A stretch of DNA of 64,000 nucleotides from Dietzia sp. JS16-p6b (GTDB lineage: Bacteria; Actinomycetota; Actinomycetes; Mycobacteriales; Mycobacteriaceae): assembly GCF_003052165.1 (NCBI RefSeq), contig NZ_CP024869.1, positions 3,630,001-3,694,000 of the forward strand. The letters are read 5' to 3'. Shown here piece by piece: positions 1 to 64,000 of the stretch. The translations under genes and the position numbers were made by a program. Every line of letters starts with the position of its first letter. Positions within the stretch are counted from its first letter, which is position 1. The notes under the pieces were generated by a model, which saw only the letters and a program-made list of their open reading frames with translations, did not search any database and was not told where the DNA came from.

Positions 1-285
1 CCGGGCGTGGGCGCTGACGGGGATCAGGGTCCCGTCGATGATCCTCAGTCGGAGCCGGACCCCGCCGGCCCCGTCGAGAACGGCGTCCTGGACCTCGCCC
101 ACGTCCACGCCGCGGTAGGTCACGCGCACCCCGGGCCCGACGCCCCGCGCGTCCTCGACGTGCGCCACCACCCGGAAACCGCTCGCCACATCGGCGTCCT
201 CCCCGATGTACCTGATGCCGTACCCGATGGCCACCACCGAGATGACCGCGAACAGCAGCGCCTGCGTGACGACGTGGCGGTTCAC
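1..285 (-). CDS. mceF: MCE family protein, MceF position (partial, N-terminal 95 codons)
   Basis: This is the start of the sixth MCE subunit and the gene continues beyond the left edge. The visible part has a hydrophobic N-terminal helix (about residues 8-26) followed by the beginning of an MCE domain with the typical GVGPGVRVTYRGVDVGEV stretch. MCE proteins form a periplasm-spanning tunnel that carries lipids between the mycomembrane and the YrbE permease. The GTG start overlaps the mceE stop by 4 bp, so translation is probably coupled. The assignment to the F position rests on gene order. Confidence 0.9.
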   Translation of the reverse strand, partial: MNRHVVTQALLFAVISVVAIGYGIRYIGEDADVASGFRVVAHVEDARGVGPGVRVTYRGVDVGEVQDAVLDGAGGVRLRLRIIDGTLIPVSAHAR

Positions 286-1391
286 GGCGCACCCCCCACG
301 GGCGGCTGGGCGTCGGGCGGGCCGGTGGCACCGGGTGGCAGGGGTCGACCCGCGCGCACCTCCCCGCCGGTGCCCAGGGCGTCCAGCGAACCGGGAAGGT
401 CGAGCGCGCCGTCGAACATCATGTGGTCACCGCGGACCGCGACGTCGAAGTTCGTGACGAAGCGCTGCAGGGCGTCCAGCGTGGGGGCCACCTCGTCCCC
501 GAAGCCCTCCAGGTCCTCGAGCAGGACGGTCAGTGTGCGCAGCGACGGCGTCAGGCGCCCGTCCGTGGCCGAGGTGAACTGCTCGACCTGCACCGTCAGG
601 GCGGTGGTGGTGTCCATGAGTGCGGTGATCGTCTCCCGACTCGCCGCCACCTCCGAGACGAGGTCGGCGGACACCCGCATGCCGCGGTCGATGAGCTCCC
701 GGCGACCGGCGAGCGAGGCGTTGACCCGGTCCAGGGCGAGGACCGTCCGGTCGATCTCGTCGCGGTTCGCCTCGTACAACTCCAGGGCGCGATCACCACG
801 TTCCCGGATGCGCCCGATCTCCTCACCTCGCCCGTCCAGGGCCACGGTGAGCTCCTCCATCACCGAGGCGAGCTGAGCGATCCCACTCCCGTTGAGCAGC
901 AGCCCCAGCGAGGCGAGGCTGGACTCGAGATCCGGCCCGACGCCGGTGTGCGCCCGCGGAACCACCCCCGTGTCCTCGAGCAGTGCACCGGTCGAGGGCG
1001 CCTCCGGCGGGGTGAGCGCGATGAACGGGCTGCCGAGGGCGGTGGGCAGGCGGATCTCGGCGAAGACGCCGGCGGGTACGCCGGAGTCGCCCTCGAGGCG
1101 GACGCCGATCACGGCCTCGGTTCCATCGGTACCGACGCTGCGGACCCGGCCGACGAGGCGTCCGCCGAAGCGGACCTCCGCTCCGGGGGCGAGCCGGTCG
1201 GCGCGCTCGAACCGCATCTCCACGTCCGCCGAGCCCTCCCCGGTCTCCATTCCCAGGGGAACAGACTGGAGTGCGAGTTGCGGGGTGTTCACGGCCACCA
1301 TCGCCGTACCCCCCAGCAGCGCCACCCCGAGAAGGGTCACGAGTCCGCGCACCGGGTGCGGACGGGTTCCGGTCTCACGCATGGCCCTCAT
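282..1391 (-). CDS. mceE: MCE family protein, MceE position
   Basis: The 369-residue protein has an N-terminal hydrophobic helix (about residues 14-34), an MCE domain (about 50-130) and a long helical tail that should contribute to the lipid-conducting barrel. MceE subunits are usually lipoproteins with a lipobox cysteine after the signal sequence. I find no cysteine anywhere in this one, so it is probably anchored by its N-terminal helix. The ATG overlaps the mceD stop as ATGA. The C-terminus is Pro/Gly rich. The fifth place in the six-gene mce series is the reason for the E label. Confidence 0.9.
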   Translation of the reverse strand: MRAMRETGTRPHPVRGLVTLLGVALLGGTAMVAVNTPQLALQSVPLGMETGEGSADVEMRFERADRLAPGAEVRFGGRLVGRVRSVGTDGTEAVIGVRLEGDSGVPAGVFAEIRLPTALGSPFIALTPPEAPSTGALLEDTGVVPRAHTGVGPDLESSLASLGLLLNGSGIAQLASVMEELTVALDGRGEEIGRIRERGDRALELYEANRDEIDRTVLALDRVNASLAGRRELIDRGMRVSADLVSEVAASRETITALMDTTTALTVQVEQFTSATDGRLTPSLRTLTVLLEDLEGFGDEVAPTLDALQRFVTNFDVAVRGDHMMFDGALDLPGSLDALGTGGEVRAGRPLPPGATGPPDAQPPVGGAP

Positions 1392-2497
1392 CCACCCCCC
1401 GCGACCCGGTCGAACGCGCCGAGGAGGCCGATCGGGTCACGCTGCTCGACCGGGAACATGAGCGGATTGGTCAGTCCCGCGCCCGTGCACAGCGGGAGCG
1501 GCTCGCGCCGGCAGAGCTCGCGACCACGGGCGAAGTGGGTGATGTTGGACGAGACGTTGAGGCGGATGCGCGCGCGGCCGTCGGGCCCGATACTTGCGGC
1601 GAGGTTCTCCATCATCACCGGGTACAGGTCCAGGAACTCGGCGAAGTCCGCGCGGTGGCGTGCGTACAGTGCCGTCACCTCGCGGGTCGCGGTGGTCGTC
1701 GCGGTGATGTCGTCCCCGCGCTCGGCGACGATCGCGTCGAGCTCGTCGAGGATCACCCGCAGGTCCTCCACCGGGGCGGCCACGTCGATCCTGTCGTCCC
1801 GGAGCTGCCGGCCCAGGTCGTCGAGTCCCAGCACGAGGTCGCGCATGGTCTGGTCGCGACCGCCCGCCGCGTCCATGAGCACCGCGAGCTCGGTGATGAT
1901 CGCGTCGACGTCCTCTGCCCGGTCCCCGCCGACCGCCGAGACCGTGGACAGGTTCCTGATGGCGCGGCTCAGCGTCTCCCCCCGGCCGTCGAGGGCCTCG
2001 GCCCCCCTGTCGAGACCACGTGCCACCTCGTCGGCGCCGGGCGAGAACGCCGCGCTCAGGGTGTCCAGGCTGGAGACGAACTCGTCGAAGTCGAGGGGCG
2101 CCCGCGTCCGCTCGGCCGGGATCACCCCGCCCTCCGGGAACGTCGGCCCGCCCACGTAGGCGGGGGTGAGCTCGACGAACCGGTCGGCGATGACAGCCGG
2201 GTTCATCACCACAGCGCCCACGTCCGCGGGCAACCGCGTACCGGGATCCAGTGAGAGCCGCACCCGTGCGAACTCCCCCGTCGGCTCGACCTTCTCGACG
2301 ATCCCCACCTCGACGCCCACGATCCGGACCTGCGAACCGACGTACACGCCCTCGGCGGAGGCGAACTCGGCCGTGATCACGTGGCGACCGCCGTCTCCCC
2401 GGACGCCGGAGAGCAGGTAGGCCACCACCAGGACGGCGGCGAGGGCGGTGACGACGATCGCGACGACCCCGGACCGGCTCACACGTCTCAGTTGCAT
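1388..2497 (-). CDS. mceD: MCE family protein, MceD position
   Basis: This 369-residue MCE subunit has a strongly hydrophobic N-terminal helix (about residues 9-29), an MCE domain containing GVYVGSQVRIVGVEVGIV, and an extended helical region. The ATG at 2497 was chosen over an upstream in-frame ATG at 2569 because it places the membrane helix at the N-terminus as in other family members and leaves only a 10-bp overlap with mceC. It is the fourth mce gene of the operon and should act with the YrbE permease in lipid uptake. Confidence 0.9.
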   Translation of the reverse strand: MQLRRVSRSGVVAIVVTALAAVLVVAYLLSGVRGDGGRHVITAEFASAEGVYVGSQVRIVGVEVGIVEKVEPTGEFARVRLSLDPGTRLPADVGAVVMNPAVIADRFVELTPAYVGGPTFPEGGVIPAERTRAPLDFDEFVSSLDTLSAAFSPGADEVARGLDRGAEALDGRGETLSRAIRNLSTVSAVGGDRAEDVDAIITELAVLMDAAGGRDQTMRDLVLGLDDLGRQLRDDRIDVAAPVEDLRVILDELDAIVAERGDDITATTTATREVTALYARHRADFAEFLDLYPVMMENLAASIGPDGRARIRLNVSSNITHFARGRELCRREPLPLCTGAGLTNPLMFPVEQRDPIGLLGAFDRVAGGG

Positions 2498-3531
2498 CCG
2501 TCCATCACCCCCAGGGCGCAGAGCGCCGAATCCGGGATCGGGCCGGTCGGAGTGGCGACATCCGTCCACGGGCCGTTCCCGGTCGCGTCCGTGACCGCGC
2601 GGAGTCCGGGTGGCATCCGGGTGAGGACCTCGTCCATCGCGTCGATGTTCCTCCGGTAGGTCTCGCTGATCGAGCGCATGTTGCCCAGCACGCGGTCCAC
2701 GTCCTCGGCCTCCTCGTCGAGCAGCACCCGCACCCGGGTCGCGAGATCCTCCAGGGACGACACGAGCGAGCTGAGCGCCTCACGACGCTGGGCGAGCACG
2801 GTGACCAGCACGAGTGACTGGTCGGTCAGAGCCCGGATGCTCGCCTCCTGCGAGACGAGGACGCCGGTCAGCTCGCGCGTCGTGGTGACCACCCCGGACA
2901 TCCGCGCGTCCTCGCGGGCGAGGAGACCCAGGGCCGCGGAGACGTCGTCGATCGACTGACCGGCGGCCCCGGCGTCCTGCGGCAGGATGCTGTCCAGGCT
3001 GTCGATCATCGCGCTGACGGCAGTCGTGTCGAGCGCCTCGGCCAGGTCCGTGACCGCTCCCCCGATGTCGTCGATCATGTAGGGCGACGTGGTGCGTTCC
3101 ACCCCGATCCGCTGGTCCGGGCCGAGGTCCCCGCCACCCGCCGGTGTGACCTCGAGGAACCTGTTCCCGAGGATCGACTTGAGACCGATCGTGGCGGTGC
3201 TCGCCTCGCCCAGGACCTGGCCCCGGTCGAGCCGGAACCCCACCACCGCGAGCCCGCGCTCCAACGCCAGGGAATCCACGCGGCCACTGGGCACGCCGGC
3301 CACCAGCACCGGGTCCCCCGTCCGTAACCCCCCGGCGTTGGCGAACTCGGCCGCGTAGTGGTGGGTACGCAGGACGTACCAGAGTCGGGGCAGGGCCATG
3401 CTCGCCGCGAAGACCGCGATGACCAGCAGGATCGATGCGGCCCCCACGAAGACGGTGTTGCCGCGACGAGCGTGCCTCGGGTCGCGGACGAGGTCGAGCA
3501 GACTCTCCCGCACCATGGCGATCGGACTCAT
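2488..3531 (-). CDS. mceC: MCE family protein, MceC position
   Basis: The predicted protein has 347 residues, with an N-terminal hydrophobic helix (about 28-48), an MCE domain with GGLRTGDPVLVAGVPSGRV, and a helical tail. The ATG at 3531 overlaps the mceB stop codon as ATGA, which is the start I prefer over longer in-frame extensions. The protein ends with a short Cys-containing tail (MDGCN). It is the third MCE subunit of the predicted import complex. The substrate cannot be read from the sequence. Confidence 0.9.
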   Translation of the reverse strand: MSPIAMVRESLLDLVRDPRHARRGNTVFVGAASILLVIAVFAASMALPRLWYVLRTHHYAAEFANAGGLRTGDPVLVAGVPSGRVDSLALERGLAVVGFRLDRGQVLGEASTATIGLKSILGNRFLEVTPAGGGDLGPDQRIGVERTTSPYMIDDIGGAVTDLAEALDTTAVSAMIDSLDSILPQDAGAAGQSIDDVSAALGLLAREDARMSGVVTTTRELTGVLVSQEASIRALTDQSLVLVTVLAQRREALSSLVSSLEDLATRVRVLLDEEAEDVDRVLGNMRSISETYRRNIDAMDEVLTRMPPGLRAVTDATGNGPWTDVATPTGPIPDSALCALGVMDGCN

Positions 3532-4574
3532 CGGCACGCCCCCGAGTTCCGGTAGCCGAACAGGCTGGTCTCCCAGGCGTCCCACTTGACCGTGAAGTTA
3601 CACATGTAGAGCGCCAGGAAGCCGCCCTTCTGGGCCTGTGCGTTGACCTCCCGGGCGAACAGCGGGGCCTTGCCCATCGCGGTGTCGAACGCCGGGGTGT
3701 TGGGGATCCACCCGTCGGTCGTGTGACGACCGGCGTCCAGGCTCGCGCGCAGATCCGGCTCGGTCTCGCGGAGCATCGAGGCCAGTGTCGCGGTGGCCGC
3801 GTCCCCGCGCTCGAGGAGCGCCGCGAGATCGTTCCCGTCGCCGTCCGCGAGCGCCCCGGAGACGGTGTCGAGTCCCCTGACCAGCCGCTGGAGGTCCGCC
3901 TCCCGCTCGGTGAGCGTGGTGGTGAGCGCCATGATGTTGTCCGCGAGCCTGGTGTACACGTCCTGCCTGCCGACGATGTCCCGGCTCAGCAGCGCCAGGC
4001 GGGCGAGCAGGACGTCCATGGCACCCGGTTCGCCCTGGAACGCGGCGACCACCGTGCGCGAGAGAGTGTTGACCTCGTCCGGCCGCACCGCCTCGAACAG
4101 TGGCTTGAACCCGTTGACGAGCGCGGTGAGGTCCACGGGATCGGTGGTGGCCTCCAGCGGGATACGCGTCCCCTCCGGCAGAGGGTCGGCACCGCCGACG
4201 GCCGGTCCGCCGTCCTGTGGGGGATCGAGGGAGAGGTAGCGGATGCCCAGCATGTCCCCGTAGCGGACCGACGCGCGCGCGCCACTCGCGACCGGCGTCG
4301 AGCGCTCGACCTCGAAGTCGACGACGGCGATCGTCTCGCCCGGGGGGCCGACCTCCCGCCGGACTCCGAGCACCCTGCCCACGCGGACGCCGGCGACCGT
4401 GACCTCGGAGCCCGGGCCGAGCCCGCCGACGTCGGTGAACTCGGCGCCGTACGCCCGCGCCCCCCAGCCGATCGGCACCCGGAGCGTGTTGACCACCAGC
4501 ACCGTGCACAGGACCCCGACCAGGCAGTAGACGAAGAGCCCCAGGGCCGGACGCAGAGCGCGCTGATTCGTCAT
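3528..4574 (-). CDS. mceB: MCE family protein, MceB position
   Basis: This MCE subunit has 348 residues with an N-terminal membrane helix (about 10-30), an MCE domain with GGLGPGSEVTVAGVRVGRVLG, and a helical C-terminal half. The longer open frame up to 4781 runs inside mceA. The ATG at 4574 forms an ATGA overlap with the mceA stop and is the likely start. It is the second of six consecutive mce genes, consistent with a hetero-hexameric MCE assembly. Confidence 0.9.
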   Translation of the reverse strand: MTNQRALRPALGLFVYCLVGVLCTVLVVNTLRVPIGWGARAYGAEFTDVGGLGPGSEVTVAGVRVGRVLGVRREVGPPGETIAVVDFEVERSTPVASGARASVRYGDMLGIRYLSLDPPQDGGPAVGGADPLPEGTRIPLEATTDPVDLTALVNGFKPLFEAVRPDEVNTLSRTVVAAFQGEPGAMDVLLARLALLSRDIVGRQDVYTRLADNIMALTTTLTEREADLQRLVRGLDTVSGALADGDGNDLAALLERGDAATATLASMLRETEPDLRASLDAGRHTTDGWIPNTPAFDTAMGKAPLFAREVNAQAQKGGFLALYMCNFTVKWDAWETSLFGYRNSGACR

Positions 4575-5842
4575 CGGATCGTCACCTCGGTACCCCGCAC
4601 GAGCGGACCGAGCATGGTCCACGCCGCGGCATCGGGCGCGACCGCGGGATCGGCGGGCGGGGGCACCGGCGACCCGGGCTCGGACGCGGCGGCCGCCTGG
4701 AGTTCCCGGATGAGGTCCCGCTCCGAGGCGGCGGAGACCGTGAGGCCGGTCCTGCGGTGGGGGGACGCCACACCCGAACACGTCGACCCGGCCAGGTCGG
4801 GATAGCGGGGGCAGTCCTCGGGCCCGTACGGCATGGGGTCGGAGAACGACGGGACCGCCGTGATGGCGAACCGCCCCGTGGAGAACGCCGCCTCCCCGGC
4901 CTCCCCCATGGGTCGCATGGCGTAGAGGGTCCGGATGACCCCGTGCGGGTTCCGGGCGGTCCGGTCGAACACCACCCCGGTGTCGTCGACCAGTCGGATC
5001 GCACCCGTCACGGTCCGGTCGGCCATGTGCGCGCCCGAACCGGTGACCGCCAGGCCCGCGTCGAGCAGCCGCCCGAGCGAATCGGGGCGGCCCACCACGA
5101 TCTGCGAGAGTCGCGTCGCCTCCTGCAGGGTCTCGACGATGGCCGGGCCGGCCGCGGCCAGGTCCTCGGTGAGGTAGGCGAGCGCGGAGGACGCCTCGGC
5201 GGTCTCCTCCAGCGCGGGCGACAGGTGCTCACCCGCCCGGTCCACGTCCCCGATGACCCTGCCCAGCATCTCGCCCCGACCGTCGAGGGCCCGATCGAGT
5301 GCGGTGAGCGTGACCTGAAGACGCTCGGGTTCGATGGAGACCAGCAGGTCGCTCGCGCGGGTGAACACGTCGTAGAGGAGCACGGCCTCCTCGGAGCGGT
5401 CGGCGGCCAGGACGTCTCCGCTGTCGAGCCCGCCGGCGGCGCGCGTCGTCCCCGGCACGCCCGGGGTCACCAGGTCCAGGCGCATGTCGCCGAACAGCGT
5501 CCGCGGGACCGCACGGACGACGACGTCGGAGGGGATGCGCTCCGCATGCTCCGGGGCGATCAGCATCTCTATCCTGGTGCCCGGTTCGTCGTCGTCACCC
5601 GAACTGTCACCCAGAGACGACCGCACGTCACCCACCTTCACCCCCAGGTGATGGACGGGGGCGTGGACCGGGACCCGGCCCGCCTCCGAGGGCAGCACCG
5701 CCGTCACCGTCGCCCCCGCGTCGAGGACGCCCGCGCCCCGGGCGACGAGGAACCCCGCCAGCGCCGCGGCCACGACACTCGCGACCAGCCCGCGGACCGC
5801 CAGGGTCCGCTCGGGCGTCGGTCCCGCCACGCGCCGCCTCAC
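4571..5842 (-). CDS. mceA: MCE family protein, MceA position
   Basis: This 423-residue protein is the first MCE subunit after the permease genes. An N-terminal hydrophobic stretch (about residues 12-33) precedes an MCE domain and a long helical region. Two cysteines lie near the C-terminus (in PEDCP and STCSG) and could form a disulfide outside the membrane. The GTG at 5842 gives a GTGA overlap with yrbEB, so I prefer it to the longer frame that starts inside yrbEB. MceA proteins are the founding members of the mycobacterial entry/lipid-import family. Confidence 0.9.
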   Translation of the reverse strand: MRRRVAGPTPERTLAVRGLVASVVAAALAGFLVARGAGVLDAGATVTAVLPSEAGRVPVHAPVHHLGVKVGDVRSSLGDSSGDDDEPGTRIEMLIAPEHAERIPSDVVVRAVPRTLFGDMRLDLVTPGVPGTTRAAGGLDSGDVLAADRSEEAVLLYDVFTRASDLLVSIEPERLQVTLTALDRALDGRGEMLGRVIGDVDRAGEHLSPALEETAEASSALAYLTEDLAAAGPAIVETLQEATRLSQIVVGRPDSLGRLLDAGLAVTGSGAHMADRTVTGAIRLVDDTGVVFDRTARNPHGVIRTLYAMRPMGEAGEAAFSTGRFAITAVPSFSDPMPYGPEDCPRYPDLAGSTCSGVASPHRRTGLTVSAASERDLIRELQAAAASEPGSPVPPPADPAVAPDAAAWTMLGPLVRGTEVTIR

Positions 5843-6720
5843 GTGATCCCCAACGCCGGGACCTCGGGCACCAGGCCCCACAGGGCGAAGGTGAGCACGA
5901 TGTCGATGAACCCGATGAGGAGGATGCTGGTCCGCAGCGCACGGCCTGCGGCCCGCCCGACACCCTCGGGCCCGCCCGTCGCGTGGTACCCGTAGCTGCA
6001 GTGCACGAGCACGATCACCAGGGCGAACACCACGGCCTTGATCAGCGAGTAGAGGACGTCCTCGGGCCCCAGGGTGATGTGGAAGAAGTAGTCGTAGGTG
6101 CCCGCCGAACCGCCGTTGACGTGGACCACCACCACCCGCGTGGCGATGTACGTCGCCACCAGCCCGACGGCGTACAGCGGCACGATGCAGATCATCGTGG
6201 CGATGACCCGCGTCCCGGCCAGGTAGGGGACGGTCGGCACGGACATCGCGTCGAGGGCGTCGATCTCGTCGGAGATCCGCATCGACCCCAGCCGGGCGGT
6301 GAAACCGGTGCCCACCTTGGCGGCCAGGGCGATGGAGGCCACGACGGGCGCGAGTTCGCGCGTGTTGGCCATCGCCGAGAGCATCCCGGACAGACTGGTC
6401 ATGCCGATCAGATCCAGACCGCGGTAGGTCTCGACGCCCACCATGATCGCCGCGACCGCGGACATCGCCAGGACGATCCCGATGGTGCCGCCGCCCGCGA
6501 TCAGCGATTTGGAGCCGAAGCCCACGTCGACGACCTCGTTGACGACCTGTTTGCGGTACCGCACCAGCGCGGTGGGCAGCGTGAGGATCACCCGGCCCGC
6601 GAAGCTCACGTGGCGGCCGACCTCCGCCATCGCCGACGCGGCCCGGGCCAGGACCGCGGCGGGCCGGGACGCCCGGAACTTCTGCACGGCGCTGGTGTCC
6701 GTCACCCGGAGCGAGGTCAC
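5839..6720 (-). CDS. yrbEB: MlaE/YrbE-type permease, second subunit (YrbEB)
   Basis: This 293-residue integral membrane protein belongs to the MlaE permease family. It has several hydrophobic helices and the family signature around GFTARLGSMRISDEIDAL (about residues 139-156), a segment thought to contact the ABC ATPase (MceG). Together with YrbEA it forms the inner-membrane channel of the mce importer. The start is GTG, one base after the yrbEA stop codon. No mceG ATPase gene is present in the window. In mycobacteria that gene is normally located elsewhere. Confidence 0.93.
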   Translation of the reverse strand: MTSLRVTDTSAVQKFRASRPAAVLARAASAMAEVGRHVSFAGRVILTLPTALVRYRKQVVNEVVDVGFGSKSLIAGGGTIGIVLAMSAVAAIMVGVETYRGLDLIGMTSLSGMLSAMANTRELAPVVASIALAAKVGTGFTARLGSMRISDEIDALDAMSVPTVPYLAGTRVIATMICIVPLYAVGLVATYIATRVVVVHVNGGSAGTYDYFFHITLGPEDVLYSLIKAVVFALVIVLVHCSYGYHATGGPEGVGRAAGRALRTSILLIGFIDIVLTFALWGLVPEVPALGIT

Positions 6721-6721
6721 G

Positions 6722-7531
6722 TCAGTACTTCCCCACCGACGGCACGACGAGCCCGTAGACCGCCGACAGGACGGTGTTGATCACGAACACGGTGACGAAG
6801 GCCAGGACCACCGTCTCGTTGACCGCGTCCGCGACACCGCTCGACCCGCCGCTGGCGTGCAGTCCCTTGAACGTCGCGATCAGGGCCGAGACCACCGCGA
6901 ACGCGACCGACTTGGCCATCGCCATCCACAGGTCGGACGGGCGGCCGTACGCGCTGAGCGTGGACAGGAACGCCCCGGCCGACTCCCCCTGGCCGTACAC
7001 CTGATAGATCAGGCACGCGGTCACACCCATCGCGGTGACCAGGGCGCACAACACCAGGGAGACCAGCACGGTGGCGAGGACGCGGGGCACCACCAGTCGC
7101 TCGATCACGTCGAGCCCCATCACCTCCATGGCCTCGACCTCCTCGCGGATGGTGCGGGAGCCCAGGTCCGCGCAGATGGCCGAGCCACCCACCCCGGCCA
7201 GCATGAGCGCGCAGACCAACGCCGACGCCTGCCCCACCACGACGAAGGCCACCACGGCCCCCGCATACCCGGCCGCCCCCAGTCGGCCCGCCAACTCCCC
7301 CACCGACACGGCCACGAGCACGCCGACCGGCAGCATCAGCAGCAGCGCCGGCACCGAGCACACCCGCGCGACGAACAGGGCCTGGTCGCGGGTCTCGGCG
7401 AGCGAGAGCCGCCCCCTGGCGACCGTGCGCACGCAGCTCAGCAGGGTGAACACCGAGTAGCCGACCAGCGATCCGACCTGTCCCGCCAGATCGACCACCG
7501 GGCCTCGGCCCGCGGGGAGTTGGAAGACCAT
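6722..7531 (-). CDS. yrbEA: MlaE/YrbE-type permease, first subunit (YrbEA)
   Basis: The protein has 269 residues and the multi-helix MlaE permease fold, with the conserved cytoplasmic-loop pattern GSRTIREEVEAMEVMGLD. It pairs with the adjacent YrbEB. The gene starts 41 bp downstream of fadD, the arrangement seen in the M. tuberculosis mce1 locus, where fadD5 precedes yrbE1A. The ATG at 7531 is the first in-frame start. Confidence 0.93.
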   Translation of the reverse strand: MVFQLPAGRGPVVDLAGQVGSLVGYSVFTLLSCVRTVARGRLSLAETRDQALFVARVCSVPALLLMLPVGVLVAVSVGELAGRLGAAGYAGAVVAFVVVGQASALVCALMLAGVGGSAICADLGSRTIREEVEAMEVMGLDVIERLVVPRVLATVLVSLVLCALVTAMGVTACLIYQVYGQGESAGAFLSTLSAYGRPSDLWMAMAKSVAFAVVSALIATFKGLHASGGSSGVADAVNETVVLAFVTVFVINTVLSAVYGLVVPSVGKY

Positions 7532-7572
7532 GTCAGTGGTATCCGGGTTCCGACGTCGTCTCGTCCGCCGGG

Positions 7573-9165
7573 TCAGACACCCGTGGAGCCGTGCTCCGAG
7601 CGGAGCGAGCCCTTGATCACCTTGCCGCTGGCGTTCCGGGGGAGCTCATCGACGTGGACGAGGTGTTTGGGAAGCTTGAATCCGGCCAGCTTGTCCCGCA
7701 GCCACTCCACGAGGTCGTCCAGGCCGAGGTCGGGCTCGTCCGTCTGGTGCTGGGCGATGATCGCCACGGGCACCTCGCCCCACGTGTCGTCCTTGCGACC
7801 GATCACCGCGACCTCGCGGATCCGGGGGTGGCCGGCGATGACGTTCTCGACCTCGGCGCAGTAGATGTTCTCGCCGCCGGAGATGATCATGTCCTTCTTG
7901 CGGTCCACGACGTAGACGAAGCCCTCGTCGTCCATCCGGACCAGGTCACCGGAGTGGAACCAGCCACCCTCGAAGGCCTCCGCGGTCTCCGCCGGCTTGT
8001 TCCAGTACCCGGACATGGTGGTGGGTCCGCGGTAGACGATCTCGCCCACCTCGCCGGGCCCGACCGGCTCCCCGAAGGCGTCGACGACCCGGGCCTGGAG
8101 GGTGGGGATGACCTTGCCGACGGACCCGAGCTTGCGGATCGCGTCGTCGCCGTCGAGAGCACAGGTGATGGGGCTCATCTCGGTCTGACCGAACACCGCG
8201 CAGTTCAGCGCGTCCGGGAACGTCTCCGACATGGCGCGCAGGATCGTGTCCGTGGACGGGGCCGCACCCCACGAGATGTTGCGCAGCACCAGCGTCCGCG
8301 GGCGGGCCTGCTGCTCGGCGCACACGGCCTGCCACTGCACGGGCACGAGGAAGACGCTGGTGATCTGCTCCGCCTCGAGGGTGTCCAGGACCGCCGCGGG
8401 GTCGAAGGCCTGCAGCGGATGGACCACCGTGACGCCGCCGAGCTGGAGACTCGGGGCGATCGACCCGAGCGCCGCGATGTGGAACATCGGGGCCGCGCAC
8501 AGCGCGCGCCCGTCCTCGTCGAAGAGCCGGAACACCCGGATACAGGTCAAGGACTGAGCGGTGAGGTTCTCATAGGAGAGCATCGCGCCCTTGGGCCGGC
8601 CCGTGGTGCCCGAGGTGTACATGATGAGCGCCGTAGAGTCCTCGGGGACGTCGACCGGCTGATGGGGTGCGCCCTCCTCGGCGAGCGCGTCGGCATAGGT
8701 GGTCTGGCCTTCCGTACCGGACTCGCCCCCGATGACGATGTGGTCACCCGGCTCCTGTCCCTGCGCGCGGATCGCCCCGACGAGCGGGGCCAGCATCGCG
8801 TCGGTGACGACGACCTTCGGCGCGCAGTCACTCACGAGGTAGGCCAGCTCCGGCGGAGTGAGACGGAAGTTCACCGGCACCGCGATGGCTCCCAGCTCGT
8901 TGATGCCGAGAACCGCCTCGACGAACTCCGGGGTGTTGAGGGTGATGAGCATGACCCGATCACCCCCGGCGACCCCGCGACGGGCCAGTGCGTCGGCGAA
9001 GAGGCCGCTGCGCTCGTGCAGTTGCGACCAGGTGGTGGTCTGGCCGAGGTAGCGCAGTGCCTCGCCGTCGGGGTTCATCTCGGCGTGGGTGGCCACCCAG
9101 GAATTCCAGTGGTTGCGACGGGCGGCGTGGAGCTCGGCGACGGGGTCCGTCGTGGTGGTGGTCAT
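7573..9165 (-). CDS. fadD: Acyl-CoA synthetase (FadD5-like AMP-forming ligase)
   Basis: The 530-residue enzyme belongs to the ANL superfamily and should activate a carboxylic acid to its CoA thioester through an acyl-AMP. The P-loop YTSGTTGRPKGAM lies at about residues 183-195. A GQTEMSP motif follows near 326, the hinge GWFHSGDLVRMDDEGF leads into the C-terminal domain, and the conserved lysine is in NASGKVIKG near the C-terminus. Position directly upstream of yrbEA suggests that it traps imported lipid as CoA ester. FadD5 of the mce1 operon is the closest analogue by context. Chain-length preference cannot be inferred. Confidence 0.93.
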   Translation of the reverse strand: MTTTTTDPVAELHAARRNHWNSWVATHAEMNPDGEALRYLGQTTTWSQLHERSGLFADALARRGVAGGDRVMLITLNTPEFVEAVLGINELGAIAVPVNFRLTPPELAYLVSDCAPKVVVTDAMLAPLVGAIRAQGQEPGDHIVIGGESGTEGQTTYADALAEEGAPHQPVDVPEDSTALIMYTSGTTGRPKGAMLSYENLTAQSLTCIRVFRLFDEDGRALCAAPMFHIAALGSIAPSLQLGGVTVVHPLQAFDPAAVLDTLEAEQITSVFLVPVQWQAVCAEQQARPRTLVLRNISWGAAPSTDTILRAMSETFPDALNCAVFGQTEMSPITCALDGDDAIRKLGSVGKVIPTLQARVVDAFGEPVGPGEVGEIVYRGPTTMSGYWNKPAETAEAFEGGWFHSGDLVRMDDEGFVYVVDRKKDMIISGGENIYCAEVENVIAGHPRIREVAVIGRKDDTWGEVPVAIIAQHQTDEPDLGLDDLVEWLRDKLAGFKLPKHLVHVDELPRNASGKVIKGSLRSEHGSTGV

Positions 9166-9204
9166 GATCCGGCCTTTCGTGGGGAGCGGTGAGGGTGAAC
9201 CAGG

Positions 9205-13189
<3,985 letters not shown>

Positions 13190-13232
13190 TGGGTGTTCTC
13201 GTCCTTGTATGGCGTCAGGCCGGCGGCTGGGT

Positions 13233-14450
13233 CTACAGGCGTTCGATGATGGTGGCGATCCCCATGCCGGCGCCCACGCAGAGTGTCGCCAGGGCGAAGC
13301 GGGCGTCGCGGCGCTCCAGTTCGTCGAGTGCGGTGCCGAGGATCATCGCGCCGGTGGCGCCGAGGGGGTGGCCCATGGCGATCGCGCCACCGTTGACGTT
13401 GATCTTGTCCATCGGGACGTCGAGGTCCTTGGCGAACTTCATGGGTACGGCGGCGAACGCCTCGTTGACCTCGAACAGGTCGATGTCGTCGATCGTCAGT
13501 CCCGCCTTGGCCAACGCCTTACGCGCGGCCGGGGTGGGACCGGTGAGCATGATCGTCGGTTCCGATCCCACGACCGCGGCGGACACGATCCGTGCCCGCG
13601 GCGTCAACCCGTTCCGCTCACCCGCGGCGGCGTTGCCGACGAGCAGCGCGGTCGCGCCGTCGACGATCCCCGAGGAGTTGCCCGCGTGGTGGACGTGGTC
13701 GATCCGCTCGACCCAGTGGTACTTCTGCAGCGCGACGGCGTCGAACCCGGCCTGGTCCCCGAGCGCGGCGAAGGACGGGCGGAGGGCCGAGAGGTCGTCC
13801 GCGGTGGTCCCGCGGCGGATGTGCTCGTCATGGTCGAGGACCAGCCGACCGGCCACGTCGACCACCGGCACGACCGAGGCGGCGAACCGACCGTCGTCCC
13901 ACGCGGCCGACGCCAGTTCCTGGGAGCGGGCGGCGAACTCGTCCACGTCGCGGCGGGTGAAGCCCTCGATGGTGGCGATGAGGTCGGCACCGATGCCCTG
14001 GGGGACGAACGAGGTCTCATAGTTGACGCGGGGATTCTGCGCCCAGGCGCCGCCGTCGGAGCCCATGGGCACGCGGGACATCGACTCGACTCCGCCGGCG
14101 ATGACCAGGTCCTCCCAGCCGGCGCGGACCTTCTGTGCGGCCAGGTTGACCGCCTCGAGCCCGGAGGCGCAGAAACGGTTCTCCTGCACACCGGCGACGG
14201 TCTGCGGTAGCCCTGCGGCGAGGGCGGCGACGCGCGGCAACACCGCGCCCTGCTCGCCCACTGGTCCCACGATCCCCATGACCACGTCCTCGATCTGCGC
14301 GGGGTCGAGGCCGGGGTTCCGCTCGACGATCGACCGCAGGACCCCGACCGCGAGATCGATCGGGGCGACGCTGTAGAGCGAACCGCTGGACTTTCCCTTG
14401 CCGCGTGGCGTGCGCACCGCGTCGAAGATGTAGGCATCGGGCACTGACAT
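13233..14450 (-). CDS. fadA: Acetyl-CoA acyltransferase (thiolase)
   Basis: The 405-residue thiolase carries out the final cleavage of beta-oxidation. The nucleophilic cysteine is Cys94 in ENRFCASG. The catalytic histidine is in [15 protein letters not shown], and the second cysteine is in LCVGAGMG close to the C-terminus. The ATG at 14450 gives a typical thiolase N-terminus ([15 protein letters not shown]) with a GAGGGG-like ribosome site upstream, so the in-frame ATG at 14486 is not needed. This is the first gene of the long minus-strand operon and follows a strong sigma70-like promoter. Confidence 0.95.
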
Positions 14451-14513
14451 GGCGGGGTGTCCCCTCTCGGGTCGGTCGATCCGCACGGTCGGCTCGACTC
14501 ACTCGCATGGATT

Positions 14514-14532
14514 CGATCACATATATCTGTGA
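14514..14532. promoter_or_regulatory. Candidate TetR operator in front of fadA
   Basis: The element contains the inverted repeat TCACA-N6-TGTGA (TCACATATATCTGTGA, 14517-14532). Its left part, CGATCACATATAT, recurs in the aldehyde dehydrogenase promoter at 18459-18471. It lies in the 160-bp gap between fadA and the divergent double-TetR gene, immediately downstream of the predicted fadA transcription start. Confidence 0.55.
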
Positions 14533-14542
14533 ATTCGGGTTT

Positions 14543-14571
14543 ACTATCTCCACTGTATTGCTTGTTGTCAA
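14543..14571 (-). promoter_or_regulatory. Promoter of the fadA-to-mceF operon
   Basis: On the minus strand a perfect -35 hexamer TTGACA (14571-14566) is followed by a 17-bp spacer and a -10-like GATAGT (14548-14543). Transcription would start near 14536, about 85 bp before the fadA ATG. The palindrome at 14517-14532 falls just downstream of this start, a position suited to a repressor. The assignment is by consensus only. Confidence 0.6.
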
Positions 14572-14610
14572 GATCACACCCCGAACCGCCATCACGAGAT
14601 CCGAGAGGCC

Positions 14611-15876
14611 ATGACGTCTCCTTCCGCTCCACCCACGTGGTTCCCGGACGTACCTCCTCCGGGTTCGCGACGTGCGGAGATCGCACTGGTCGCGGCCGAG
14701 GAGTTCACGCGGCGCGGGTACCACGCGACCCGCGTGGAACACATCGCGCACCGCCTCGCCCTGACCCCCGGTGCGTTGTACCGCCATGTTCCGGGCAAGT
14801 ACGCGATGTTCCGTGACGCGGTCGCCACACTCGTCGCCGAACTCGACACCGCCACGTCGGGCCTCGACGACCTTGACGATCTGGTCGCCTCGGTCACCCG
14901 GGCGACGTTGACCCACCGTTCCCGCGCGGCGCTGTACCGCTGGCAGATCCGCTATCTCACCCCGCAGGACCGAGCGGCGGTCGTGGCGGCCGATGTCCGG
15001 ATCCGGCAACGGTTCGCCGAGGCGATCCGGGGTGACGACGCGGCCTCGTCACCCGGGGCCGGGGCCGGGGCCGGGGCCGGGGCCGGGGCCGGGGCCGGGG
15101 CGATCCTCGCGTGCATCGCCTCGCTCGGCCACCACCGCATCGAGGCCTCCGACGCGGTGGTCCCCCTGATGCAGTCGATCGCGGCAGACCTGGCCGAATC
15201 CGTCACCACGACTATCCGGGTGATACCGCGCCGACGGAGGGACGACGTGTCGGCGGGAGACCGGTCGGCGCCCGGTGCGGGGCCGACGGGCCGGCTACGC
15301 GGCGGCGCGGCCACCCGGGAGGGCGCGATCACCGCGGCGATAGCGCGGTTCCACTCCTGCACCTACGACGAGGTGACGATGGAGGCGATCGGCGCCGACG
15401 TAGGGGTCGCCGCCTCGGCACTGTACCGACACTTCGCCGGCAAGTCGGCACTGCTCACGGCAGCCGTCGACCGGACCGCGACGCTGGTCTCCGACCTTCT
15501 CGACCGACACGAGGCCCACCGGGGTCACGAGGACGAACCGGTCCGGGCGCTGGCCGACCTGCTCGACCAGTACGTCGCCATCGCCTTCTCCCACGGACCC
15601 GAACTCATGCTCTACCACTCCGAGCTCGGCACACTGGGTCTCCACGACAGGAAGCGGATCCGCCGATCCCAACTGCGACAGCTCGAACGTTGGGCCGGAC
15701 TGGTTCGCGGGGCCGCGCCGGCGGGGTCCACCGTGGACGACGCCACGGCCCGGATCCGGGTCCACGCCGCACTGGCGGTGGTGTTGGACGGCGGACAGGG
15801 GACCGGCTTCCATCCCGGAGCCGCGGCGACATTCGCCGCGCTGGCCCGGACCGTACTCCTGCCCCCGGAACGCTAG
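14611..15876 (+). CDS. TetR-family regulator with two tandem DNA-binding domains
   Basis: The 421-residue protein contains two complete TetR-type helix-turn-helix regions. The first is at about 22-68 (LALTPGALYRHVPGKYAMF) and the second at about 236-283 (VGVAASALYRHFAGKSAL). Each is followed by its own helical ligand-binding region. A (Gly-Ala)7-8 run at about 149-164, encoded by a GGGGCC hexamer repeat, interrupts the first effector domain. The gene is divergent from fadA and shares the operator region, so it probably represses the fadA-mce operon and perhaps its own gene. The ligand is likely an acyl-CoA or similar lipid, which is inference only. Confidence 0.88.
   Translation: MTSPSAPPTWFPDVPPPGSRRAEIALVAAEEFTRRGYHATRVEHIAHRLALTPGALYRHVPGKYAMFRDAVATLVAELDTATSGLDDLDDLVASVTRATLTHRSRAALYRWQIRYLTPQDRAAVVAADVRIRQRFAEAIRGDDAASSPGAGAGAGAGAGAGAGAILACIASLGHHRIEASDAVVPLMQSIAADLAESVTTTIRVIPRRRRDDVSAGDRSAPGAGPTGRLRGGAATREGAITAAIARFHSCTYDEVTMEAIGADVGVAASALYRHFAGKSALLTAAVDRTATLVSDLLDRHEAHRGHEDEPVRALADLLDQYVAIAFSHGPELMLYHSELGTLGLHDRKRIRRSQLRQLERWAGLVRGAAPAGSTVDDATARIRVHAALAVVLDGGQGTGFHPGAAATFAALARTVLLPPER
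15055..15101 (+). repeat. GGGGCC hexanucleotide tandem repeat (7 full copies plus a partial)
   Basis: Seven perfect GGGGCC units at 15055-15096 are followed by GGGGC. In frame they encode alternating Gly and Ala inside the first effector domain of the double-TetR regulator. Perfect repetition at the DNA level suggests recent slippage expansion. Because the unit is six bases, length changes would keep the frame. Confidence 0.95.
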
Positions 15877-15928
15877 GTCCGGCGCTGCCGGTGAGACCGG
15901 GACGCCGCACCCGGCACTCGCCGTCGCG

Positions 15929-16936
15929 TCACCGGCCGTCGCCGCCCGCGGTCATCACCGGGCACCCCTCCACGCGGTCTCTCGGCCGGATCGGGCAGGC
16001 CCCCAGGTCAGCGGGGCGGTATCCGTTCGGGTAACCCGGATAGGTCCTGTTCTCGGTACCGCGTGACCCCAGCGCCCGGCGACGGACCGGGAGCCACCTC
16101 ACCACGGCGGACCGGGCCCGCAGCGCGGCGTACGCGGCCTTGCGTCTTCCCGGCGGCTGCCACGGGAAGCCGAAGGCCCGGGTCATGTCGTCGTCCACCA
16201 GCGACAGGACCGCCGTGCGGACGGCGGGGCGGATCGCCTCCGGATACCAGGAACACATGAGATCGAGCGTGTAGGTGCCGATGAGCTCGTTGTTGCGGTC
16301 ATAGCGGAAGGTGCGGGCCTCGTAGTCGTCGCGCCACCGGCGGAACTCCCCGATGTCCTCCGGGATGTCGGCGATCTTCATCCGCTGCCCCACCCCGCGG
16401 TAGAAGTGGAACGCGGCCAGTCGCTCGTGAGGGTGCAGGCGCCGCCACCCGACCGCATCGATCCACTCCAGCGGCTCGTAGATGAACGTCGACAGCACGT
16501 ACAGCATGTCGTCGTTGGAGATGTCGTACCGCGCGTGCTGGCGATTGATCACCCGCAGCGCCTCCCTGCCCCTCGGGGAGTCGTAGCCGTGCTCGACCAG
16601 CTCCACCATCAGCAGCGCAGTGTCGTCGTATCGCTTCTGCGGCTCATCGCGGAACTGGCCGGCCTCCTCGAGGACCGCCGACACCGAGGGCACACAGTAC
16701 GTCCGGTACAGGGCCAGCTCGAGCGCCCTCTGGTAGTCCCAGGGGAACTCGTAGGCGGAGGTGATGCGGTGGATCTCCGCCGCATCGGCCACGGGATCGA
16801 GCGTCGCGACGAGATCCCGCCAGTACCAGCGGCCCGGCTTGAGCGGCAGCGACGCCGTGAGCGGGTGCTCGACGGCGGCGTCGGCCACCAACTCGGCCGG
16901 GATCGGTCCGAACACCCCTGGGACGGTGGCGGTCAT
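15929..16936 (-). CDS. DUF2236/MpaB-family oxygenase-like protein
   Basis: The 335-residue protein resembles the DUF2236 (MpaB/latex-clearing protein-like) family of haem-associated oxygenases. The conserved features seen are an early RYWYRD-like segment (GRWYWRDL), the central INRQHARYDISNDDMLYVLSTF region and the late RTAVLSLVDDDMTRAFGFPW segment. The C-terminal 60 residues are basic and look accessory. It is 7 bp downstream of the aldehyde dehydrogenase, so the two are probably cotranscribed and may oxidise the same compound. The substrate is unknown. Confidence 0.8.
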   Translation of the reverse strand: MTATVPGVFGPIPAELVADAAVEHPLTASLPLKPGRWYWRDLVATLDPVADAAEIHRITSAYEFPWDYQRALELALYRTYCVPSVSAVLEEAGQFRDEPQKRYDDTALLMVELVEHGYDSPRGREALRVINRQHARYDISNDDMLYVLSTFIYEPLEWIDAVGWRRLHPHERLAAFHFYRGVGQRMKIADIPEDIGEFRRWRDDYEARTFRYDRNNELIGTYTLDLMCSWYPEAIRPAVRTAVLSLVDDDMTRAFGFPWQPPGRRKAAYAALRARSAVVRWLPVRRRALGSRGTENRTYPGYPNGYRPADLGACPIRPRDRVEGCPVMTAGGDGR

Positions 16937-16943
16937 CCAGAGA

Positions 16944-18440
16944 TCACAGCCTTCCCATCACGTTGGCCATCATCCACTTGACCACCTTGATGTCCCTCGG
17001 CTTGCGGGTCATGGTCATGAGGTTGAGGGGAGCGGCGAACTTCTGGGCCGTGATGGCCTTGGGCCGGGCGAACTCGCGCAGCCCGTCGGCCCCGTGGATC
17101 CGGCCGAAGCCCGAGTCGCCCGAGCCACCGAACGGCAGCGACGGGATCCCGGCGAAGGCCAGGAAGGAGTTGACCGACACCATGCCGACGTCGAGCTTCT
17201 CCGCCAGCGCCAGACCCCGCTTGCGGTTACCGGTGAAGATCGCGCCACCGAGGCCGTAGCTGCTGGCATTGGCCTTCTCGACCGCCTCCTCCAGGTCCGC
17301 GACCGAGTTGATCACGACGGTCGGCCCGAACGTCTCCTCGGTGATCGCCGTCGAGTCCTCGGGCACGTCGACCAGGACGACCGGCTCGACCACCCTCTCC
17401 CCGACCGATCCCTCGCCCCCGATGACGGCCGTGCCGCCCCGGGCCAGCGCGTCCCGGACGTGGCGGCGGACGATGTCGATCTGGGCCGGCAGCGTCATGG
17501 GGCCGTAGCTGGAGGTCACCGAGGTGCCGGGGGTCAGTGCCCGGACCTTCGCGGCGAACTTGTGGACGAAGGCGTCGCGGACGTCGCGGTGGACATAGAT
17601 GCGTTCGACCCCGGCGCAGGTCTGCCCCGCGTTGCCCATCGCGCCGAAGACCGCCTGGTCGGCCGCCGAGTCCAGGTCGGCGTCCGCGTCGACCAGGAAC
17701 GCGTCCTTGCCGCCGCCCTCGATGACGACGGGGGTGAGCGTCTCCGCGCAGGCGGCCATGACCTTGCGGCCCGTCGCGGCCGACCCGGTGAACGCGAGCT
17801 TGTCCACACCCGCCCGGCACAGCGCCGCGCCGGTGGAACCATCGCCCGTGATGGTCTGGAACAGCGGCTGCGAGGCGCCGAGCGAATTCCACACCTCGGC
17901 GAGCCAGACGCCGACCCCGGGCGTGAGCTCGCTGGGCTTGAACACCACCGCGTTGCCGGCGGCCATGGCGTAGGAGAGCGTGCCCATCGGGGTGAACGCG
18001 GGATAGTTCCACGGGCCGATCGCGCCGACGACGCCGTACGGCTGGTATTCGACGTACGCCGCCTGGTTGCTCATCAACAGGCCGGCGGACACCGAACGGC
18101 GCCGCAGGACCTTGTCGGCGTTCTTGGCCGCCCACTCCAGGTGGCTCACCGTGAGCATGACCTCGAGCGTGGCGTCCTCGTCCGGCTTGCCGGTCTCGGC
18201 GGAGATGAGTGAGGCCAGCTCCTCGGCTCGGGAGGCGATGGCCCGCTTGTACTCCAGCAGCCACTCCCGGCGGCCGCGCGGCCCCTGGGCGGCCCACCAC
18301 CGTGCGGCGGCGCGCGCACGCTCGACGGCGAGGGCCACCTCTTCCGCCCCGGCGATCGGGTACTCCGCCAGGACCGTGCCGTCGCGGGGGTCCAGGCTCG
18401 CGAACGCGGGGCCGGTCTTGCTGGGCTCGGTTGTCGTCAT
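16944..18440 (-). CDS. Aldehyde dehydrogenase (NAD(P)-dependent)
   Basis: The 498-residue ALDH-superfamily enzyme should oxidise an aldehyde to its acid. The NAD-site motif GPWNYP is at about 142-147 and FTGSAATGRKV near 217. The general base Glu241 is in VVIEGGGKDA, and the nucleophile Cys275 is in NAGQTCAG. The ATG at 18440 is preceded by GGAG about 9 nt upstream. It leads a two-gene unit with the MpaB-like protein. Its promoter carries the element shared with fadA, so a link to long-chain or alkyl aldehyde oxidation feeding FadD is inferred. Confidence 0.93.
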   Translation of the reverse strand: MTTTEPSKTGPAFASLDPRDGTVLAEYPIAGAEEVALAVERARAAARWWAAQGPRGRREWLLEYKRAIASRAEELASLISAETGKPDEDATLEVMLTVSHLEWAAKNADKVLRRRSVSAGLLMSNQAAYVEYQPYGVVGAIGPWNYPAFTPMGTLSYAMAAGNAVVFKPSELTPGVGVWLAEVWNSLGASQPLFQTITGDGSTGAALCRAGVDKLAFTGSAATGRKVMAACAETLTPVVIEGGGKDAFLVDADADLDSAADQAVFGAMGNAGQTCAGVERIYVHRDVRDAFVHKFAAKVRALTPGTSVTSSYGPMTLPAQIDIVRRHVRDALARGGTAVIGGEGSVGERVVEPVVLVDVPEDSTAITEETFGPTVVINSVADLEEAVEKANASSYGLGGAIFTGNRKRGLALAEKLDVGMVSVNSFLAFAGIPSLPFGGSGDSGFGRIHGADGLREFARPKAITAQKFAAPLNLMTMTRKPRDIKVVKWMMANVMGRL

Positions 18441-18458
18441 TCGACTTCACTCCATTCT

Positions 18459-18484
18459 CGATCACATATATTTGATGTAGCCTA
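18459..18484 (-). promoter_or_regulatory. Promoter and candidate TetR operator in front of the aldehyde dehydrogenase gene
   Basis: CGATCACATATATTTG at 18459-18474 matches 15 of 16 bases of the fadA-side element at 14514-14529. The surrounding sequence is an imperfect inverted repeat (TCACATATATTTGATG). On the minus strand a -10-like TAGGCT occupies 18484-18479, which would put the transcription start inside the element. The spacing is what a steric repressor would need. Confidence 0.55.
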
Positions 18485-18554
18485 CGGTGATACGGGCCAC
18501 AGTAGTCCACCCTGCCCGCCACCGTCACCCCCTGTCAGAAAGCCGAGGCCAGCC

Positions 18555-19697
18555 GTGTTCGACATCCTCACCGAGGAGCAGCAGGACTTCGCCAGATCCA
18601 TCGACGACTTCTGCGCGCGCGAGGTCGGCAGCGTCGAGAAGAGAGGGCAGCTCACCACCGAGGGCGGCACCCACTCCCCCGAGATCTACGCAAAAATGGC
18701 CGAGCTGGGCTGGTTGGGCCTGACCGTGCCCGAGGAGTACGGGGGCGCCGACGCGGGGGCCGTGGAACTCTGCCTCCTGCTCGAACGCTCGTTGCGCGGC
18801 CTCGCCCCGATCGGAGGCATCGGCCCCACCCTCATCACCGCGGCGGCGATCCAGAAGTTCGGCACCGAGGAGCAGCGCAAGCGGGCCCTCGAACTGGTCG
18901 TCGCGGGCGGCACCCTGGCCATCTCCATGTCCGAGCCCGGCGCCGGGTCCGACGTGGCCGCGCTGCGCTGCAAGGCCGTCCGCGACGGTGACGACTGGGT
19001 GATCACCGGACAGAAGACCTGGTGCTCCAACGCCCACTTCGCCGACCGCATCCTGCTGGTGGCGCGCACCGACTCGACCGGCGCCAAACACGAGGGAATC
19101 ACCATGTTCGACGTCCCCGCCGACGTCGAGGGGCTGCAGATGAGCGGTATCGACACCATGGGCGGTAGAGAGGTCAACGACCTCTACTTCACCGACGTAC
19201 GCCTGCCCGCCGAGTCCGTGATCGGCGAGGTCGGGGGCGGCTGGAAGCAGCTCATGGCCGGGCTCAACATCGAGCGGCTCATCCTGGCCGCCATGCAGCT
19301 CGGGGTGGCGCAGCGGGCCTTCGACGATTGCCTGACGTTCATCCGTGAACGCGAACAGTTCGGCCGACCCGTCGGGTCGTTCCAAGTCATCCGGCACCGC
19401 ATGGCCGACCTGGCCACCGAGATCGAGGCCACCCGCCTGCTGGTCTACGCCGTGGCCAGGAAGGTCGACGAGTCGGACCCCGCGGCCCTGCTCCCCCGCG
19501 AGGCCTCCATGGCCAAGCTCAAGGCGACCGAGCTGAGCAAACGCGTGACGCTCGAGTGCATGCAGTCGATGGGCGGCTACGGCTACGCCACCGAGTACGG
19601 CATGGAACGCCTGGTGCGACAGGCCGTCGTCTCCACGATCTACGGCGGCACCAACGAGATCCAGCGGGACATCATCGGGAAGACCTACGGGCTGTGA
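18555..19697 (+). CDS. fadE: Acyl-CoA dehydrogenase family protein
   Basis: The 380-residue protein has the three-domain ACAD layout. It shows the FAD/substrate signature SMSEPGAGSDVAALR, the WVITGQKTWCSNA strand and the C-terminal helix with SMGGYGYATEYGMERL. The usual C-terminal catalytic-base position reads IYGGTNEIQRDI, with Gly where medium-chain enzymes have Glu, as in several actinobacterial FadE groups. The GTG start at 18555 gives a standard N-terminus (FDILTEEQQDFARSIDDF). It could supply the first step of beta-oxidation for the fadA/fadB operon. Substrate length is not evident. Confidence 0.92.
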   Translation: MFDILTEEQQDFARSIDDFCAREVGSVEKRGQLTTEGGTHSPEIYAKMAELGWLGLTVPEEYGGADAGAVELCLLLERSLRGLAPIGGIGPTLITAAAIQKFGTEEQRKRALELVVAGGTLAISMSEPGAGSDVAALRCKAVRDGDDWVITGQKTWCSNAHFADRILLVARTDSTGAKHEGITMFDVPADVEGLQMSGIDTMGGREVNDLYFTDVRLPAESVIGEVGGGWKQLMAGLNIERLILAAMQLGVAQRAFDDCLTFIREREQFGRPVGSFQVIRHRMADLATEIEATRLLVYAVARKVDESDPAALLPREASMAKLKATELSKRVTLECMQSMGGYGYATEYGMERLVRQAVVSTIYGGTNEIQRDIIGKTYGL

Positions 19698-20164
19698 GCG
19701 CACCGCACGCTGACGAGCTGGAGGCGATCCGGGCCCTGGAGACCGTCCCCACCGACCGGGTGACGACGCTCTGGGACTCACTCGAGCCCGCCCGGATCGA
19801 CGCGATCGCCGGCAGCCGGTGGAGGGGCGCCGGCCTCGACACCGGGCATCCGATGTTCGCGATGCTCGGGCAGATGCGATGGTGGGGAAAGGACTTCACC
19901 GACCCGCGCAAGGTGGACCCGATCCTCGTCACCGACGACTCGGGGTCCGTTGTCCCGGACATCTCCGCCACGGGCGGAGGCGGGGCGTCGCTGTGGGAGG
20001 TCTCGTTCCGCGGCCGCCCGTGCGCGTCCATGGTCTACGACCGGCTGCCGGTGATCGACCACTTCGCCGTCGTCGATCCCGACACCCTGCTGGCCGTGAT
20101 GAACGGCCGGGGAACCCTCCACGAGGGCGAGCACTTCTGGTTCGTCCTCGAGCGCGAGCGGTAG
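19694..20164 (+). CDS. DUF4334 (GXWXG-type) domain protein
   Basis: The 156-residue protein has the family layout: GSRWRGAGLDTGHP near residues 38-51, WWGKDF, and the C-terminal VYDRLPVIDHFAVVDPDTLLAVMNGRG block. The molecular function of this family is not established. The GTG start overlaps the acyl-CoA dehydrogenase stop (GTGA), so the two are almost certainly translated together. This suggests a supporting role in acyl-CoA or lipid metabolism. Confidence 0.85.
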   Translation: MSAPHADELEAIRALETVPTDRVTTLWDSLEPARIDAIAGSRWRGAGLDTGHPMFAMLGQMRWWGKDFTDPRKVDPILVTDDSGSVVPDISATGGGGASLWEVSFRGRPCASMVYDRLPVIDHFAVVDPDTLLAVMNGRGTLHEGEHFWFVLERER

Positions 20165-20206
20165 CGACCGCGCACGCGGGGCCTGGTCGGGCGCACGGTG
20201 GCCAGG

Positions 20207-20228
20207 GTCGGGTGCGCGTCGGGTGCGC
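20207..20228 (+). repeat. Tandem 11-bp duplication
   Basis: GTCGGGTGCGC occurs twice without a gap in the 93-bp space before the LLM oxidoreductase gene. It looks like a small slippage duplication and no function is assigned. Confidence 0.7.
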
Positions 20229-20257
20229 GGGGCGGCGGAACGGACCACACTGGGCGC

Positions 20258-21058
20258 ATGACCCCGAACACCGAACGCCCGGTCCGCATCGCCGTCCAAC
20301 TGCAACCGCAGCACGCGCCCGACTACGACCTCCTGCGCGATGCCGTCCGTCGGTCCGAGGACGCGGGTGTGGACGTCGTCTTCAACTGGGACCACTTCTA
20401 CCCGCTCTACGGCGACCCCGACGGCGCGCACTTCGAGTGCTGGACCATGCTCGCCGCCTGGGCCGAGCAGACCGAGCGGGTCGAGATCGGCGCGCTGGTC
20501 ACCTGCAACAGCTACCGGAACCCGGACCTGCTGGCCGATATGGCCCGCACGGTCGACCACATCTCGGGCGGGCGGCTGATCCTGGGGCTGGGCAGCGGGT
20601 GGTTCGAGCGGGACTACGCCGAGTACGGGTACGACTTCGGGACCAAGGGGTCGCGTCTCGACGACCTCGGGGACTCCCTCGACCGGATCGAGCGGCGCCT
20701 CGCCCGGCTCACCCCTGCCCCGACCCGGCACATCCCGGTGCTGTTGGGCGGCGGGGGCGAGCGCAAGACGCTCAGGCACGTCGCCCGCCATGCCGACATC
20801 TGGCACTCGTTCGTGGACGTGGAGACCTACCGGCACAAGTCCGCGGTGCTGGCCCGGCACTGCGCCGACGTCGGCCGGGACCCCGGTGAGATCGAACGCT
20901 CCACCGAGATCGGCGGCGCCTCCTCCGCGGACGAGGCGCGGCGCTCGGCCGATGCCCTGGTGGCCGAGGGCGTCACGCTGTTCACCGTGGGCCTCAACGG
21001 GCCCGAGTACCCGCTGGACCTGGTGGAGTCGCTGGTGGCCTGGCGGGACGACCACTGA
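20258..21058 (+). CDS. LLM-class F420-dependent oxidoreductase
   Basis: The 266-residue protein has the luciferase-like TIM-barrel pattern: an early VRIAVQLQPQ strand, DHFYPLYGD, and VDHISGGRLILGLGSGWFERDYAEYG, which is the conserved flavin/F420 region of mycobacterial LLM enzymes. Redox partner and substrate are unknown. The ATG follows a CACACT hexamer by 6 nt, without an obvious Shine-Dalgarno site, so the transcript may be leaderless. It is not overlapped with the preceding gene. Confidence 0.87.
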   Translation: MTPNTERPVRIAVQLQPQHAPDYDLLRDAVRRSEDAGVDVVFNWDHFYPLYGDPDGAHFECWTMLAAWAEQTERVEIGALVTCNSYRNPDLLADMARTVDHISGGRLILGLGSGWFERDYAEYGYDFGTKGSRLDDLGDSLDRIERRLARLTPAPTRHIPVLLGGGGERKTLRHVARHADIWHSFVDVETYRHKSAVLARHCADVGRDPGEIERSTEIGGASSADEARRSADALVAEGVTLFTVGLNGPEYPLDLVESLVAWRDDH

Positions 21059-21066
21059 CGCCCGGG

Positions 21067-21291
21067 TCAGCCGCGGCCCACGGCGCGGTCGGCGCGCCGC
21101 CACACGCGGAAGGTGTACCAGGACGCCGCGAGCATGAGCACCAGCACGAACGAGGCGAGGATCGACGGGCGCCCGGCCACGATCAGGCCGACCGCGTTGA
21201 CCAGCGCGATCACGGTGAAGAACCCCACGAACCCGCCCAGGACCTCCAGCCGCTGCCGGGTTCCGAGTGCGTCCCCACCGCTCCGCGCCAC
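21067..21291 (-). CDS. Small two-helix membrane protein at the end of the ABC sugar importer operon
   Basis: The 74-residue protein has two hydrophobic helices (about residues 18-38 and 43-60) and basic ends. It begins 7 bp after the second permease gene. Trehalose and maltose importers of corynebacteria are known to be accompanied by small membrane protein genes, so this may be an accessory subunit. The sequence itself is not diagnostic. Confidence 0.65.
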   Translation of the reverse strand: MARSGGDALGTRQRLEVLGGFVGFFTVIALVNAVGLIVAGRPSILASFVLVLMLAASWYTFRVWRRADRAVGRG

Positions 21292-21298
21292 GGCCGGG

Positions 21299-22246
21299 TC
21301 AGCTCTTCAGACCGCCGGCGGTGAGGCCGGAGATGATCCGTCGCTGGAAGATCAGCACCATGATCACCAGCGGGACGGTGACGAGCGCGCCCGCCGCCAT
21401 GATCGCGGCGTGCGGCGGGATGTAGGGGTTGACCCCCGAGAACCGCGCGATCGCCACGGTGACCGGTTCCGTCGAGGAGTTGGACAGCTGTTGTGACAGC
21501 AGGAACTCGTTCCACGTGATGATGAACGCCAGGATGGCGGTGGTGAACAGAGCCGGCGCGGCGAGCGGCAGGATGATCTTGATGAAGGCCTGGCCGCGCG
21601 TGGCTCCGTCGACGCGAGCGGCCTCCTCCAGCTCCCACGGCAGGTCGTTGAAGAACGAGGTCAGCGTGTAGATGGTCAGCGGCAGCGCGAACGAGATGTT
21701 GGGGATGATGAGCGCCTGATAGGTGCCGATCCACCCGATGTCGGTGAACAACTGGAACAGCGGCGTGACCAGCGCGACACCGGGGAACATCGACGCGGCC
21801 AGTATGACGCCGGTGACGAGGAACTTGCCTCGGAAGTCCACCCGCGCGAGCGCGTAGGCCGTGAACACGCCGAAGAGCAACGCCAGCGCGGTGGTGATGG
21901 AGCTGATGATCACCGAGTTGATGATCGCGCCGAAGAAGTTGTTACCCGCGTCCGTCGCCAGCGCCTCGCGGAAATTGTCCAGGGTGAGGTGCGAGGGCAC
22001 GGGGCTGGCGGAGAACACGAACCGGTTGTCGCGGAACGCGGTGACGAGCATCCAGTAGAACGGCGCCAGGCCCCAGATCAGGATGAGCAGGGCCCCGACA
22101 TAGGTGCCGATCCTCGGCCCGAGCGGCTTGCGGGGTGGGCGCAGGTCGTCGGCGCGGTCCCGATCGTGCGCGCCTGATCGTGACGACGACGAGGTGGTCG
22201 ACCGCGTGAGGGACGACGTGGACTGGTCGGGCGCTCGGTGACTCAC
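21299..22246 (-). CDS. Carbohydrate ABC transporter permease (SugB/MalG type)
   Basis: The 315-residue protein has a Ser/Arg-rich cytoplasmic N-terminus, about six membrane helices and the EAA loop (EEAARVDGATRGQAFIKIILPLAAPAL) that docks with the ATPase. The ATG at 22246 overlaps the upstream permease stop (ATGA). MalG-type permeases form the pore with a MalF-type partner, which is the next gene upstream. Confidence 0.92.
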   Translation of the reverse strand: MSHRAPDQSTSSLTRSTTSSSSRSGAHDRDRADDLRPPRKPLGPRIGTYVGALLILIWGLAPFYWMLVTAFRDNRFVFSASPVPSHLTLDNFREALATDAGNNFFGAIINSVIISSITTALALLFGVFTAYALARVDFRGKFLVTGVILAASMFPGVALVTPLFQLFTDIGWIGTYQALIIPNISFALPLTIYTLTSFFNDLPWELEEAARVDGATRGQAFIKIILPLAAPALFTTAILAFIITWNEFLLSQQLSNSSTEPVTVAIARFSGVNPYIPPHAAIMAAGALVTVPLVIMVLIFQRRIISGLTAGGLKS

Positions 22247-23232
22247 CGGATCTCCTCCTTCTTGCCGGTGCGGTCATCGACGACGTTCGCGCCGAGGAAC
22301 TTCACCATCACGAACGCCACGGCGAAGATCAGCAGGAACACCAGCGTCGATATCGCGGAGGCGCTGTTGAAGTTGCCCATCCGCATCTCGTTGACCACCA
22401 GCATGGAGACCGTCGCGGTGGGCGAGCCCGAGTTGGCCGACACGAGGATCACGGGCAGGTCGTACATGCGCAGGGCGTCCAGGGTCCGGAACAGGATCGC
22501 CACCATGAGCGCCGGCCGCACGAGCGGCAGTGTGATCCTGGTGAACTGCTGCCATCGGGAGGCGCCGTCGACCCGGGCGGCCTCGTAGACGTCCCCGGGG
22601 ATCATCTGCAGCCCGGCGAGGATCAGCAGAGCCATGAAGGGCGCGGTCTTCCACACGTCCGCCACGATGATCGCCATGCGGGCGTAGAACGGGTCGGTGG
22701 TCCAGGCGATGTTGGTGCCCAGCATCGTGTTGGCGATGCCGTTGGGGGCGAAGATGAACGCCCACAGCTTGGCGGTGACCGCCGTGGGGATGGCCCACGG
22801 GACGAGGACCGCCGCGCGCAGGAGGGACCGCCCCCAGATGCTCTTGCCCATGACCACTGCCATGGCGAAGCCGAGGACCGTCTCGAGTGAGACGGTGGTG
22901 ACGGTGAAGAACAGGGTGTTGCCCATCGCGGGCCAGAAGTCGACGGCCGAGACGCCGGGCGGACACGGGACGGTGCCGTCGCCGCCCCTCGCCGGGCACG
23001 CCTGGGTGAGCCAGTAGAGATAGTGCTGGAAACCCGCGAAACCGCCGTCGGAGAACATCCCCGTGGCGGGGTCGAGGCCCCGGTCGGCCCGGAAGGACAG
23101 GTACACCGCACGGACGACGGGGTAGCCGATCACCACCGCGAGGATCGCGAGGGCGGGACCCACCATCCACACCGGTCGCCAGTCGAACCTCTTCTCGACC
23201 AGTGGCGCCGGGGCCTTCTCACTCGTCGTCAT
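22243..23232 (-). CDS. Carbohydrate ABC transporter permease (SugA/MalF type)
   Basis: The 329-residue membrane protein has the MalF-type EAA loop (YEAARVDGASRWQQFTRITLPLVRPAL). A periplasmic segment contains two cysteines (ACPARGGDGTVPCPP). It lies 118 bp after the binding-protein gene, and the gap holds a strong hairpin. It overlaps the following permease gene by 4 bp. Confidence 0.92.
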   Translation of the reverse strand: MTTSEKAPAPLVEKRFDWRPVWMVGPALAILAVVIGYPVVRAVYLSFRADRGLDPATGMFSDGGFAGFQHYLYWLTQACPARGGDGTVPCPPGVSAVDFWPAMGNTLFFTVTTVSLETVLGFAMAVVMGKSIWGRSLLRAAVLVPWAIPTAVTAKLWAFIFAPNGIANTMLGTNIAWTTDPFYARMAIIVADVWKTAPFMALLILAGLQMIPGDVYEAARVDGASRWQQFTRITLPLVRPALMVAILFRTLDALRMYDLPVILVSANSGSPTATVSMLVVNEMRMGNFNSASAISTLVFLLIFAVAFVMVKFLGANVVDDRTGKKEEIR

Positions 23233-23278
23233 CGCTGCAGCTCCTCATCGGATCGCGCCCGCCCTCACCACGACGGCC

Positions 23279-23311
23279 GATGGGCCCCGGGATAGTACCC
23301 CGGGGCCCATC
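23279..23311 (-). promoter_or_regulatory. Strong intergenic hairpin between binding-protein and permease genes
   Basis: A perfect 13-bp stem (23279-23291 with 23299-23311) closes a 7-nt loop. No run of T follows in the direction of transcription, so it is more likely a partial terminator or an mRNA-stabilising element than a full stop. This would give more binding protein than permease, as is common in binding-protein-dependent importers. Confidence 0.7.
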
Positions 23312-23349
23312 AGCGCCGTGTCGTCATCACTGCCGTCCGGACTCTGGTG

Positions 23350-24624
23350 TCACTGAGCCGCTTGGTCGATCGCGGCGCTCATGTCGGTGAGTGCCTGCTC
23401 GACGCTCTTCTCGCCACGCAGTGCGGCGAAGGTGTTGTCCTGGATCGCCTTGGACACCGCCGGGTAGTACGGCGTGACCGGGCGCGGCTCGGCGTTCTCG
23501 AGCGCCGCCTTGAGGGCCGGCATGTACGGGAACTGCTGCTGCAGCGCCTCGTCGTCGTAGATCGAGGACAGGACCGGCGGGAACGACTGCTCGGCGAAGC
23601 TCATCTGGACGTCCTCCGAGATGATGTACTCGAGGAACGCCTGAGCGGTGGCCTTGTTCTCGGAGAACACGTTGATGGCGTTGTTGTAGCCACCGAGAGT
23701 CGACCGGCCCGCGCCATCCTGACCGACGATCGGCGCGACCTCGAACCGACCCTGGACCTGCGAGGTGGGATCGGACTGGCCCGACTCGTACATGTACGGC
23801 CAGTTGTACGAGTACATGGTCTCGCCGGCGAGGAAGCCTTGTGCGGTCTCCTCTTCCGTGAAGGCGTCGGTCTGCGGGGGGATCACGCCGTTCTGGTAGG
23901 CGTCGACCAGCGCGGTGAGGCCGGCGCGAGCCTGGTCGGTGTCGAGCTCCGGGGTCTGCCCGTCGTCGCCCACGACCTGGCCGCCCCAGCTGTGGATGAA
24001 CTGGGTCGCGGCGACGGTGAGGCCCTCATAGAGGCTGAGCTGCGTCTGCAGGCAGTCGACGTCGGCTCCCTCGGCGGCCTCACAGGACGCGACCAGCGCG
24101 TCCCAGTCGGCGGGGGCCTCGGGCTGGAGGTCAGTGCGGTAGTACAGCAGCTGCGCGTTGGTGTTCTGCGGGATGCCGTAGAGCGTGCCGTTGTAGGTCG
24201 CCGAGTCCACGGCGGCCTCGATCAGGCCGGAGGTGTCGATCTCGGTGTCGCCCTCGATCGGCTGCAGCCACCCGTTGGCCGCGAAGTAGGCGGTGTCCGT
24301 GACGTCGAGCGCGAACACGTCGTACTCGCCGCTCTCGGTCTGGAGGGACTGCGTGAGTGTGTCGCGCTGTCCGTCCTGCTCGGCGGGGAGCTCGCGGAGG
24401 GTGACCTCCTGGTCGGGGTTCTCCGCGTTCCACTGGTCGATCACGGGACGGAGCTTGTCCGTGTCGTTGCTGCCCATCGCGAAGGTGATCGGGCCGACCC
24501 CCGAGGTGCCGGCCTCCGTCTGCTCGTCGGACTCTCCACCACCACCGTTGGTGCATGCCGCGGATACCATCGCGACCATCGATGCGGCCGCCGCCGCCTT
24601 GAGGAACCTGCCGTGAACGGCCAT
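23350..24624 (-). CDS. Extracellular sugar-binding lipoprotein of an ABC importer (LpqY/TusE-like)
   Basis: The 424-residue protein starts with a signal sequence and lipobox ending in VSAAC, with the lipidated cysteine at position 24. It then has the family 1 solute-binding fold (GPITFAMGSNDTDKLRPVIDQWN, later YGIPQNTNAQLLYYRTDL). It should capture the sugar outside the membrane and deliver it to the two permeases. The ATG has an AGGAGAG site just upstream. The trehalose/maltose assignment rests on similarity of layout to corynebacterial importers and LpqY-SugABC. The exact sugar is uncertain. Confidence 0.9.
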   Translation of the reverse strand: MAVHGRFLKAAAAASMVAMVSAACTNGGGGESDEQTEAGTSGVGPITFAMGSNDTDKLRPVIDQWNAENPDQEVTLRELPAEQDGQRDTLTQSLQTESGEYDVFALDVTDTAYFAANGWLQPIEGDTEIDTSGLIEAAVDSATYNGTLYGIPQNTNAQLLYYRTDLQPEAPADWDALVASCEAAEGADVDCLQTQLSLYEGLTVAATQFIHSWGGQVVGDDGQTPELDTDQARAGLTALVDAYQNGVIPPQTDAFTEEETAQGFLAGETMYSYNWPYMYESGQSDPTSQVQGRFEVAPIVGQDGAGRSTLGGYNNAINVFSENKATAQAFLEYIISEDVQMSFAEQSFPPVLSSIYDDEALQQQFPYMPALKAALENAEPRPVTPYYPAVSKAIQDNTFAALRGEKSVEQALTDMSAAIDQAAQ

Positions 24625-24839
24625 GCGCTCTCTCCTACTGTCGTGTCTCGCCTACCGCCGACGTGTGCCGACGGACGGGTGATCCCGGTCTCACTGTGAC
24701 GCCGGTCTCTCTGAGGTCCCGCTGAGCGTAACCCACCGGGGGCCTGTACGTAGGACCACGAGCGGTCACCTCGCCGACTCACCGCCGTCCCGCCACCGTG
24801 GGGGCGACGAGACTCAGATCACAGGAGACACTTTAACAA

Positions 24840-24851
24840 CAACATGTGTTG
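24840..24851. promoter_or_regulatory. Inverted repeat CAACA-TG-TGTTG upstream of the sugar importer operon
   Basis: A perfect 5-bp inverted repeat sits in the only AT-rich patch of the 250-bp gap between the ATPase gene and the binding-protein gene. It could be an operator for a sugar-responsive regulator, but it is short and more than 200 bp from the binding-protein start. Confidence 0.3.
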
Positions 24852-24874
24852 CGGTCGGTCACCGCGGTCGGTGG

Positions 24875-25930
<1,056 letters not shown>

Positions 25931-26145
25931 GGCGAGCACTTTCCCTTCACCGGCAGGAACGTGCCGGACGATCCGAGTAGAGGGTTGACACGACGACTGT
26001 AGCGCCACGACACCGGAGTTCACCGGCACTGCGCCCATAGTTCATCCGCACGTGTCCTCACCACGCCCGTGCCGTCGCCCGCCCTCCCTAGGGTCACACC
26101 GTCCTCGTGCGCCCGTGCGCACCCACACGTCCTCAGGGAGAACCG

Positions 26146-28250
26146 TTGTCAGTCCGCCGCCCGCTTCCGATCGCCACGCCCGGCATCTCCAGCCGCCAGC
26201 ACCTGACCTGCCTGTACAGGTGCGGCGACCAGTGCGCGTCACCCGCCCCCAACGCCAGCGGGAATCCGTACTTCGGCGACGTCGCCGCCGAGATCAGCCG
26301 CCGTGGGGCCCTCAAGGCGGCCGGCGTGGTCGCGCTCGCCGTGGGGGCCACGCAGGTTCTGCCGACCACCGCCGCCGCGCAGGGCTCCCTCGGCACCGGG
26401 TCGGCGGGCGCTCTCGGATCGGCCGGCGGGGGCACACTCGACACCGGCTTCGTCCCCGTGGCGCCCAACACCGCCGACGCCGTCACGGTGCCGGCCGGGC
26501 ACTCCAGCGACGTGGTGATCCGGTGGGGAGATCCGGTGATCCCCGGAGGCCCCGCCTTCGACTTCGAGAACCAGTCGGCCGCCGCGCAGGCGGTGCAGTA
26601 CGGCTTCAACTGCGACCTGGCGGTCCTGTTCCCCATGGACGACCGTGACGAGAGGTTCCTGCTCACGGTCAACCACGAGTACACGACCGAACCCATGATG
26701 TTCCGCGGATACGACTCCGCGGCCCCACCCGGGAGCAGGTCGAGATCGCCTGGGCCGCACACGGCCTGACGGTGGTGGAACTCGCCAGCCGACGGTACGA
26801 CGGCGGGCTCGATCCCGTGATGGGCTCGTACAACCGCCGCATCACCGCGACGACGCCATTCGAGTTGCGTGGCCCCGCCGTCGGCCCGCTGACCCGGACC
26901 ACCGCCGACCCCACCGGGACCCGCGTGCTGGGCACCCTCAACAACTGCGCCGGCGGCCACACCCCCTGGGGGACGGTCCTGTCCGGCGAGGAGAACTTCA
27001 ACCAGTACTTCGGCACCACCGGCTCCGTCACCGACCCGGCGCGGGTGGAGGCCCTCCGGCGCTACGGGGTGTCGGTCGGCGAGTCCGGGCGCAAGTGGGA
27101 ACGCTTCGACAGCCGCTTCGACCTGGCGGTCGAACCCAACGAGGTCAACCGCTTCGGCTACGTCGTCGAGGTCGACCCGTGGAACCCGGATTCCACGCCC
27201 GTCAAGCACTCGGCGCTCGGCCGGTTCAAGCACGAGGGCGGGACGGTCCACGTGACGGCGGACGGCACCGTCGTCATCTATTCCGGCGACGACGAGCGAT
27301 TCGACTACCTGTACAAGTTCATCTCCAGCCGGACGATGGTGCCGGGGCGGACCCCGGCGGCCCGGGAACAGAACATGAGGATCCTCGACGAGGGGACCCT
27401 CTACGTGGCCACCTTCACCGGCAACTCCCCGGAGTCCGAGATCGACGGGACGGGCGCCCTCCCCTCGGACGGCGCATTCGACGGTACGGGTGCCTGGATC
27501 CCGCTCCTGACCGTCGACTCCGCCGGCAACGCCGTCTCCCACGTCCCCGGCATGAGCGCCGAGGAGGTCGCCGTGTACACACGCATGGCGGGAGACGCGG
27601 TCGGCGCCACCAAGATGGACCGCCCGGAGGACGTCGAGCCCAGCCCCTCGACCGGCAAGGTCTACCTGGCCCTGACCAACAACACCCGCCGCACCGTCGG
27701 CCAGGTCGACGAGGCCAACCCCAGGCACGACAACAAGCACGGTCAGGTCGTCGAGATCACCGACGACCACGCCGGTACGACCTTCGGCTGGAACCTGCTC
27801 CTGGTCTGCGGCGACCCCGCGACCGCCGACACCTACTTCGGCGGCTTCGACAAGTCCAAGGTCAGCCCGATCTCCTGCCCGGACAACGTGGCCTTCGACC
27901 CCGCCGGTGGGCTGTGGGTGTCGACCGACGGCAACGCGCTCGGATTCAACGACGGGCTCTACTCGGTGGCCACCGAGGGACCGAACCGGGGCGAGACCAA
28001 GTTGTTCCTCACCGTTCCCGTGGGTGCGGAGACCTGCGGTCCGCTCGTCTTCTCCGATCGGGCGATCGTCAACGTCCAGCACCCCGGGGAGAAGGACGGG
28101 GCCTCGATCGAGAACCCCGCCTCCCACTGGCCGGACGGCGGCACCAGCCAGCCGCGGCCGTCGACGGTCGTGGCGTGGAAGGACGGGTTCACCGGCGGGA
28201 CGGGATCACTCTCAGGGGGCTCCCTGCCGGCGGGATCGCTCGGTTCCTGA
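26146..28250 (+). pseudogene. phoX: PhoX-family (DUF839) alkaline phosphatase gene with a single-base frameshift
   Basis: Two open frames (to 26769, then from about 26730 to 28250) together make a full-length PhoX-like protein. The first carries the Cys motif HLTCLYRCGDQC, a Tat signal (SRRGALKAAGVVALAVG) and the block FLLTVNHEYTTEPMMFRGYD. The second resumes with TREQVEIAWAAHGLTVVEL and carries LSGEENFNQYFGTTG, the YSGDDERFDYLYKF region and WVSTDGNALGFNDG. The break is at about 26719-26730, in a C-rich run (GCGGCCCCACCC), where one extra C would restore the frame. The TTG at 26146 has AGGGAG 6 nt upstream. A sequencing error, a real mutation or slippage cannot be told apart here. Confidence 0.85.
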
Positions 28251-28337
28251 GCGACCGTGTGCGGGGTCGGTGCGGCCCGCGGTCGGCACGGGGTCGGCCC
28301 CGACGCGCAGCCCGCCGGCCGGCCGGGGGCCGACCGG

Positions 28338-29150
28338 TCAGACCCGACCCGCCGACCCCGCATGCGCCAGCCCGCGCTCGACCGTCGCGGCGATCGACGC
28401 GGCGACGCCCTCCGGATCGTCCGACATCGGAACGTGTCCGTCCGCCGAGATCTCCACTCTGGCCTGGGGGAACAGCCTCGACGCCAGGGAGACCTGACGG
28501 ACCGGGAGAACCAGGTCGAACCGGCCCCACCGGATGGTGATCGGAAGCTCCTCGTCGACCGGCGCGGAGAACACGAAGGTGCCGCGGTCCGCGCGGTCCA
28601 GCACCGTGTTGCTGACGATCGCCTCCCCGTCGATCGCCGCCGCCTCCGCCGGATACCGCCACGGCCGGGCGCAGAACGCCGCCATCATCACCGCACGGCC
28701 CGCGGCCCGCTCGGTCACGACGGGGATGTGCCGTCCCAGCTTCGCGGCTCCCCGGCGCAGACTCCGGAAGACGGTGATCGTGTACCGCCACTCGGCCTCG
28801 GAGCGGAAGAAGCCGGCCGGGGAGAGCGCGGTGACACTGTCCACCAGGCCGCGGGCACCCAACTCGAGCGCGATGAATCCGCCGAGCGAGTTCCCGGCGA
28901 CGTGGGGGCGCTCCCCGGCGGGCACGAGCTGGGCGATGAGTTCTGTCAGTTGGTCGATCATGTACTCGAGCGCGTCACCTGCCTCGGGCAGATCCGCTGA
29001 CCTCCCGTGCCCGGGCAGGTCCACCACGACCACTCGGTACCGGTCCGCGAGCAGCGGAACGACCGGGTCCCACGCGTGCGCACGGTGGCAGACACCGTGC
29101 ATGAGGATGATCGTCGGTCCGGAACCGGTCACCTGGTGATACAAATCCAT
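28338..29150 (-). CDS. Alpha/beta hydrolase
   Basis: The 270-residue alpha/beta-hydrolase has the oxyanion strand IILMHGVCHRAHAW, DLPGHGRS, the nucleophile elbow GNSLGG (Ser) and a C-terminal histidine in SADGHVPMSD. The ATG at 29150 gives a compact N-terminus (MDLYHQVTGSGP). The longer frame from 29219 adds 23 low-complexity residues and would overlap the divergent MarR promoter. The substrate is unknown. It may be under control of the neighbouring MarR regulator. Confidence 0.85.
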   Translation of the reverse strand: MDLYHQVTGSGPTIILMHGVCHRAHAWDPVVPLLADRYRVVVVDLPGHGRSADLPEAGDALEYMIDQLTELIAQLVPAGERPHVAGNSLGGFIALELGARGLVDSVTALSPAGFFRSEAEWRYTITVFRSLRRGAAKLGRHIPVVTERAAGRAVMMAAFCARPWRYPAEAAAIDGEAIVSNTVLDRADRGTFVFSAPVDEELPITIRWGRFDLVLPVRQVSLASRLFPQARVEISADGHVPMSDDPEGVAASIAATVERGLAHAGSAGRV

Positions 29151-29254
29151 GCCGGCAGTATCCCTCACAGCGGTAGATGACGCCCCACGACCGCTCGTGA
29201 TCGTGCTTACATCTCCCATGCGACCGAGGGGACCAACTGGTCAGGGGGCACGAC

Positions 29255-29803
29255 GTGGACACTGTGGCAGGCGAAGTGACGGCGAGGCATCCGGCGCCGC
29301 GGGGGCCGGCGCGGTCCGGGGCGGCGAGGGGGCAGACGCCGTCCGCGGCGGCGAGGGGGCCGGCGACCGCAGGGTTGGCGACGCAGTTCCGACCCATCCT
29401 CCTCCGACTGGACCTGCTGGTACGGCGGCAGAACACCCAGTACGCGCTGAGCCGCGCACAGACCTCCATCCTCTACACGCTCGCCAGCCACGGACGGTTG
29501 CGGATGAGCGACCTCGCCCGGTTGGAGAACGTCAGGGTCCCCACCACCAGTAATTCGGTGAACGTGGTGGAGGGTATGGGCTACGTGGAGCGCGTGCGGG
29601 ACGAGTCCGACGGCCGTGGCGTCTGCGTGCAACTCACCGACCTCGGACGGGCACGGATCGACCAGGTGCTCGAGGAGCGCGACCAGGACTTCGCCGCCCA
29701 CCTGTCGCTCTTGTCCTCGGAACACCGGGAGTCGCTGTCCGCGGCGGTTCCCGCCCTCAACGCGCTGCTCGACGCCATCGACAGCACCGGAACCGTGCAC
29801 TGA
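29255..29803 (+). CDS. MarR-family transcriptional regulator
   Basis: The 182-residue protein has an Ala/Gly/Pro-rich N-terminal extension of about 40 residues and a winged-helix domain with SRAQTSILYTLASHGRLRMSDLARLENV, the recognition helix VPTTSNSVNVVEGMGYVERV and the wing RDESDGRGVCVQLTDLG. The GTG at 29255 is preceded by AGGGGG about 6 nt upstream. It is divergent from the alpha/beta hydrolase and may control it. Confidence 0.85.
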   Translation: MDTVAGEVTARHPAPRGPARSGAARGQTPSAAARGPATAGLATQFRPILLRLDLLVRRQNTQYALSRAQTSILYTLASHGRLRMSDLARLENVRVPTTSNSVNVVEGMGYVERVRDESDGRGVCVQLTDLGRARIDQVLEERDQDFAAHLSLLSSEHRESLSAAVPALNALLDAIDSTGTVH

Positions 29804-29868
29804 ACCACCCGTCGTCGACTCCATCGGGATCTCCCACCGGGCCGGTCGGGCGTCTACCCTCACCGGGC

Positions 29869-30543
29869 ATGGGCACAGTCATGATCACCGGCGCCTCCCG
29901 TGGGATCGGCGCGGCCACGGCCAGGGCGCTCGACGCCGATCACGAGCTGATCCTGGTGGGCCGCGACGCCGACGCCCTGGCTTCCGTGGCACGCACCTGC
30001 CGGTCCGCCCGGGTGGTGACCGCGGACCTGACGACGCCCGAGGGCGTCTCGGCGGTGGCGGACGGCGTCGCCACTCTCGACGGGGTGATCCACTGTGCCG
30101 GGGTGGCCGAACTGGGGCGGATCGACGAGACCGATGCCGCCCAGTGGCGTCGCGCGTTCGAGATCAACGTCCTCGCCGTGGTCGAGCTCACCAGGGTGTT
30201 GCTCCCAGTCCTCCGCGCGGTCCGCGGCCACGTCGTCGTCATCAACTCCGGCGCGGGGACCACCGCCAAGCCGGGCTGGGGCTCCTACAGCGCCTCGAAG
30301 TTCGCACTCCGTGCCGTCACCGACACGCTCCGCGGCGAGGAGCCGGCCCTCCGTGTCACCTCGATCCATCCCGGCCGGGTGGACACGGACATGCAGAGGG
30401 CGATCGTCGCCGCCGAGGGCGGGGCGTACGATCCGTCGGACCACCTCACACCGGACTCCGTGGCGACCGCGGTGCGTCACGCGCTCGATTCGACACCCGA
30501 CGCCCACCCGACCGAAATAGTGGTTCGACCTCGACGTCACTGA
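29869..30543 (+). CDS. Short-chain dehydrogenase/reductase
   Basis: The 224-residue SDR has the cofactor motif TGASRGIG at about 7-14, an HCAGVAEL segment in place of NNAG, an active-site serine region VINSGAGTTAKPGWG, and the YSASK motif. The Arg in VGRDAD suggests NADP preference. The ATG is 8 nt after a TACCCT hexamer with no clear ribosome site, pointing to a leaderless transcript. The substrate is unknown. Confidence 0.88.
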   Translation: MGTVMITGASRGIGAATARALDADHELILVGRDADALASVARTCRSARVVTADLTTPEGVSAVADGVATLDGVIHCAGVAELGRIDETDAAQWRRAFEINVLAVVELTRVLLPVLRAVRGHVVVINSGAGTTAKPGWGSYSASKFALRAVTDTLRGEEPALRVTSIHPGRVDTDMQRAIVAAEGGAYDPSDHLTPDSVATAVRHALDSTPDAHPTEIVVRPRRH

Positions 30544-30615
30544 GATCCCCTCGACCCGGTGGGGCCACGTGCGATCCCTCGCCGGACCGGCGCGAATGTC
30601 GTATCGTCCAGCACC

Positions 30616-31689
30616 ATGGTCGGCTCCGACACCCCCTTGCGCATCACCGTCGTCGGTGCCGGCGTCGTCGGGTGTTACCTGGGCGGCAGACTCGCGCGCC
30701 ACGCGGACGTGACCCTGGTCGGGCGTCCTCATGTCCTCGACCCGATCCGTGCGAGCGGACTCACCGTGGAGTCCGGGAAAGGCGTGGACGACCGCATCCA
30801 CGTGCCGTCCGAGGCGCTCACGCTCGCCGAGACGCCGGAATCCGTCCGCCGCTCTGACGTGGTCCTCGTGTGCACCAAGGCGGGTTCCTCCGCGGCCGCC
30901 ACCGCCGAATTCGTGCCGTTCCTGCGTCCCGGAACCCTGGTGGTGGGCTTACAGAACGGCCTGCACTCGGCCGATTCCATCCGCGACGGCGTCGGCTCGA
31001 ACCCCGTGATCGCCGGGGTCATCCCCTTCAACGTGGCCCGCACCGGGCCCGCCACCTACCGGCGGACCAGCACCGGTGAGATCCGGATCGCCGAACACCC
31101 CCTCGCCGCCCCGCTCCTCCGGGTGATGGAGGAGGCCGAACTCCAGGTGCGGGCGACCGACGACATCCAGGCGGTGCTCCACGGCAAGGTCCTGTTGAAT
31201 CTCAACAACGCGGTCCAGGCGTTGTCCGGACTTCCTCTGCGGGACGAACTCGTCGATCGTGACCTGCGCAGATGCGTCGCGCTCTGCCAGCGTGAGGCGA
31301 TCCGGGTCTTCACCGCGGCCGGGGTGGTGCCCCGGGTACCCATCGCCGTGCCGGCCGGCATGCTTCCGTTCGTCATGCGGCTGCCGACGCCGGTGTTCCG
31401 CACACTCGCCAGGACGATCATGCGGGTCGATGCGGACGGGACGTCGTCGATGAACGATGACCTGGTCCGCGGACGGCCGACCGAGATCGACATCCTCCAG
31501 GGAGAGGTCGTCCGGATGGGCCGGCGGCTCGGGGTCGCGACGCCCGCGTGCGCTCACATGGTCGAGTTGGTTCACGAGGCCGAGCGGGCAGGACCCGACC
31601 GACTCCGGTGGACGGGCGCGGCGCTGCTCGCGGAGTTGCAGCGGGCGCGGCGACGGGCACGACGGCTCGCGCGGATGCAGTTCAGATAG
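30616..31689 (+). CDS. Ketopantoate reductase family protein (PanE/ApbA)
   Basis: The 357-residue protein has the N-terminal Rossmann motif ITVVGAGVVGCYLGGRLA, the VLVCTKAGSS strand, the GLQNGLHS motif and the C-terminal helical domain with VLHGKVLLNLNNAVQALSG and DVDGTSSMNDDL-like catalytic region (DADGTSSMNDDL, ending RPTEIDILQGEV). These fit NADPH-dependent 2-dehydropantoate 2-reductase or a related 2-oxoacid reductase. The pantothenate role is inferred. The ATG follows a TATCGT hexamer by 8 nt. The C-terminus is very Arg-rich. Confidence 0.87.
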   Translation: MVGSDTPLRITVVGAGVVGCYLGGRLARHADVTLVGRPHVLDPIRASGLTVESGKGVDDRIHVPSEALTLAETPESVRRSDVVLVCTKAGSSAAATAEFVPFLRPGTLVVGLQNGLHSADSIRDGVGSNPVIAGVIPFNVARTGPATYRRTSTGEIRIAEHPLAAPLLRVMEEAELQVRATDDIQAVLHGKVLLNLNNAVQALSGLPLRDELVDRDLRRCVALCQREAIRVFTAAGVVPRVPIAVPAGMLPFVMRLPTPVFRTLARTIMRVDADGTSSMNDDLVRGRPTEIDILQGEVVRMGRRLGVATPACAHMVELVHEAERAGPDRLRWTGAALLAELQRARRRARRLARMQFR

Positions 31690-31768
31690 TCGAACCGACC
31701 CACCTGTCGACCGCCGCATGTATTCGGATGACAGGTGGCGAGACGGCAGACGGTCGGACGACAGAGGG

Positions 31769-32050
31769 CTACTCGTCGTACCCCAGGGAGAATGCCGCCT
31801 CGAGGTCGTGCTTGGACAGCGCGCGGAAGGCGATGTGCGTCTCGGTGTCCACCACACCGGGGACCTTGTTGAGGCGGTCGGAGACGATGTCGGCCACGTC
31901 CTCGTTACGGCGGGCCCGCACCAGCACGATGAGGTCGATGGTGCCCGTGACCGAGTACACCTCGGAGACGCCGTCGATCTCGGCGATCTCTTCGGCGACC
32001 TCGGGGATGCGCGCCGTCTCGGCGTGGACGAAGACGATGGCGGTGATCAT
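31769..32050 (-). CDS. Stand-alone Lrp/AsnC ligand-binding (RAM) domain protein
   Basis: The 93-residue protein is an alpha-beta sandwich of the Lrp/AsnC effector type (ITAIVFVHAE, VYSVTGTIDLIVLVRAR, VVDTETHIAF) and has no DNA-binding domain. Such stand-alone RAM proteins bind amino acids or pair with full-length Lrp proteins. The ATG at 32050 lies 8 nt after a TAGCCT hexamer on the minus strand, so it is preferred over the TTG three codons upstream. Confidence 0.85.
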   Translation of the reverse strand: MITAIVFVHAETARIPEVAEEIAEIDGVSEVYSVTGTIDLIVLVRARRNEDVADIVSDRLNKVPGVVDTETHIAFRALSKHDLEAAFSLGYDE

Positions 32051-32278
32051 GTCAACCAAGGCTAGTCCAGCTGACGCCGCCCCGCGGCCAGCGTCTCGCG
32101 TCCTGTGCCATGGGCTGATCGGGCGCGTTCTGTGAATCCCCGTCGCGTTCTCGGCGACCCGCTCTCGGGCGATACGTCACAGGACTCGCCGGATCGAGCA
32201 GACGACGCGCGCCAGCCAGCCCGCGCTGCCGGGACGCACAGTCCAAGCCGGCCGGCCCGAGCCCGAGCCCGCCTCGGC

Positions 32279-32653
32279 TCAGCGCATGTTCTCCGGGGTC
32301 CAGTAGGCGCGCATCGAGGCGACCTTGCCCTGCTCGTCGTGGGTCATCAGGTCCCAGACGTTGATCGTGGCGCTGGAGTTCTCGTCGAAGTGCGTGGTGA
32401 TCTCGAAGTTGAACAGCAGGTCGTCCCCGCACACCCGCGCCTCGAGCACCTCGCCCTCGATCTTCAGGGCCACCACGGACGAGTAGAACTCGCGGATGGC
32501 CGCCTTGCCCTCGTGCACCGTGCCGTTGCCGACCGGGTCCTCGACCGTGGCGTTCTCCGCGTAGAGGTCGAGAACAGCCTCGAGGTCGCCCGCGACCAGC
32601 GCGGCGATGTAGGAGTCTGCGGTGGCACGGATCTGCTCAGGGGAAGCACTCAC
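32279..32653 (-). CDS. SnoaL/ketosteroid isomerase-like (NTF2 fold) protein
   Basis: The 124-residue protein has the NTF2/KSI-like layout: ATADSYIAALVAGDLEAVLDLYAENATVEDPVG, GKAAIREFY, and the late strands with VWDLMTHDEQGKVASMRAYW. The motif resembles steroid delta-isomerase, though catalysis is not proven. The GTG at 32653 has GAAAGG upstream. A KstR-type palindrome lies about 40 bp upstream, so a steroid-related function is plausible. Confidence 0.82.
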   Translation of the reverse strand: MSASPEQIRATADSYIAALVAGDLEAVLDLYAENATVEDPVGNGTVHEGKAAIREFYSSVVALKIEGEVLEARVCGDDLLFNFEITTHFDENSSATINVWDLMTHDEQGKVASMRAYWTPENMR

Positions 32654-32693
32654 GGCGGTGGCCTTTCGGTGAGACGTCGAGTCCACTCGAGCC

Positions 32694-32707
32694 TAGAACG
32701 TGTTCTC
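32694..32707. promoter_or_regulatory. KstR-like operator upstream of the SnoaL-like gene
   Basis: TAGAACGTGTTCTC matches the mycobacterial KstR consensus TnnAACnnGTTnnA except for one outer base. Its AGAAC/GTTCT arms are a perfect inverted repeat. It lies 41 bp upstream of the GTG of the SnoaL-like gene, in the gap shared with the sugar transporter. Confidence 0.5.
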
Positions 32708-32744
32708 GTCACGAGGATCGGTACGGGGTAGCGAATGAAAATAA

Positions 32745-32760
32745 TGTGACTTGCGCCACA
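32745..32760. promoter_or_regulatory. CRP/GlxR-like site upstream of the sugar transporter
   Basis: TGTGACTTGCGCCACA matches nine of the ten arm positions of the TGTGA-N6-TCACA palindrome used by GlxR/CRP proteins. It is 70 bp upstream of the MFS sugar transporter start, a sensible place for carbon-source control. The assignment is by consensus only. Confidence 0.4.
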
Positions 32761-32829
32761 CCCGCCACGGGCCTACGCTCCGTTCACCAGAGAGCAGGAC
32801 GTCCATCCGGCCCGGGAACGGGGTACGCC

Positions 32830-34263
32830 ATGTCCACACCGAACGTCTCGGCCAAGAGCTCGGACGAGGAGTCCTTCCACACCGGGCGGGTGGTGATCAT
32901 CTCCCTGGTCGCAGCGCTCGGCGGGTTCCTGTTCGGATTCGACACCGCGGTCATCAACGGGGCGGTGGACGCCGTCCAGGAGTCGTTCGGGATGAACGCC
33001 GGGCTCACCGGGTTCGTGGTCTCCTCGGCGCTGCTCGGATGCATCGCCGGTGCGTACCTCGCGGGCCGCCTCGCCGACCGCTGGGGACGTACCCGCGTCA
33101 TGGTCCTGGCGTCGGCGTTGTTCACCGCGAGCGCACTCGGGTCCGGACTCGCATTCGGCCCGTGGGATCTCATCATCTGGCGCGTGGTCGGCGGGCTGGG
33201 CGTCGGCGCCGCCTCGGTCATCGCTCCGGCCTACATCGCGGAGGTGGCCCCGCCCTCGATCCGCGGTCGCCTCGGTTCCCTCCAACAGCTCGCGATCGTC
33301 TCCGGCATCTTCGTGGCCCTGCTCTCCGACGCCTGGCTGGCGTCCGTGGCCGGCGGCGCGATCGAGGAGCTCTGGATGGGTATCCAGGCCTGGCGCTGGA
33401 TGTTCCTCACCGAGCTGGTGCCCGCCGTCACCTACGGGGTGCTGGCACTCATGATCCCCGAGTCCCCCCGCTATCTGCTGGCCAAGGGGCTGGTCAGCGA
33501 GGCGAGAGACGTGCTGCGCACCATCCAGTCGAGCGGCGTCGACAACCGGATCACAGAGATCCGCGCAACGGTTCGCCAGGAGAGGAAGCGGTCCTGGCAG
33601 GACATGCTCACCCCGGGTGGCCGGAACCTCCTGCCGATCGTGTGGATCGGCGTCATCCTGTCGGTCTTCCAGCAGGCCGTCGGCATCAACGTGATCTTCT
33701 ACTACTCCACCTCTCTGTGGCAGTCGGTCGGCTTCACCGAGGCGGACGCGCTCACCCAGACCGCGATCACCTCGGTCACCAACATCGTGGTGACGATCGT
33801 GGCCATCGCGCTGATCGACAAGATCGGCCGTCGCAAGCTGCTCATGACGGGATCGGTGGGCATGACCGTCTCGCTCGCGGTGATGGCCGCGATGTTCAGC
33901 ACCGCCACGATGGGCCCGGGGGCCGACGGCGAACTCGCACCCCAACTCGGCGACACCCAGGGGCTCGTCGCGCTGATCGCCGCCAACGGCTTCGTCGTGT
34001 TCTTCGGTATGTCGTGGGGCCCGGCGGTGTGGGTGCTGCTCGGCGAGATGTTCAACAACCGCATCCGCACGGCGGCGCTCGGTCTGGCCGCCGCCGCCCA
34101 ATGGTTGGCGAACTTCGCGGTCTCCACGGCGTTCCCGCCGATGGCCGAGTTCAGCCTCACGTTCACCTACGGCTTCTACGCGGTGTCTGCGCTGCTGTCG
34201 TTGCTGTTCGTGGCCAGGTTCATCCCCGAGACCACCGGCCGCTCGCTCGAGGACATGGAGTAA
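32830..34263 (+). CDS. Sugar porter family MFS transporter
   Basis: The 477-residue protein has twelve predicted membrane helices and sugar-porter signatures: GFLFGFDTAVINGA in helix 1, GRLADRWGRTR after helix 2, PAYIAEVAPPSIRGRLGSLQQL, PESPRYLLAKG before the central loop, QQAVGINVIFYYS in helix 7, and PETTGRSLEDME at the C-terminus. It is probably a proton-coupled monosaccharide or polyol importer in the cytoplasmic membrane. The ATG at 32830 begins a short Ser-rich cytoplasmic tail. Confidence 0.93.
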   Translation: MSTPNVSAKSSDEESFHTGRVVIISLVAALGGFLFGFDTAVINGAVDAVQESFGMNAGLTGFVVSSALLGCIAGAYLAGRLADRWGRTRVMVLASALFTASALGSGLAFGPWDLIIWRVVGGLGVGAASVIAPAYIAEVAPPSIRGRLGSLQQLAIVSGIFVALLSDAWLASVAGGAIEELWMGIQAWRWMFLTELVPAVTYGVLALMIPESPRYLLAKGLVSEARDVLRTIQSSGVDNRITEIRATVRQERKRSWQDMLTPGGRNLLPIVWIGVILSVFQQAVGINVIFYYSTSLWQSVGFTEADALTQTAITSVTNIVVTIVAIALIDKIGRRKLLMTGSVGMTVSLAVMAAMFSTATMGPGADGELAPQLGDTQGLVALIAANGFVVFFGMSWGPAVWVLLGEMFNNRIRTAALGLAAAAQWLANFAVSTAFPPMAEFSLTFTYGFYAVSALLSLLFVARFIPETTGRSLEDME

Positions 34264-34329
34264 CCGGGCCTGTCCCCGCCTCCGAACGGGCGGGTCGGAT
34301 GACCCGGTCCGGGCGGGCAACCGGGGGTG

Positions 34330-34914
34330 TCAGGCCGCGTCGTCGGGCGTCCGGACCGGGCAGAACAGGTCGGTGCGCAGAGTCGCGGGATCGATGTCCG
34401 GCGAGGGCTCGGTGACGTACGACTCCCAGAAAGGTGTCGCCGGGGCCCGCCCCAGGGAGCCGATCTCACCCATGAACTCCTGCCACGCCTCACCCAGCCC
34501 GTCGTAGGAGCCGAGGTGACTCGTCGCGGCGACCTCGCCGGCCGGGAGTTCGGATGCCACGACGCGCATCGCACCCTCCTCCGGCTCGCCGGCGTGCTGG
34601 TCGGGCAGCGGTTCGGCCAGCGGGAACCCGACCTCCAGATCGGCGTGGGGTTCCGGCTCCTCGGCAATCCTCGTGTACAGGGCGAACGCCGCGCCAGCCG
34701 GCCTCACGTCCGCGGCGAACAGCGCGGGGAACGCCGTGTCGAAGAACTGAGCGATGGTGGCCATGGGCACGGCCGTCGCCCGGACCACCGCCGTGGGGAC
34801 CGCGGGCGCGCTGATCAGGCGGACGCCGTCCACGGGTTCCGGACCGAGGTCGGGGTAGCCGCGGGGCGGATCGTGCGGCTGGTCGCGAGGCGGGATCGGG
34901 GACGACGACATCAT
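34330..34914 (-). CDS. GyrI-like/AraC-effector-binding domain protein
   Basis: The 194-residue protein is mostly a GyrI-like small-molecule-binding domain: VVRATAVPMATIAQFFDTAF, FALYTRI, ADLEVGFPLAEPL, VVASELPAGEVAATSHLGSYDGLGEAW and the terminal strand. No DNA-binding domain is present. Two adjacent ATG codons (34914 and 34911) follow AGGAGG by 4 and 7 nt. The longer open frame to 35187 runs through the divergent gene and is not credible. Confidence 0.82.
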   Translation of the reverse strand: MMSSSPIPPRDQPHDPPRGYPDLGPEPVDGVRLISAPAVPTAVVRATAVPMATIAQFFDTAFPALFAADVRPAGAAFALYTRIAEEPEPHADLEVGFPLAEPLPDQHAGEPEEGAMRVVASELPAGEVAATSHLGSYDGLGEAWQEFMGEIGSLGRAPATPFWESYVTEPSPDIDPATLRTDLFCPVRTPDDAA

Positions 34915-35034
34915 GAGTCCTCCTCTGGCGTCGGTGTTGCTGCACATTGTGCTCCTGCCCCCGGAGCCAGGGACGGGTTTCCGTCGGGGGCACGCCGGAT
35001 GCACCGTCGCGGCCCTGCGGGGACACTGGGAGGC

Positions 35035-35217
35035 ATGTCGACATTCCGCCTCCGCACTCCGGACCGCACCCTCGATCTGGGCGAGTTCGACAACGCCCAG
35101 GAGGCGCTCGAGCACGCCGTGACGCTCCAGCCCGACGCCCGTCCGGTCAACGGCGACCTCGAGGTGCTGGTCGGCGAGGAATGGCATTCCGTGGCCACGG
35201 AGGGCGACATCTCATGA
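35035..35217 (+). CDS. Small protein coupled to an MBL-fold gene
   Basis: The 60-residue acidic protein (TFRLRTPDRTLDLGEFDN, ending in EEWHSVATEGDIS) has no family I can name. GGGAGG directly precedes the ATG. Its stop overlaps the start of the MBL-fold gene (ATGA), so the two are translationally coupled. Predicted short strands suggest a compact domain. Function is unknown. Confidence 0.65.
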   Translation: MSTFRLRTPDRTLDLGEFDNAQEALEHAVTLQPDARPVNGDLEVLVGEEWHSVATEGDIS

Positions 35218-36062
35218 CGCCCCTCGCGGTGGGGTCCGTCACCCAGTGCGCCACCTGCGGGGCCGAGCGCGCCGAACCCCTGCCTGCGGTGTGTCCGATC
35301 TGTGCCGATGATCGGCAGTACGTCCCGGCCGGCGGCCAACGCTGGACCCACCCCGGGGAGTCCACGGCGCGTGGCGCGCGGATCGAGTTCACCGAGCGCG
35401 AGCCGGATGTGATCAATCTGGTCCACCGGGACTGTCCCGGTATCGGGCAGAAGCCGGCGCTCATCCGCACGGACCACGGGAACGTGATGGTGGAGGCACC
35501 GAACCACATCACCGAGGAGGCTGTCGCCGCGGTACGCGGGTGGGGTGGGGTCTCCGCCATCATCGCCTCCCACCCGCACATGTACGGGGTCCAGTCCCTG
35601 TGGTCCGCGGCGTTCGACGACGCCCCCGTCTACGTCTCCGCCCCGGACGAACACTGGCTGGGTCTGCGGCCCCGGAACACCGTGGTCTGGGGCGGCGGCC
35701 ACGAGGGCGACGAGATCGAGATCCTGCCCGGTGTCCGCGCCTCGCAACCCGGCGGCCACTTCCCGGGCAGCGCGGTGGTCCACTGGACGGCGCGCGACGG
35801 CCGGGGGGTGCTGTTCACCGGCGACACCATCGGCACCGTCGCCGACCCCCGCTGGGTCACGTTCATGCGCTCGTTCCCCAATTGGATGCCCCTGTCCGGG
35901 GCGGTGGTCCGGCGCATCGCCGACCACGTCTCGCGCTACGACTTCGACCGGATCTACGCGAACTTCGGCGGCTGCGTCCCCCACGAAGCCGACGACGCCG
36001 TACAGCGCTCGGCCGAGCGCTACGCCGAGTGGGTCGACGGCGAGCACGACCACCTCACGTAA
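35214..36062 (+). CDS. MBL-fold protein with N-terminal zinc ribbon
   Basis: The 282-residue protein starts with a zinc-ribbon pattern (CATC near residues 12-15, CPIC near 27-30) and continues with a metallo-beta-lactamase-like domain. SHPHMYG takes the place of the usual HxHxDH motif. GGHFPGSAVVHW, LFTGDTIGTVADPRW and a C-terminal NFGGCVPHEA follow. The canonical metal-binding motif is incomplete, so hydrolase activity is uncertain. The start codon overlaps the preceding small gene. Confidence 0.85.
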   Translation: MTPLAVGSVTQCATCGAERAEPLPAVCPICADDRQYVPAGGQRWTHPGESTARGARIEFTEREPDVINLVHRDCPGIGQKPALIRTDHGNVMVEAPNHITEEAVAAVRGWGGVSAIIASHPHMYGVQSLWSAAFDDAPVYVSAPDEHWLGLRPRNTVVWGGGHEGDEIEILPGVRASQPGGHFPGSAVVHWTARDGRGVLFTGDTIGTVADPRWVTFMRSFPNWMPLSGAVVRRIADHVSRYDFDRIYANFGGCVPHEADDAVQRSAERYAEWVDGEHDHLT

Positions 36063-36127
36063 AGGGCCGGTGCGGGATACGCCGGGATCCGCGTCGGGAG
36101 GCCCGGCGGGTCATAAGGTGGGCACCC

Positions 36128-37018
36128 ATGGAGGAGCACAGAATCATCCGGCTCGCGGGTCGCCACGTCGATTTTGTCGCACTGTCCTGGGGTCCCGAGA
36201 ACGCTCCCCTCGCGGTGCTGCTGCACGGGTACCCCGATTCGCCCCATTCGTGGCGGGAGGTGGCCCCGGGTCTCGTCGAGGCGGGCTACCGGGTGGTCGC
36301 CCCGTTCACCAGGGGTTACGCGCCCTCCGGCGTGCCCACCGACGGGTCTTACCACATCGGCAGTCTGGCGCACGACGCGATCGAGCTGCACGCGTTGCTC
36401 GGTGGTGACGACCGGGCGGTCCTCGTCGGTCACGACTGGGGCGCGCTCGCCGCTCACGCCGTCGCCGGGCTCGTGGACCAGCCCTACCGCCGCATCGTGA
36501 CCATGGCCGTACCCCCGCCGGCCGCGTTCATGTCGCGGGACGGTGGCACCCTCGCCTCCGTCTCCAGGTTGCTCAGGCAGGCGAGGATGAGCTGGTACAT
36601 CGCGTTCCAGCAGCTGCCGGTGCTCGCGGAACGGTCACTGCCCACCGTGGTCCCCCTCCTGTGGCGCCGGTGGTCGCCCGGTCTCGAGGCCGGCCCCCAC
36701 CTCGACGCGGCGTGGTCGGCGATCGAGACCCGGCGCACCGAGGTCCTCCGCTACTACCGCCACGCGGCCCGTCCGTGGACGGTGCCCACCCAGCAGGCCG
36801 CCGCCCAGCGAGCGATGCTGCGCCCGACCACGGTCCCGATGCTCTACCTGCACGGACGTGACGACGGGTGCATGCTCGCGGAGTGGACCACGTTCGCGGC
36901 GTCCGTTCTCCCGGACGGGAGCAGAGTGGAGACCGTGCCGGACGCCGGCCACTTCCTCCAGGTGGAGCGCCCCGACCTGGTCACGCGACTGATCGTGGAT
37001 TTCCTCGGCGCGCGGTGA
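36128..37018 (+). CDS. Alpha/beta hydrolase, epoxide hydrolase-like
   Basis: The 296-residue protein has LLHGYPDSPHSWREV, an FTRGYAPSG segment, and the nucleophile elbow VGHDWGA, where Asp replaces Ser, as in epoxide hydrolases and dehalogenases. A C-terminal DAGHFLQVERP supplies the histidine. An attack on an epoxide or halide is therefore more likely than ester hydrolysis. The ATG is 8 nt after a TAAGGT hexamer, suggesting a leaderless message. Confidence 0.86.
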   Translation: MEEHRIIRLAGRHVDFVALSWGPENAPLAVLLHGYPDSPHSWREVAPGLVEAGYRVVAPFTRGYAPSGVPTDGSYHIGSLAHDAIELHALLGGDDRAVLVGHDWGALAAHAVAGLVDQPYRRIVTMAVPPPAAFMSRDGGTLASVSRLLRQARMSWYIAFQQLPVLAERSLPTVVPLLWRRWSPGLEAGPHLDAAWSAIETRRTEVLRYYRHAARPWTVPTQQAAAQRAMLRPTTVPMLYLHGRDDGCMLAEWTTFAASVLPDGSRVETVPDAGHFLQVERPDLVTRLIVDFLGAR

Positions 37019-37070
37019 CGTGGTAGTCGTCGACGGTGGGTGCGGCGCCCCGGTGACTAAGGTCTCTGAC

Positions 37071-37247
37071 GTGGGGTTCCACCTGGCGGGCCTGGGCGTG
37101 AGCGTCGCCGTGCTCGCGCCCGGTGTGCGGCTGTGGCGCTTCCCGCCACGGGATCCGGTGCCCACGACGCAGGCGCCGGCACCGGCGCGGTGGGCCGAAC
37201 GCGCAGGTCAGGCCGCCCTGGCGCGCGCAGTGAGGGACACGGCGTGA
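37071..37247 (+). CDS. Short membrane-segment ORF, possibly a truncated protein
   Basis: A 58-residue frame starts at GTG 37071, exactly 7 nt after a TAAGGT hexamer. It has one hydrophobic segment followed by LWRFPPRDPVPTTQAP and WAERAGQAAL, which looks like the beginning of a larger membrane protein that ends early. It is in the same frame as the next gene, separated by a TGA. It may be a genuine small protein or a degraded one. Confidence 0.45.
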   Translation: MGFHLAGLGVSVAVLAPGVRLWRFPPRDPVPTTQAPAPARWAERAGQAALARAVRDTA

Positions 37248-37262
37248 GGAGGGCGGCGTGAA

Positions 37263-37847
37263 GTGGACGGCGTGAGGCAGACGGGCGTGGCGCTGTGGTG
37301 GCTGCCGGTCGGAGCCGGCGGCCACGTAGTGGTCCACACCAGCCGCTGGTGGGAGGAGTTCCACGCGCGTCGCGAACACCGCCCCAGCCGGCCGCTGTTC
37401 CACGCCGCGCTCGAGGTGTTCACCGGGCACGGCCGTGTCGCCATAGAAATGGCGCCGGCCTGGGGGCCGCTCAGCGGCTCGGACGGGGTCGTCGCCACCG
37501 GCCCGGTCGGCCTGAGCTGGCTGGGCCGATCGCGCCTGTTCCGGTACGAGGTCCGCTGCAAGGTCGACGGCCGGATCCCGGATCTCGCGTGGGCACCCGC
37601 CCCGCCCACCGTGATCGCGTTCTCCGCGGCAGAGGCCGACGGCCTGCTGGGGCGCGTCGCCGAGGTCCCTCGTCACACGTGGGGCCGCGATGCGACCGGG
37701 ACCGGCGAGATGTGGAACTCGAACTCGCTGATCTCCTGGCTACTGCAGACCTCGGGGATCGATGCCGCGGCGTTGGGCCCGCCGGGTGACGGCTCGGCGC
37801 CAGGGTGGGCGTCGGGCATCGTGGCCGCCGAACAGTCGCCGCGATGA
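37263..37847 (+). CDS. Conserved actinobacterial hypothetical protein
   Basis: The 194-residue protein has features that look conserved rather than random: LPVGAGGHVVVHTSRWWE, LFHAALEV, VAIEMAPAWG, GPVGLSWLGRSRLFRYEVR, and TWGRDATGTGEMWNSNSLISWLL. I recognise the pattern from actinobacterial hypothetical proteins but know no function. The GTG at 37263 has AGGAGG 11 nt upstream. Good coding composition and a clear ribosome site support a real gene. Confidence 0.78.
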   Translation: MDGVRQTGVALWWLPVGAGGHVVVHTSRWWEEFHARREHRPSRPLFHAALEVFTGHGRVAIEMAPAWGPLSGSDGVVATGPVGLSWLGRSRLFRYEVRCKVDGRIPDLAWAPAPPTVIAFSAAEADGLLGRVAEVPRHTWGRDATGTGEMWNSNSLISWLLQTSGIDAAALGPPGDGSAPGWASGIVAAEQSPR

Positions 37848-37869
37848 CGCGAGCGCGTGGAGCCGGAGG

Positions 37870-38763
37870 TCAGGCCCTGGCGACGGAGGACTCCGCGAAC
37901 CGCCACAACCGCTCGGCGATCTCCGGGTCCGAGGCCTCGGCACTCCGGCCGATGAGCGTGGGCATCCCTCTGAGGTTCCGAAGACCGTCCGGCCCGGTGT
38001 AGCTGCACGACGGGAGCGGCCGGGTCGCCGCGGCCATCGTGGTGAGCGCCGCCTGGTCGGCGGGTTGGGCGAACACCGAGCAGAACCCGGTGATGATCCT
38101 GTCCACCGCGGCGTTACCACTGGCATTGGAGATGCCGGTCGCCGCCCAGCCGGGGTGCGTGAGCTGCACGTCCACACCCGTCGCCGCCGCCTCCGAGCGA
38201 CCGTCCCGCAGCCGCCGGTCCAATGCGAGCCCCCACAACATATCCCCGAGCTTGGACTGGGCGTAGGCCGCCGCGGCGGACCACCGACGCCGCTCGAAGT
38301 GCGGGTCGTCGAAATCGAAGGTCCCGGCCTTGTGGGCGTTGGACCCGACGATCACCACGCGACGCCGCACACCCGGGAGGACGAGGTTCGTGAAGAGGAA
38401 CGGCCCGAGCACGTTGACGCCGAGTAGCATCTCGAATCCGTCTGTGGTCTCGCGACGACGGGTCGTGATGGCACCGGCGTTGTTGACCAGCACGTCGACC
38501 GGTTCGGCCTCCGCCCCGTTCAACTCGTCCGCGGCGCGCCCCACGCTCTCCAGCGAGGCCAGGTCCAATTCGACGACCCGCGAGGGTCCCGGCAGCGCGG
38601 CCGCGATGTCGCGTCCCCGCACGGTGTCCCGGACCGCGAGGATCACCCGCGCGCCGCGATCCGACGCGGCACGGGCGGTCTCCAGGCCGACTCCGCTGGT
38701 CGCCCCCGTGATGAGCCACGTCTGGCCGGTGAGGTCGGGGACGTCGATTCCTGTGTGCGCCAC
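37870..38763 (-). CDS. Short-chain dehydrogenase/reductase (retinol dehydrogenase-like)
   Basis: The 297-residue SDR has TGATSGVGLETAR near residues 18-30, DVLVNNAGA, the catalytic serine in IVGSNAHKAG and the YAQSK motif. The layout, with HPGWAATG after the active site, resembles retinol dehydrogenase/WWOX-type SDRs common in actinobacteria. The GTG at 38763 lies 7 nt after a TAACCT hexamer on the minus strand. The longer frame back to 38931 is not supported. Confidence 0.87.
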   Translation of the reverse strand: MAHTGIDVPDLTGQTWLITGATSGVGLETARAASDRGARVILAVRDTVRGRDIAAALPGPSRVVELDLASLESVGRAADELNGAEAEPVDVLVNNAGAITTRRRETTDGFEMLLGVNVLGPFLFTNLVLPGVRRRVVIVGSNAHKAGTFDFDDPHFERRRWSAAAAYAQSKLGDMLWGLALDRRLRDGRSEAAATGVDVQLTHPGWAATGISNASGNAAVDRIITGFCSVFAQPADQAALTTMAAATRPLPSCSYTGPDGLRNLRGMPTLIGRSAEASDPEIAERLWRFAESSVARA

Positions 38764-38883
38764 GGAGCCCAGGTTACTGACCGCGGGCCGGCGGTCGAGA
38801 CTACGGTAATTCGCGACAGCGTCCGGGTGGACAGGAGCGGGAGTCGGGCAGACGCCGTTGACACCCGACGAGAGGAGACAGCT

Positions 38884-40002
38884 GTGCCGGTCGAGATGGG
38901 AATCTGGCGGATGGACGGCGACAGGCCTCACCGACTGTCGCCCACCACGATGCCGACCGAGGTGATGCTGGAGGAGTTCCTCGAGCGGGACCCGTCATTG
39001 CTCGGTGATCGGCTCCTGGTCATCGGCAGGCAGGTACGCACGCCGTACCAGAAGCTCATCGACCTGCTCGCCGTCGACGCCGAGGGCAACCTCCACGTGC
39101 TGGAACTCAAACGGGACAGGACGCCGCGGGATGTGGTGGCGCAGGTACTCGACTACGGCTCATGGGTCACGACCTTGGATCACGAGAGCATCATCGATCT
39201 CGCGAACGGCCACCTCGACCGTCCATTCGAAACCGCCTTTGAGGAGGTCTTCGGCACCCCGCCTCCTGATGAGCTCAACGGCGCGCTCACTCTGGTGGTG
39301 GTCGCCACCGACCTGGACCCCAGCTCCGAGAGGATCGTCACGTATCTCCGCGAGTTCGGCGTTCCCGTCAACGTCGTGTTCTTCACCTTTCTGGAGGACG
39401 ACGGCCGACGCTACCTCGCCCGATCCTGGCTTGCCGCGAGCGAGGAGGGTGCGACAGGCGTCGGCACGTCCCCCCGCAACTACCAGGGCAAACGGGCCGA
39501 GTGGAACGGGACCGATTGGTTCGTCTCGTTCGGCGAGGAGGGCACACGGTCCTGGGACGACGGTCGCCGCTTCGGCTTCATCTCCGCGGGAGGTGGGACC
39601 TGGTACTCGGGCTCATTGCACAACCTCCCGGTTGGTGCGCGGGTCAACGTCCATATCCCCAAGAGCGGGTACGTCGCGATAGGCGAGGTCCTTCGCCCCG
39701 CCACCCGCTTCGACCAGGCCTCGGTCCTCGTGGACGGCAAGTGGGTTCACCTCGCCGATCAGGAGCTCAGCGCTCCGTACAGGCACGGCCCACCGGGGGT
39801 CGCGGACAGCGACGACGACGCCGAGTACGCCGTGCCGGTCCGCTGGTGGGTGAGCGTCCCACGATCCGAGGCGTTCTGGGTCAAGGGGATGTTCGCCAAC
39901 CAGAACAGCGCGTGCAAGCTCCGGCAGGAGTTCACTCTGCCCGGCTGGCCGAGCATTTCGGATTGGACCGGAAGACGCAAACCCACTGAAAGTGGCGGTT
40001 AG
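38884..40002 (+). CDS. PD-(D/E)XK nuclease-like protein fused to a PUA/EVE-like C-terminal domain
   Basis: The 372-residue protein has two parts. The N-terminal half (about 1-170) has a PD-(D/E)XK pattern: LIDLLAVDAEGNLHVLELKRDRTPR supplies the Asp and the ExK, followed by VVAQVLDYGSWV, as in NucS-like/DUF91 nucleases. The C-terminal part (about 200-370) has FGFISAGGGTWYSGSL and IPKSGYVAIGEV, resembling PUA/EVE-like folds that can read modified bases. The GTG start has AGAGGAG 7 nt upstream. The combination suggests a solitary DNA-targeting enzyme, perhaps for defence or repair. The second domain is my inference. Confidence 0.7.
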   Translation: MPVEMGIWRMDGDRPHRLSPTTMPTEVMLEEFLERDPSLLGDRLLVIGRQVRTPYQKLIDLLAVDAEGNLHVLELKRDRTPRDVVAQVLDYGSWVTTLDHESIIDLANGHLDRPFETAFEEVFGTPPPDELNGALTLVVVATDLDPSSERIVTYLREFGVPVNVVFFTFLEDDGRRYLARSWLAASEEGATGVGTSPRNYQGKRAEWNGTDWFVSFGEEGTRSWDDGRRFGFISAGGGTWYSGSLHNLPVGARVNVHIPKSGYVAIGEVLRPATRFDQASVLVDGKWVHLADQELSAPYRHGPPGVADSDDDAEYAVPVRWWVSVPRSEAFWVKGMFANQNSACKLRQEFTLPGWPSISDWTGRRKPTESGG

Positions 40003-40011
40003 TCTCCGCTC

Positions 40012-41229
40012 ATGCGCCCCTCAGCCTCCCGCCCCCGCCGTTCGCTGACCGCGGCGGTCGCCGCCCTCGTCATCGTCACCTCCCTCACCGCTCCCACCGC
40101 CGGCGCCGCGCCGGCGGCCTCCGGCCAAACGGCACCGCGGTGGTCGGGCCTGGACACCCGCCACTGGGACCGAACGATCCCCGCGCCCGGCGCCACCGCG
40201 GTGACGGTGCCGTTGGAAGACTCGCTCGCGCTGCCGGAGGCCGGGCGGGCGGTGCGCTCGGCGTATGGCACGATCGACCAGCACGGGAGCCCCGCGATCG
40301 CCACGTCGGCGGTGTTCCTGCCGCACGGGACTCCCCCGCCGGGCGGATGGCCCGTGGTGGCCTGGGCACACGGGACCACCGGTCTCGGTGACGACTGCGC
40401 ACCCTCGACGCACCCGCGCTCCGAGCGCGACGCCGAGTACCTCGGGCACTGGCTGCGGCAGGGGTACGCCGTCGTGGCGGCCGACTACGTGGGACTCGGG
40501 ACTCCGGGCCTGCTCAGCTACCTCAACGGACAGGTCGCGGCCCGCGGGATCATCGACGCGGTGATAGCCGCACGGGCAGACGGCCTCCCGCTCTCCCCGA
40601 CCTGGGCGGCGGTGGGGCAGTCGCAGGGCGCAGGCGCCGCCCTGGTCACCGCCACCCGGGCCACCGAACTGGGCGCACCGTCGGGGCTGGACTTCCGGGG
40701 CGTCGTGGCCACGGGTGCGCCGGCCAACCTCGAGCACCTCTTCCAGTGGGGTGGGCCCGGTTTCCCTCCCGTGTCACTGCCCACGGGCCTGAACCTCTAC
40801 GCCCTCTACATCCTCGCCGGACTTCGTGACCAGCACCCCGAGGTGGGACTCGATGCCTTCCTCACCCCTCGCGGCCGCGAGATGGTCGATGCCGCAGAAC
40901 ACCTCTGCTACGAGGACATGCGGGACGCGGTGGGAGACTTCCAGGTATCGCAGGCCCTGACCAGGCCGGTCAGGGACATCCCGGACGTCTTCGGGCTCCT
41001 GCAGCGGTACATGGGGACTCCGGCCACCGGATACGATCGCCCGGTCTTCCTGGGCCAGGGTCTGCTCGACCTGGACGTGCCCGCGCCCTCGGCGCTGTCG
41101 CTCGCGGCGGAAATGACACTGAACCGTCAACCGCTCGAACTCCACGTCTATCCGGACAGGGACCACAGCGGGACGGTCTACGCGGCGATACCGGATGCCA
41201 CCGCGTTCCTGAGTCGTGTGATGCGCTGA
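40012..41229 (+). CDS. Secreted lipase/alpha-beta hydrolase (LIP-like)
   Basis: The 405-residue protein has a Sec-type signal peptide (basic N-terminus, hydrophobic core about 12-30, cleavage near AGAAP). It then has an alpha/beta hydrolase with VVAWAHGTTGLGDDCAPS, AADYVGLGTPG and the nucleophile elbow GQSQGAG (Ser). A C-terminal DRDHSGTV may supply the catalytic histidine. This pattern fits the secretory lipase family of actinobacteria. The start is 9 bp after the preceding gene and 6 nt after a TAGTCT hexamer. Confidence 0.88.
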   Translation: MRPSASRPRRSLTAAVAALVIVTSLTAPTAGAAPAASGQTAPRWSGLDTRHWDRTIPAPGATAVTVPLEDSLALPEAGRAVRSAYGTIDQHGSPAIATSAVFLPHGTPPPGGWPVVAWAHGTTGLGDDCAPSTHPRSERDAEYLGHWLRQGYAVVAADYVGLGTPGLLSYLNGQVAARGIIDAVIAARADGLPLSPTWAAVGQSQGAGAALVTATRATELGAPSGLDFRGVVATGAPANLEHLFQWGGPGFPPVSLPTGLNLYALYILAGLRDQHPEVGLDAFLTPRGREMVDAAEHLCYEDMRDAVGDFQVSQALTRPVRDIPDVFGLLQRYMGTPATGYDRPVFLGQGLLDLDVPAPSALSLAAEMTLNRQPLELHVYPDRDHSGTVYAAIPDATAFLSRVMR

Positions 41230-41311
41230 CAGTAGAGCGGAATCTGGACACACCGTCAACATGCCGCCGTCCATCCTGCGCGGCAGTGACCGGTCGAGGC
41301 CATATCAACGA

Positions 41312-41327
41312 TGTGACCGACACCACA
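41312..41327. promoter_or_regulatory. CRP/GlxR-like site in the lipase/HsaD-like intergenic region
   Basis: TGTGACCGACACCACA again matches nine of ten arm positions of TGTGA-N6-TCACA. It lies about 200 bp upstream of the HsaD-like gene and 80 bp downstream of the lipase. The right arm has the same C-for-T change as the site at 32745-32760. Confidence 0.35.
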
Positions 41328-41499
41328 ATCGTTATCTACTTGTCACATGAGAATTTCCGAGTAGAGTCCTCGTCATCGCCGCGCGGGGATGTTCTGGGAC
41401 TCCCCGCGCGGCTGACTTGTCTCTCACCCCGCCACCTTCTCGGCCCCTGGCCGACCCTCGCCCCCTCAGGCCACCTTTTCGGTCGAGGCCACCGGTACT

Positions 41500-41513
41500 T
41501 AGAACCTGTTCCA
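41500..41513. promoter_or_regulatory. KstR-type operator upstream of the HsaD-like hydrolase
   Basis: TAGAACCTGTTCCA is a full match to the KstR consensus TnnAACnnGTTnnA known from mycobacterial cholesterol regulons. It ends 14 bp before the ATG and 1 bp before the predicted -10 TATCGT (41515-41520), so a bound repressor would block the polymerase. The match is by eye. Confidence 0.6.
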
Positions 41514-41527
41514 GTATCGTGGCCCCC

Positions 41528-42397
41528 ATGAGCGCCCTCGACTTCGAGTCCACCAGCAAGACCCTCACCGCCGGCCGCTTCGAGCTGCACTTCCACGAGG
41601 CGGGAGAGCAGAGCGTCGCGGAGCCCGAGAGCGCCGTGCCCGTGCTCTTCCTCCACGGCTCCGGCCCGGGCGTCACCGCATGGTCCAATTTCGCGGGCAA
41701 CTTCCCGGTCTTCGCCGAGCGATTCCACACGATCCTGCTCGACATGCCGGGTTTCGGGAGGAGTTCGGACCTCGACTGGGAGAAGGCCTATCCCTTGATC
41801 GCCGCCGAGGCGATCGACGCGTTCTGCGAGGCCAAGGGGATCGAGAAGGTCGACATCATCGGCAACTCGATGGGCGGAAACGTGGCCTGTGAAACCGCGC
41901 TGGCCTACCCCGGCCGCGTCCGCAAGATGGCGCTCATGGGCCCCGGCGGCCTTGCGGCGCCGCTGTTCACCCCCGAACCCAGCGAGGGTTCCCGGCGCCT
42001 GTTCGACTTCCTCGCCTCGCCCTCCGACGAGTCCATGGCCGCCTGGGTGGACACGATGGTGGGCAACAAGAAGGTCGTATCCGACGAGCTCATCCGGGCC
42101 AGGACCGAGGCCGCCACCGCCCCCGGCGCGGTCGAGCGGATGTACGCCATCTTCGGTTCGATCCTCAAGCCCGAGAACGCCTACACACCGCTGTACGCGC
42201 GGGCCTCCCAGATCCGCCAGGAGACGCTGCTCATCTGGGGCCGCGACGACCGCATGCTGCCCTACGAGCAGGCGCACTTCGCGTTCCGGCAGCTCCCCCG
42301 CGCCGAGCTTCACGCCTTCTCGCGCTGCGGCCACTGGGCGATGATCGAGCAGAAGGACAAGTTCGAGCGCCTGGTGATCGACTTCCTGCTCAACTGA
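41528..42397 (+). CDS. HsaD/BphD-like alpha/beta hydrolase (meta-cleavage product hydrolase family)
   Basis: The 289-residue enzyme has the C-C hydrolase pattern: FLHGSGPGVTAWSNF, DMPGFGRSSDLD, the nucleophile GNSMGGNVA (Ser), WGRDDRMLP (Asp) and a late CGHWAMIEQ (His). This matches the MhpC/BphD/HsaD group, which hydrolyses ring-fission products. HsaD acts in steroid A/B-ring breakdown. The KstR-type operator directly upstream supports a steroid link, but no other hsa gene is next to it. The ATG is 7 nt after a TATCGT hexamer. Confidence 0.85.
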   Translation: MSALDFESTSKTLTAGRFELHFHEAGEQSVAEPESAVPVLFLHGSGPGVTAWSNFAGNFPVFAERFHTILLDMPGFGRSSDLDWEKAYPLIAAEAIDAFCEAKGIEKVDIIGNSMGGNVACETALAYPGRVRKMALMGPGGLAAPLFTPEPSEGSRRLFDFLASPSDESMAAWVDTMVGNKKVVSDELIRARTEAATAPGAVERMYAIFGSILKPENAYTPLYARASQIRQETLLIWGRDDRMLPYEQAHFAFRQLPRAELHAFSRCGHWAMIEQKDKFERLVIDFLLN

Positions 42398-42415
42398 CCC
42401 GCTAGCCTCGGGGAC

Positions 42416-43324
42416 ATGAGCGAGTCGCCGCAGCCCGACCAGCCCACCGCCGACGCGCGCTCCGACCAGCAGACCGGCGGCGGGACCGGGGGCGGAGGCG
42501 CCGTGGACCCGCGGACCGGCGAGGACCTGTCCTGGAAGAGCACCCCGGTCGCGATCGTCCTTCTCGACCGCCCCGCACCCGGCCACCGCGACATCACCGA
42601 GCTGCTCGCCGAGATCTTCGAGGGCTCCTACGACGTCGATCCGGGAACGGACGAGGACCCCGCGACCGCCGTGTCCGTCGAGGACGTCACGGTGGTGGTG
42701 ACCCCGCTCGACCTGCCCGTGGCCGACGGCGAGGCGTCCCGGTACACCGAGAACCTCGCCATCTGGAACGGCGGGGAGGGTGTGGTGGACTCTCACCGGT
42801 CGCAGGTCGTCGTGGCCGCCTTCCGCCTCGGTCCGGTGGGGGACGACGGCGAGCCGGGCGAACCCGACTACCTGGACCCCCGGCTCGACACGCTCCGGTG
42901 CGAACTCGCGGTGGCCACGGTGACCGCCGCGCTGACCGCGCTGACCGGCGCGATCGCGGTGAGCATCGGTGGAGCGGCAGCGACCCTGCCCGCCGGTCCC
43001 TACCGGGATCTCGTCACCGGGAACCCGCTCCCCGTCCCGGCGCTGGTCGGAGTGAGGGCGGGCATGCAATCCGAGACCACGTCGTGCGTGTACACCACCG
43101 GACTCGGGCGTTTCGGTCGACTGGACCTCGAACGGCTCGACGTCGCCGCGCCCCCCGGCGCCCTCTACGGGCAGATGTGCGACCTGGTCGCGTACACCCT
43201 GGGCTCGGGGACCATCTTCCAGGCCGGGCAGGCCCTCGAGGTGGGCGGGCCCCAGCCGCTGCTCACCAGCATCGAGACCTCCCCGTTCACCGGACAGCAG
43301 GTCCTGCGCCTCACCCCCGGCTGA
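42416..43324 (+). CDS. DUF4261-like hypothetical protein
   Basis: The 302-residue protein has a Gln/Gly-rich N-terminal 45 residues and a C-terminal region with CVYTTGLGRFGRLDLERLDV and AYTLGSGTIFQAGQALEVGG, which resembles DUF4261. No catalytic motif is visible. The ATG lies exactly 7 nt after TAGCCT and 18 bp after the HsaD-like gene, so it probably has its own leaderless transcript. Function is unknown. Confidence 0.7.
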   Translation: MSESPQPDQPTADARSDQQTGGGTGGGGAVDPRTGEDLSWKSTPVAIVLLDRPAPGHRDITELLAEIFEGSYDVDPGTDEDPATAVSVEDVTVVVTPLDLPVADGEASRYTENLAIWNGGEGVVDSHRSQVVVAAFRLGPVGDDGEPGEPDYLDPRLDTLRCELAVATVTAALTALTGAIAVSIGGAAATLPAGPYRDLVTGNPLPVPALVGVRAGMQSETTSCVYTTGLGRFGRLDLERLDVAAPPGALYGQMCDLVAYTLGSGTIFQAGQALEVGGPQPLLTSIETSPFTGQQVLRLTPG

Positions 43325-43366
43325 GCACCGACCACCGTGTCACGGTCGCGGGTCACGACCGCCGCG

Positions 43367-44089
43367 TCACGGTCGCCGGTGGGGCATCCTCTCCACCACC
43401 AACCTCGTGGTGGCCGCCAGCTGAAAGGGCCGGACGACGGGCTCGATACGACTGGTCAACCTGTCCTTCTTGAGCTTCGCGATCACGCTGCGGACCAGTT
43501 CGGGCAGGGGATTGCCCGAGTGGTCGACCAGCGGGTAGACGCGGACCTCCGGCGCGACCCGCGCCATCTCGACGATCGCGTCGACATGGTCGGCCGTGCT
43601 CATCCGGTCCGCATAGGTGAACAGCAGGTGGGAGCACAGGACGAGGTCGGCCGAGTCAGAGGCGAGAGGCAGTTCAGGCAGCGCCCCGGCGATGTACCGG
43701 CCGGGAGCGGCCTCGAGGTCCGCGAGCATCGACTCGGCCGCGGCCCGACGGACGGATTCGTGACCGACGACGCCGCCGCGAACGTCCCAGTCGTACTCGA
43801 GATCCCGGGAATGGAAGTGGGCGAGCGATCGATCCAGATCCGCCAGGACCCGCTCCCTCAGATCACGACCACCGAGCGCGTATTGCGGGTCCACCGCCAC
43901 CGCGTCACCGCCCGCGGCGGAGATCTCCGCGACCGCGCTGGCCGCCCCACCCGGGCAGTCGACTATCCGGCGACCAAGGTCCACGGCGTCCAGGTCGAAC
44001 ATGTCCGTGTACTCGTCCAGGGAGCGGGCGCTCACCAGGACATCCGATTCCGACAAGGGAAGGTGGATGGTGCGGGGACTTGCGGTCAC
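43367..44089 (-). CDS. SAM-dependent methyltransferase-like protein
   Basis: The 240-residue protein has a class I methyltransferase-like core: RRIVDCPGGAASAVAEISAAGG (a modified glycine-rich motif I), AVDPQYALGG, and LPLASDSADLVLCSHLLFTYAD, the usual motif IV/V region. Motif I is CPGGAAS rather than the common GxGxG. Such variants occur in actinobacterial hypothetical methyltransferases. The GTG at 44089 is the first good start. The methylated substrate is unknown. Confidence 0.75.
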   Translation of the reverse strand: MTASPRTIHLPLSESDVLVSARSLDEYTDMFDLDAVDLGRRIVDCPGGAASAVAEISAAGGDAVAVDPQYALGGRDLRERVLADLDRSLAHFHSRDLEYDWDVRGGVVGHESVRRAAAESMLADLEAAPGRYIAGALPELPLASDSADLVLCSHLLFTYADRMSTADHVDAIVEMARVAPEVRVYPLVDHSGNPLPELVRSVIAKLKKDRLTSRIEPVVRPFQLAATTRLVVERMPHRRP

Positions 44090-44228
44090 CTGGTCGTTCT
44101 CCTCGATCAGGTCGGGCTCGGCCTGTCTCGGCCGCGGCGGGTGTCCGGCGGTGACCCGGGTCCCGGTGGGTCCGCCTGCCCGACTGTCGTTCGGCCCACC
44201 CGTTCCCGGTGGACCCGTGAGGCGCCTG

Positions 44229-44405
44229 CTACGCCGGGGCGGCGGTGGCGGCGCGGATCCACTCGGAGTCGCTCCGCCAGCACATCAACACGTCGTTCTG
44301 CACGGCGCCACCGTAGCAACGGGCGCGGACACCGGCCACCGATTCGTTTCCGTTGAGCCGAACCCGCGACGCGCAGCCGGCCTGTGACCTGGACCACCAG
44401 CACAA
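44229..44405 (-). CDS. Doubtful small Cys-rich ORF
   Basis: A possible 58-residue frame begins at TTG 44405 and ends at 44229. It has five cysteines (CWW, QAGC, RARCYGG, VLMCWRS region) and high third-position GC in its second half, which is unusual for a shadow frame. No ribosome site is evident. It lies antisense to the leader region of the downstream lipase. It may be a small exported or metal-binding protein, or chance. Confidence 0.25.
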   Translation of the reverse strand: MCWWSRSQAGCASRVRLNGNESVAGVRARCYGGAVQNDVLMCWRSDSEWIRAATAAPA

Positions 44406-44484
44406 CTGACACCGGTTATAGTCCTGTTCGACGCAGGACGCAGCCACCCCGCCGTACCCGCGGCCCCGACACCCTGGAGTACAC

Positions 44485-45861
44485 GTGAGATCACCGTCAG
44501 CGGACCGGACCACGACCCCCCGCGGGTCCACCCTGGCCGGGGCGCTCGCACTCGGTCTGGTCATGGCCCTGGCTCCGGCGCTGACGACCGGCCCGGCCCC
44601 GGTGGCGGGCGCGGAGCCCGCGGCGGGCGCGCAGGGTTCGTCGAACGCACCGGACCGGACCGCGTTCTACACCCCACCAGCGGATCTGCCGGCGGTCCCG
44701 GGCACCGTCATCCGCAGCGAGCCCATGGTCATCACCCCGAGTTTCCCCGACATCGTCGCGGGGGGCACGCTCACCGCCGACGCCCAGCGGATCATGTACC
44801 GCTCCACCGGGGCGGCGGGTGGGCCCGTCGCCGTCACCGGCACCTATCTCCAGCCCAGGGCACCGTGGAACGGCTCCGGTCCACGCCCGCTCGCCGTGGT
44901 CACCCCAGGTACGCAGGGTCAGGGCGACCAGTGTGCGCCCTCGAAATCCATGGAGGTCGGGCTGGGCATCGGGACGGCCCCGGTATCGTTGGCCGCCGGG
45001 TACTCGCTGATCGACGCCTACTCCCTGCTCGCCGAGGGCTTCGCCGTCGTCGTCACCGACTACGAGGGCCTGGGCACCCCGGGCCACCATCCCTACGTCA
45101 ACCGCGTCTCGCAGGGCCGCTCGGCGCTGGACGCCGCCCGCGCCGCCGTGCAGCTGGCGGGAACCGACCTCGCCCTCGAGTCCCCCACAGTGGTGAGCGG
45201 GTACTCCCAGGGCGGTGGTGCGGCCGCGGCCGCGGCAGAGATGCACCGGGAGTACGCGCCGGAACTCAACCTGGTGGGCGTGGCGGCCGGAGCCCCGCCG
45301 TCGGAGATGCTCGGCACCCTCGAGCGCGTCGACGGCGGCGTCCTCACCGGGGCCGTCGGCTACGCCATCAACGGGATCCTGCAGGTGCACCCCGAGTTGC
45401 GCCCGGCATTCGACCGCCAGCTCAACGACGAGGGGCGCCGCATGCTCGAGGTGACCTCGACCCAGTGCGTGGGCGAGACGGCGTTCGCTTACGGTCTGCG
45501 CCGCACCACCGAGTTCACCGTGCACGGCAACTCCCTGGCCGACGCCGCCCGGTCCGAGCCGGAGATCCTGCGCGTACTCGAGAGCTACAACCTCGGCCGC
45601 GTCGCCCCCACCGTCCCCGCACTGGTCCTGATCGGTCGGAACGACGACGTGGTCCCGCACGACACGGCGGTCGACCTGGTCCGCAACTGGTGCGCCCAGG
45701 GCACTGTCGTCGAGCTGCGCACCGCGGAGCTCCCGGCTCTGGCGCCGGGCCTGGTGATCGACCACGCCCTGCCGATGCTGTCCGAGCGCGAGACCAACGC
45801 GCGCTACCTCATGGAGCGGGTGCACGGGGTGCCGGCGTCGAACTCCTGCGGCACCGTCTGA
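44485..45861 (+). CDS. Secreted lipase (secretory LIP family)
   Basis: The 458-residue protein has a signal peptide (hydrophobic region about 17-43) and a secretory-lipase domain with VVTPGTQGQGDQCAPS, VTDYEGLGTPG, the nucleophile elbow GYSQGGG (Ser), LIGRNDDVVPHD (Asp) and a late VIDHALPM (His). It should hydrolyse triacylglycerol or other esters outside the cell. The GTG start has CTGGAG 5 nt upstream. A TATAGT at 44417-44422 could be its -10 element. A perfect hairpin ends the gene. Confidence 0.9.
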   Translation: MRSPSADRTTTPRGSTLAGALALGLVMALAPALTTGPAPVAGAEPAAGAQGSSNAPDRTAFYTPPADLPAVPGTVIRSEPMVITPSFPDIVAGGTLTADAQRIMYRSTGAAGGPVAVTGTYLQPRAPWNGSGPRPLAVVTPGTQGQGDQCAPSKSMEVGLGIGTAPVSLAAGYSLIDAYSLLAEGFAVVVTDYEGLGTPGHHPYVNRVSQGRSALDAARAAVQLAGTDLALESPTVVSGYSQGGGAAAAAAEMHREYAPELNLVGVAAGAPPSEMLGTLERVDGGVLTGAVGYAINGILQVHPELRPAFDRQLNDEGRRMLEVTSTQCVGETAFAYGLRRTTEFTVHGNSLADAARSEPEILRVLESYNLGRVAPTVPALVLIGRNDDVVPHDTAVDLVRNWCAQGTVVELRTAELPALAPGLVIDHALPMLSERETNARYLMERVHGVPASNSCGTV

Positions 45862-45864
45862 CGC

Positions 45865-45910
45865 CGGACCACGGAGGGGCCCGCCGCGTGGCGGGCCCCT
45901 CCGTGGTCCG
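45865..45910. terminator. Perfect 21-bp hairpin between convergent genes
   Basis: A 21-bp perfect stem (45865-45885 with 45890-45910) closes a GCGT loop. It starts 4 bp after the lipase stop and ends at the stop of the convergent SnoaL-like gene. It should act in both directions as an intrinsic terminator without a U-tract, typical of high-GC actinobacteria. Confidence 0.9.
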
Positions 45911-46345
45911 TCAGGGCAGGTTGTGGTGGAAGGCCTGCTCCTGCGCGAGACTGTCGATCCGCCAGCCCTCGTCGGTGCGGACGAACCCGAGCACGTACCA
46001 GAGCCCGTAGAAGAACACCTGCTGGTCTTTCTCCTCCACGGGTTTGAGGGCCATCGGGTTAAAGCACATGCAGCGTCCGGTCGCGGTGTCGCCGTCCAGG
46101 GTCACCGCGAGATTGCCCATGAGGTGCTGGGTGGAGGCGAAGATCGGCAGCATCTCCGCCAGCCAGGTCCGCACCGCCGGATAGTCGTCCGCGGGGCCGC
46201 CCGAGGCCTCATAACTCACCCGGGCGTCCGGGGTGAACACCATGTCCAGTCCCTCGAAATCACGGGCGTCGATACAGGTTGCGTACCTGGTCACCAGGTC
46301 CTGCAGGTCCCAGCGATCCGACAGCTCGACCAGTGTTCGACTCAT
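45911..46345 (-). CDS. SnoaL/NTF2-like domain protein
   Basis: The 144-residue protein has the SnoaL_4-type layout: WDLQDLVTRYATCIDARDFEGLDMVFTPDA, VRTWLAEML, STQHLMGNLAVTLDGD, and the late strand VLGFVRTDEGWRIDSL. Related proteins include dehydratases and ring-hydroxylating dioxygenase small subunits. The ATG is 7 nt after TAGCCT on the minus strand. It is divergent from another SnoaL-like gene, leaving only 24 bp between the starts. Confidence 0.87.
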   Translation of the reverse strand: MSRTLVELSDRWDLQDLVTRYATCIDARDFEGLDMVFTPDARVSYEASGGPADDYPAVRTWLAEMLPIFASTQHLMGNLAVTLDGDTATGRCMCFNPMALKPVEEKDQQVFFYGLWYVLGFVRTDEGWRIDSLAQEQAFHHNLP

Positions 46346-46369
46346 GCCCACTAGGCTAACGTGGCCCGC

Positions 46370-46912
46370 ATGCAGTTCGAGCAGGAATTCCGCGCCCGGC
46401 AGGCGATCGAGCAGCTCAAACACCGCTACTGGCGGGCGTGCGACGCCAAGGACCCACACGCGTTCCGGGCCTGCTTCGTGGCACGGGGCGGCGTTCTCGA
46501 CTTCGGCCCGCTCGGCCGCACGGACCCGGACACGATGGTCGGGATCTTCCGTCAGATCGCCCTGGCGACCGCCTCCGACGGCGGCCCCCGCGTCCTCGGC
46601 ATGCACCACGGCCTCATGCCCTCCATCGCCGTCGAGGACCCGGCGGACGGTGGCGCGCCGCGGCGCGCCACCGGCACCTGGACGTTGCAGTTCCGCCAGG
46701 TGGACCGGGAGAACGGCACCGAGACCCTGTCCACGGGCGAGTACTCGGATGTCTACGTACTGGAGAACGACCACTGGGTCATGGCCGAGTGCCTGTTCTC
46801 CCCTGGCTGGTCGATCACCCGTCCTCTCGACAGCGCCACCGTGACGTACCCCGAGGTCCACGCCGTCCGCGGGGACGACGCGGCTCCCGCGGCCGCCGGG
46901 GTCGACTCGTGA
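46370..46912 (+). CDS. SnoaL/NTF2-like domain protein
   Basis: The 180-residue protein has an N-terminal AIEQLKHRYWRACDAKDPHAFRACF segment, a central GTWTLQFRQVD strand, and EYSDVYVLENDHWVMAECLFSPGW. It belongs to the same broad fold as its divergent neighbour but is not closely alike. The ATG at 46370 is chosen, and a GTG at 46361 in the same frame is possible. Its stop overlaps the following SDR start, so both probably act on the same compound. Confidence 0.83.
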   Translation: MQFEQEFRARQAIEQLKHRYWRACDAKDPHAFRACFVARGGVLDFGPLGRTDPDTMVGIFRQIALATASDGGPRVLGMHHGLMPSIAVEDPADGGAPRRATGTWTLQFRQVDRENGTETLSTGEYSDVYVLENDHWVMAECLFSPGWSITRPLDSATVTYPEVHAVRGDDAAPAAAGVDS

Positions 46913-47811
46913 CCGCGCGCGTGGCCCTGGTCACCGGCGCCAGCCGCGGCGTCGGCAAGGGGGTGGCCACCGCTCTCGCAGACGCCGGGTGGACCGTGTA
47001 CGTCACGGGGCGCTCGGCCGAGCGACTGCAGGCCACGGTCGACGCCGCGGCCGGCGCCTCCGGCCGGGTGCTCCCCCTCGAGTGCGATCACGCCCGCGAC
47101 GAGCAGATCGCCGCCGTCATCGCCCGGATCGTCGCCGACACCGGACGACTCGACCTGCTGGTCAACAACGTCTGGACCAACCCCAAGGGCTTCATGGGGT
47201 TCAACGGGAGGTTCTGGGAACGGCCCGCCGGCGACTGGGACGCGCTCATGGGCGTGGGGCTGCGCGCGCACTATGTCGCGTGCTGCGAGGCCGCCGCGGT
47301 GATGGTCCCGCAGGGTTCCGGTCTGATGGTCAACATCTCCTCGTTCGGGTCGCGCGCTCCGTTCCACACCGTCCTCTACGGGATGAGCAAGACCGCCCTG
47401 GACAAGATGGCCTCCGACATGGCCCACGAGCTCGCCGGCACCGGGGTGTCCACCCTGTCCCTGTGGCTCGGGCTCATCCGGACCGAGCTCATCCTGTCGC
47501 TGGGGATGGACGACTTCAACGGCTTCCCCCTCGACCGCGCCGAGGACCCGGCCTTCGTCGGCCGCGTGATCGCGACCCTCACCGAGGACCCGTCGCTCCC
47601 CCGGCTGAGCGGGTCCACGATCATCACCGCCGAGTACGGTCGCGAGAAGGGGCTGAGGAACGACGACGGCGGCGTGCCGCTGTCGCACCGGGGCGCCTTC
47701 GGCGGGGGTCCGCTCTTCCCACCCGTGACGGACGAGCAGCTGGGGATCGCGACGGTCGACGAAGTGGCCGAGGCCGGCGGGCACAACGGATTCGTGGGGA
47801 GCGGACGGTGA
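46909..47811 (+). CDS. Short-chain dehydrogenase/reductase
   Basis: The 300-residue SDR has VTGASRGVGKGVA near residues 9-21, LLVNNVWTNPKG (NNAG replaced by NNVW), the active-site serine in VNISSFGSRAP and YGMSK. The C-terminal extension past residue 240 is longer than in classical SDRs. The GTG overlaps the SnoaL-like stop (GTGA) and the gene's own stop overlaps the following membrane protein, making a tightly coupled three-gene unit. Confidence 0.88.
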   Translation: MTARVALVTGASRGVGKGVATALADAGWTVYVTGRSAERLQATVDAAAGASGRVLPLECDHARDEQIAAVIARIVADTGRLDLLVNNVWTNPKGFMGFNGRFWERPAGDWDALMGVGLRAHYVACCEAAAVMVPQGSGLMVNISSFGSRAPFHTVLYGMSKTALDKMASDMAHELAGTGVSTLSLWLGLIRTELILSLGMDDFNGFPLDRAEDPAFVGRVIATLTEDPSLPRLSGSTIITAEYGREKGLRNDDGGVPLSHRGAFGGGPLFPPVTDEQLGIATVDEVAEAGGHNGFVGSGR

Positions 47812-48197
47812 CGTTCCAGCCGATCGGCGAATCCGACGACCCCCTGGAGCGCCTCGAGCGCAACGAGCGCCAGGCCACCGACGCCATCCGCTACGTCCTG
47901 CTCTCCGCCTCGGCCGTCGTCCTCCTGGCGGTCGCCCTCGTCGCATTCGGCGGAGGCATCGGCGAGGAGTGCACGGAACCCGGGGGCACGTGCCTGACAC
48001 AGGACCGCGTCGAGGTGGTGCTTCTGCCCCTGCTCCTGTCGGTGGGCCTGTCCGTGACGGCGGGTGTCAAGACCTACCGGCGGTGGAAGCAGCACATCAG
48101 GTGGCGTCCGTGGCTCTTCGCCAGCTACGCGATGTGGATGGTCACCACCACCTACCTCATCGGCTCGTCCTCGGCGGTGTTCGTCCAGGTCGGCTGA
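47808..48197 (+). CDS. Small integral membrane protein
   Basis: The 129-residue protein has an acidic cytoplasmic N-terminus, three hydrophobic helices (about 30-48, 70-88, 100-118) and two cysteines in the loop EECTEPGGTCL that could form a disulfide. I recognise no family. The GTG overlaps the upstream SDR stop. It ends the three-gene unit before a strong convergent terminator. Confidence 0.72.
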   Translation: MTFQPIGESDDPLERLERNERQATDAIRYVLLSASAVVLLAVALVAFGGGIGEECTEPGGTCLTQDRVEVVLLPLLLSVGLSVTAGVKTYRRWKQHIRWRPWLFASYAMWMVTTTYLIGSSSAVFVQVG

Positions 48198-48253
48198 TTC
48201 GTCATCCCACCTACCCCGACTTGCGCGGCCCCTCTGTACGCACTCGGGCGGAG

Positions 48254-48286
48254 TGCGCGCCCGGACGGGACCATTCCGGGCGCGCA
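48254..48286. terminator. Bidirectional hairpin between the membrane protein gene and leuS
   Basis: A 12-bp perfect stem (48254-48265 with 48275-48286) has a 9-nt loop in the 117-bp gap between convergent genes. It probably terminates both transcripts. Confidence 0.75.
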
Positions 48287-48314
48287 AGCCCACAGCACGC
48301 CGGCGCGACCCCCG

Positions 48315-51300
48315 TCAGGGCACGATGTTGACCATCCTGCCCGGCACCACGATGACCTTCTTCGGGGTCGCCCCGTCGAGGTTCGCCTGCACCTTCTCGT
48401 CGGCCAGGGCCGCGGCCTCGACCTCGGCCGCTGAGGCGTCCGCGGGCACGGTGATGCGCGAGCGCACCTTGCCCTTGATCTGCACCGGGTATTCCACCGA
48501 GTCCTCGACCAGATAGGACTCGTCGTGCTCGGGGAACGGTCCGTGGGCCAGCGACCCGGTGTGTCCCAGCCGGGACCACAGTTCCTCGGCGAGGTGTGGG
48601 GCGACGGGCGCCACCATGAGCACCAGCGGTTCGACGACCGACCGCGGTGCCCCCGGCCCCTCCGTCGGGTAGCTCTTGGTCAGGAGGTTGACGTACTCGA
48701 TGAGCTTGGCGATCGCGGTGTTGTCCCGTAGACCGGCGTAGTCGTCCCGGACCCCGGCGATGGCCTTGTGCAGCGCCTTGAGCACGTCCTGCGACGGCTC
48801 GTCCTCGGTCACGCGGGCCCGCCCGGTGGACTCGTCGATCACCACGCGCCACAGTCGCTGCAGGAAGCGGTGCGCCCCCACGACGTCCTTCGTGGCCCAG
48901 GGCCGGGAGGTGTCGAGCGGTCCCATGGACATCTCGTACACGCGCAGGGTGTCGGCGCCGTACTCGTCACAGATCTCGTCGGGGGAGACGGAGTTCTTGA
49001 GCGACTTGCCCATCTTCCCGTACTCCTGGAAGACCTCGGGGGCATCCGGAGAGTCATCCAGGTAGAACTTCCCGTCCCGCTCCACTACATCTGCAGCGGG
49101 TACGTAGACGCCGCGCGAGTCGGTGTAGGCGAACGCCTGGATGTACCCCTGGTTGAACAGCCTGCGGTACGGTTCCTCGCTGGTCACGTGCCCCAGGTCG
49201 AACAGCACCTTGTGCCAGAAGCGCGAGTACAGCAGGTGCAGCACCGCGTGCTCGACTCCACCGACGTAGAGGTCCACTCCCCCGGGATCACCCTCGCCGT
49301 GGATCTCGGGCCGCGGTCCGGTCCAGTAGCGCTCGTTCTCCAGCGCGCAGAGCTCGTCGGAGTTGGTGGGATCGATGTAGCGCAGTTGGTACCAGCTGGA
49401 GCCGGCCCAGTTGGGCATGACGTTGGCGTCGCGGGTGTAGGTCTGCACGCCGTCGCCGAGGTCGAGCTCGACGGTCATCCACTCGGTGGCCTTGGCCAGC
49501 GGCGGGGACGGCATCGAGTCCGCGTCGTCGGGGTCGAACGAGACGGGCTTGTAGTCCTCGACCTCGGGCAGCTCGACGGGGAGCATCTCGTCCGGCAGCG
49601 GGTGCGGGACACCCTCGGCGTCGTAGACCACGGGGAACGGCTCGCCCCAGTAGCGCTGGCGGGCGAACAGCCAGTCGCGCAGCTTGTACTGGACGGTGCC
49701 CTCACCGGTGCCCTCGCCCTCGAGCCAGGCGATGGTCGCGGCCTTGGCCTCGTCGACGCCGAGTCCGTCGAGAGAGAGCCCGAGCTCGTTGGTGGAGTTC
49801 ACGGCCACGCCGTCACCCGCGTACGCCTCGGTCGCCACGTCGAGCTCGCTCCCGTCGGCCGGGGCGACCACCTGGACGATCGGCAGACCGAAGGCCGTGG
49901 CGAACTCGTGGTCGCGGGAGTCGTGGGCGGGCACCGCCATGATCGCCCCGGTCCCGTAGCCCATGAGCACGTAGTCCGCCACGAACACCGGGACCTGCTG
50001 CCCGTTGACCGGGTTGACGGCGTAGGCGCCGGTGAAGACGCCGGTCTTGTCCTTGTTCTCCTGGCGCTCCAGATCGGACTTGGTCGCGGCCCGGCGGCGG
50101 TACTCCTGCACGGCCTCGGCCGGCGAGGAGTGCCCACCGGTCCACCGCTCGTCGATTCCACCCGGGCCCGCGTCGCCGGCCGCGCCGACAGCACCCTGGG
50201 TGTCCGGCCAGAACGGCCCGGCCAGCTCGTCGACCAGTGGGTGCTCGGGCGAGAGCACCATGTAGGTGGCACCGAAGAGGGTGTCGGGGCGGGTGGTGAA
50301 GACCTCGATGGACCTGTCGGCCACCGCGAATCGCACGCGGGCGCCCTGCGAGCGGCCGATCCAGTTGCGCTGCATGGACTTGACCTTGTCGGTCCAGTCC
50401 AGACGGTCCAGGTCGTCGACCAGCCGATCGGCGTAGGCGGTGATCCGCATCATCCACTGGGACAGGTTCTTGCGGAACACCGGGAAGTTGCCACGCTCGG
50501 AGCGGCCCTCGGCGGTGACCTCCTCGTTGGCCAGCACGGTTCCCAGCCCGGGACACCAGTTGACCTGGGAGTCGGACAGGTACACCAACCGGTGCGCGTC
50601 GAGCACCTTCTCCTGCTCGGCGGCGGTGAGGTCGGTCCAGGCGCGGCCGGCGAACCCCTCGGGCAGCGGCCGCGCACCGGAGACGAACTGCTCGCGCAGC
50701 TCGGCGATCGGCCGGGCGCGGCCGGTGCGGGTGGGATGCGCGCCACCATCTGTGGTGCGGGCGGGGGCCTCCGGGTCATACCAGGCGCCGTGGATCTGCA
50801 GGAAGATCCACTGCGTCCAGCGGTAGAACTCGGTGTCGGTGGTGGCCACCACGCGCCTGCGGTCGTGGCCCAGACCAAGCCGCCCGAGCTGGCGCTCCAT
50901 GTTGACGATGTTGGCCTCGGTGGTCACCCGCGGGTGCTGGCCGGTCTGCACGGCGTACTGCTCGGCGGGGAGACCGAACGCGTCGTACCCCAGGGTGTGC
51001 AGGACGTTCGTCCCGAGCATGCGGTGATAGCGGGCGAAGACGTCGGTGGCGATGTACCCCAGCGGGTGGCCCACGTGCAGGCCGGCGCCGGACGGGTACG
51101 GGAACATGTCCTGCACGAAGAGCTTGTCCTCGGGCGGCGCCGACCCGTCGGCGGGCGCGAGAGGGCCGACTGGGTTGGGGGCCTCGAACGTCCCGCGCTC
51201 GGACCACTCGCGCTGCCACCGCGACTCGATGCGACCGGCGAGATCGGCGCCGTAGCGGTGGGCGGGCCCCGCCTGCTCGGCCTGCGACCCGGTGGCGGGC

Positions 51301-51335
51301 TGATCTGCGGTGACGGTCTCGTCGCTACTGCTCAC
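48315..51335 (-). CDS. leuS: Leucyl-tRNA synthetase
   Basis: The roughly 1000-residue class I synthetase charges tRNA-Leu. It has the HIGH-type motif in [20 protein letters not shown], a large editing domain and the KMSKS-type loop [16 protein letters not shown], where KMGKS is normal for actinobacteria. The anticodon-binding and C-terminal domains end in [33 protein letters not shown] prefer GTG 51335 because GGGAGAG lies 10 nt upstream. An in-frame GTG at 51371 is possible. A -10-like TAGGCT lies on the minus strand at 51392-51387. An inserted low-complexity segment near residue 205 ([14 protein letters not shown]) is longer than usual. Confidence 0.97.
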
Positions 51336-51455
51336 GGTTGTCTGCTCTCCCTGATCCTCGCCGGTGCCCACGCGCAGGCCGTGTCCAGCCTAAACCCTGG
51401 AGCGGGCCGGGCCTCCTCGGCGTGTGGGCACCGCTGTGTGCGGGGCCGGGACCGA

Positions 51456-51959
51456 TCAGGCCGTCGCCGTCCGGCGCCCGGCGGTACGGCGAGCGACGAT
51501 CAGCGCGTCGAGGCTGTATCGCCCGGGGCCGGCCAGGCCGAAGACCGTGGCGGCCAGCGCGATCACGGCGACGAGTTCCCACCCGCCGTTCGTGGCGAAG
51601 ATGCCAGCGCCCTGGTGGACGAAAAGGTAGGCGCCGAACATGACGACGACGACGAGCGCCGCCACCACCTGGGTGAGCAGGCCCGCCACCAGCAGGATTC
51701 CTCCGGCCAGCTCGACCACGCCGGCGAACACAGCGGCGGCCTGGGCGGCCGGGACGCCGACGGAGTCGAAGAACTCGCCGGTGGCACCCGCGCCGTTGGT
51801 GACGAGCTTCTCCCAACCGTGGGCGATCAGCACGACGCCGAGCAGGACCCGGGTCAGCAGGAGGCCGATGTCGCGGACGGGTCCGGGTACGGCGACGAGG
51901 GTGGCGGCCGCGCCGGTACGGGGGGCGGGCGTCGGGGCGACGGATTTCGAGGCGCTCAC
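51456..51959 (-). CDS. DoxX family membrane protein
   Basis: The 167-residue protein has four hydrophobic helices and the DoxX pattern IGLLLTRVLLGVVLIAHGWEKL, VELAGGILLVAGLLTQV and VVVMFGAYLFVHQGAG. Mycobacterial DoxX is part of a membrane oxidoreductase complex that handles thiol and oxidative stress. The GTG start has GAAAGGA upstream. Divergent orientation to a MarR gene suggests control by that regulator. Confidence 0.88.
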   Translation of the reverse strand: MSASKSVAPTPAPRTGAAATLVAVPGPVRDIGLLLTRVLLGVVLIAHGWEKLVTNGAGATGEFFDSVGVPAAQAAAVFAGVVELAGGILLVAGLLTQVVAALVVVVMFGAYLFVHQGAGIFATNGGWELVAVIALAATVFGLAGPGRYSLDALIVARRTAGRRTATA

Positions 51960-51979
51960 GGGGTCAGTCCTTTCGGGTC

Positions 51980-52034
51980 ACGCATCCTGATGATGCGTCA
52001 CACACTTCTATCGCCGCACTAGGTGTCGTGTCAA
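51980..52034 (-). promoter_or_regulatory. doxX promoter with a candidate MarR operator
   Basis: On the minus strand TTGACA (52034-52029), a 17-bp spacer and ATAGAA (52011-52006) make a good promoter. Downstream, ACGCATC and GATGCGT (51980-51986 and 51992-51998) form a 7-bp inverted repeat with a 5-nt spacer, suited to a dimeric regulator. The divergent marR -10 TAGACT is at 52044-52049, so the two promoters overlap. Confidence 0.55.
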
Positions 52035-52055
52035 CTATTGGCGTAGACTGGGCCC

Positions 52056-52586
52056 ATGAGAGAATCCCCGGTGACCGACGGCGTCAGATGGCTGACCGAT
52101 GAGGAGAAGGCGCTCTGGCGCGACTATCTCGCGATCCAGGGCCGCCTCCACCTGGCCATCCAGCGGGACCTCAAGGCCACGTCGAGCCTGACGGAGCCGG
52201 AGTTCGAGGTGCTCGTATACCTCAGCGAGGCCGACGGACCGCTGCGGATGACCGCGCTGGCCGATGTCCTGCAATGGGAGCGGAGCCGGCTCTCCCACCA
52301 GGTCACCCGGATGGTCCGACGGGGACTGGTCCGGCGGACGAGCTGCCCCACCGATGGCCGGGGCGCCTTCGTCTCCGCCACCGAGGAGGGCATGCGGGAG
52401 ATCGCGGAGGCCGCACCCGACCACGTCGCCACCGTGCGCCGGGAGTTCCTGGACCGCCTCGACGAGCAGGGCAAGCGCGAGCTCGCGCGCCTGTTCGCGC
52501 TCGTCGAGGGCTCTGCCGGGGAGGGTCCGACGGGGGATGAGGCGAATCGGAAATCCCCCGTCGCGGGCGTACCCTCGGGGGCGTGA
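52056..52586 (+). CDS. MarR-family transcriptional regulator
   Basis: The 176-residue winged-helix protein has LTEPEFEVLVYLSEADGPLRMTALADVLQWERSRLSHQVTRMVRRGLVRR and the wing TDGRGAFVSATEEG. The ATG is 6 nt after TAGACT, suggesting a leaderless message. It shares a 96-bp intergenic region with doxX and its stop overlaps the SdpI-like gene start. It is therefore a likely local regulator of the doxX/sdpI group. Confidence 0.88.
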   Translation: MRESPVTDGVRWLTDEEKALWRDYLAIQGRLHLAIQRDLKATSSLTEPEFEVLVYLSEADGPLRMTALADVLQWERSRLSHQVTRMVRRGLVRRTSCPTDGRGAFVSATEEGMREIAEAAPDHVATVRREFLDRLDEQGKRELARLFALVEGSAGEGPTGDEANRKSPVAGVPSGA

Positions 52587-53149
52587 ACGCAGTGCTCGTG
52601 GTGGTCGTGGTGCTCCTGGCGTGTCTCGCCCTCGTGGTCGGGGTCACCGGCCTGTTGGGACTGCTCGGTCGACTGCCGGGTAACGGCGTTCTTGGCGTCC
52701 GCACCCCGGAGACCCGCCGCTCCCCCGAGGCCTGGACGCTCGCCAACCGCGCGGCCGGGCCCGCCCTTCTCGGCTCCGGCCTGATGCTCCTGCTCGGTGC
52801 GCTGGGCGTGGGTCTGATCGGGGGTTGGGTGGGTGGACTCGTCGTCGTCGTCGCCCTTCTGGGTGCGCTCGTCCTGCTCAGCGTCGCCGGCCTCGCCGGC
52901 TCGCGCGCCGCGGCGCTCTGGGAGGCCGCGCAGGAGGAGGACGAGGGCGGCTGCGGCTGTGGTTCCGGGGGCGGATGCGGCGGCCACTCCGCCGGCGACA
53001 CCGACCCACCGGACGCACCCGGCGCGGGTACCTGCGGCGACTCCCCCACCGACCCCGCGGACCCCGCCGCCGACTGCGGCGTGACCGGCGGCTGCGGATC
53101 GTGCGCCCTGCAGGGCATGTGTGAATCGGAGAGCGCCACCACCCGGTAG
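52583..53149 (+). CDS. SdpI-family membrane protein with a Cys-rich C-terminal tail
   Basis: The 188-residue protein has three hydrophobic segments and the SdpI-type loop LGVRTPETRRSPEAWTLANRAAGP (about 37-60). Its last 70 residues are soluble, acidic and rich in Cys and Gly (CGCGSGGGCGG, GTCGDS, DCGVTGGCGSCALQGMC), which is unusual for SdpI proteins and suggests metal or redox binding. SdpI of Bacillus gives toxin immunity and signals to a repressor. Here the gene overlaps marR by 4 bp. Confidence 0.82.
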   Translation: MNAVLVVVVVLLACLALVVGVTGLLGLLGRLPGNGVLGVRTPETRRSPEAWTLANRAAGPALLGSGLMLLLGALGVGLIGGWVGGLVVVVALLGALVLLSVAGLAGSRAAALWEAAQEEDEGGCGCGSGGGCGGHSAGDTDPPDAPGAGTCGDSPTDPADPAADCGVTGGCGSCALQGMCESESATTR

Positions 53150-53263
53150 GACAGCGCGGGGAGGCCGGTGTGGGGCCCGCGTCCCGGCCCGACCGGTGGC
53201 CCGCTTCCCGCACGCTGCCTACGGTCAGAGGTCCATCCGACCCACATCGTGAAGGAGCTCGCC

Positions 53264-53842
53264 ATGGCCCAGAAGTCCACGACAGAGTCCAACAAGGACG
53301 TCGTCGACATCCTCACCGCCGACCATCGCGAGATGATCGGGCTGATCGAGATGATCGAGGAGACCACCGACCCCAAGGAGCGCCGTTCGCTGGCCGACTC
53401 CGTGATCGCCGAGGTGACCCGGCACTCGGTGGCCGAGGAGCTGTTCGTCTACCCCGTCTACGAGCGCGAGGTCCCGGACGGCACCGAGGAGGTCGAGCAC
53501 GACAAGGAGGAGCACCAGGAGATCGAAGAGGTGATGAAGGAACTCGAGGGCGTGGATGCCGAGAGCGCCGAGTTCATGGCCCTGGTCAAGCGGTTCAAGG
53601 AGCTTCTCGACCACCACGCCGACGACGAGGAGACCGACCAGTTCCCCAAGCTGCGGGCGGCCGTCTCCGCCGAGGATCTGCTCGACCTGGGCCGCAAGGT
53701 CGAGGCGGCCAAGACCATCGCCCCCACCCGGCCGCACCCCGGGTCGCCGCACTCCGAGCTGTTCCACATGACGCTCGGGCCCGGTGTCGGCATGGTGGAC
53801 CGGCTCCGCGACGCCCTGAGCGGTCGACTCAAGAACACCTGA
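53264..53842 (+). CDS. Hemerythrin HHE-domain protein
   Basis: The 192-residue protein has the di-iron ligand pattern of bacterial hemerythrins: ILTADHREMI, TRHSVAEELFVYPVYE, EHDKEEHQEIEEVM and LDHHADDEETDQFPKL. It may bind oxygen or nitric oxide or sense iron. The ATG at 53264 is preceded by AAGGAG at a 7-nt spacing, so the 32-residue extension of the longer frame is rejected. It follows the SdpI-like gene by 114 bp. Confidence 0.92.
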   Translation: MAQKSTTESNKDVVDILTADHREMIGLIEMIEETTDPKERRSLADSVIAEVTRHSVAEELFVYPVYEREVPDGTEEVEHDKEEHQEIEEVMKELEGVDAESAEFMALVKRFKELLDHHADDEETDQFPKLRAAVSAEDLLDLGRKVEAAKTIAPTRPHPGSPHSELFHMTLGPGVGMVDRLRDALSGRLKNT

Positions 53843-53903
53843 TCGGCGCCGATCGTCCCGGGCCAGGTGCGGGTGCGGATGTCCCCCGGGCCGTGTGCTC
53901 CTG

Positions 53904-54272
53904 CTACGACAGCACCCGCACCAGGACGGCGGCGAGGCCGCACCCGGCCATCACCAGCACCATCACCACCAGCCCGATGTTGTAGCGGGCCTGGGTCTGC
54001 TGGACCTCGCCCGCCCGGACGAACCGCCCCACCCGTTGCTCGTGGTGCCGCTGCACCCTGAGCAGCGCGAGAAGCGGGACCACCAAGAGGGTGGCGAAGA
54101 CGGCCGCCCAGATCCACGCGGTCTCCGCGATCAGCTTGGCCACGAGGATGATGTTGACGGTCACCACGGCCCAGGTCCGAGCCCACGACAGACTGGTGCG
54201 CTCGGCCTGCAGGCCGACATCGGGCGGCACGGCCTCTGGGCGCACACCGATCCGCCGCCGCGGAACGCTCAT
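53904..54272 (-). CDS. DUF202-family membrane protein (second of a pair)
   Basis: The 122-residue protein has DVGLQAERTSLSWARTWAVV, the DUF202 entry motif, and three hydrophobic helices. The ATG overlaps the stop of the upstream paralogue (ATGA). Function of DUF202 proteins is not established. A heteromeric membrane complex with the partner is plausible. Confidence 0.85.
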   Translation of the reverse strand: MSVPRRRIGVRPEAVPPDVGLQAERTSLSWARTWAVVTVNIILVAKLIAETAWIWAAVFATLLVVPLLALLRVQRHHEQRVGRFVRAGEVQQTQARYNIGLVVMVLVMAGCGLAAVLVRVLS

Positions 54273-54652
54273 GCGATGGTGCCACCGAGGATCGCGAGGA
54301 CCAGCAGGATCGCACCGATCGCGATACCCAGCACCAGGAGGATCGACGCCTGCGGGACCGGAAGCGGTTTGTTGTGGCGCATCGAGGCCTCGATCCGGAT
54401 CCACCGTCGGAACGACACGGTGGCCAACAGGGCCGCCATCACCAGCAGGACACAGGCCAGCGGAGTGCGGATGATCTCCGGGATCTCGTCCCCGGCGAAG
54501 GCCTCCATCGCCACGGCTCCCGCCATCAGGCCGAGGCTCGTGCGGATCCACGCCAGGAAGGTCCGCTCGTTGGCGAGCGTGAACCGCGGATCCGGCTCCT
54601 CTCCGTCGCGTAGCGACCTGGGCCGCCATCCCTGGCGGGCGGTGTCTGTCAT
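54269..54652 (-). CDS. DUF202/YidH-family membrane protein (first of a pair)
   Basis: The 127-residue protein has the family entry motif PRFTLANERTFLAWIRTSLGLMAGAVAM and two further helices. The ATG is 6 nt after TAGGCT on the minus strand, with no ribosome site, again suggesting a leaderless message. It is coupled by a 4-bp overlap to the second DUF202 gene. Confidence 0.87.
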   Translation of the reverse strand: MTDTARQGWRPRSLRDGEEPDPRFTLANERTFLAWIRTSLGLMAGAVAMEAFAGDEIPEIIRTPLACVLLVMAALLATVSFRRWIRIEASMRHNKPLPVPQASILLVLGIAIGAILLVLAILGGTIA

Positions 54653-54758
54653 GCTCCGAGCCTATCGGGCGGCACCGGGGGTCCCGCGCCTGCCGGGACC
54701 TCACCCGTCCCGGGGCCTCGCCCAGACCTCCCGTGCCGCGGAGTGGTGAGATGGGCCG

Positions 54759-55742
54759 ATGAGATTCCTGCGACGCCTCCGGATCGAGCCGTTCATCCTG
54801 GCGATCCTGGCCGCCGTCGTGGTGGCGACGCTGTTGCCGGCCACCGGCGGGGCCGCCACAGCGCTCGGTTGGATCACGACCATCGGGATCGCCGTCTTGT
54901 TCTTCCTCTACGGCGCGCGGCTGGAACCCCGCGAACTCCTGGCCGGCCTCAGGCACTGGCGGCTGCACTCCGTGGTGCTCGCCGCGACGTTCCTGCTGTT
55001 CCCGGCACTCGGCCTGCTGGGCAGCTGGGCCCTCACGCCGGTGCTCGGCGGGCCGCTGGCCGCCGGGTTCCTCTTCCTCACGCTCGTGCCGTCGACCGTG
55101 CAGTCCTCGATCACGTTCGTCGCGATCGCCCGCGGCCACGTCAGTGCGGCCGTGGTCTCGGCGTCGGTGTCCAACCTCCTCGGGGTGGTCCTCACTCCCC
55201 TGTTGGTCTTCGCCCTCATGACCAGGGACGGAGCGGTGGTGATCACGTGGGACTCGGTCGGGAAGATCGCCCTGCAGCTGCTGCTGCCGTTCGTGCTGGG
55301 CCAGCTGCTGCGACGGTGGGTCCTGCCGGTCATCTCCAGGATCAGGCGGCTGGCGCTGTTCGACAAGTCGGTGATCGTCCTGATCGTCTACGCGGCGTTC
55401 TCCGAGGGAGTCGCCGACGACATCTGGTCGAGGGTCGGACCGGCCCAGCTGACGTGGCTGATCGCCGCGTGCTGCGTCCTGCTCGCGGTGGTGCTGGGGC
55501 TGACCGAACTGATCTCCCGCGCGCTCGGGTTCGCCGACCGGGACAAGAGGGTCGTGCAGTTCTGCGGGTCCAAGAAGTCACTGGCCACCGGGCTTCCCAT
55601 GGCCGCTGTGCTGTTCGTCGGCCAACCCGTCGGGCTCCTGGTGCTCCCCCTGATGCTGTTCCACCAGATCCAGCTCATCGTGTGTGCCTGGTTGGCGGGT
55701 CACTACGGACGGGCGGAGGGAACCGAGGCGCCCGCGGCGTGA
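54759..55742 (+). CDS. Bile acid:sodium symporter family transporter (BASS/YfeH-type)
   Basis: The 327-residue membrane protein has about nine helices and family features such as LFFLYGARLEPREL, FLFLTLVPSTVQSSITFVAIARGHVSAAVVSASVSNLLGVVLTP and FCGSKKSLATGLPMAAVLF. It is probably a sodium-coupled carrier for an organic anion. The YfeH-like pattern fits better than bile-acid or arsenite carriers. It stands alone between the DUF202 pair and a convergent hydrolase gene. Confidence 0.9.
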   Translation: MRFLRRLRIEPFILAILAAVVVATLLPATGGAATALGWITTIGIAVLFFLYGARLEPRELLAGLRHWRLHSVVLAATFLLFPALGLLGSWALTPVLGGPLAAGFLFLTLVPSTVQSSITFVAIARGHVSAAVVSASVSNLLGVVLTPLLVFALMTRDGAVVITWDSVGKIALQLLLPFVLGQLLRRWVLPVISRIRRLALFDKSVIVLIVYAAFSEGVADDIWSRVGPAQLTWLIAACCVLLAVVLGLTELISRALGFADRDKRVVQFCGSKKSLATGLPMAAVLFVGQPVGLLVLPLMLFHQIQLIVCAWLAGHYGRAEGTEAPAA

Positions 55743-55792
55743 CAACCCGTCCGGGGCCAGGGCGTGAGCACCCCAGCCCGCCGTGAGAGCGG

Positions 55793-56644
55793 TCAACCCC
55801 GGTGCGCGTCGAGGAACTCCCGGAGCGCGGCCGCCACCTCGGCGGGGCGTTCCTCCGGGGCGAAGTGGCCGCACTGCTCGATCACGTGCAGCGCGCTGCC
55901 CGGGATCGCCTGCTGCAGCCGGTGGGCGTGGTCGATGACCTGCCAGGTGTCGTCCGCACCCCAGATCAGTTGGACCGGGACCCGGCCCAGCGTGTCCAAC
56001 TGGTCGCTGATCTCCATGGTGTGGACGGGGTCGTAGTGCGCCACCTGGTGCTGGAACAGACTCGGTTGACCGATCGGACCGCTGATGATGTCCACGTAGA
56101 TCCGAAGGGCCTCCGGGTCGAACCCCGAGGGGTCGCTGTGGGTGGACAGCAACCACTCCCGGAAATGCTCGCGGTGCTCGTCGTCGGGCTTCTTCGCCAG
56201 CACCTCCAGCCCGTCGGCCATCTGTTGCCGGGTGCGCTCGGAGGGATAGGAGTCGAAGCTCACGACGTCGATCAGCGTCAGCGTGCGCAGGCGCTCGGCC
56301 GAGCGGACCCCGAACCGTTGGGCGACGCCGCCGCCGATATCGTGCGCGGCCAGGTGGAACGTCTCCAACCCCCACAGGTCGAGAAGTCCCTCGAGGACGG
56401 CGACCTGCCCGGTGATCGACGTGTCCACGGCCGGGTCGCGCGGCCTCTCGGACAGGCCGTAGCCCAGCAGGTCGAAGACGTGGGCGCGGTACCCGGCGTC
56501 GACGAGCCGGGGCACGACGTTCCGCCAGATGTACGACGATGACGGGGTGCCGTGCACCAGCACTACGGGCTCCCCGGCCCCGTGGACGCCGTGGGCGACG
56601 CGGTGGCCGTCGATGATCGCGTGCTGGTCGACGACGTGATCCAT
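55793..56644 (-). CDS. Alpha/beta hydrolase, haloalkane dehalogenase-like
   Basis: The 283-residue protein has VLVHGTPSSSYIWRNVVP, LLGYGLSERPRD, the elbow AAHDIGGGVAQ with Asp as probable nucleophile, LIWGADDTWQVID and CGHFAPEERP (His). An Asp nucleophile points to a dehalogenase or epoxide hydrolase rather than an esterase. The ATG lies 4 bp after the DJ-1 gene stop, so the two are cotranscribed. Confidence 0.86.
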   Translation of the reverse strand: MDHVVDQHAIIDGHRVAHGVHGAGEPVVLVHGTPSSSYIWRNVVPRLVDAGYRAHVFDLLGYGLSERPRDPAVDTSITGQVAVLEGLLDLWGLETFHLAAHDIGGGVAQRFGVRSAERLRTLTLIDVVSFDSYPSERTRQQMADGLEVLAKKPDDEHREHFREWLLSTHSDPSGFDPEALRIYVDIISGPIGQPSLFQHQVAHYDPVHTMEISDQLDTLGRVPVQLIWGADDTWQVIDHAHRLQQAIPGSALHVIEQCGHFAPEERPAEVAAALREFLDAHRG

Positions 56645-56648
56645 CGGC

Positions 56649-57350
56649 TCAGCCGGCGAGGTCCGCGATGAGCCGCTCGGCCAGTTCGGCGGACGACTGC
56701 GGGTTCTGCCCGGTGTAGAGGTTCCGGTCCACCACGACGTACGAACCCCACGGCTCGGGAGCCTTGGAGTAGTCGGCACCCAGCTCCACCAGCTTGTCCT
56801 CCAGGAGCCAGGGGGCGTTGGCGGCCAGACCGACCTGCTCCTCCTCGACGTTGGAGAAACCGGTGACCCGGAATCCGGCGAACGGTGAGGACGCCGGGTC
56901 CTCGGACGCGGCGAGCAGCGCCGCCGGGGCGTGGCAGAGCAGTGCCAGGGGTGACCCGGCGCTGACGCGCTCGGTGAGGATGGTGCCGGACACGCTGTCC
57001 ACGGCCAGATCCTCGAGCGGGCCGTGTCCACCGGGGTAGAAGACCAGGTCGAAGTCCTCGTGGGCCACGGAGGCGAGATCGACGGGTGTGGTGAGAACCG
57101 GCTCGAGACGGTCGAGTGAGGCCTTGACCTTCTCGAGGGTCTCCGGGTCGCCTGCCCCCTCGTCGAGGCTCGCCTGATCAACCGTCGGGGCGCGCCCACC
57201 GGGAGTGGCCACCGTGACGTCCCAACCGGCGCCCGTGAATACCTCGTAGGGGGTCACGAACTCCTCGGCCCAGAATCCGGTGGGGTGCGCGGATCCGTCC
57301 TTGAGGGTCCAGTGGTCGGCGGCGGACAGGATCATGAGAACGCTGGTCAT
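56649..57350 (-). CDS. DJ-1/PfpI family protein (type 1 glutamine amidotransferase-like)
   Basis: The 233-residue protein has the Hsp31/YDR533C-like pattern: FWAEEFVTPYEVF with the conserved Glu, FYPGGHGPLEDL and the nucleophile region LALLCHAPAALL with Cys followed by His. Such proteins act as glyoxalase III, deglycase or chaperone-like enzymes. The ATG is 7 nt after TAGGGT on the minus strand. It is the first gene of a pair with the dehalogenase-like hydrolase. Confidence 0.9.
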   Translation of the reverse strand: MTSVLMILSAADHWTLKDGSAHPTGFWAEEFVTPYEVFTGAGWDVTVATPGGRAPTVDQASLDEGAGDPETLEKVKASLDRLEPVLTTPVDLASVAHEDFDLVFYPGGHGPLEDLAVDSVSGTILTERVSAGSPLALLCHAPAALLAASEDPASSPFAGFRVTGFSNVEEEQVGLAANAPWLLEDKLVELGADYSKAPEPWGSYVVVDRNLYTGQNPQSSAELAERLIADLAG

Positions 57351-57425
57351 GGGCGCGACCCTACGGAGGTCGGGCTGAACCGCAACTGAACACTGCGGCG
57401 GTGAACTGCGTCACGCGTAGCCCAT

Positions 57426-57535
57426 GATGTGGGAATTCACATCTTGTCGACTCTTCGCACCTCACCGGTCGTGTCGGGCTCACTACCTGGGCCGACGATG
57501 CCGGACCGATGTTGACGCTGTATCAGCAGGTCAAC
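57426..57535. promoter_or_regulatory. Two inverted repeats in the DJ-1/envelope-protein gap
   Basis: GATGTG-N6-CACATC at 57426-57443 is a perfect 6-bp inverted repeat. GTTGAC at 57511-57516 and GTCAAC at 57530-57535 form a second, enclosing GCTG/CAGC. Both lie in the 336-bp space without a convincing gene. The first could be an operator for the DJ-1 gene, the second for the downstream genes. Confidence 0.4.
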
Positions 57536-57686
57536 GTGTCGCGCGTGGTCCGTCATGCTTAGTCGACGAAGCAATTGTCCACCCGGGGACGCCACCTTAA
57601 TGTTCTCGCCGCATCAGCACAGCAGCACCCACGCCGGGAGCCGAGGCTTCCGGCGGCACACTTCGGACGCGACGACAAGGGCGGGC

Positions 57687-58238
57687 ATGCACAACGACAT
57701 TGCGAAGGCGGCGCGCCGTCCGGGCATCGCCGCGGTCATACTGGCCGGTCTCGCACTGGCGGGGGTCACCGGAGGAGCGGTGGCCGCGATCCTCTCGGCA
57801 GAAGGTGCAGGGACCGACATACGGGCGGTCTCGTCCGAGGCTCCGGCCGCTCAGGCCGGGCTGACCACCTCGGCCCGCCCACTCCCGGACCCCACTTCCG
57901 CACGACGAACCACTCCTGCCGCGACGTCCACCGCACCGACCACGCGGAGCTCGACAGCGCCAATCAGTTCCACTGCCGCACCTCCGGCGCCGGGCGCGGT
58001 ACCCGCGGCGGCGCCCGCAGCAGAGCCCGTGCCCGCCCGCGTGGCTCCGGCTCCAGCACCGGCCCCGGCCCCGGCCCCCGCCCCGGCGAGGCAGCCGTAC
58101 CGGCCCGCCACTGTAATCCCGCCGGCGCCGCCGCCCCCTCCGGCGCCCCCCGAGTTCCGATTCCCCGATCTCCACCTCGACCGCGCGCCGGTGGTCCCGC
58201 AGGACCCGATTCCACTCAACCCGATTCGCATCGGCTGA
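57687..58238 (+). CDS. Pro/Ala-rich secreted or membrane-anchored protein
   Basis: The 183-residue protein has a hydrophobic N-terminal segment (about 10-34) followed by a long low-complexity region rich in Ala, Pro, Ser and Thr, including an (AP) run (VAPAPAPAPAPAPAPAPA) and a PPAPPPPPAPPEF stretch. It ends with FPDLHLDRAPVVPQDPIPLNPIRIG-like short hydrophobic repeats. This looks like an envelope-spanning or wall-associated protein. The ATG at 57687 has AAGG 6 nt upstream. Earlier in-frame starts (57555, 57600) give a non-hydrophobic extension. No family is recognised. Confidence 0.65.
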   Translation: MHNDIAKAARRPGIAAVILAGLALAGVTGGAVAAILSAEGAGTDIRAVSSEAPAAQAGLTTSARPLPDPTSARRTTPAATSTAPTTRSSTAPISSTAAPPAPGAVPAAAPAAEPVPARVAPAPAPAPAPAPAPARQPYRPATVIPPAPPPPPAPPEFRFPDLHLDRAPVVPQDPIPLNPIRIG

Positions 58239-58278
58239 CCACACCGCTCGCCAGCACACAGAAAGAGGAGAAGTCGTC

Positions 58279-58602
58279 ATGGATCCCATTTCACTGATCG
58301 CCATAGTCGGCGCCGGAATCATTCAGGCGCTCGTCGGAATGGGTGCCTCGGCGGCACCCGTCGCCGGAGCGGCGATCGCCGCTGGCCCAGTCGTCACCGC
58401 GGCCACCGCGATCGGGGCCCCGGTCGCCGCGGGGGTGGTCGCTGGTTCTGCAGCGCCCGCAGGACTCATCGCGGCTGATCCGCATGCGGCGCTCGGCGCA
58501 CAGAACGGAATCAACCACGCGATCAACCAGGCGCAGGAGAGCTTCGCCGGATCGGTCAACGGGCTAGACATTCCCGGCCTTCCGCAGATCCACTTCAATT
58601 GA
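58279..58602 (+). CDS. Small Ala/Gly-rich hydrophobic protein, possible envelope protein
   Basis: The 107-residue protein has no classical signal peptide. It consists of hydrophobic, Ala/Gly/Val-rich helices (about 5-70) and a polar C-terminus ending IPGLPQIHFN. GAGGAG lies before the ATG. It is 40 bp after the Pro-rich protein and is followed by a strong terminator, so the two form a unit. Small helical proteins without signal peptides form mycomembrane pores in corynebacteria. A similar role is conceivable but unproven. Confidence 0.6.
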   Translation: MDPISLIAIVGAGIIQALVGMGASAAPVAGAAIAAGPVVTAATAIGAPVAAGVVAGSAAPAGLIAADPHAALGAQNGINHAINQAQESFAGSVNGLDIPGLPQIHFN

Positions 58603-58618
58603 CGCCGACCTCGACCGC

Positions 58619-58657
58619 GCCCTGCGGCCTCCGACTCCGGTTGGGTGGCCGCAGGGC
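58619..58657 (+). terminator. Hairpin after the small envelope-protein pair
   Basis: An 11-bp perfect stem (58619-58629 with 58647-58657) has a 17-nt loop and starts 17 bp after the stop codon. It probably ends the two-gene transcript before the GNAT gene. Confidence 0.65.
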
Positions 58658-58677
58658 GGCGGTGCTTGAATAGCGCG

Positions 58678-59235
58678 ATGACCAGCGTGACCTATCTGCA
58701 GCAGACCGACGCGTCGTGGTTGCGCCCGGCACGCCGCGCAGACCTGACGATCTCCCGGGTCTTCCCGGCCGAGCCCGCCTTCAACTCGCAGATGTACCGC
58801 GAGATCGGCGGTGACTGGAAGTGGACCGACCGGCTCGAATGGTCTGACGGGCGCTGGGCGTCCTACTGCGCTGACCCCTGCGTCACCACCTTCCGGGCGA
58901 GCCGGGGGGGCGAGACCGCCGGATTCGCCGAACTGCGCATGAGCCCGTGCGGAGACGAACCGGGTACAGAACTCGACGACCCTGCGGACGGCGTTGATGT
59001 CGAGATCGTCTACTTCGGGCTGCTCCCCCGGTTCGCCGGCCTGGGCCTGGGCGGATGGTTCCTCTCCGAGATCACCCGTATCGCGTGGCAGGTCCCGGGG
59101 TGCCGCCGGGTCTGGCTGCACACCTGCGTGGACGACTCCCCTGCCGCGATACCGAACTACCTGTCCCGAGGTTTCGTCGAATACGCCCGGGAATCCACCG
59201 GCTGCACGGACTGCACAGCCCTGGCCCAGGCCTGA
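58678..59235 (+). CDS. GNAT-family N-acetyltransferase
   Basis: The 185-residue protein has the GNAT acetyl-CoA region VEIVYFGLLPRFAGLGLGGWFLSEI (about 104-128), fitting the RxxGxG pattern in RFAGLGLGG, and a late LHTCVDDSPAAIPNYLSRGF strand-helix typical of the fold. The acetylated substrate is unknown. The ATG at 58678 is chosen because it starts the conserved domain. The gene is convergent with the MarR gene. Confidence 0.85.
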   Translation: MTSVTYLQQTDASWLRPARRADLTISRVFPAEPAFNSQMYREIGGDWKWTDRLEWSDGRWASYCADPCVTTFRASRGGETAGFAELRMSPCGDEPGTELDDPADGVDVEIVYFGLLPRFAGLGLGGWFLSEITRIAWQVPGCRRVWLHTCVDDSPAAIPNYLSRGFVEYARESTGCTDCTALAQA

Positions 59236-59249
59236 GTCACTGGGCTGAC

Positions 59250-59702
59250 TCACTGGGCTGAGAGCCGACTCAGGGCCCGCCCGCTCATCCGGGAGACCAG
59301 CCTCTCCGACACGGTGCCGAACGTCTGCAGGTCGTCGTCGTCGAGCCCCTCGAACAGCCACTCCGCCAACGCCACCCGCGCCGACACGACCTCGTCCACG
59401 ATCCGACGCGACTCGTCGGTGAGGTTGACCAGCCGGACCCGCCGGTCGTCCGGCGGCATGGTCCGGACCACGTGGCCGCTCGCGACCAGACCGTCGACCA
59501 GTGCGGTGACCTGGCGCGGTGAGCAGTCGAGGAAGGTCGCCAGCTCCACCTGCTTGCACTCGCCCTCGAGCCCCAGGACGAACAGCAACTCGAGCCGCGG
59601 AACGGTGAGGCCGTAGTTCGCCGCGGCGCGTTCGATCGATCCCGACATCTCCTCGGCCAGCATCAACGCGCGGTCGAGAATCTCACTCACGGATAGCGCC
59701 AC
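59250..59702 (-). CDS. MarR-family transcriptional regulator
   Basis: The 150-residue protein is a winged-helix regulator: LELLFVLGLEGECKQVELATFLDCSPRQVTALVDGLVASGHVVRT and the wing MPPDDRRVRLVNLTDES. The GTG at 59702 gives a normal MarR N-terminus. The longer frame to 59843 runs through the divergent P450 promoter. It shares a 72-bp gap with the CYP125-like gene and a perfect inverted repeat lies just upstream of its start. Confidence 0.85.
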   Translation of the reverse strand: MALSVSEILDRALMLAEEMSGSIERAAANYGLTVPRLELLFVLGLEGECKQVELATFLDCSPRQVTALVDGLVASGHVVRTMPPDDRRVRLVNLTDESRRIVDEVVSARVALAEWLFEGLDDDDLQTFGTVSERLVSRMSGRALSRLSAQ

Positions 59703-59708
59703 GTGTAT

Positions 59709-59722
59709 ATAGTTACCACTAT
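59709..59722. promoter_or_regulatory. Candidate MarR operator between marR and the P450 gene
   Basis: ATAGT-TACC-ACTAT is a perfect inverted repeat of 5-bp arms. It begins 7 bp upstream of the MarR GTG and lies about 55 bp before the P450 start. Its place would let MarR repress its own gene and the P450. Confidence 0.55.
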
Positions 59723-59774
59723 TCACCTTTCCCACCCCTGCCGACCCGGCGGGGGACGAGGCGCAGGAGACACC

Positions 59775-61019
59775 GTGAACGTGACCATCCCGGCGGGATT
59801 CGACTTCACCAACCCGGACCTGTTCGAGAAACGGCTCCCACACGAGGAGTGGCGCCAGCTCCGGCAGTCCGAGCCGATCCGCCGCGTCGACAAGCGGCCC
59901 GGCTCAGACGGTTTCGACGACGACCATTACTGGCTGGTGACCAGACACGCCGACGTCAAGGAGATCTCGCGCCTCACCGGGGAGTTGTTCTCCGCGGGGG
60001 AGAACACCATGATCCCGCGCTTCTCCGAGGGCACCGACCGCTCGATCATCGAGGCCCAGCGGGAGATGCTCGTCAACGAGGACGGCGAGATCCACAAGAA
60101 GCACCGGCGCATCATCTCCCGCGGATTCACCCCCCGAGGCGTGGCCGGGATGCGGGACGAGCTCGCCGACCGGGCGCGTCAGATCGTCACCGCCGCCGCC
60201 GAGTCGAACGCCGACGACTTCGTCACCGCTATCGCCTCCGAGCTCCCGCTGCAGGCGATCGCGGATCTGCTGGGCGTGCCGCAGGAGGACCGCCACAAGA
60301 TCTTCGAGTGGTCCAACATCATGACCAGCTACGACGCCGGCGGCGACCCGGATGCTCCCGCCATCGCGTCCATGGAACTCATCGGCTACGCCAACGCCAT
60401 GGCCGAGGACCGTGCCGCCAATCCGCGGGACGACATCGTGACGAAACTCGTCCAGGCCGACGTCGACGGCGAGCACCTGTCTGCCGAGGAGTTCGGCTGG
60501 TTCGTCACGCTCCTCGCGGTGGCCGGCAACGAAACCACCCGCAACGCCACAACCCACGGGATGGTGGCCATGCTGGAGAACCCCGACCAGTGGGAGCTGT
60601 TCAAGCGCGACCGGCCCGAGACGGCCTACGACGAGATCCTGCGGTGGGCATCGCCGATCACCCAGTTCCAGCGCACCGCCATGGAGGACGTCGAGATCGG
60701 GGGAGTGTCCATCGCCAAAGGTGATCGCGTGCTGATCTGCTACGGGTCCGCCAACTTCGACGAGGAGGTGTTCGACGACCCGTTCACCTTCAACATTCTC
60801 CGCGATCCGAACCCGCACGTGACCTTCGGCGGCCAAGGTCCGCACTACTGCCTCGGCGCCAACCTCGCACGGATGCAGCTCGAGCTGATCTTCAACGCCG
60901 TCGCCGACTACTTCCCCGACCTGACCTCACTCGGCGAGCCCACCCGGCTGCGGTCCGGGTGGCTCAACGGCCTCACCGAGTGGAAGGTCGAGCTGGGCGC
61001 CTGCCCCGTAGCCCGCTGA
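59775..61019 (+). CDS. cyp125: Cytochrome P450, CYP125-like (steroid side-chain oxidase)
   Basis: The 414-residue P450 has the I-helix LLAVAGNETTRN (about 246-257), the ExxR pair Glu287 and Arg290 in DEILRW, and the haem-ligand Cys359 in FGGQGPHYCLGANLARM. Much of the sequence parallels M. tuberculosis CYP125A1 (PAGFDFTNPDLF, SELPLQAIADLLGVPQEDR, DIVTKLVQADVDG, NFDEEVFDDPF, RLRSGWLNGL), which oxidises the terminal methyl of cholesterol or cholestenone. The GTG start has AGGAGA just upstream. The MarR neighbour is not typical of CYP125 loci. Substrate could be a sterol or branched alkyl chain. Confidence 0.9.
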   Translation: MNVTIPAGFDFTNPDLFEKRLPHEEWRQLRQSEPIRRVDKRPGSDGFDDDHYWLVTRHADVKEISRLTGELFSAGENTMIPRFSEGTDRSIIEAQREMLVNEDGEIHKKHRRIISRGFTPRGVAGMRDELADRARQIVTAAAESNADDFVTAIASELPLQAIADLLGVPQEDRHKIFEWSNIMTSYDAGGDPDAPAIASMELIGYANAMAEDRAANPRDDIVTKLVQADVDGEHLSAEEFGWFVTLLAVAGNETTRNATTHGMVAMLENPDQWELFKRDRPETAYDEILRWASPITQFQRTAMEDVEIGGVSIAKGDRVLICYGSANFDEEVFDDPFTFNILRDPNPHVTFGGQGPHYCLGANLARMQLELIFNAVADYFPDLTSLGEPTRLRSGWLNGLTEWKVELGACPVAR

Positions 61020-61089
61020 GCAGCGGCTCGCTGAACGCTGGCGGCGGCGCGGGCGGGGGACAGGCCGGGCCACGCTCACCCGGCCACCC

Positions 61090-61440
61090 TCACCCGAGCC
61101 CGGCCAGCAGGACCATGTAGGCCGCCGTTCCGAGGATGATGCTCACCGCCGCGCGCCGAAACGCCAGGTGCACGGCCAGCGTGAGCGCCAGCGCCGCGGT
61201 GGCGGGCAGCCACGAGCCGAGCTCGGCGGAGGTGTCGCGAAGGGTGTAGACCACCAGCACCGCCATCACCCCGGCCGGCATCGTGCGGCCCAGATAGCGC
61301 ACGAGACTCGAGTCGCGGAGCCTGGTCAGAGCGACGAACGGCGCGGCGCGTAGTGCCACCGTCACGACGAACATCACGCCCAACCCGGCCAGCAGGTAGC
61401 CGGCCCCTGGCACCGGGACGGCGGTCACCGGGGAGTTCAC
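61090..61440 (-). CDS. azlD: AzlD-family branched-chain amino acid exporter subunit
   Basis: The 116-residue membrane protein has four hydrophobic helices with the AzlD pattern ALRAAPFVALTRLRDSSLVRYLGRTMPAGVMAVLVVYTLRD. It is the small partner of AzlC in export of branched-chain amino acids. The GTG overlaps the azlC stop (GTGA). Confidence 0.88.
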   Translation of the reverse strand: MNSPVTAVPVPGAGYLLAGLGVMFVVTVALRAAPFVALTRLRDSSLVRYLGRTMPAGVMAVLVVYTLRDTSAELGSWLPATAALALTLAVHLAFRRAAVSIILGTAAYMVLLAGLG

Positions 61441-62141
61441 GTCGGTTCCCTCCCCTCGCGGGTCGCCCATACGTACCGCGCGATCAACACGGCCACGAAG
61501 GCGCACAACCCGACGATGAGCATCTGGTCCGGGGCCAGCCACGCCGCCACCAGACCGCACACCAGGCCGATCACAGGCGCCGGTAGGTCTCCCGAGGCGC
61601 GCCACGCGTCCACCGCGAGGACGGCGAAGAGCGCGGTCAACGCGAACTGCAGACCGTCCAACCCCTCCGGCAGGGTCGTGCCGACGAGCGCCCCGACGAT
61701 GCCGGGGGCGACCCACAGGGTCTGACAGGTGATCGCGATGGTCAGTGTCCGCGGCCCCGTCATCTCACTGCGCTTCTTGGTGGCGGTGATCGCGTAGACC
61801 TCGTCCGTGAGCGCGTACACCGAGTAGAGCCGACCGAGCCGCGAGCGGATCGCCCCCAACGGGAAGCTGAGCCCGTAGAACACGTGACGGAAGTTGACGA
61901 GGAACGCCGCCGCCGCCAGCGAGTACAGGGGAGTGACCGCGGTGAGCAGACCGATCGCCAGGAACTCCATGGACCCGGCGTAGATCATCACCGAGAACAC
62001 CGGGGCCCACCACCACGCGAACCCCGCCTGGGTGAGCAGCACCCCGAACGCCAGCCCCAGAGGGATCAGACCCAGCCCGACGGTCGAGCAGTCGGCCAGA
62101 CCCTTGCGGATCTCTGCACTGGTAGAGGAGCCGGACTGCAC
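61437..62141 (-). CDS. azlC: AzlC-family branched-chain amino acid exporter subunit
   Basis: The 234-residue membrane protein has the AzlC pattern: IRKGLADCSTVGLGLIPLGLAFGVLL, YAGSMEFLAIGLL, FLVNFRHVFYGLSFP and a later LTDEVYAITA segment. The GTG at 62141 is exactly 7 nt after TACACT on the minus strand, so I reject the longer frame from 62225. Together with AzlD it should export leucine or related compounds. A divergent AraC-type regulator may control it. Confidence 0.9.
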   Translation of the reverse strand: MQSGSSTSAEIRKGLADCSTVGLGLIPLGLAFGVLLTQAGFAWWWAPVFSVMIYAGSMEFLAIGLLTAVTPLYSLAAAAFLVNFRHVFYGLSFPLGAIRSRLGRLYSVYALTDEVYAITATKKRSEMTGPRTLTIAITCQTLWVAPGIVGALVGTTLPEGLDGLQFALTALFAVLAVDAWRASGDLPAPVIGLVCGLVAAWLAPDQMLIVGLCAFVAVLIARYVWATREGREPT

Positions 62142-62205
62142 GCCGAGCAGTGTAACGACCGCGGAAGCCTGGCCACCCCCGACGGGAGGCGGCACACTGG
62201 GTCCC

Positions 62206-63081
62206 GTGAGCGTGCGCGAGGCCACTCCGCCGCCCGGGGTCAGGCGGCTGGTCCCCTATGCCGTGGAGGGGATCGGCCCGCGGCCGCAACGGCCACCCCA
62301 CCGGGGACTGCCCACCTCCTCCCTCACCGTGGTCGTGGCCACGGACTCTCCGCTGTTGTGCTCGTATTCCTACGACGAGTGGGCCCGCGGGGAGGGGGTG
62401 CGCCACGACGTGTGCATCGGCGGGTTTCACACCCGGCCCGTCTATCTGCAACGACCGGATCGCGAGGAAGGGGTCCAGGTCGAGGTGCACCCCCTCGCCG
62501 CGCGACGCCTGCTCGGGGTACCCGCGGCAGCTCTCTCCGAGCTCACCCATGACGGCGAGGACGTCCTCGGGTCGCGGATCCGGGCGCTCCACTCGCGTGT
62601 GGCGTCAGCCCATCCCCGTGACCGCGCGGCGCTCGTGGCCGCCGGGTTGGCCTCGGCGGCGGGCAGGTACGAGCGCGTGCCCGGGCCACGCCGGGAGGTG
62701 GTGGGCGCATGGCGCCTGCTCGGGCGTTCCGGTGGCCGGATGCGGGTGGCAGACGTCGCCTCCGAGGTGGGGGTCACGCCCCGGCATCTGTCGACGCTCT
62801 GCAGGGCTGAACTGGGGATCGGCACCAAAGCACTCGCCGACCTGATGCGCTTCGAGGCGACCCACTCTGCGCTGAGGGAGGCCGTTCGCCGGTCCACGGG
62901 GCCACGGCCGGTCGGACTCCGACTGGCCGACCTCGCCCATGACCACGGGTACGCCGACCACGCGCACCTCGACGCCGCCTACCGGCGGTACGCGGGCACA
63001 TCACCGACGAACTGGATCGCCGAGGAGTTCCGAAACATCCAAGCCTGGCCACCCGACCCCGGAGCAGACTCATCGGCATGA
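62206..63081 (+). CDS. AraC-family transcriptional regulator
   Basis: The 291-residue protein has an effector domain and a C-terminal AraC HTH with MRVADVASEVGVTPRHLSTLCRAELGIGTKALADLMRF and LADLAHDHGYADHAHLDAAYRRYAGTSPTNW. The N-terminal domain resembles that of the regulators with DUF6597-like sensors. The GTG at 62206 lies 7 nt after CACACT. It is divergent from azlCD and its stop overlaps the VOC gene, linking it to both. Confidence 0.86.
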   Translation: MSVREATPPPGVRRLVPYAVEGIGPRPQRPPHRGLPTSSLTVVVATDSPLLCSYSYDEWARGEGVRHDVCIGGFHTRPVYLQRPDREEGVQVEVHPLAARRLLGVPAAALSELTHDGEDVLGSRIRALHSRVASAHPRDRAALVAAGLASAAGRYERVPGPRREVVGAWRLLGRSGGRMRVADVASEVGVTPRHLSTLCRAELGIGTKALADLMRFEATHSALREAVRRSTGPRPVGLRLADLAHDHGYADHAHLDAAYRRYAGTSPTNWIAEEFRNIQAWPPDPGADSSA

Positions 63082-63512
63082 CTACTCACGAACCCGGCGC
63101 CGCACCCGCGCCCACCGTCTGGCACTGCTTCCGCTGCACCGACTCCCGCCTCGTCATCGACTGGCTCGTCGACACACTCGGCTTCGTCGAGACCGTCTCG
63201 CACCCCGACGACGGCCGCATCGTCCACGCCGAACTGCTCTGGCCGGAGGGCGGAGGCGTCATGCTGGGGGACGGTGGGAGAGGGGACGACGACCCACACG
63301 CCACACCACCCGGGTCGGGTCTCGCGTACGTCGTGACGGCCGACTCCGATGCCGTCTACCAGCGCGCCCTGGCGGCGGGGGCCGAGATCGTCATGGAGAT
63401 GCACGACACCGACTACGGTGATCACACCTTCTCCGCCCGAGACCCCGAGGGGAACGTGTGGTCGGTGGGGCAGTACCGGGGGCACCCGGCGCCCGATGCG
63501 GTCACCGGGTGA
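63078..63512 (+). CDS. VOC/glyoxalase-family protein
   Basis: The 144-residue protein has the betaalphabetabetabeta pattern: VWHCFRCTDSRLVIDWLVDTLGF, HAELLWPEGGGVMLGD, and HTFSARDPEGNVWSVGQY. It resembles the PhnB/glyoxalase-like group seen next to AraC regulators. The ATG overlaps the AraC stop (ATGA). Substrate unknown. Confidence 0.87.
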   Translation: MTTHEPGAAPAPTVWHCFRCTDSRLVIDWLVDTLGFVETVSHPDDGRIVHAELLWPEGGGVMLGDGGRGDDDPHATPPGSGLAYVVTADSDAVYQRALAAGAEIVMEMHDTDYGDHTFSARDPEGNVWSVGQYRGHPAPDAVTG

Positions 63513-63534
63513 CGACCGGGCGCACCGGCCGGGA

Positions 63535-64000
63535 TCACCGGGCCCGATCGAGCCGCGGCACGACGGGCACCGCCAGTGCGGCGACCACCGCGGCTCCGGC
63601 GAAGACCGGCCCATAACCCCACCGGTCGATCCCCGCCGCGAACACCGGGGTGACCGCGGAGATCGCGAGGAACTGCGCGGTGTTCTGGACACCCAACGCG
63701 CGCCCGCTCCAGTGGGGACCGGCGTGTTCGGCGACCGCGGTGAAGGCGAGGCCGTTGTCCGCCACGACCAGTACCGCGGCGATCACGGCGAGGGCCACGG
63801 CGACGGCCCCTGGTGCACCGAAGACTTCTGCGACCGCCAGGGCGAGCAGTCCCGCGGAGACCGACACTGCCACTGCGCGAAGCGGTGTCAGCCTCGAGCC
63901 CACGCGGTCGGAGATCACGCCCACGGCGATCCGCCCGGCCGCCGCCAGGAGTTGCGCGGCCGTCACCACCGCGCCCGCCGAGGCGGGGGACCACCCGTGC
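63535..64000 (-). CDS. MFS transporter (partial, N-terminus beyond the window)
   Basis: The visible 154 residues are the C-terminal part of a major facilitator transporter with about five helices. They include GRIAVGVISDRVGSRLTPLRA, which is the cytoplasmic loop signature between helices, and FTAVAEHAGPHWSGRALGVQNTAQF. The open frame continues past 64000, so the 63969 start is not the true one. Substrate cannot be deduced. Confidence 0.82.
   Translation of the reverse strand, partial: HGWSPASAGAVVTAAQLLAAAGRIAVGVISDRVGSRLTPLRAVAVSVSAGLLALAVAEVFGAPGAVAVALAVIAAVLVVADNGLAFTAVAEHAGPHWSGRALGVQNTAQFLAISAVTPVFAAGIDRWGYGPVFAGAAVVAALAVPVVPRLDRAR

Follow-up and report, generated by a model that had tools for sequence, protein, structure and literature searches.

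A NucS-like nuclease with a putative PUA/EVE-like reader domain in Dietzia, a probable orphan of a type I restriction cassette

What is a nuclease gene with a possible reader of modified bases in its second half doing on its own between a dehydrogenase gene and a lipase gene in the chromosome of Dietzia sp. JS16-p6b? The question arises from the window, by which we mean the whole stretch of 64,000 nucleotides that was analysed (NZ_CP024869.1, positions 3,630,001 to 3,694,000). An earlier note, made from the letters alone, had described the product as a lone nuclease and had left its role as that of a single-gene defence or repair enzyme. We suggest that the protein is probably an endonuclease that depends on DNA modification, and that its gene is an orphan of a type I restriction cassette like those that still enclose half of the relatives compared.

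The open reading frame, as read from the sequence, has a GTG start at 38884 and a stop codon that ends at 40002, and it is the single copy of its family in a genome of 3.72 Mb on one contig (Table 1). The place of the frame and the motifs that had been quoted for it were all recovered, namely D60, ELK at residues 74-76, GFISAGGGTWYSGSL at 231-245 and GYVAIGEV at 262-269; judged by the invariance found across 21/21 aligned sequences, down to about 31% identity, these motifs are beyond chance. A Pfam scan of the ten frames neighbouring the gene revealed no recognised defence family, and the nuclease gene gave no match to a sigma-70-type promoter. The lipase/esterase-like gene, which is present in 21 of the 23 genomes of the genus, begins 10 bases past the nuclease stop codon. 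In the host genome a single type I methylase is encoded, 78 kb away from the nuclease, and no C5-cytosine methylase scores above threshold. Elsewhere in the window, 48315-52022 holds long overlapping frames on both strands (1018 aa on the minus, 1084 aa on the plus), the plus frame being without a Pfam match at 1e-5.

Table 1. Features at the nuclease locus (positions in the window)
Feature	Position	Strand	Basis
Gene for PDC-S11 family protein, 372 aa	38884..40002	+	ORF; PADLOC PDLC04916 match over residues 1-352
Ribosome-binding-site-like, purine-rich GAGAGGAG	38870..38877	+	6 bases upstream of GTG; inferred from sequence
PD-(D/E)XK nuclease domain, residues 25-178	38956..39417	+	model match to 2vld_A/5gke_A; 2vld profile match
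Predicted active site: D60 (39061-39063), E74 (39103-39105), K76 (39109-39111), Q87 (39142-39144)	39061..39144	+	21/21 invariance
PUA/EVE/YTH-like domain, residues 209-350	39508..39933	+	predicted structure
Residues 353-372, read in a frame other than that of the homologues	39940..39999	+	alignment, blastn, frame comparison
Short-chain dehydrogenase gene bordering the variable interval on the left (approximate start codon)	37870..38763	-	Pfam adh_short
Predicted secreted lipase/esterase-like gene, right flank	40012..41229	+	Pfam only Peptidase_S9, 1e-6

By its match to the PADLOC profile PDC-S11 (PDLC04916; E 2.1e-142, 472 bits, residues 1-352 against profile positions 1-347 of 358), the protein is a member of a catalogued family of phage-defence candidates. 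We aligned it with 20 homologues that span Actinomycetes, haloarchaea, Deinococcus, Priestia, Klebsiella and Providencia, the most distant at about 31% identity. In the N-terminal half, D60, E74, L75, K76, Q87 and Y91 are invariant in 21/21 sequences; the C-terminal half adds W207, G209, R222, W224, D226, F232, G236, G262, V264, G267 and W321. The distribution of full-length relatives is patchy: they occur in 4/23 genomes of the genus and 6/298 of the order, while in the class 19/394 genomes hold a relative, one of the 19 being a partial match. A plasmid collection yielded 334 records with a relative, 212 of them from Klebsiella, and IMG/VR yielded 8 loci; the window protein had no match in the phage collection, and a third scan for distant relatives found none in viral contigs. 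Among the matches listed, the Klebsiella plasmid relatives show about 30% identity. We found no functional study of the PDC-S11 family in the openly licensed PubMed Central literature. In papers that mention such candidates, PDC-S11 is reported from 10 P. aeruginosa strains of one panel, with 90% in the phage-resistant group (PMC10855318), it co-occurs with other candidates in S. suis (PMC12813430), and PDCs are said to remain unvalidated (PMC12988326).

Comparison of homologue neighbourhoods had been proposed in the earlier note as a check, and we carried it out on 14 loci (L003-L005, L059-L061 and L088-L095). Pfam and PADLOC identified hsdM, hsdS and hsdR there and, at the Dietzia-type loci, also a type IV enzyme, Mrr. 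In seven of them (two from Microbacterium, G045, G057 and three from the genus of the window) the gene forms part of a type I restriction operon that reads hsdM-hsdS-nuclease-(...)-hsdR in one direction. The order is hsdM-hsdS-nuclease-Mrr-HTH-PIN-hsdR at L059 and L060, where the HTH-PIN pair looks like a toxin-antitoxin module; a Schlafen/AlbA-type gene takes the place of HTH-PIN at L061. At L095, hsdR and hsdS lie directly downstream of the nuclease gene, and at L003 a DUF4011/AAA/REase protein lies directly upstream of it. No clear restriction neighbour was seen at the remaining five of the 14 loci, L090-L094, where one or two adjacent proteins each were Pfam-scanned, which indicates that the nuclease gene can stand alone. 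The embedding of relatives in restriction operons is well supported. The earlier observation that no methylase or partner is adjacent thus holds for the window, and it fails for the nearest relatives, which sit inside type I operons; "lone" is true of the window copy and misleading for its relatives, for embedding in known defence systems is a property of the latter (7/14 loci) and not of the former.

Eight plasmid loci, drawn from 20 listed of the 334 records and including one without annotation, were also inspected. Defence-type neighbours (restriction, BREX, SNF2 or PD-(D/E)XK/helicase genes) lie within two genes at 5/7 annotated loci (L022, L024, L025, L027 and L029). A NACHT protein is encoded two genes off at L023, and L026 has no defence-type neighbour within two genes.

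Three further observations concern the cargo around these genes. Between hsdS and hsdR, L059:4339-13552 and L060:3324-11907 hold three kinds of it, the nuclease, Mrr and the HTH-PIN pair. In two genera, genes for AAA/REase_MTES_1575 proteins closely precede that of the nuclease (L061:156-1763 and L003:4076-7948). A DUF4011 protein is also found near a haloarchaeal copy of the nuclease (L029).

How the window copy came to be solitary can be approached through its flanks. Sixteen regions were fetched across the genus, and in the ten that have both the dehydrogenase and the lipase flanks, five of the gaps between them measure less than 0.6 kb, three of about 5-6.5 kb carry ABC transporter genes, and two are occupied by a restriction cassette. 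The cassettes of L059 and L060 (G002 and G022) are bordered by the dehydrogenase and lipase genes that also border the window copy; at L061 the fetched stretch showed the lipase flank alone. In the sister genome G003 the same two flanks stand about 180 bases apart, and the DNA before the lipase gene, colinear at 92% with that of the window from position 39942 onwards, retains about 45 bases of the nuclease tail; this remnant reads LGEHFGLDRKTETH in the frame where homologues read LAEHFG. Since the remnant lies directly before the lipase gene, the ancestor of G003 and of the window genome (G000) most likely carried the nuclease gene there. In the protein tree the window copy groups with the three embedded copies of the genus (support 100/99), and a ten-row clade (100/99) includes all seven embedded copies together with it; L061 appears as its exact sister with a support of only 86/64. 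Because the window copy is nested among embedded copies, its solitary state is most simply explained as derived, and so it looks. As a side observation, the interval between dehydrogenase and lipase (38764-40011 in the window) varies across the genus loci L059-L074, from a short gap to ABC-transporter cargo to a restriction cassette. A dedicated defence hotspot at this place was considered and rejected, given that ABC-transporter cargo and short gaps occur there as well, and we speak of a variable site. The 120 bases upstream of the window gene, considered as possible remains of hsdS, gave no similarity.

The end of the gene raises the question of its present condition. The last 20 residues cannot be aligned with the other 20 sequences, and within 39901-39960 the window falls one base short of L060 (60 against 61 letters in blastn), a difference near the gene end by which these residues are changed; a tail of the LAEHF type, as in several relatives, is present in another frame of the window DNA. 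Either a natural change or a sequencing error could account for the one-base difference. For residues 1-352, the NG86 estimates of dN/dS are 0.108/1.028 with L061, 0.190/1.147 with L059 and 0.186/0.914 with L060, with dN well under dS in both protein halves, which on these codon comparisons shows purifying selection on that part of the protein, although pairwise ratios average both lineages and a recent loss of constraint would escape them. Together with the altered tail and the lack of a sigma-70-type promoter match, the longer branch of the window copy (0.15, against 0.066 for L061) suggests that it may be decaying. It would be a further step to regard the gene as a leftover that has ceased to act. 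The operon partners are missing from the window, the tail is out of frame, the branch is long and the sister genome G003 retains the tail only; against this, 352 codons are open, the catalytic residues are kept and dN lies well under dS in both halves, averaged as these ratios are over two lineages. We consider a non-functional relic unlikely.

The recurrent position between hsdS and hsdR also admits the reading that the protein is an accessory subunit, which would regulate or extend HsdR, HsdM and HsdS and would not be free-standing. Gene ends that overlap or touch would fit such a partnership: at L060 a short hsdS (172 aa, 4778-5296) overlaps the nuclease gene (5296-6411). Solo copies in the window and at L090-L093, neighbours elsewhere that include BREX and SNF2-type genes, and a nuclease core of the protein's own all argue against it, and we rate it a little below the relic.

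If the gene is an orphaned endonuclease, as we prefer, both halves of its product should make sense in that role. The earlier note had proposed a structure prediction and fold search of each half, and these returned a PD-(D/E)XK core in the first and a PUA-like fold, with moderate scores, in the second. Residues 25-178 of the full-length model, which is middling to weak (pLDDT 67.7, pTM 0.45, built on 12 sequences), match the catalytic domain of NucS/EndoMS in 2vld_A (Z 12.7, rmsd 2.2, 108 aligned) and 5gke_A (Z 12.6), followed by AF1548 (Z 9.1) and Shedu (Z 8.4). A sequence profile independently matches NucS 2vld (E 2e-5), and Pfam NucS_C, which in the window protein scores 21 bits against a cut-off of 24, is matched at E<=1 by 21/21 members of the family. 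For Shedu SduA, the PADLOC profile matches the window protein over 25 residues (E 0.019), and Pfam SduA_C matches 5/21 members (best E 0.0021). The NucS-like PD-(D/E)XK half first recognised from its motifs is thereby borne out by the 21/21 conservation of D60, E74, K76 and Q87, by the model and by the profile. The fold predicted for the cutter is well supported, and a catalytic role for these four residues would follow from the PD-(D/E)XK pattern. A NucS/EndoMS-type nuclease for the repair of mismatches or DNA damage, whose C-terminal domain would sense damaged bases, is very improbable, although the nearest solved relatives are NucS/EndoMS and the relatives are labelled "endonuclease NucS domain-containing" in databases, because the match begins at 2vld residue 126 and the NucS N-terminal domain is absent, the NCBIfam NucS equivalog scores 32.7 bits against a cut-off of 216, the genome has a separate true NucS (NucS_C 149 bits, above cut-off), and patchy distribution and restriction-operon context are unlike those of a housekeeping repair gene.

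In the full-length model, residues 209-350 match 2hd9, YTHDF2, VcaM4I and 2eve at Z 6.7-7.6, with 2hd9 (PH1033), an EVE protein, at the upper end (Z 7.6, rmsd 3.1, 99 aligned) and VcaM4I 6yex_B at Z 6.8. Modelled alone, the domain reaches pLDDT 77.4 and pTM 0.77; its top Foldseek match is VcaM4I 6yex_B (E 3.9e-3, prob 1.00), and the 50 rows of the structural search are mostly YTH, plus VcaM4I, THYN1/DUF55 and structural-genomics entries, with 1wmm best at Z 7.5. No match of this half reaches Z >=8 or Foldseek E <0.001, and Z values of 6.7-7.6 are possibly compatible with a common arrangement, so the argument lies in the consistency of the match list. By sequence the link is weak: Pfam EVE (PF01878) has no match in the window protein, nor over the genome, and matches 1/21 family members (E 0.014); hhalign against eight EVE proteins gave a probability of 4% (P 0.011, 37 columns); and a PDB sequence search with the C-terminal profile returned no EVE or YTH match. 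EVE membership is thus a matter of predicted structure and is not significant by sequence. A reader fold of the PUA/EVE/YTH type is likely on the models, much as the earlier note had surmised from the motifs.

We also looked, indirectly, for traces of a target. A cutter of C5-methylated DNA should be carried by genomes without C5-methylases (PF00145). Such methylases were found in 3/13 carriers and 16/27 non-carriers of a first sample (two-sided p 0.046; the non-carrier G026 has a distant homologue, E 4.7e-11) and in 8/17 carriers and 39/63 non-carriers of a second (p 0.28; 2 of the 39 below the Pfam cut-off), or p 0.033 when pooled, uncorrected for kinship. One carrier, G057, has a C5-methylase about 5 kb from its nuclease gene. 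The second sample alone does not replicate the weak link, and we do not rely on it to name C5-methylation as the target. The type I methylase domain HsdM_N was present in 11/13 carriers and 14/27 non-carriers (p 0.08), and its frequency in carriers argues against a general sensitivity to type I m6A marks.

In the mechanism that we posit, incoming DNA would be recognised by the PUA/EVE-like domain, which would bind a modified base and flip it; cleavage by the NucS-like domain would follow, with D60, E74 and K76 holding the divalent metal. Between hsdS and hsdR, its home position, the enzyme would cover invaders whose modified DNA evades the type I enzyme. At its variable site in the chromosome, the window copy would be either the residue of an operon since lost or a gene that moved by itself. 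That the enzyme cuts, that it depends on modification, that it defends against phages and that it divides the labour with the type I enzyme are what we infer; the alternative between defence and repair, left open in the earlier note, leans towards defence, which genomic context and the PDC-S11 listing support, and away from repair, the separate NucS in the genome disfavouring it. Weighing against the orphaned endonuclease are the weak EVE sequence homology, structural Z values below 8, the weak full-length model and the solo loci, as well as the frequent presence of C5-cytosine methylases in carriers (3/13 and 8/17).

A broader proposal can be entertained, if tentatively. The type I system and the embedded EVE-like/NucS-like enzyme, joined in the genus by Mrr, would form a two-faced cassette, one inherited unit that strikes both unmodified and modified DNA; the embedded enzyme could leave this unit and, as in the window, go on working by itself. 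Were this so, modification-dependent defence in bacteria, haloarchaea and plasmids would have drawn its NucS-type nuclease domains from mismatch repair. PDC-S11 is a widespread candidate, and the prediction of a NucS-like cutter with an EVE-like reader, set between hsdS and hsdR, makes it directly testable and would give the list of modification-dependent enzymes a further type of nuclease.

It remains to place the protein among known systems. With PDC-S11, listed by PADLOC as a candidate through guilt-by-embedding, it shares the single gene, the full-length profile match and the embedding in defence systems among relatives; it differs in that no recognised defence system encloses the window copy, whose tail is altered. 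With NucS/EndoMS (2vld, 5gke) it shares the predicted fold of the catalytic domain and the D-ELK-Q pattern, but it lacks the N-terminal domain of NucS, has its nuclease at the N-terminus and carries a PUA-like domain instead. Shedu SduA (8ps5, 8ti9) is a defence protein with a related PD-(D/E)XK nuclease fold (Z 8.4), at a Z clearly lower than that of NucS and with another partner domain. Section 9 of a study of EVE proteins predicts that EVE-PD(D/E)XK proteins act as type IV enzymes (PMC7641849), the same combination of domain types and the same putative modification-dependent restriction, although NucS/DUF91 goes unmentioned in that text and the EVE assignment here follows the predicted structure and not the sequence. 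A single-protein type IV enzyme recently described has another type of nuclease (PMC12923530). VcaM4I, whose EVE domain flips 5mC/5hmC (PMC7897488), has an HNH nuclease in place of PD-(D/E)XK and its reader at the N-terminus, yet it too fuses a PUA/EVE-like reader to a nuclease, and it is the top Foldseek match of the lone C-terminal domain.
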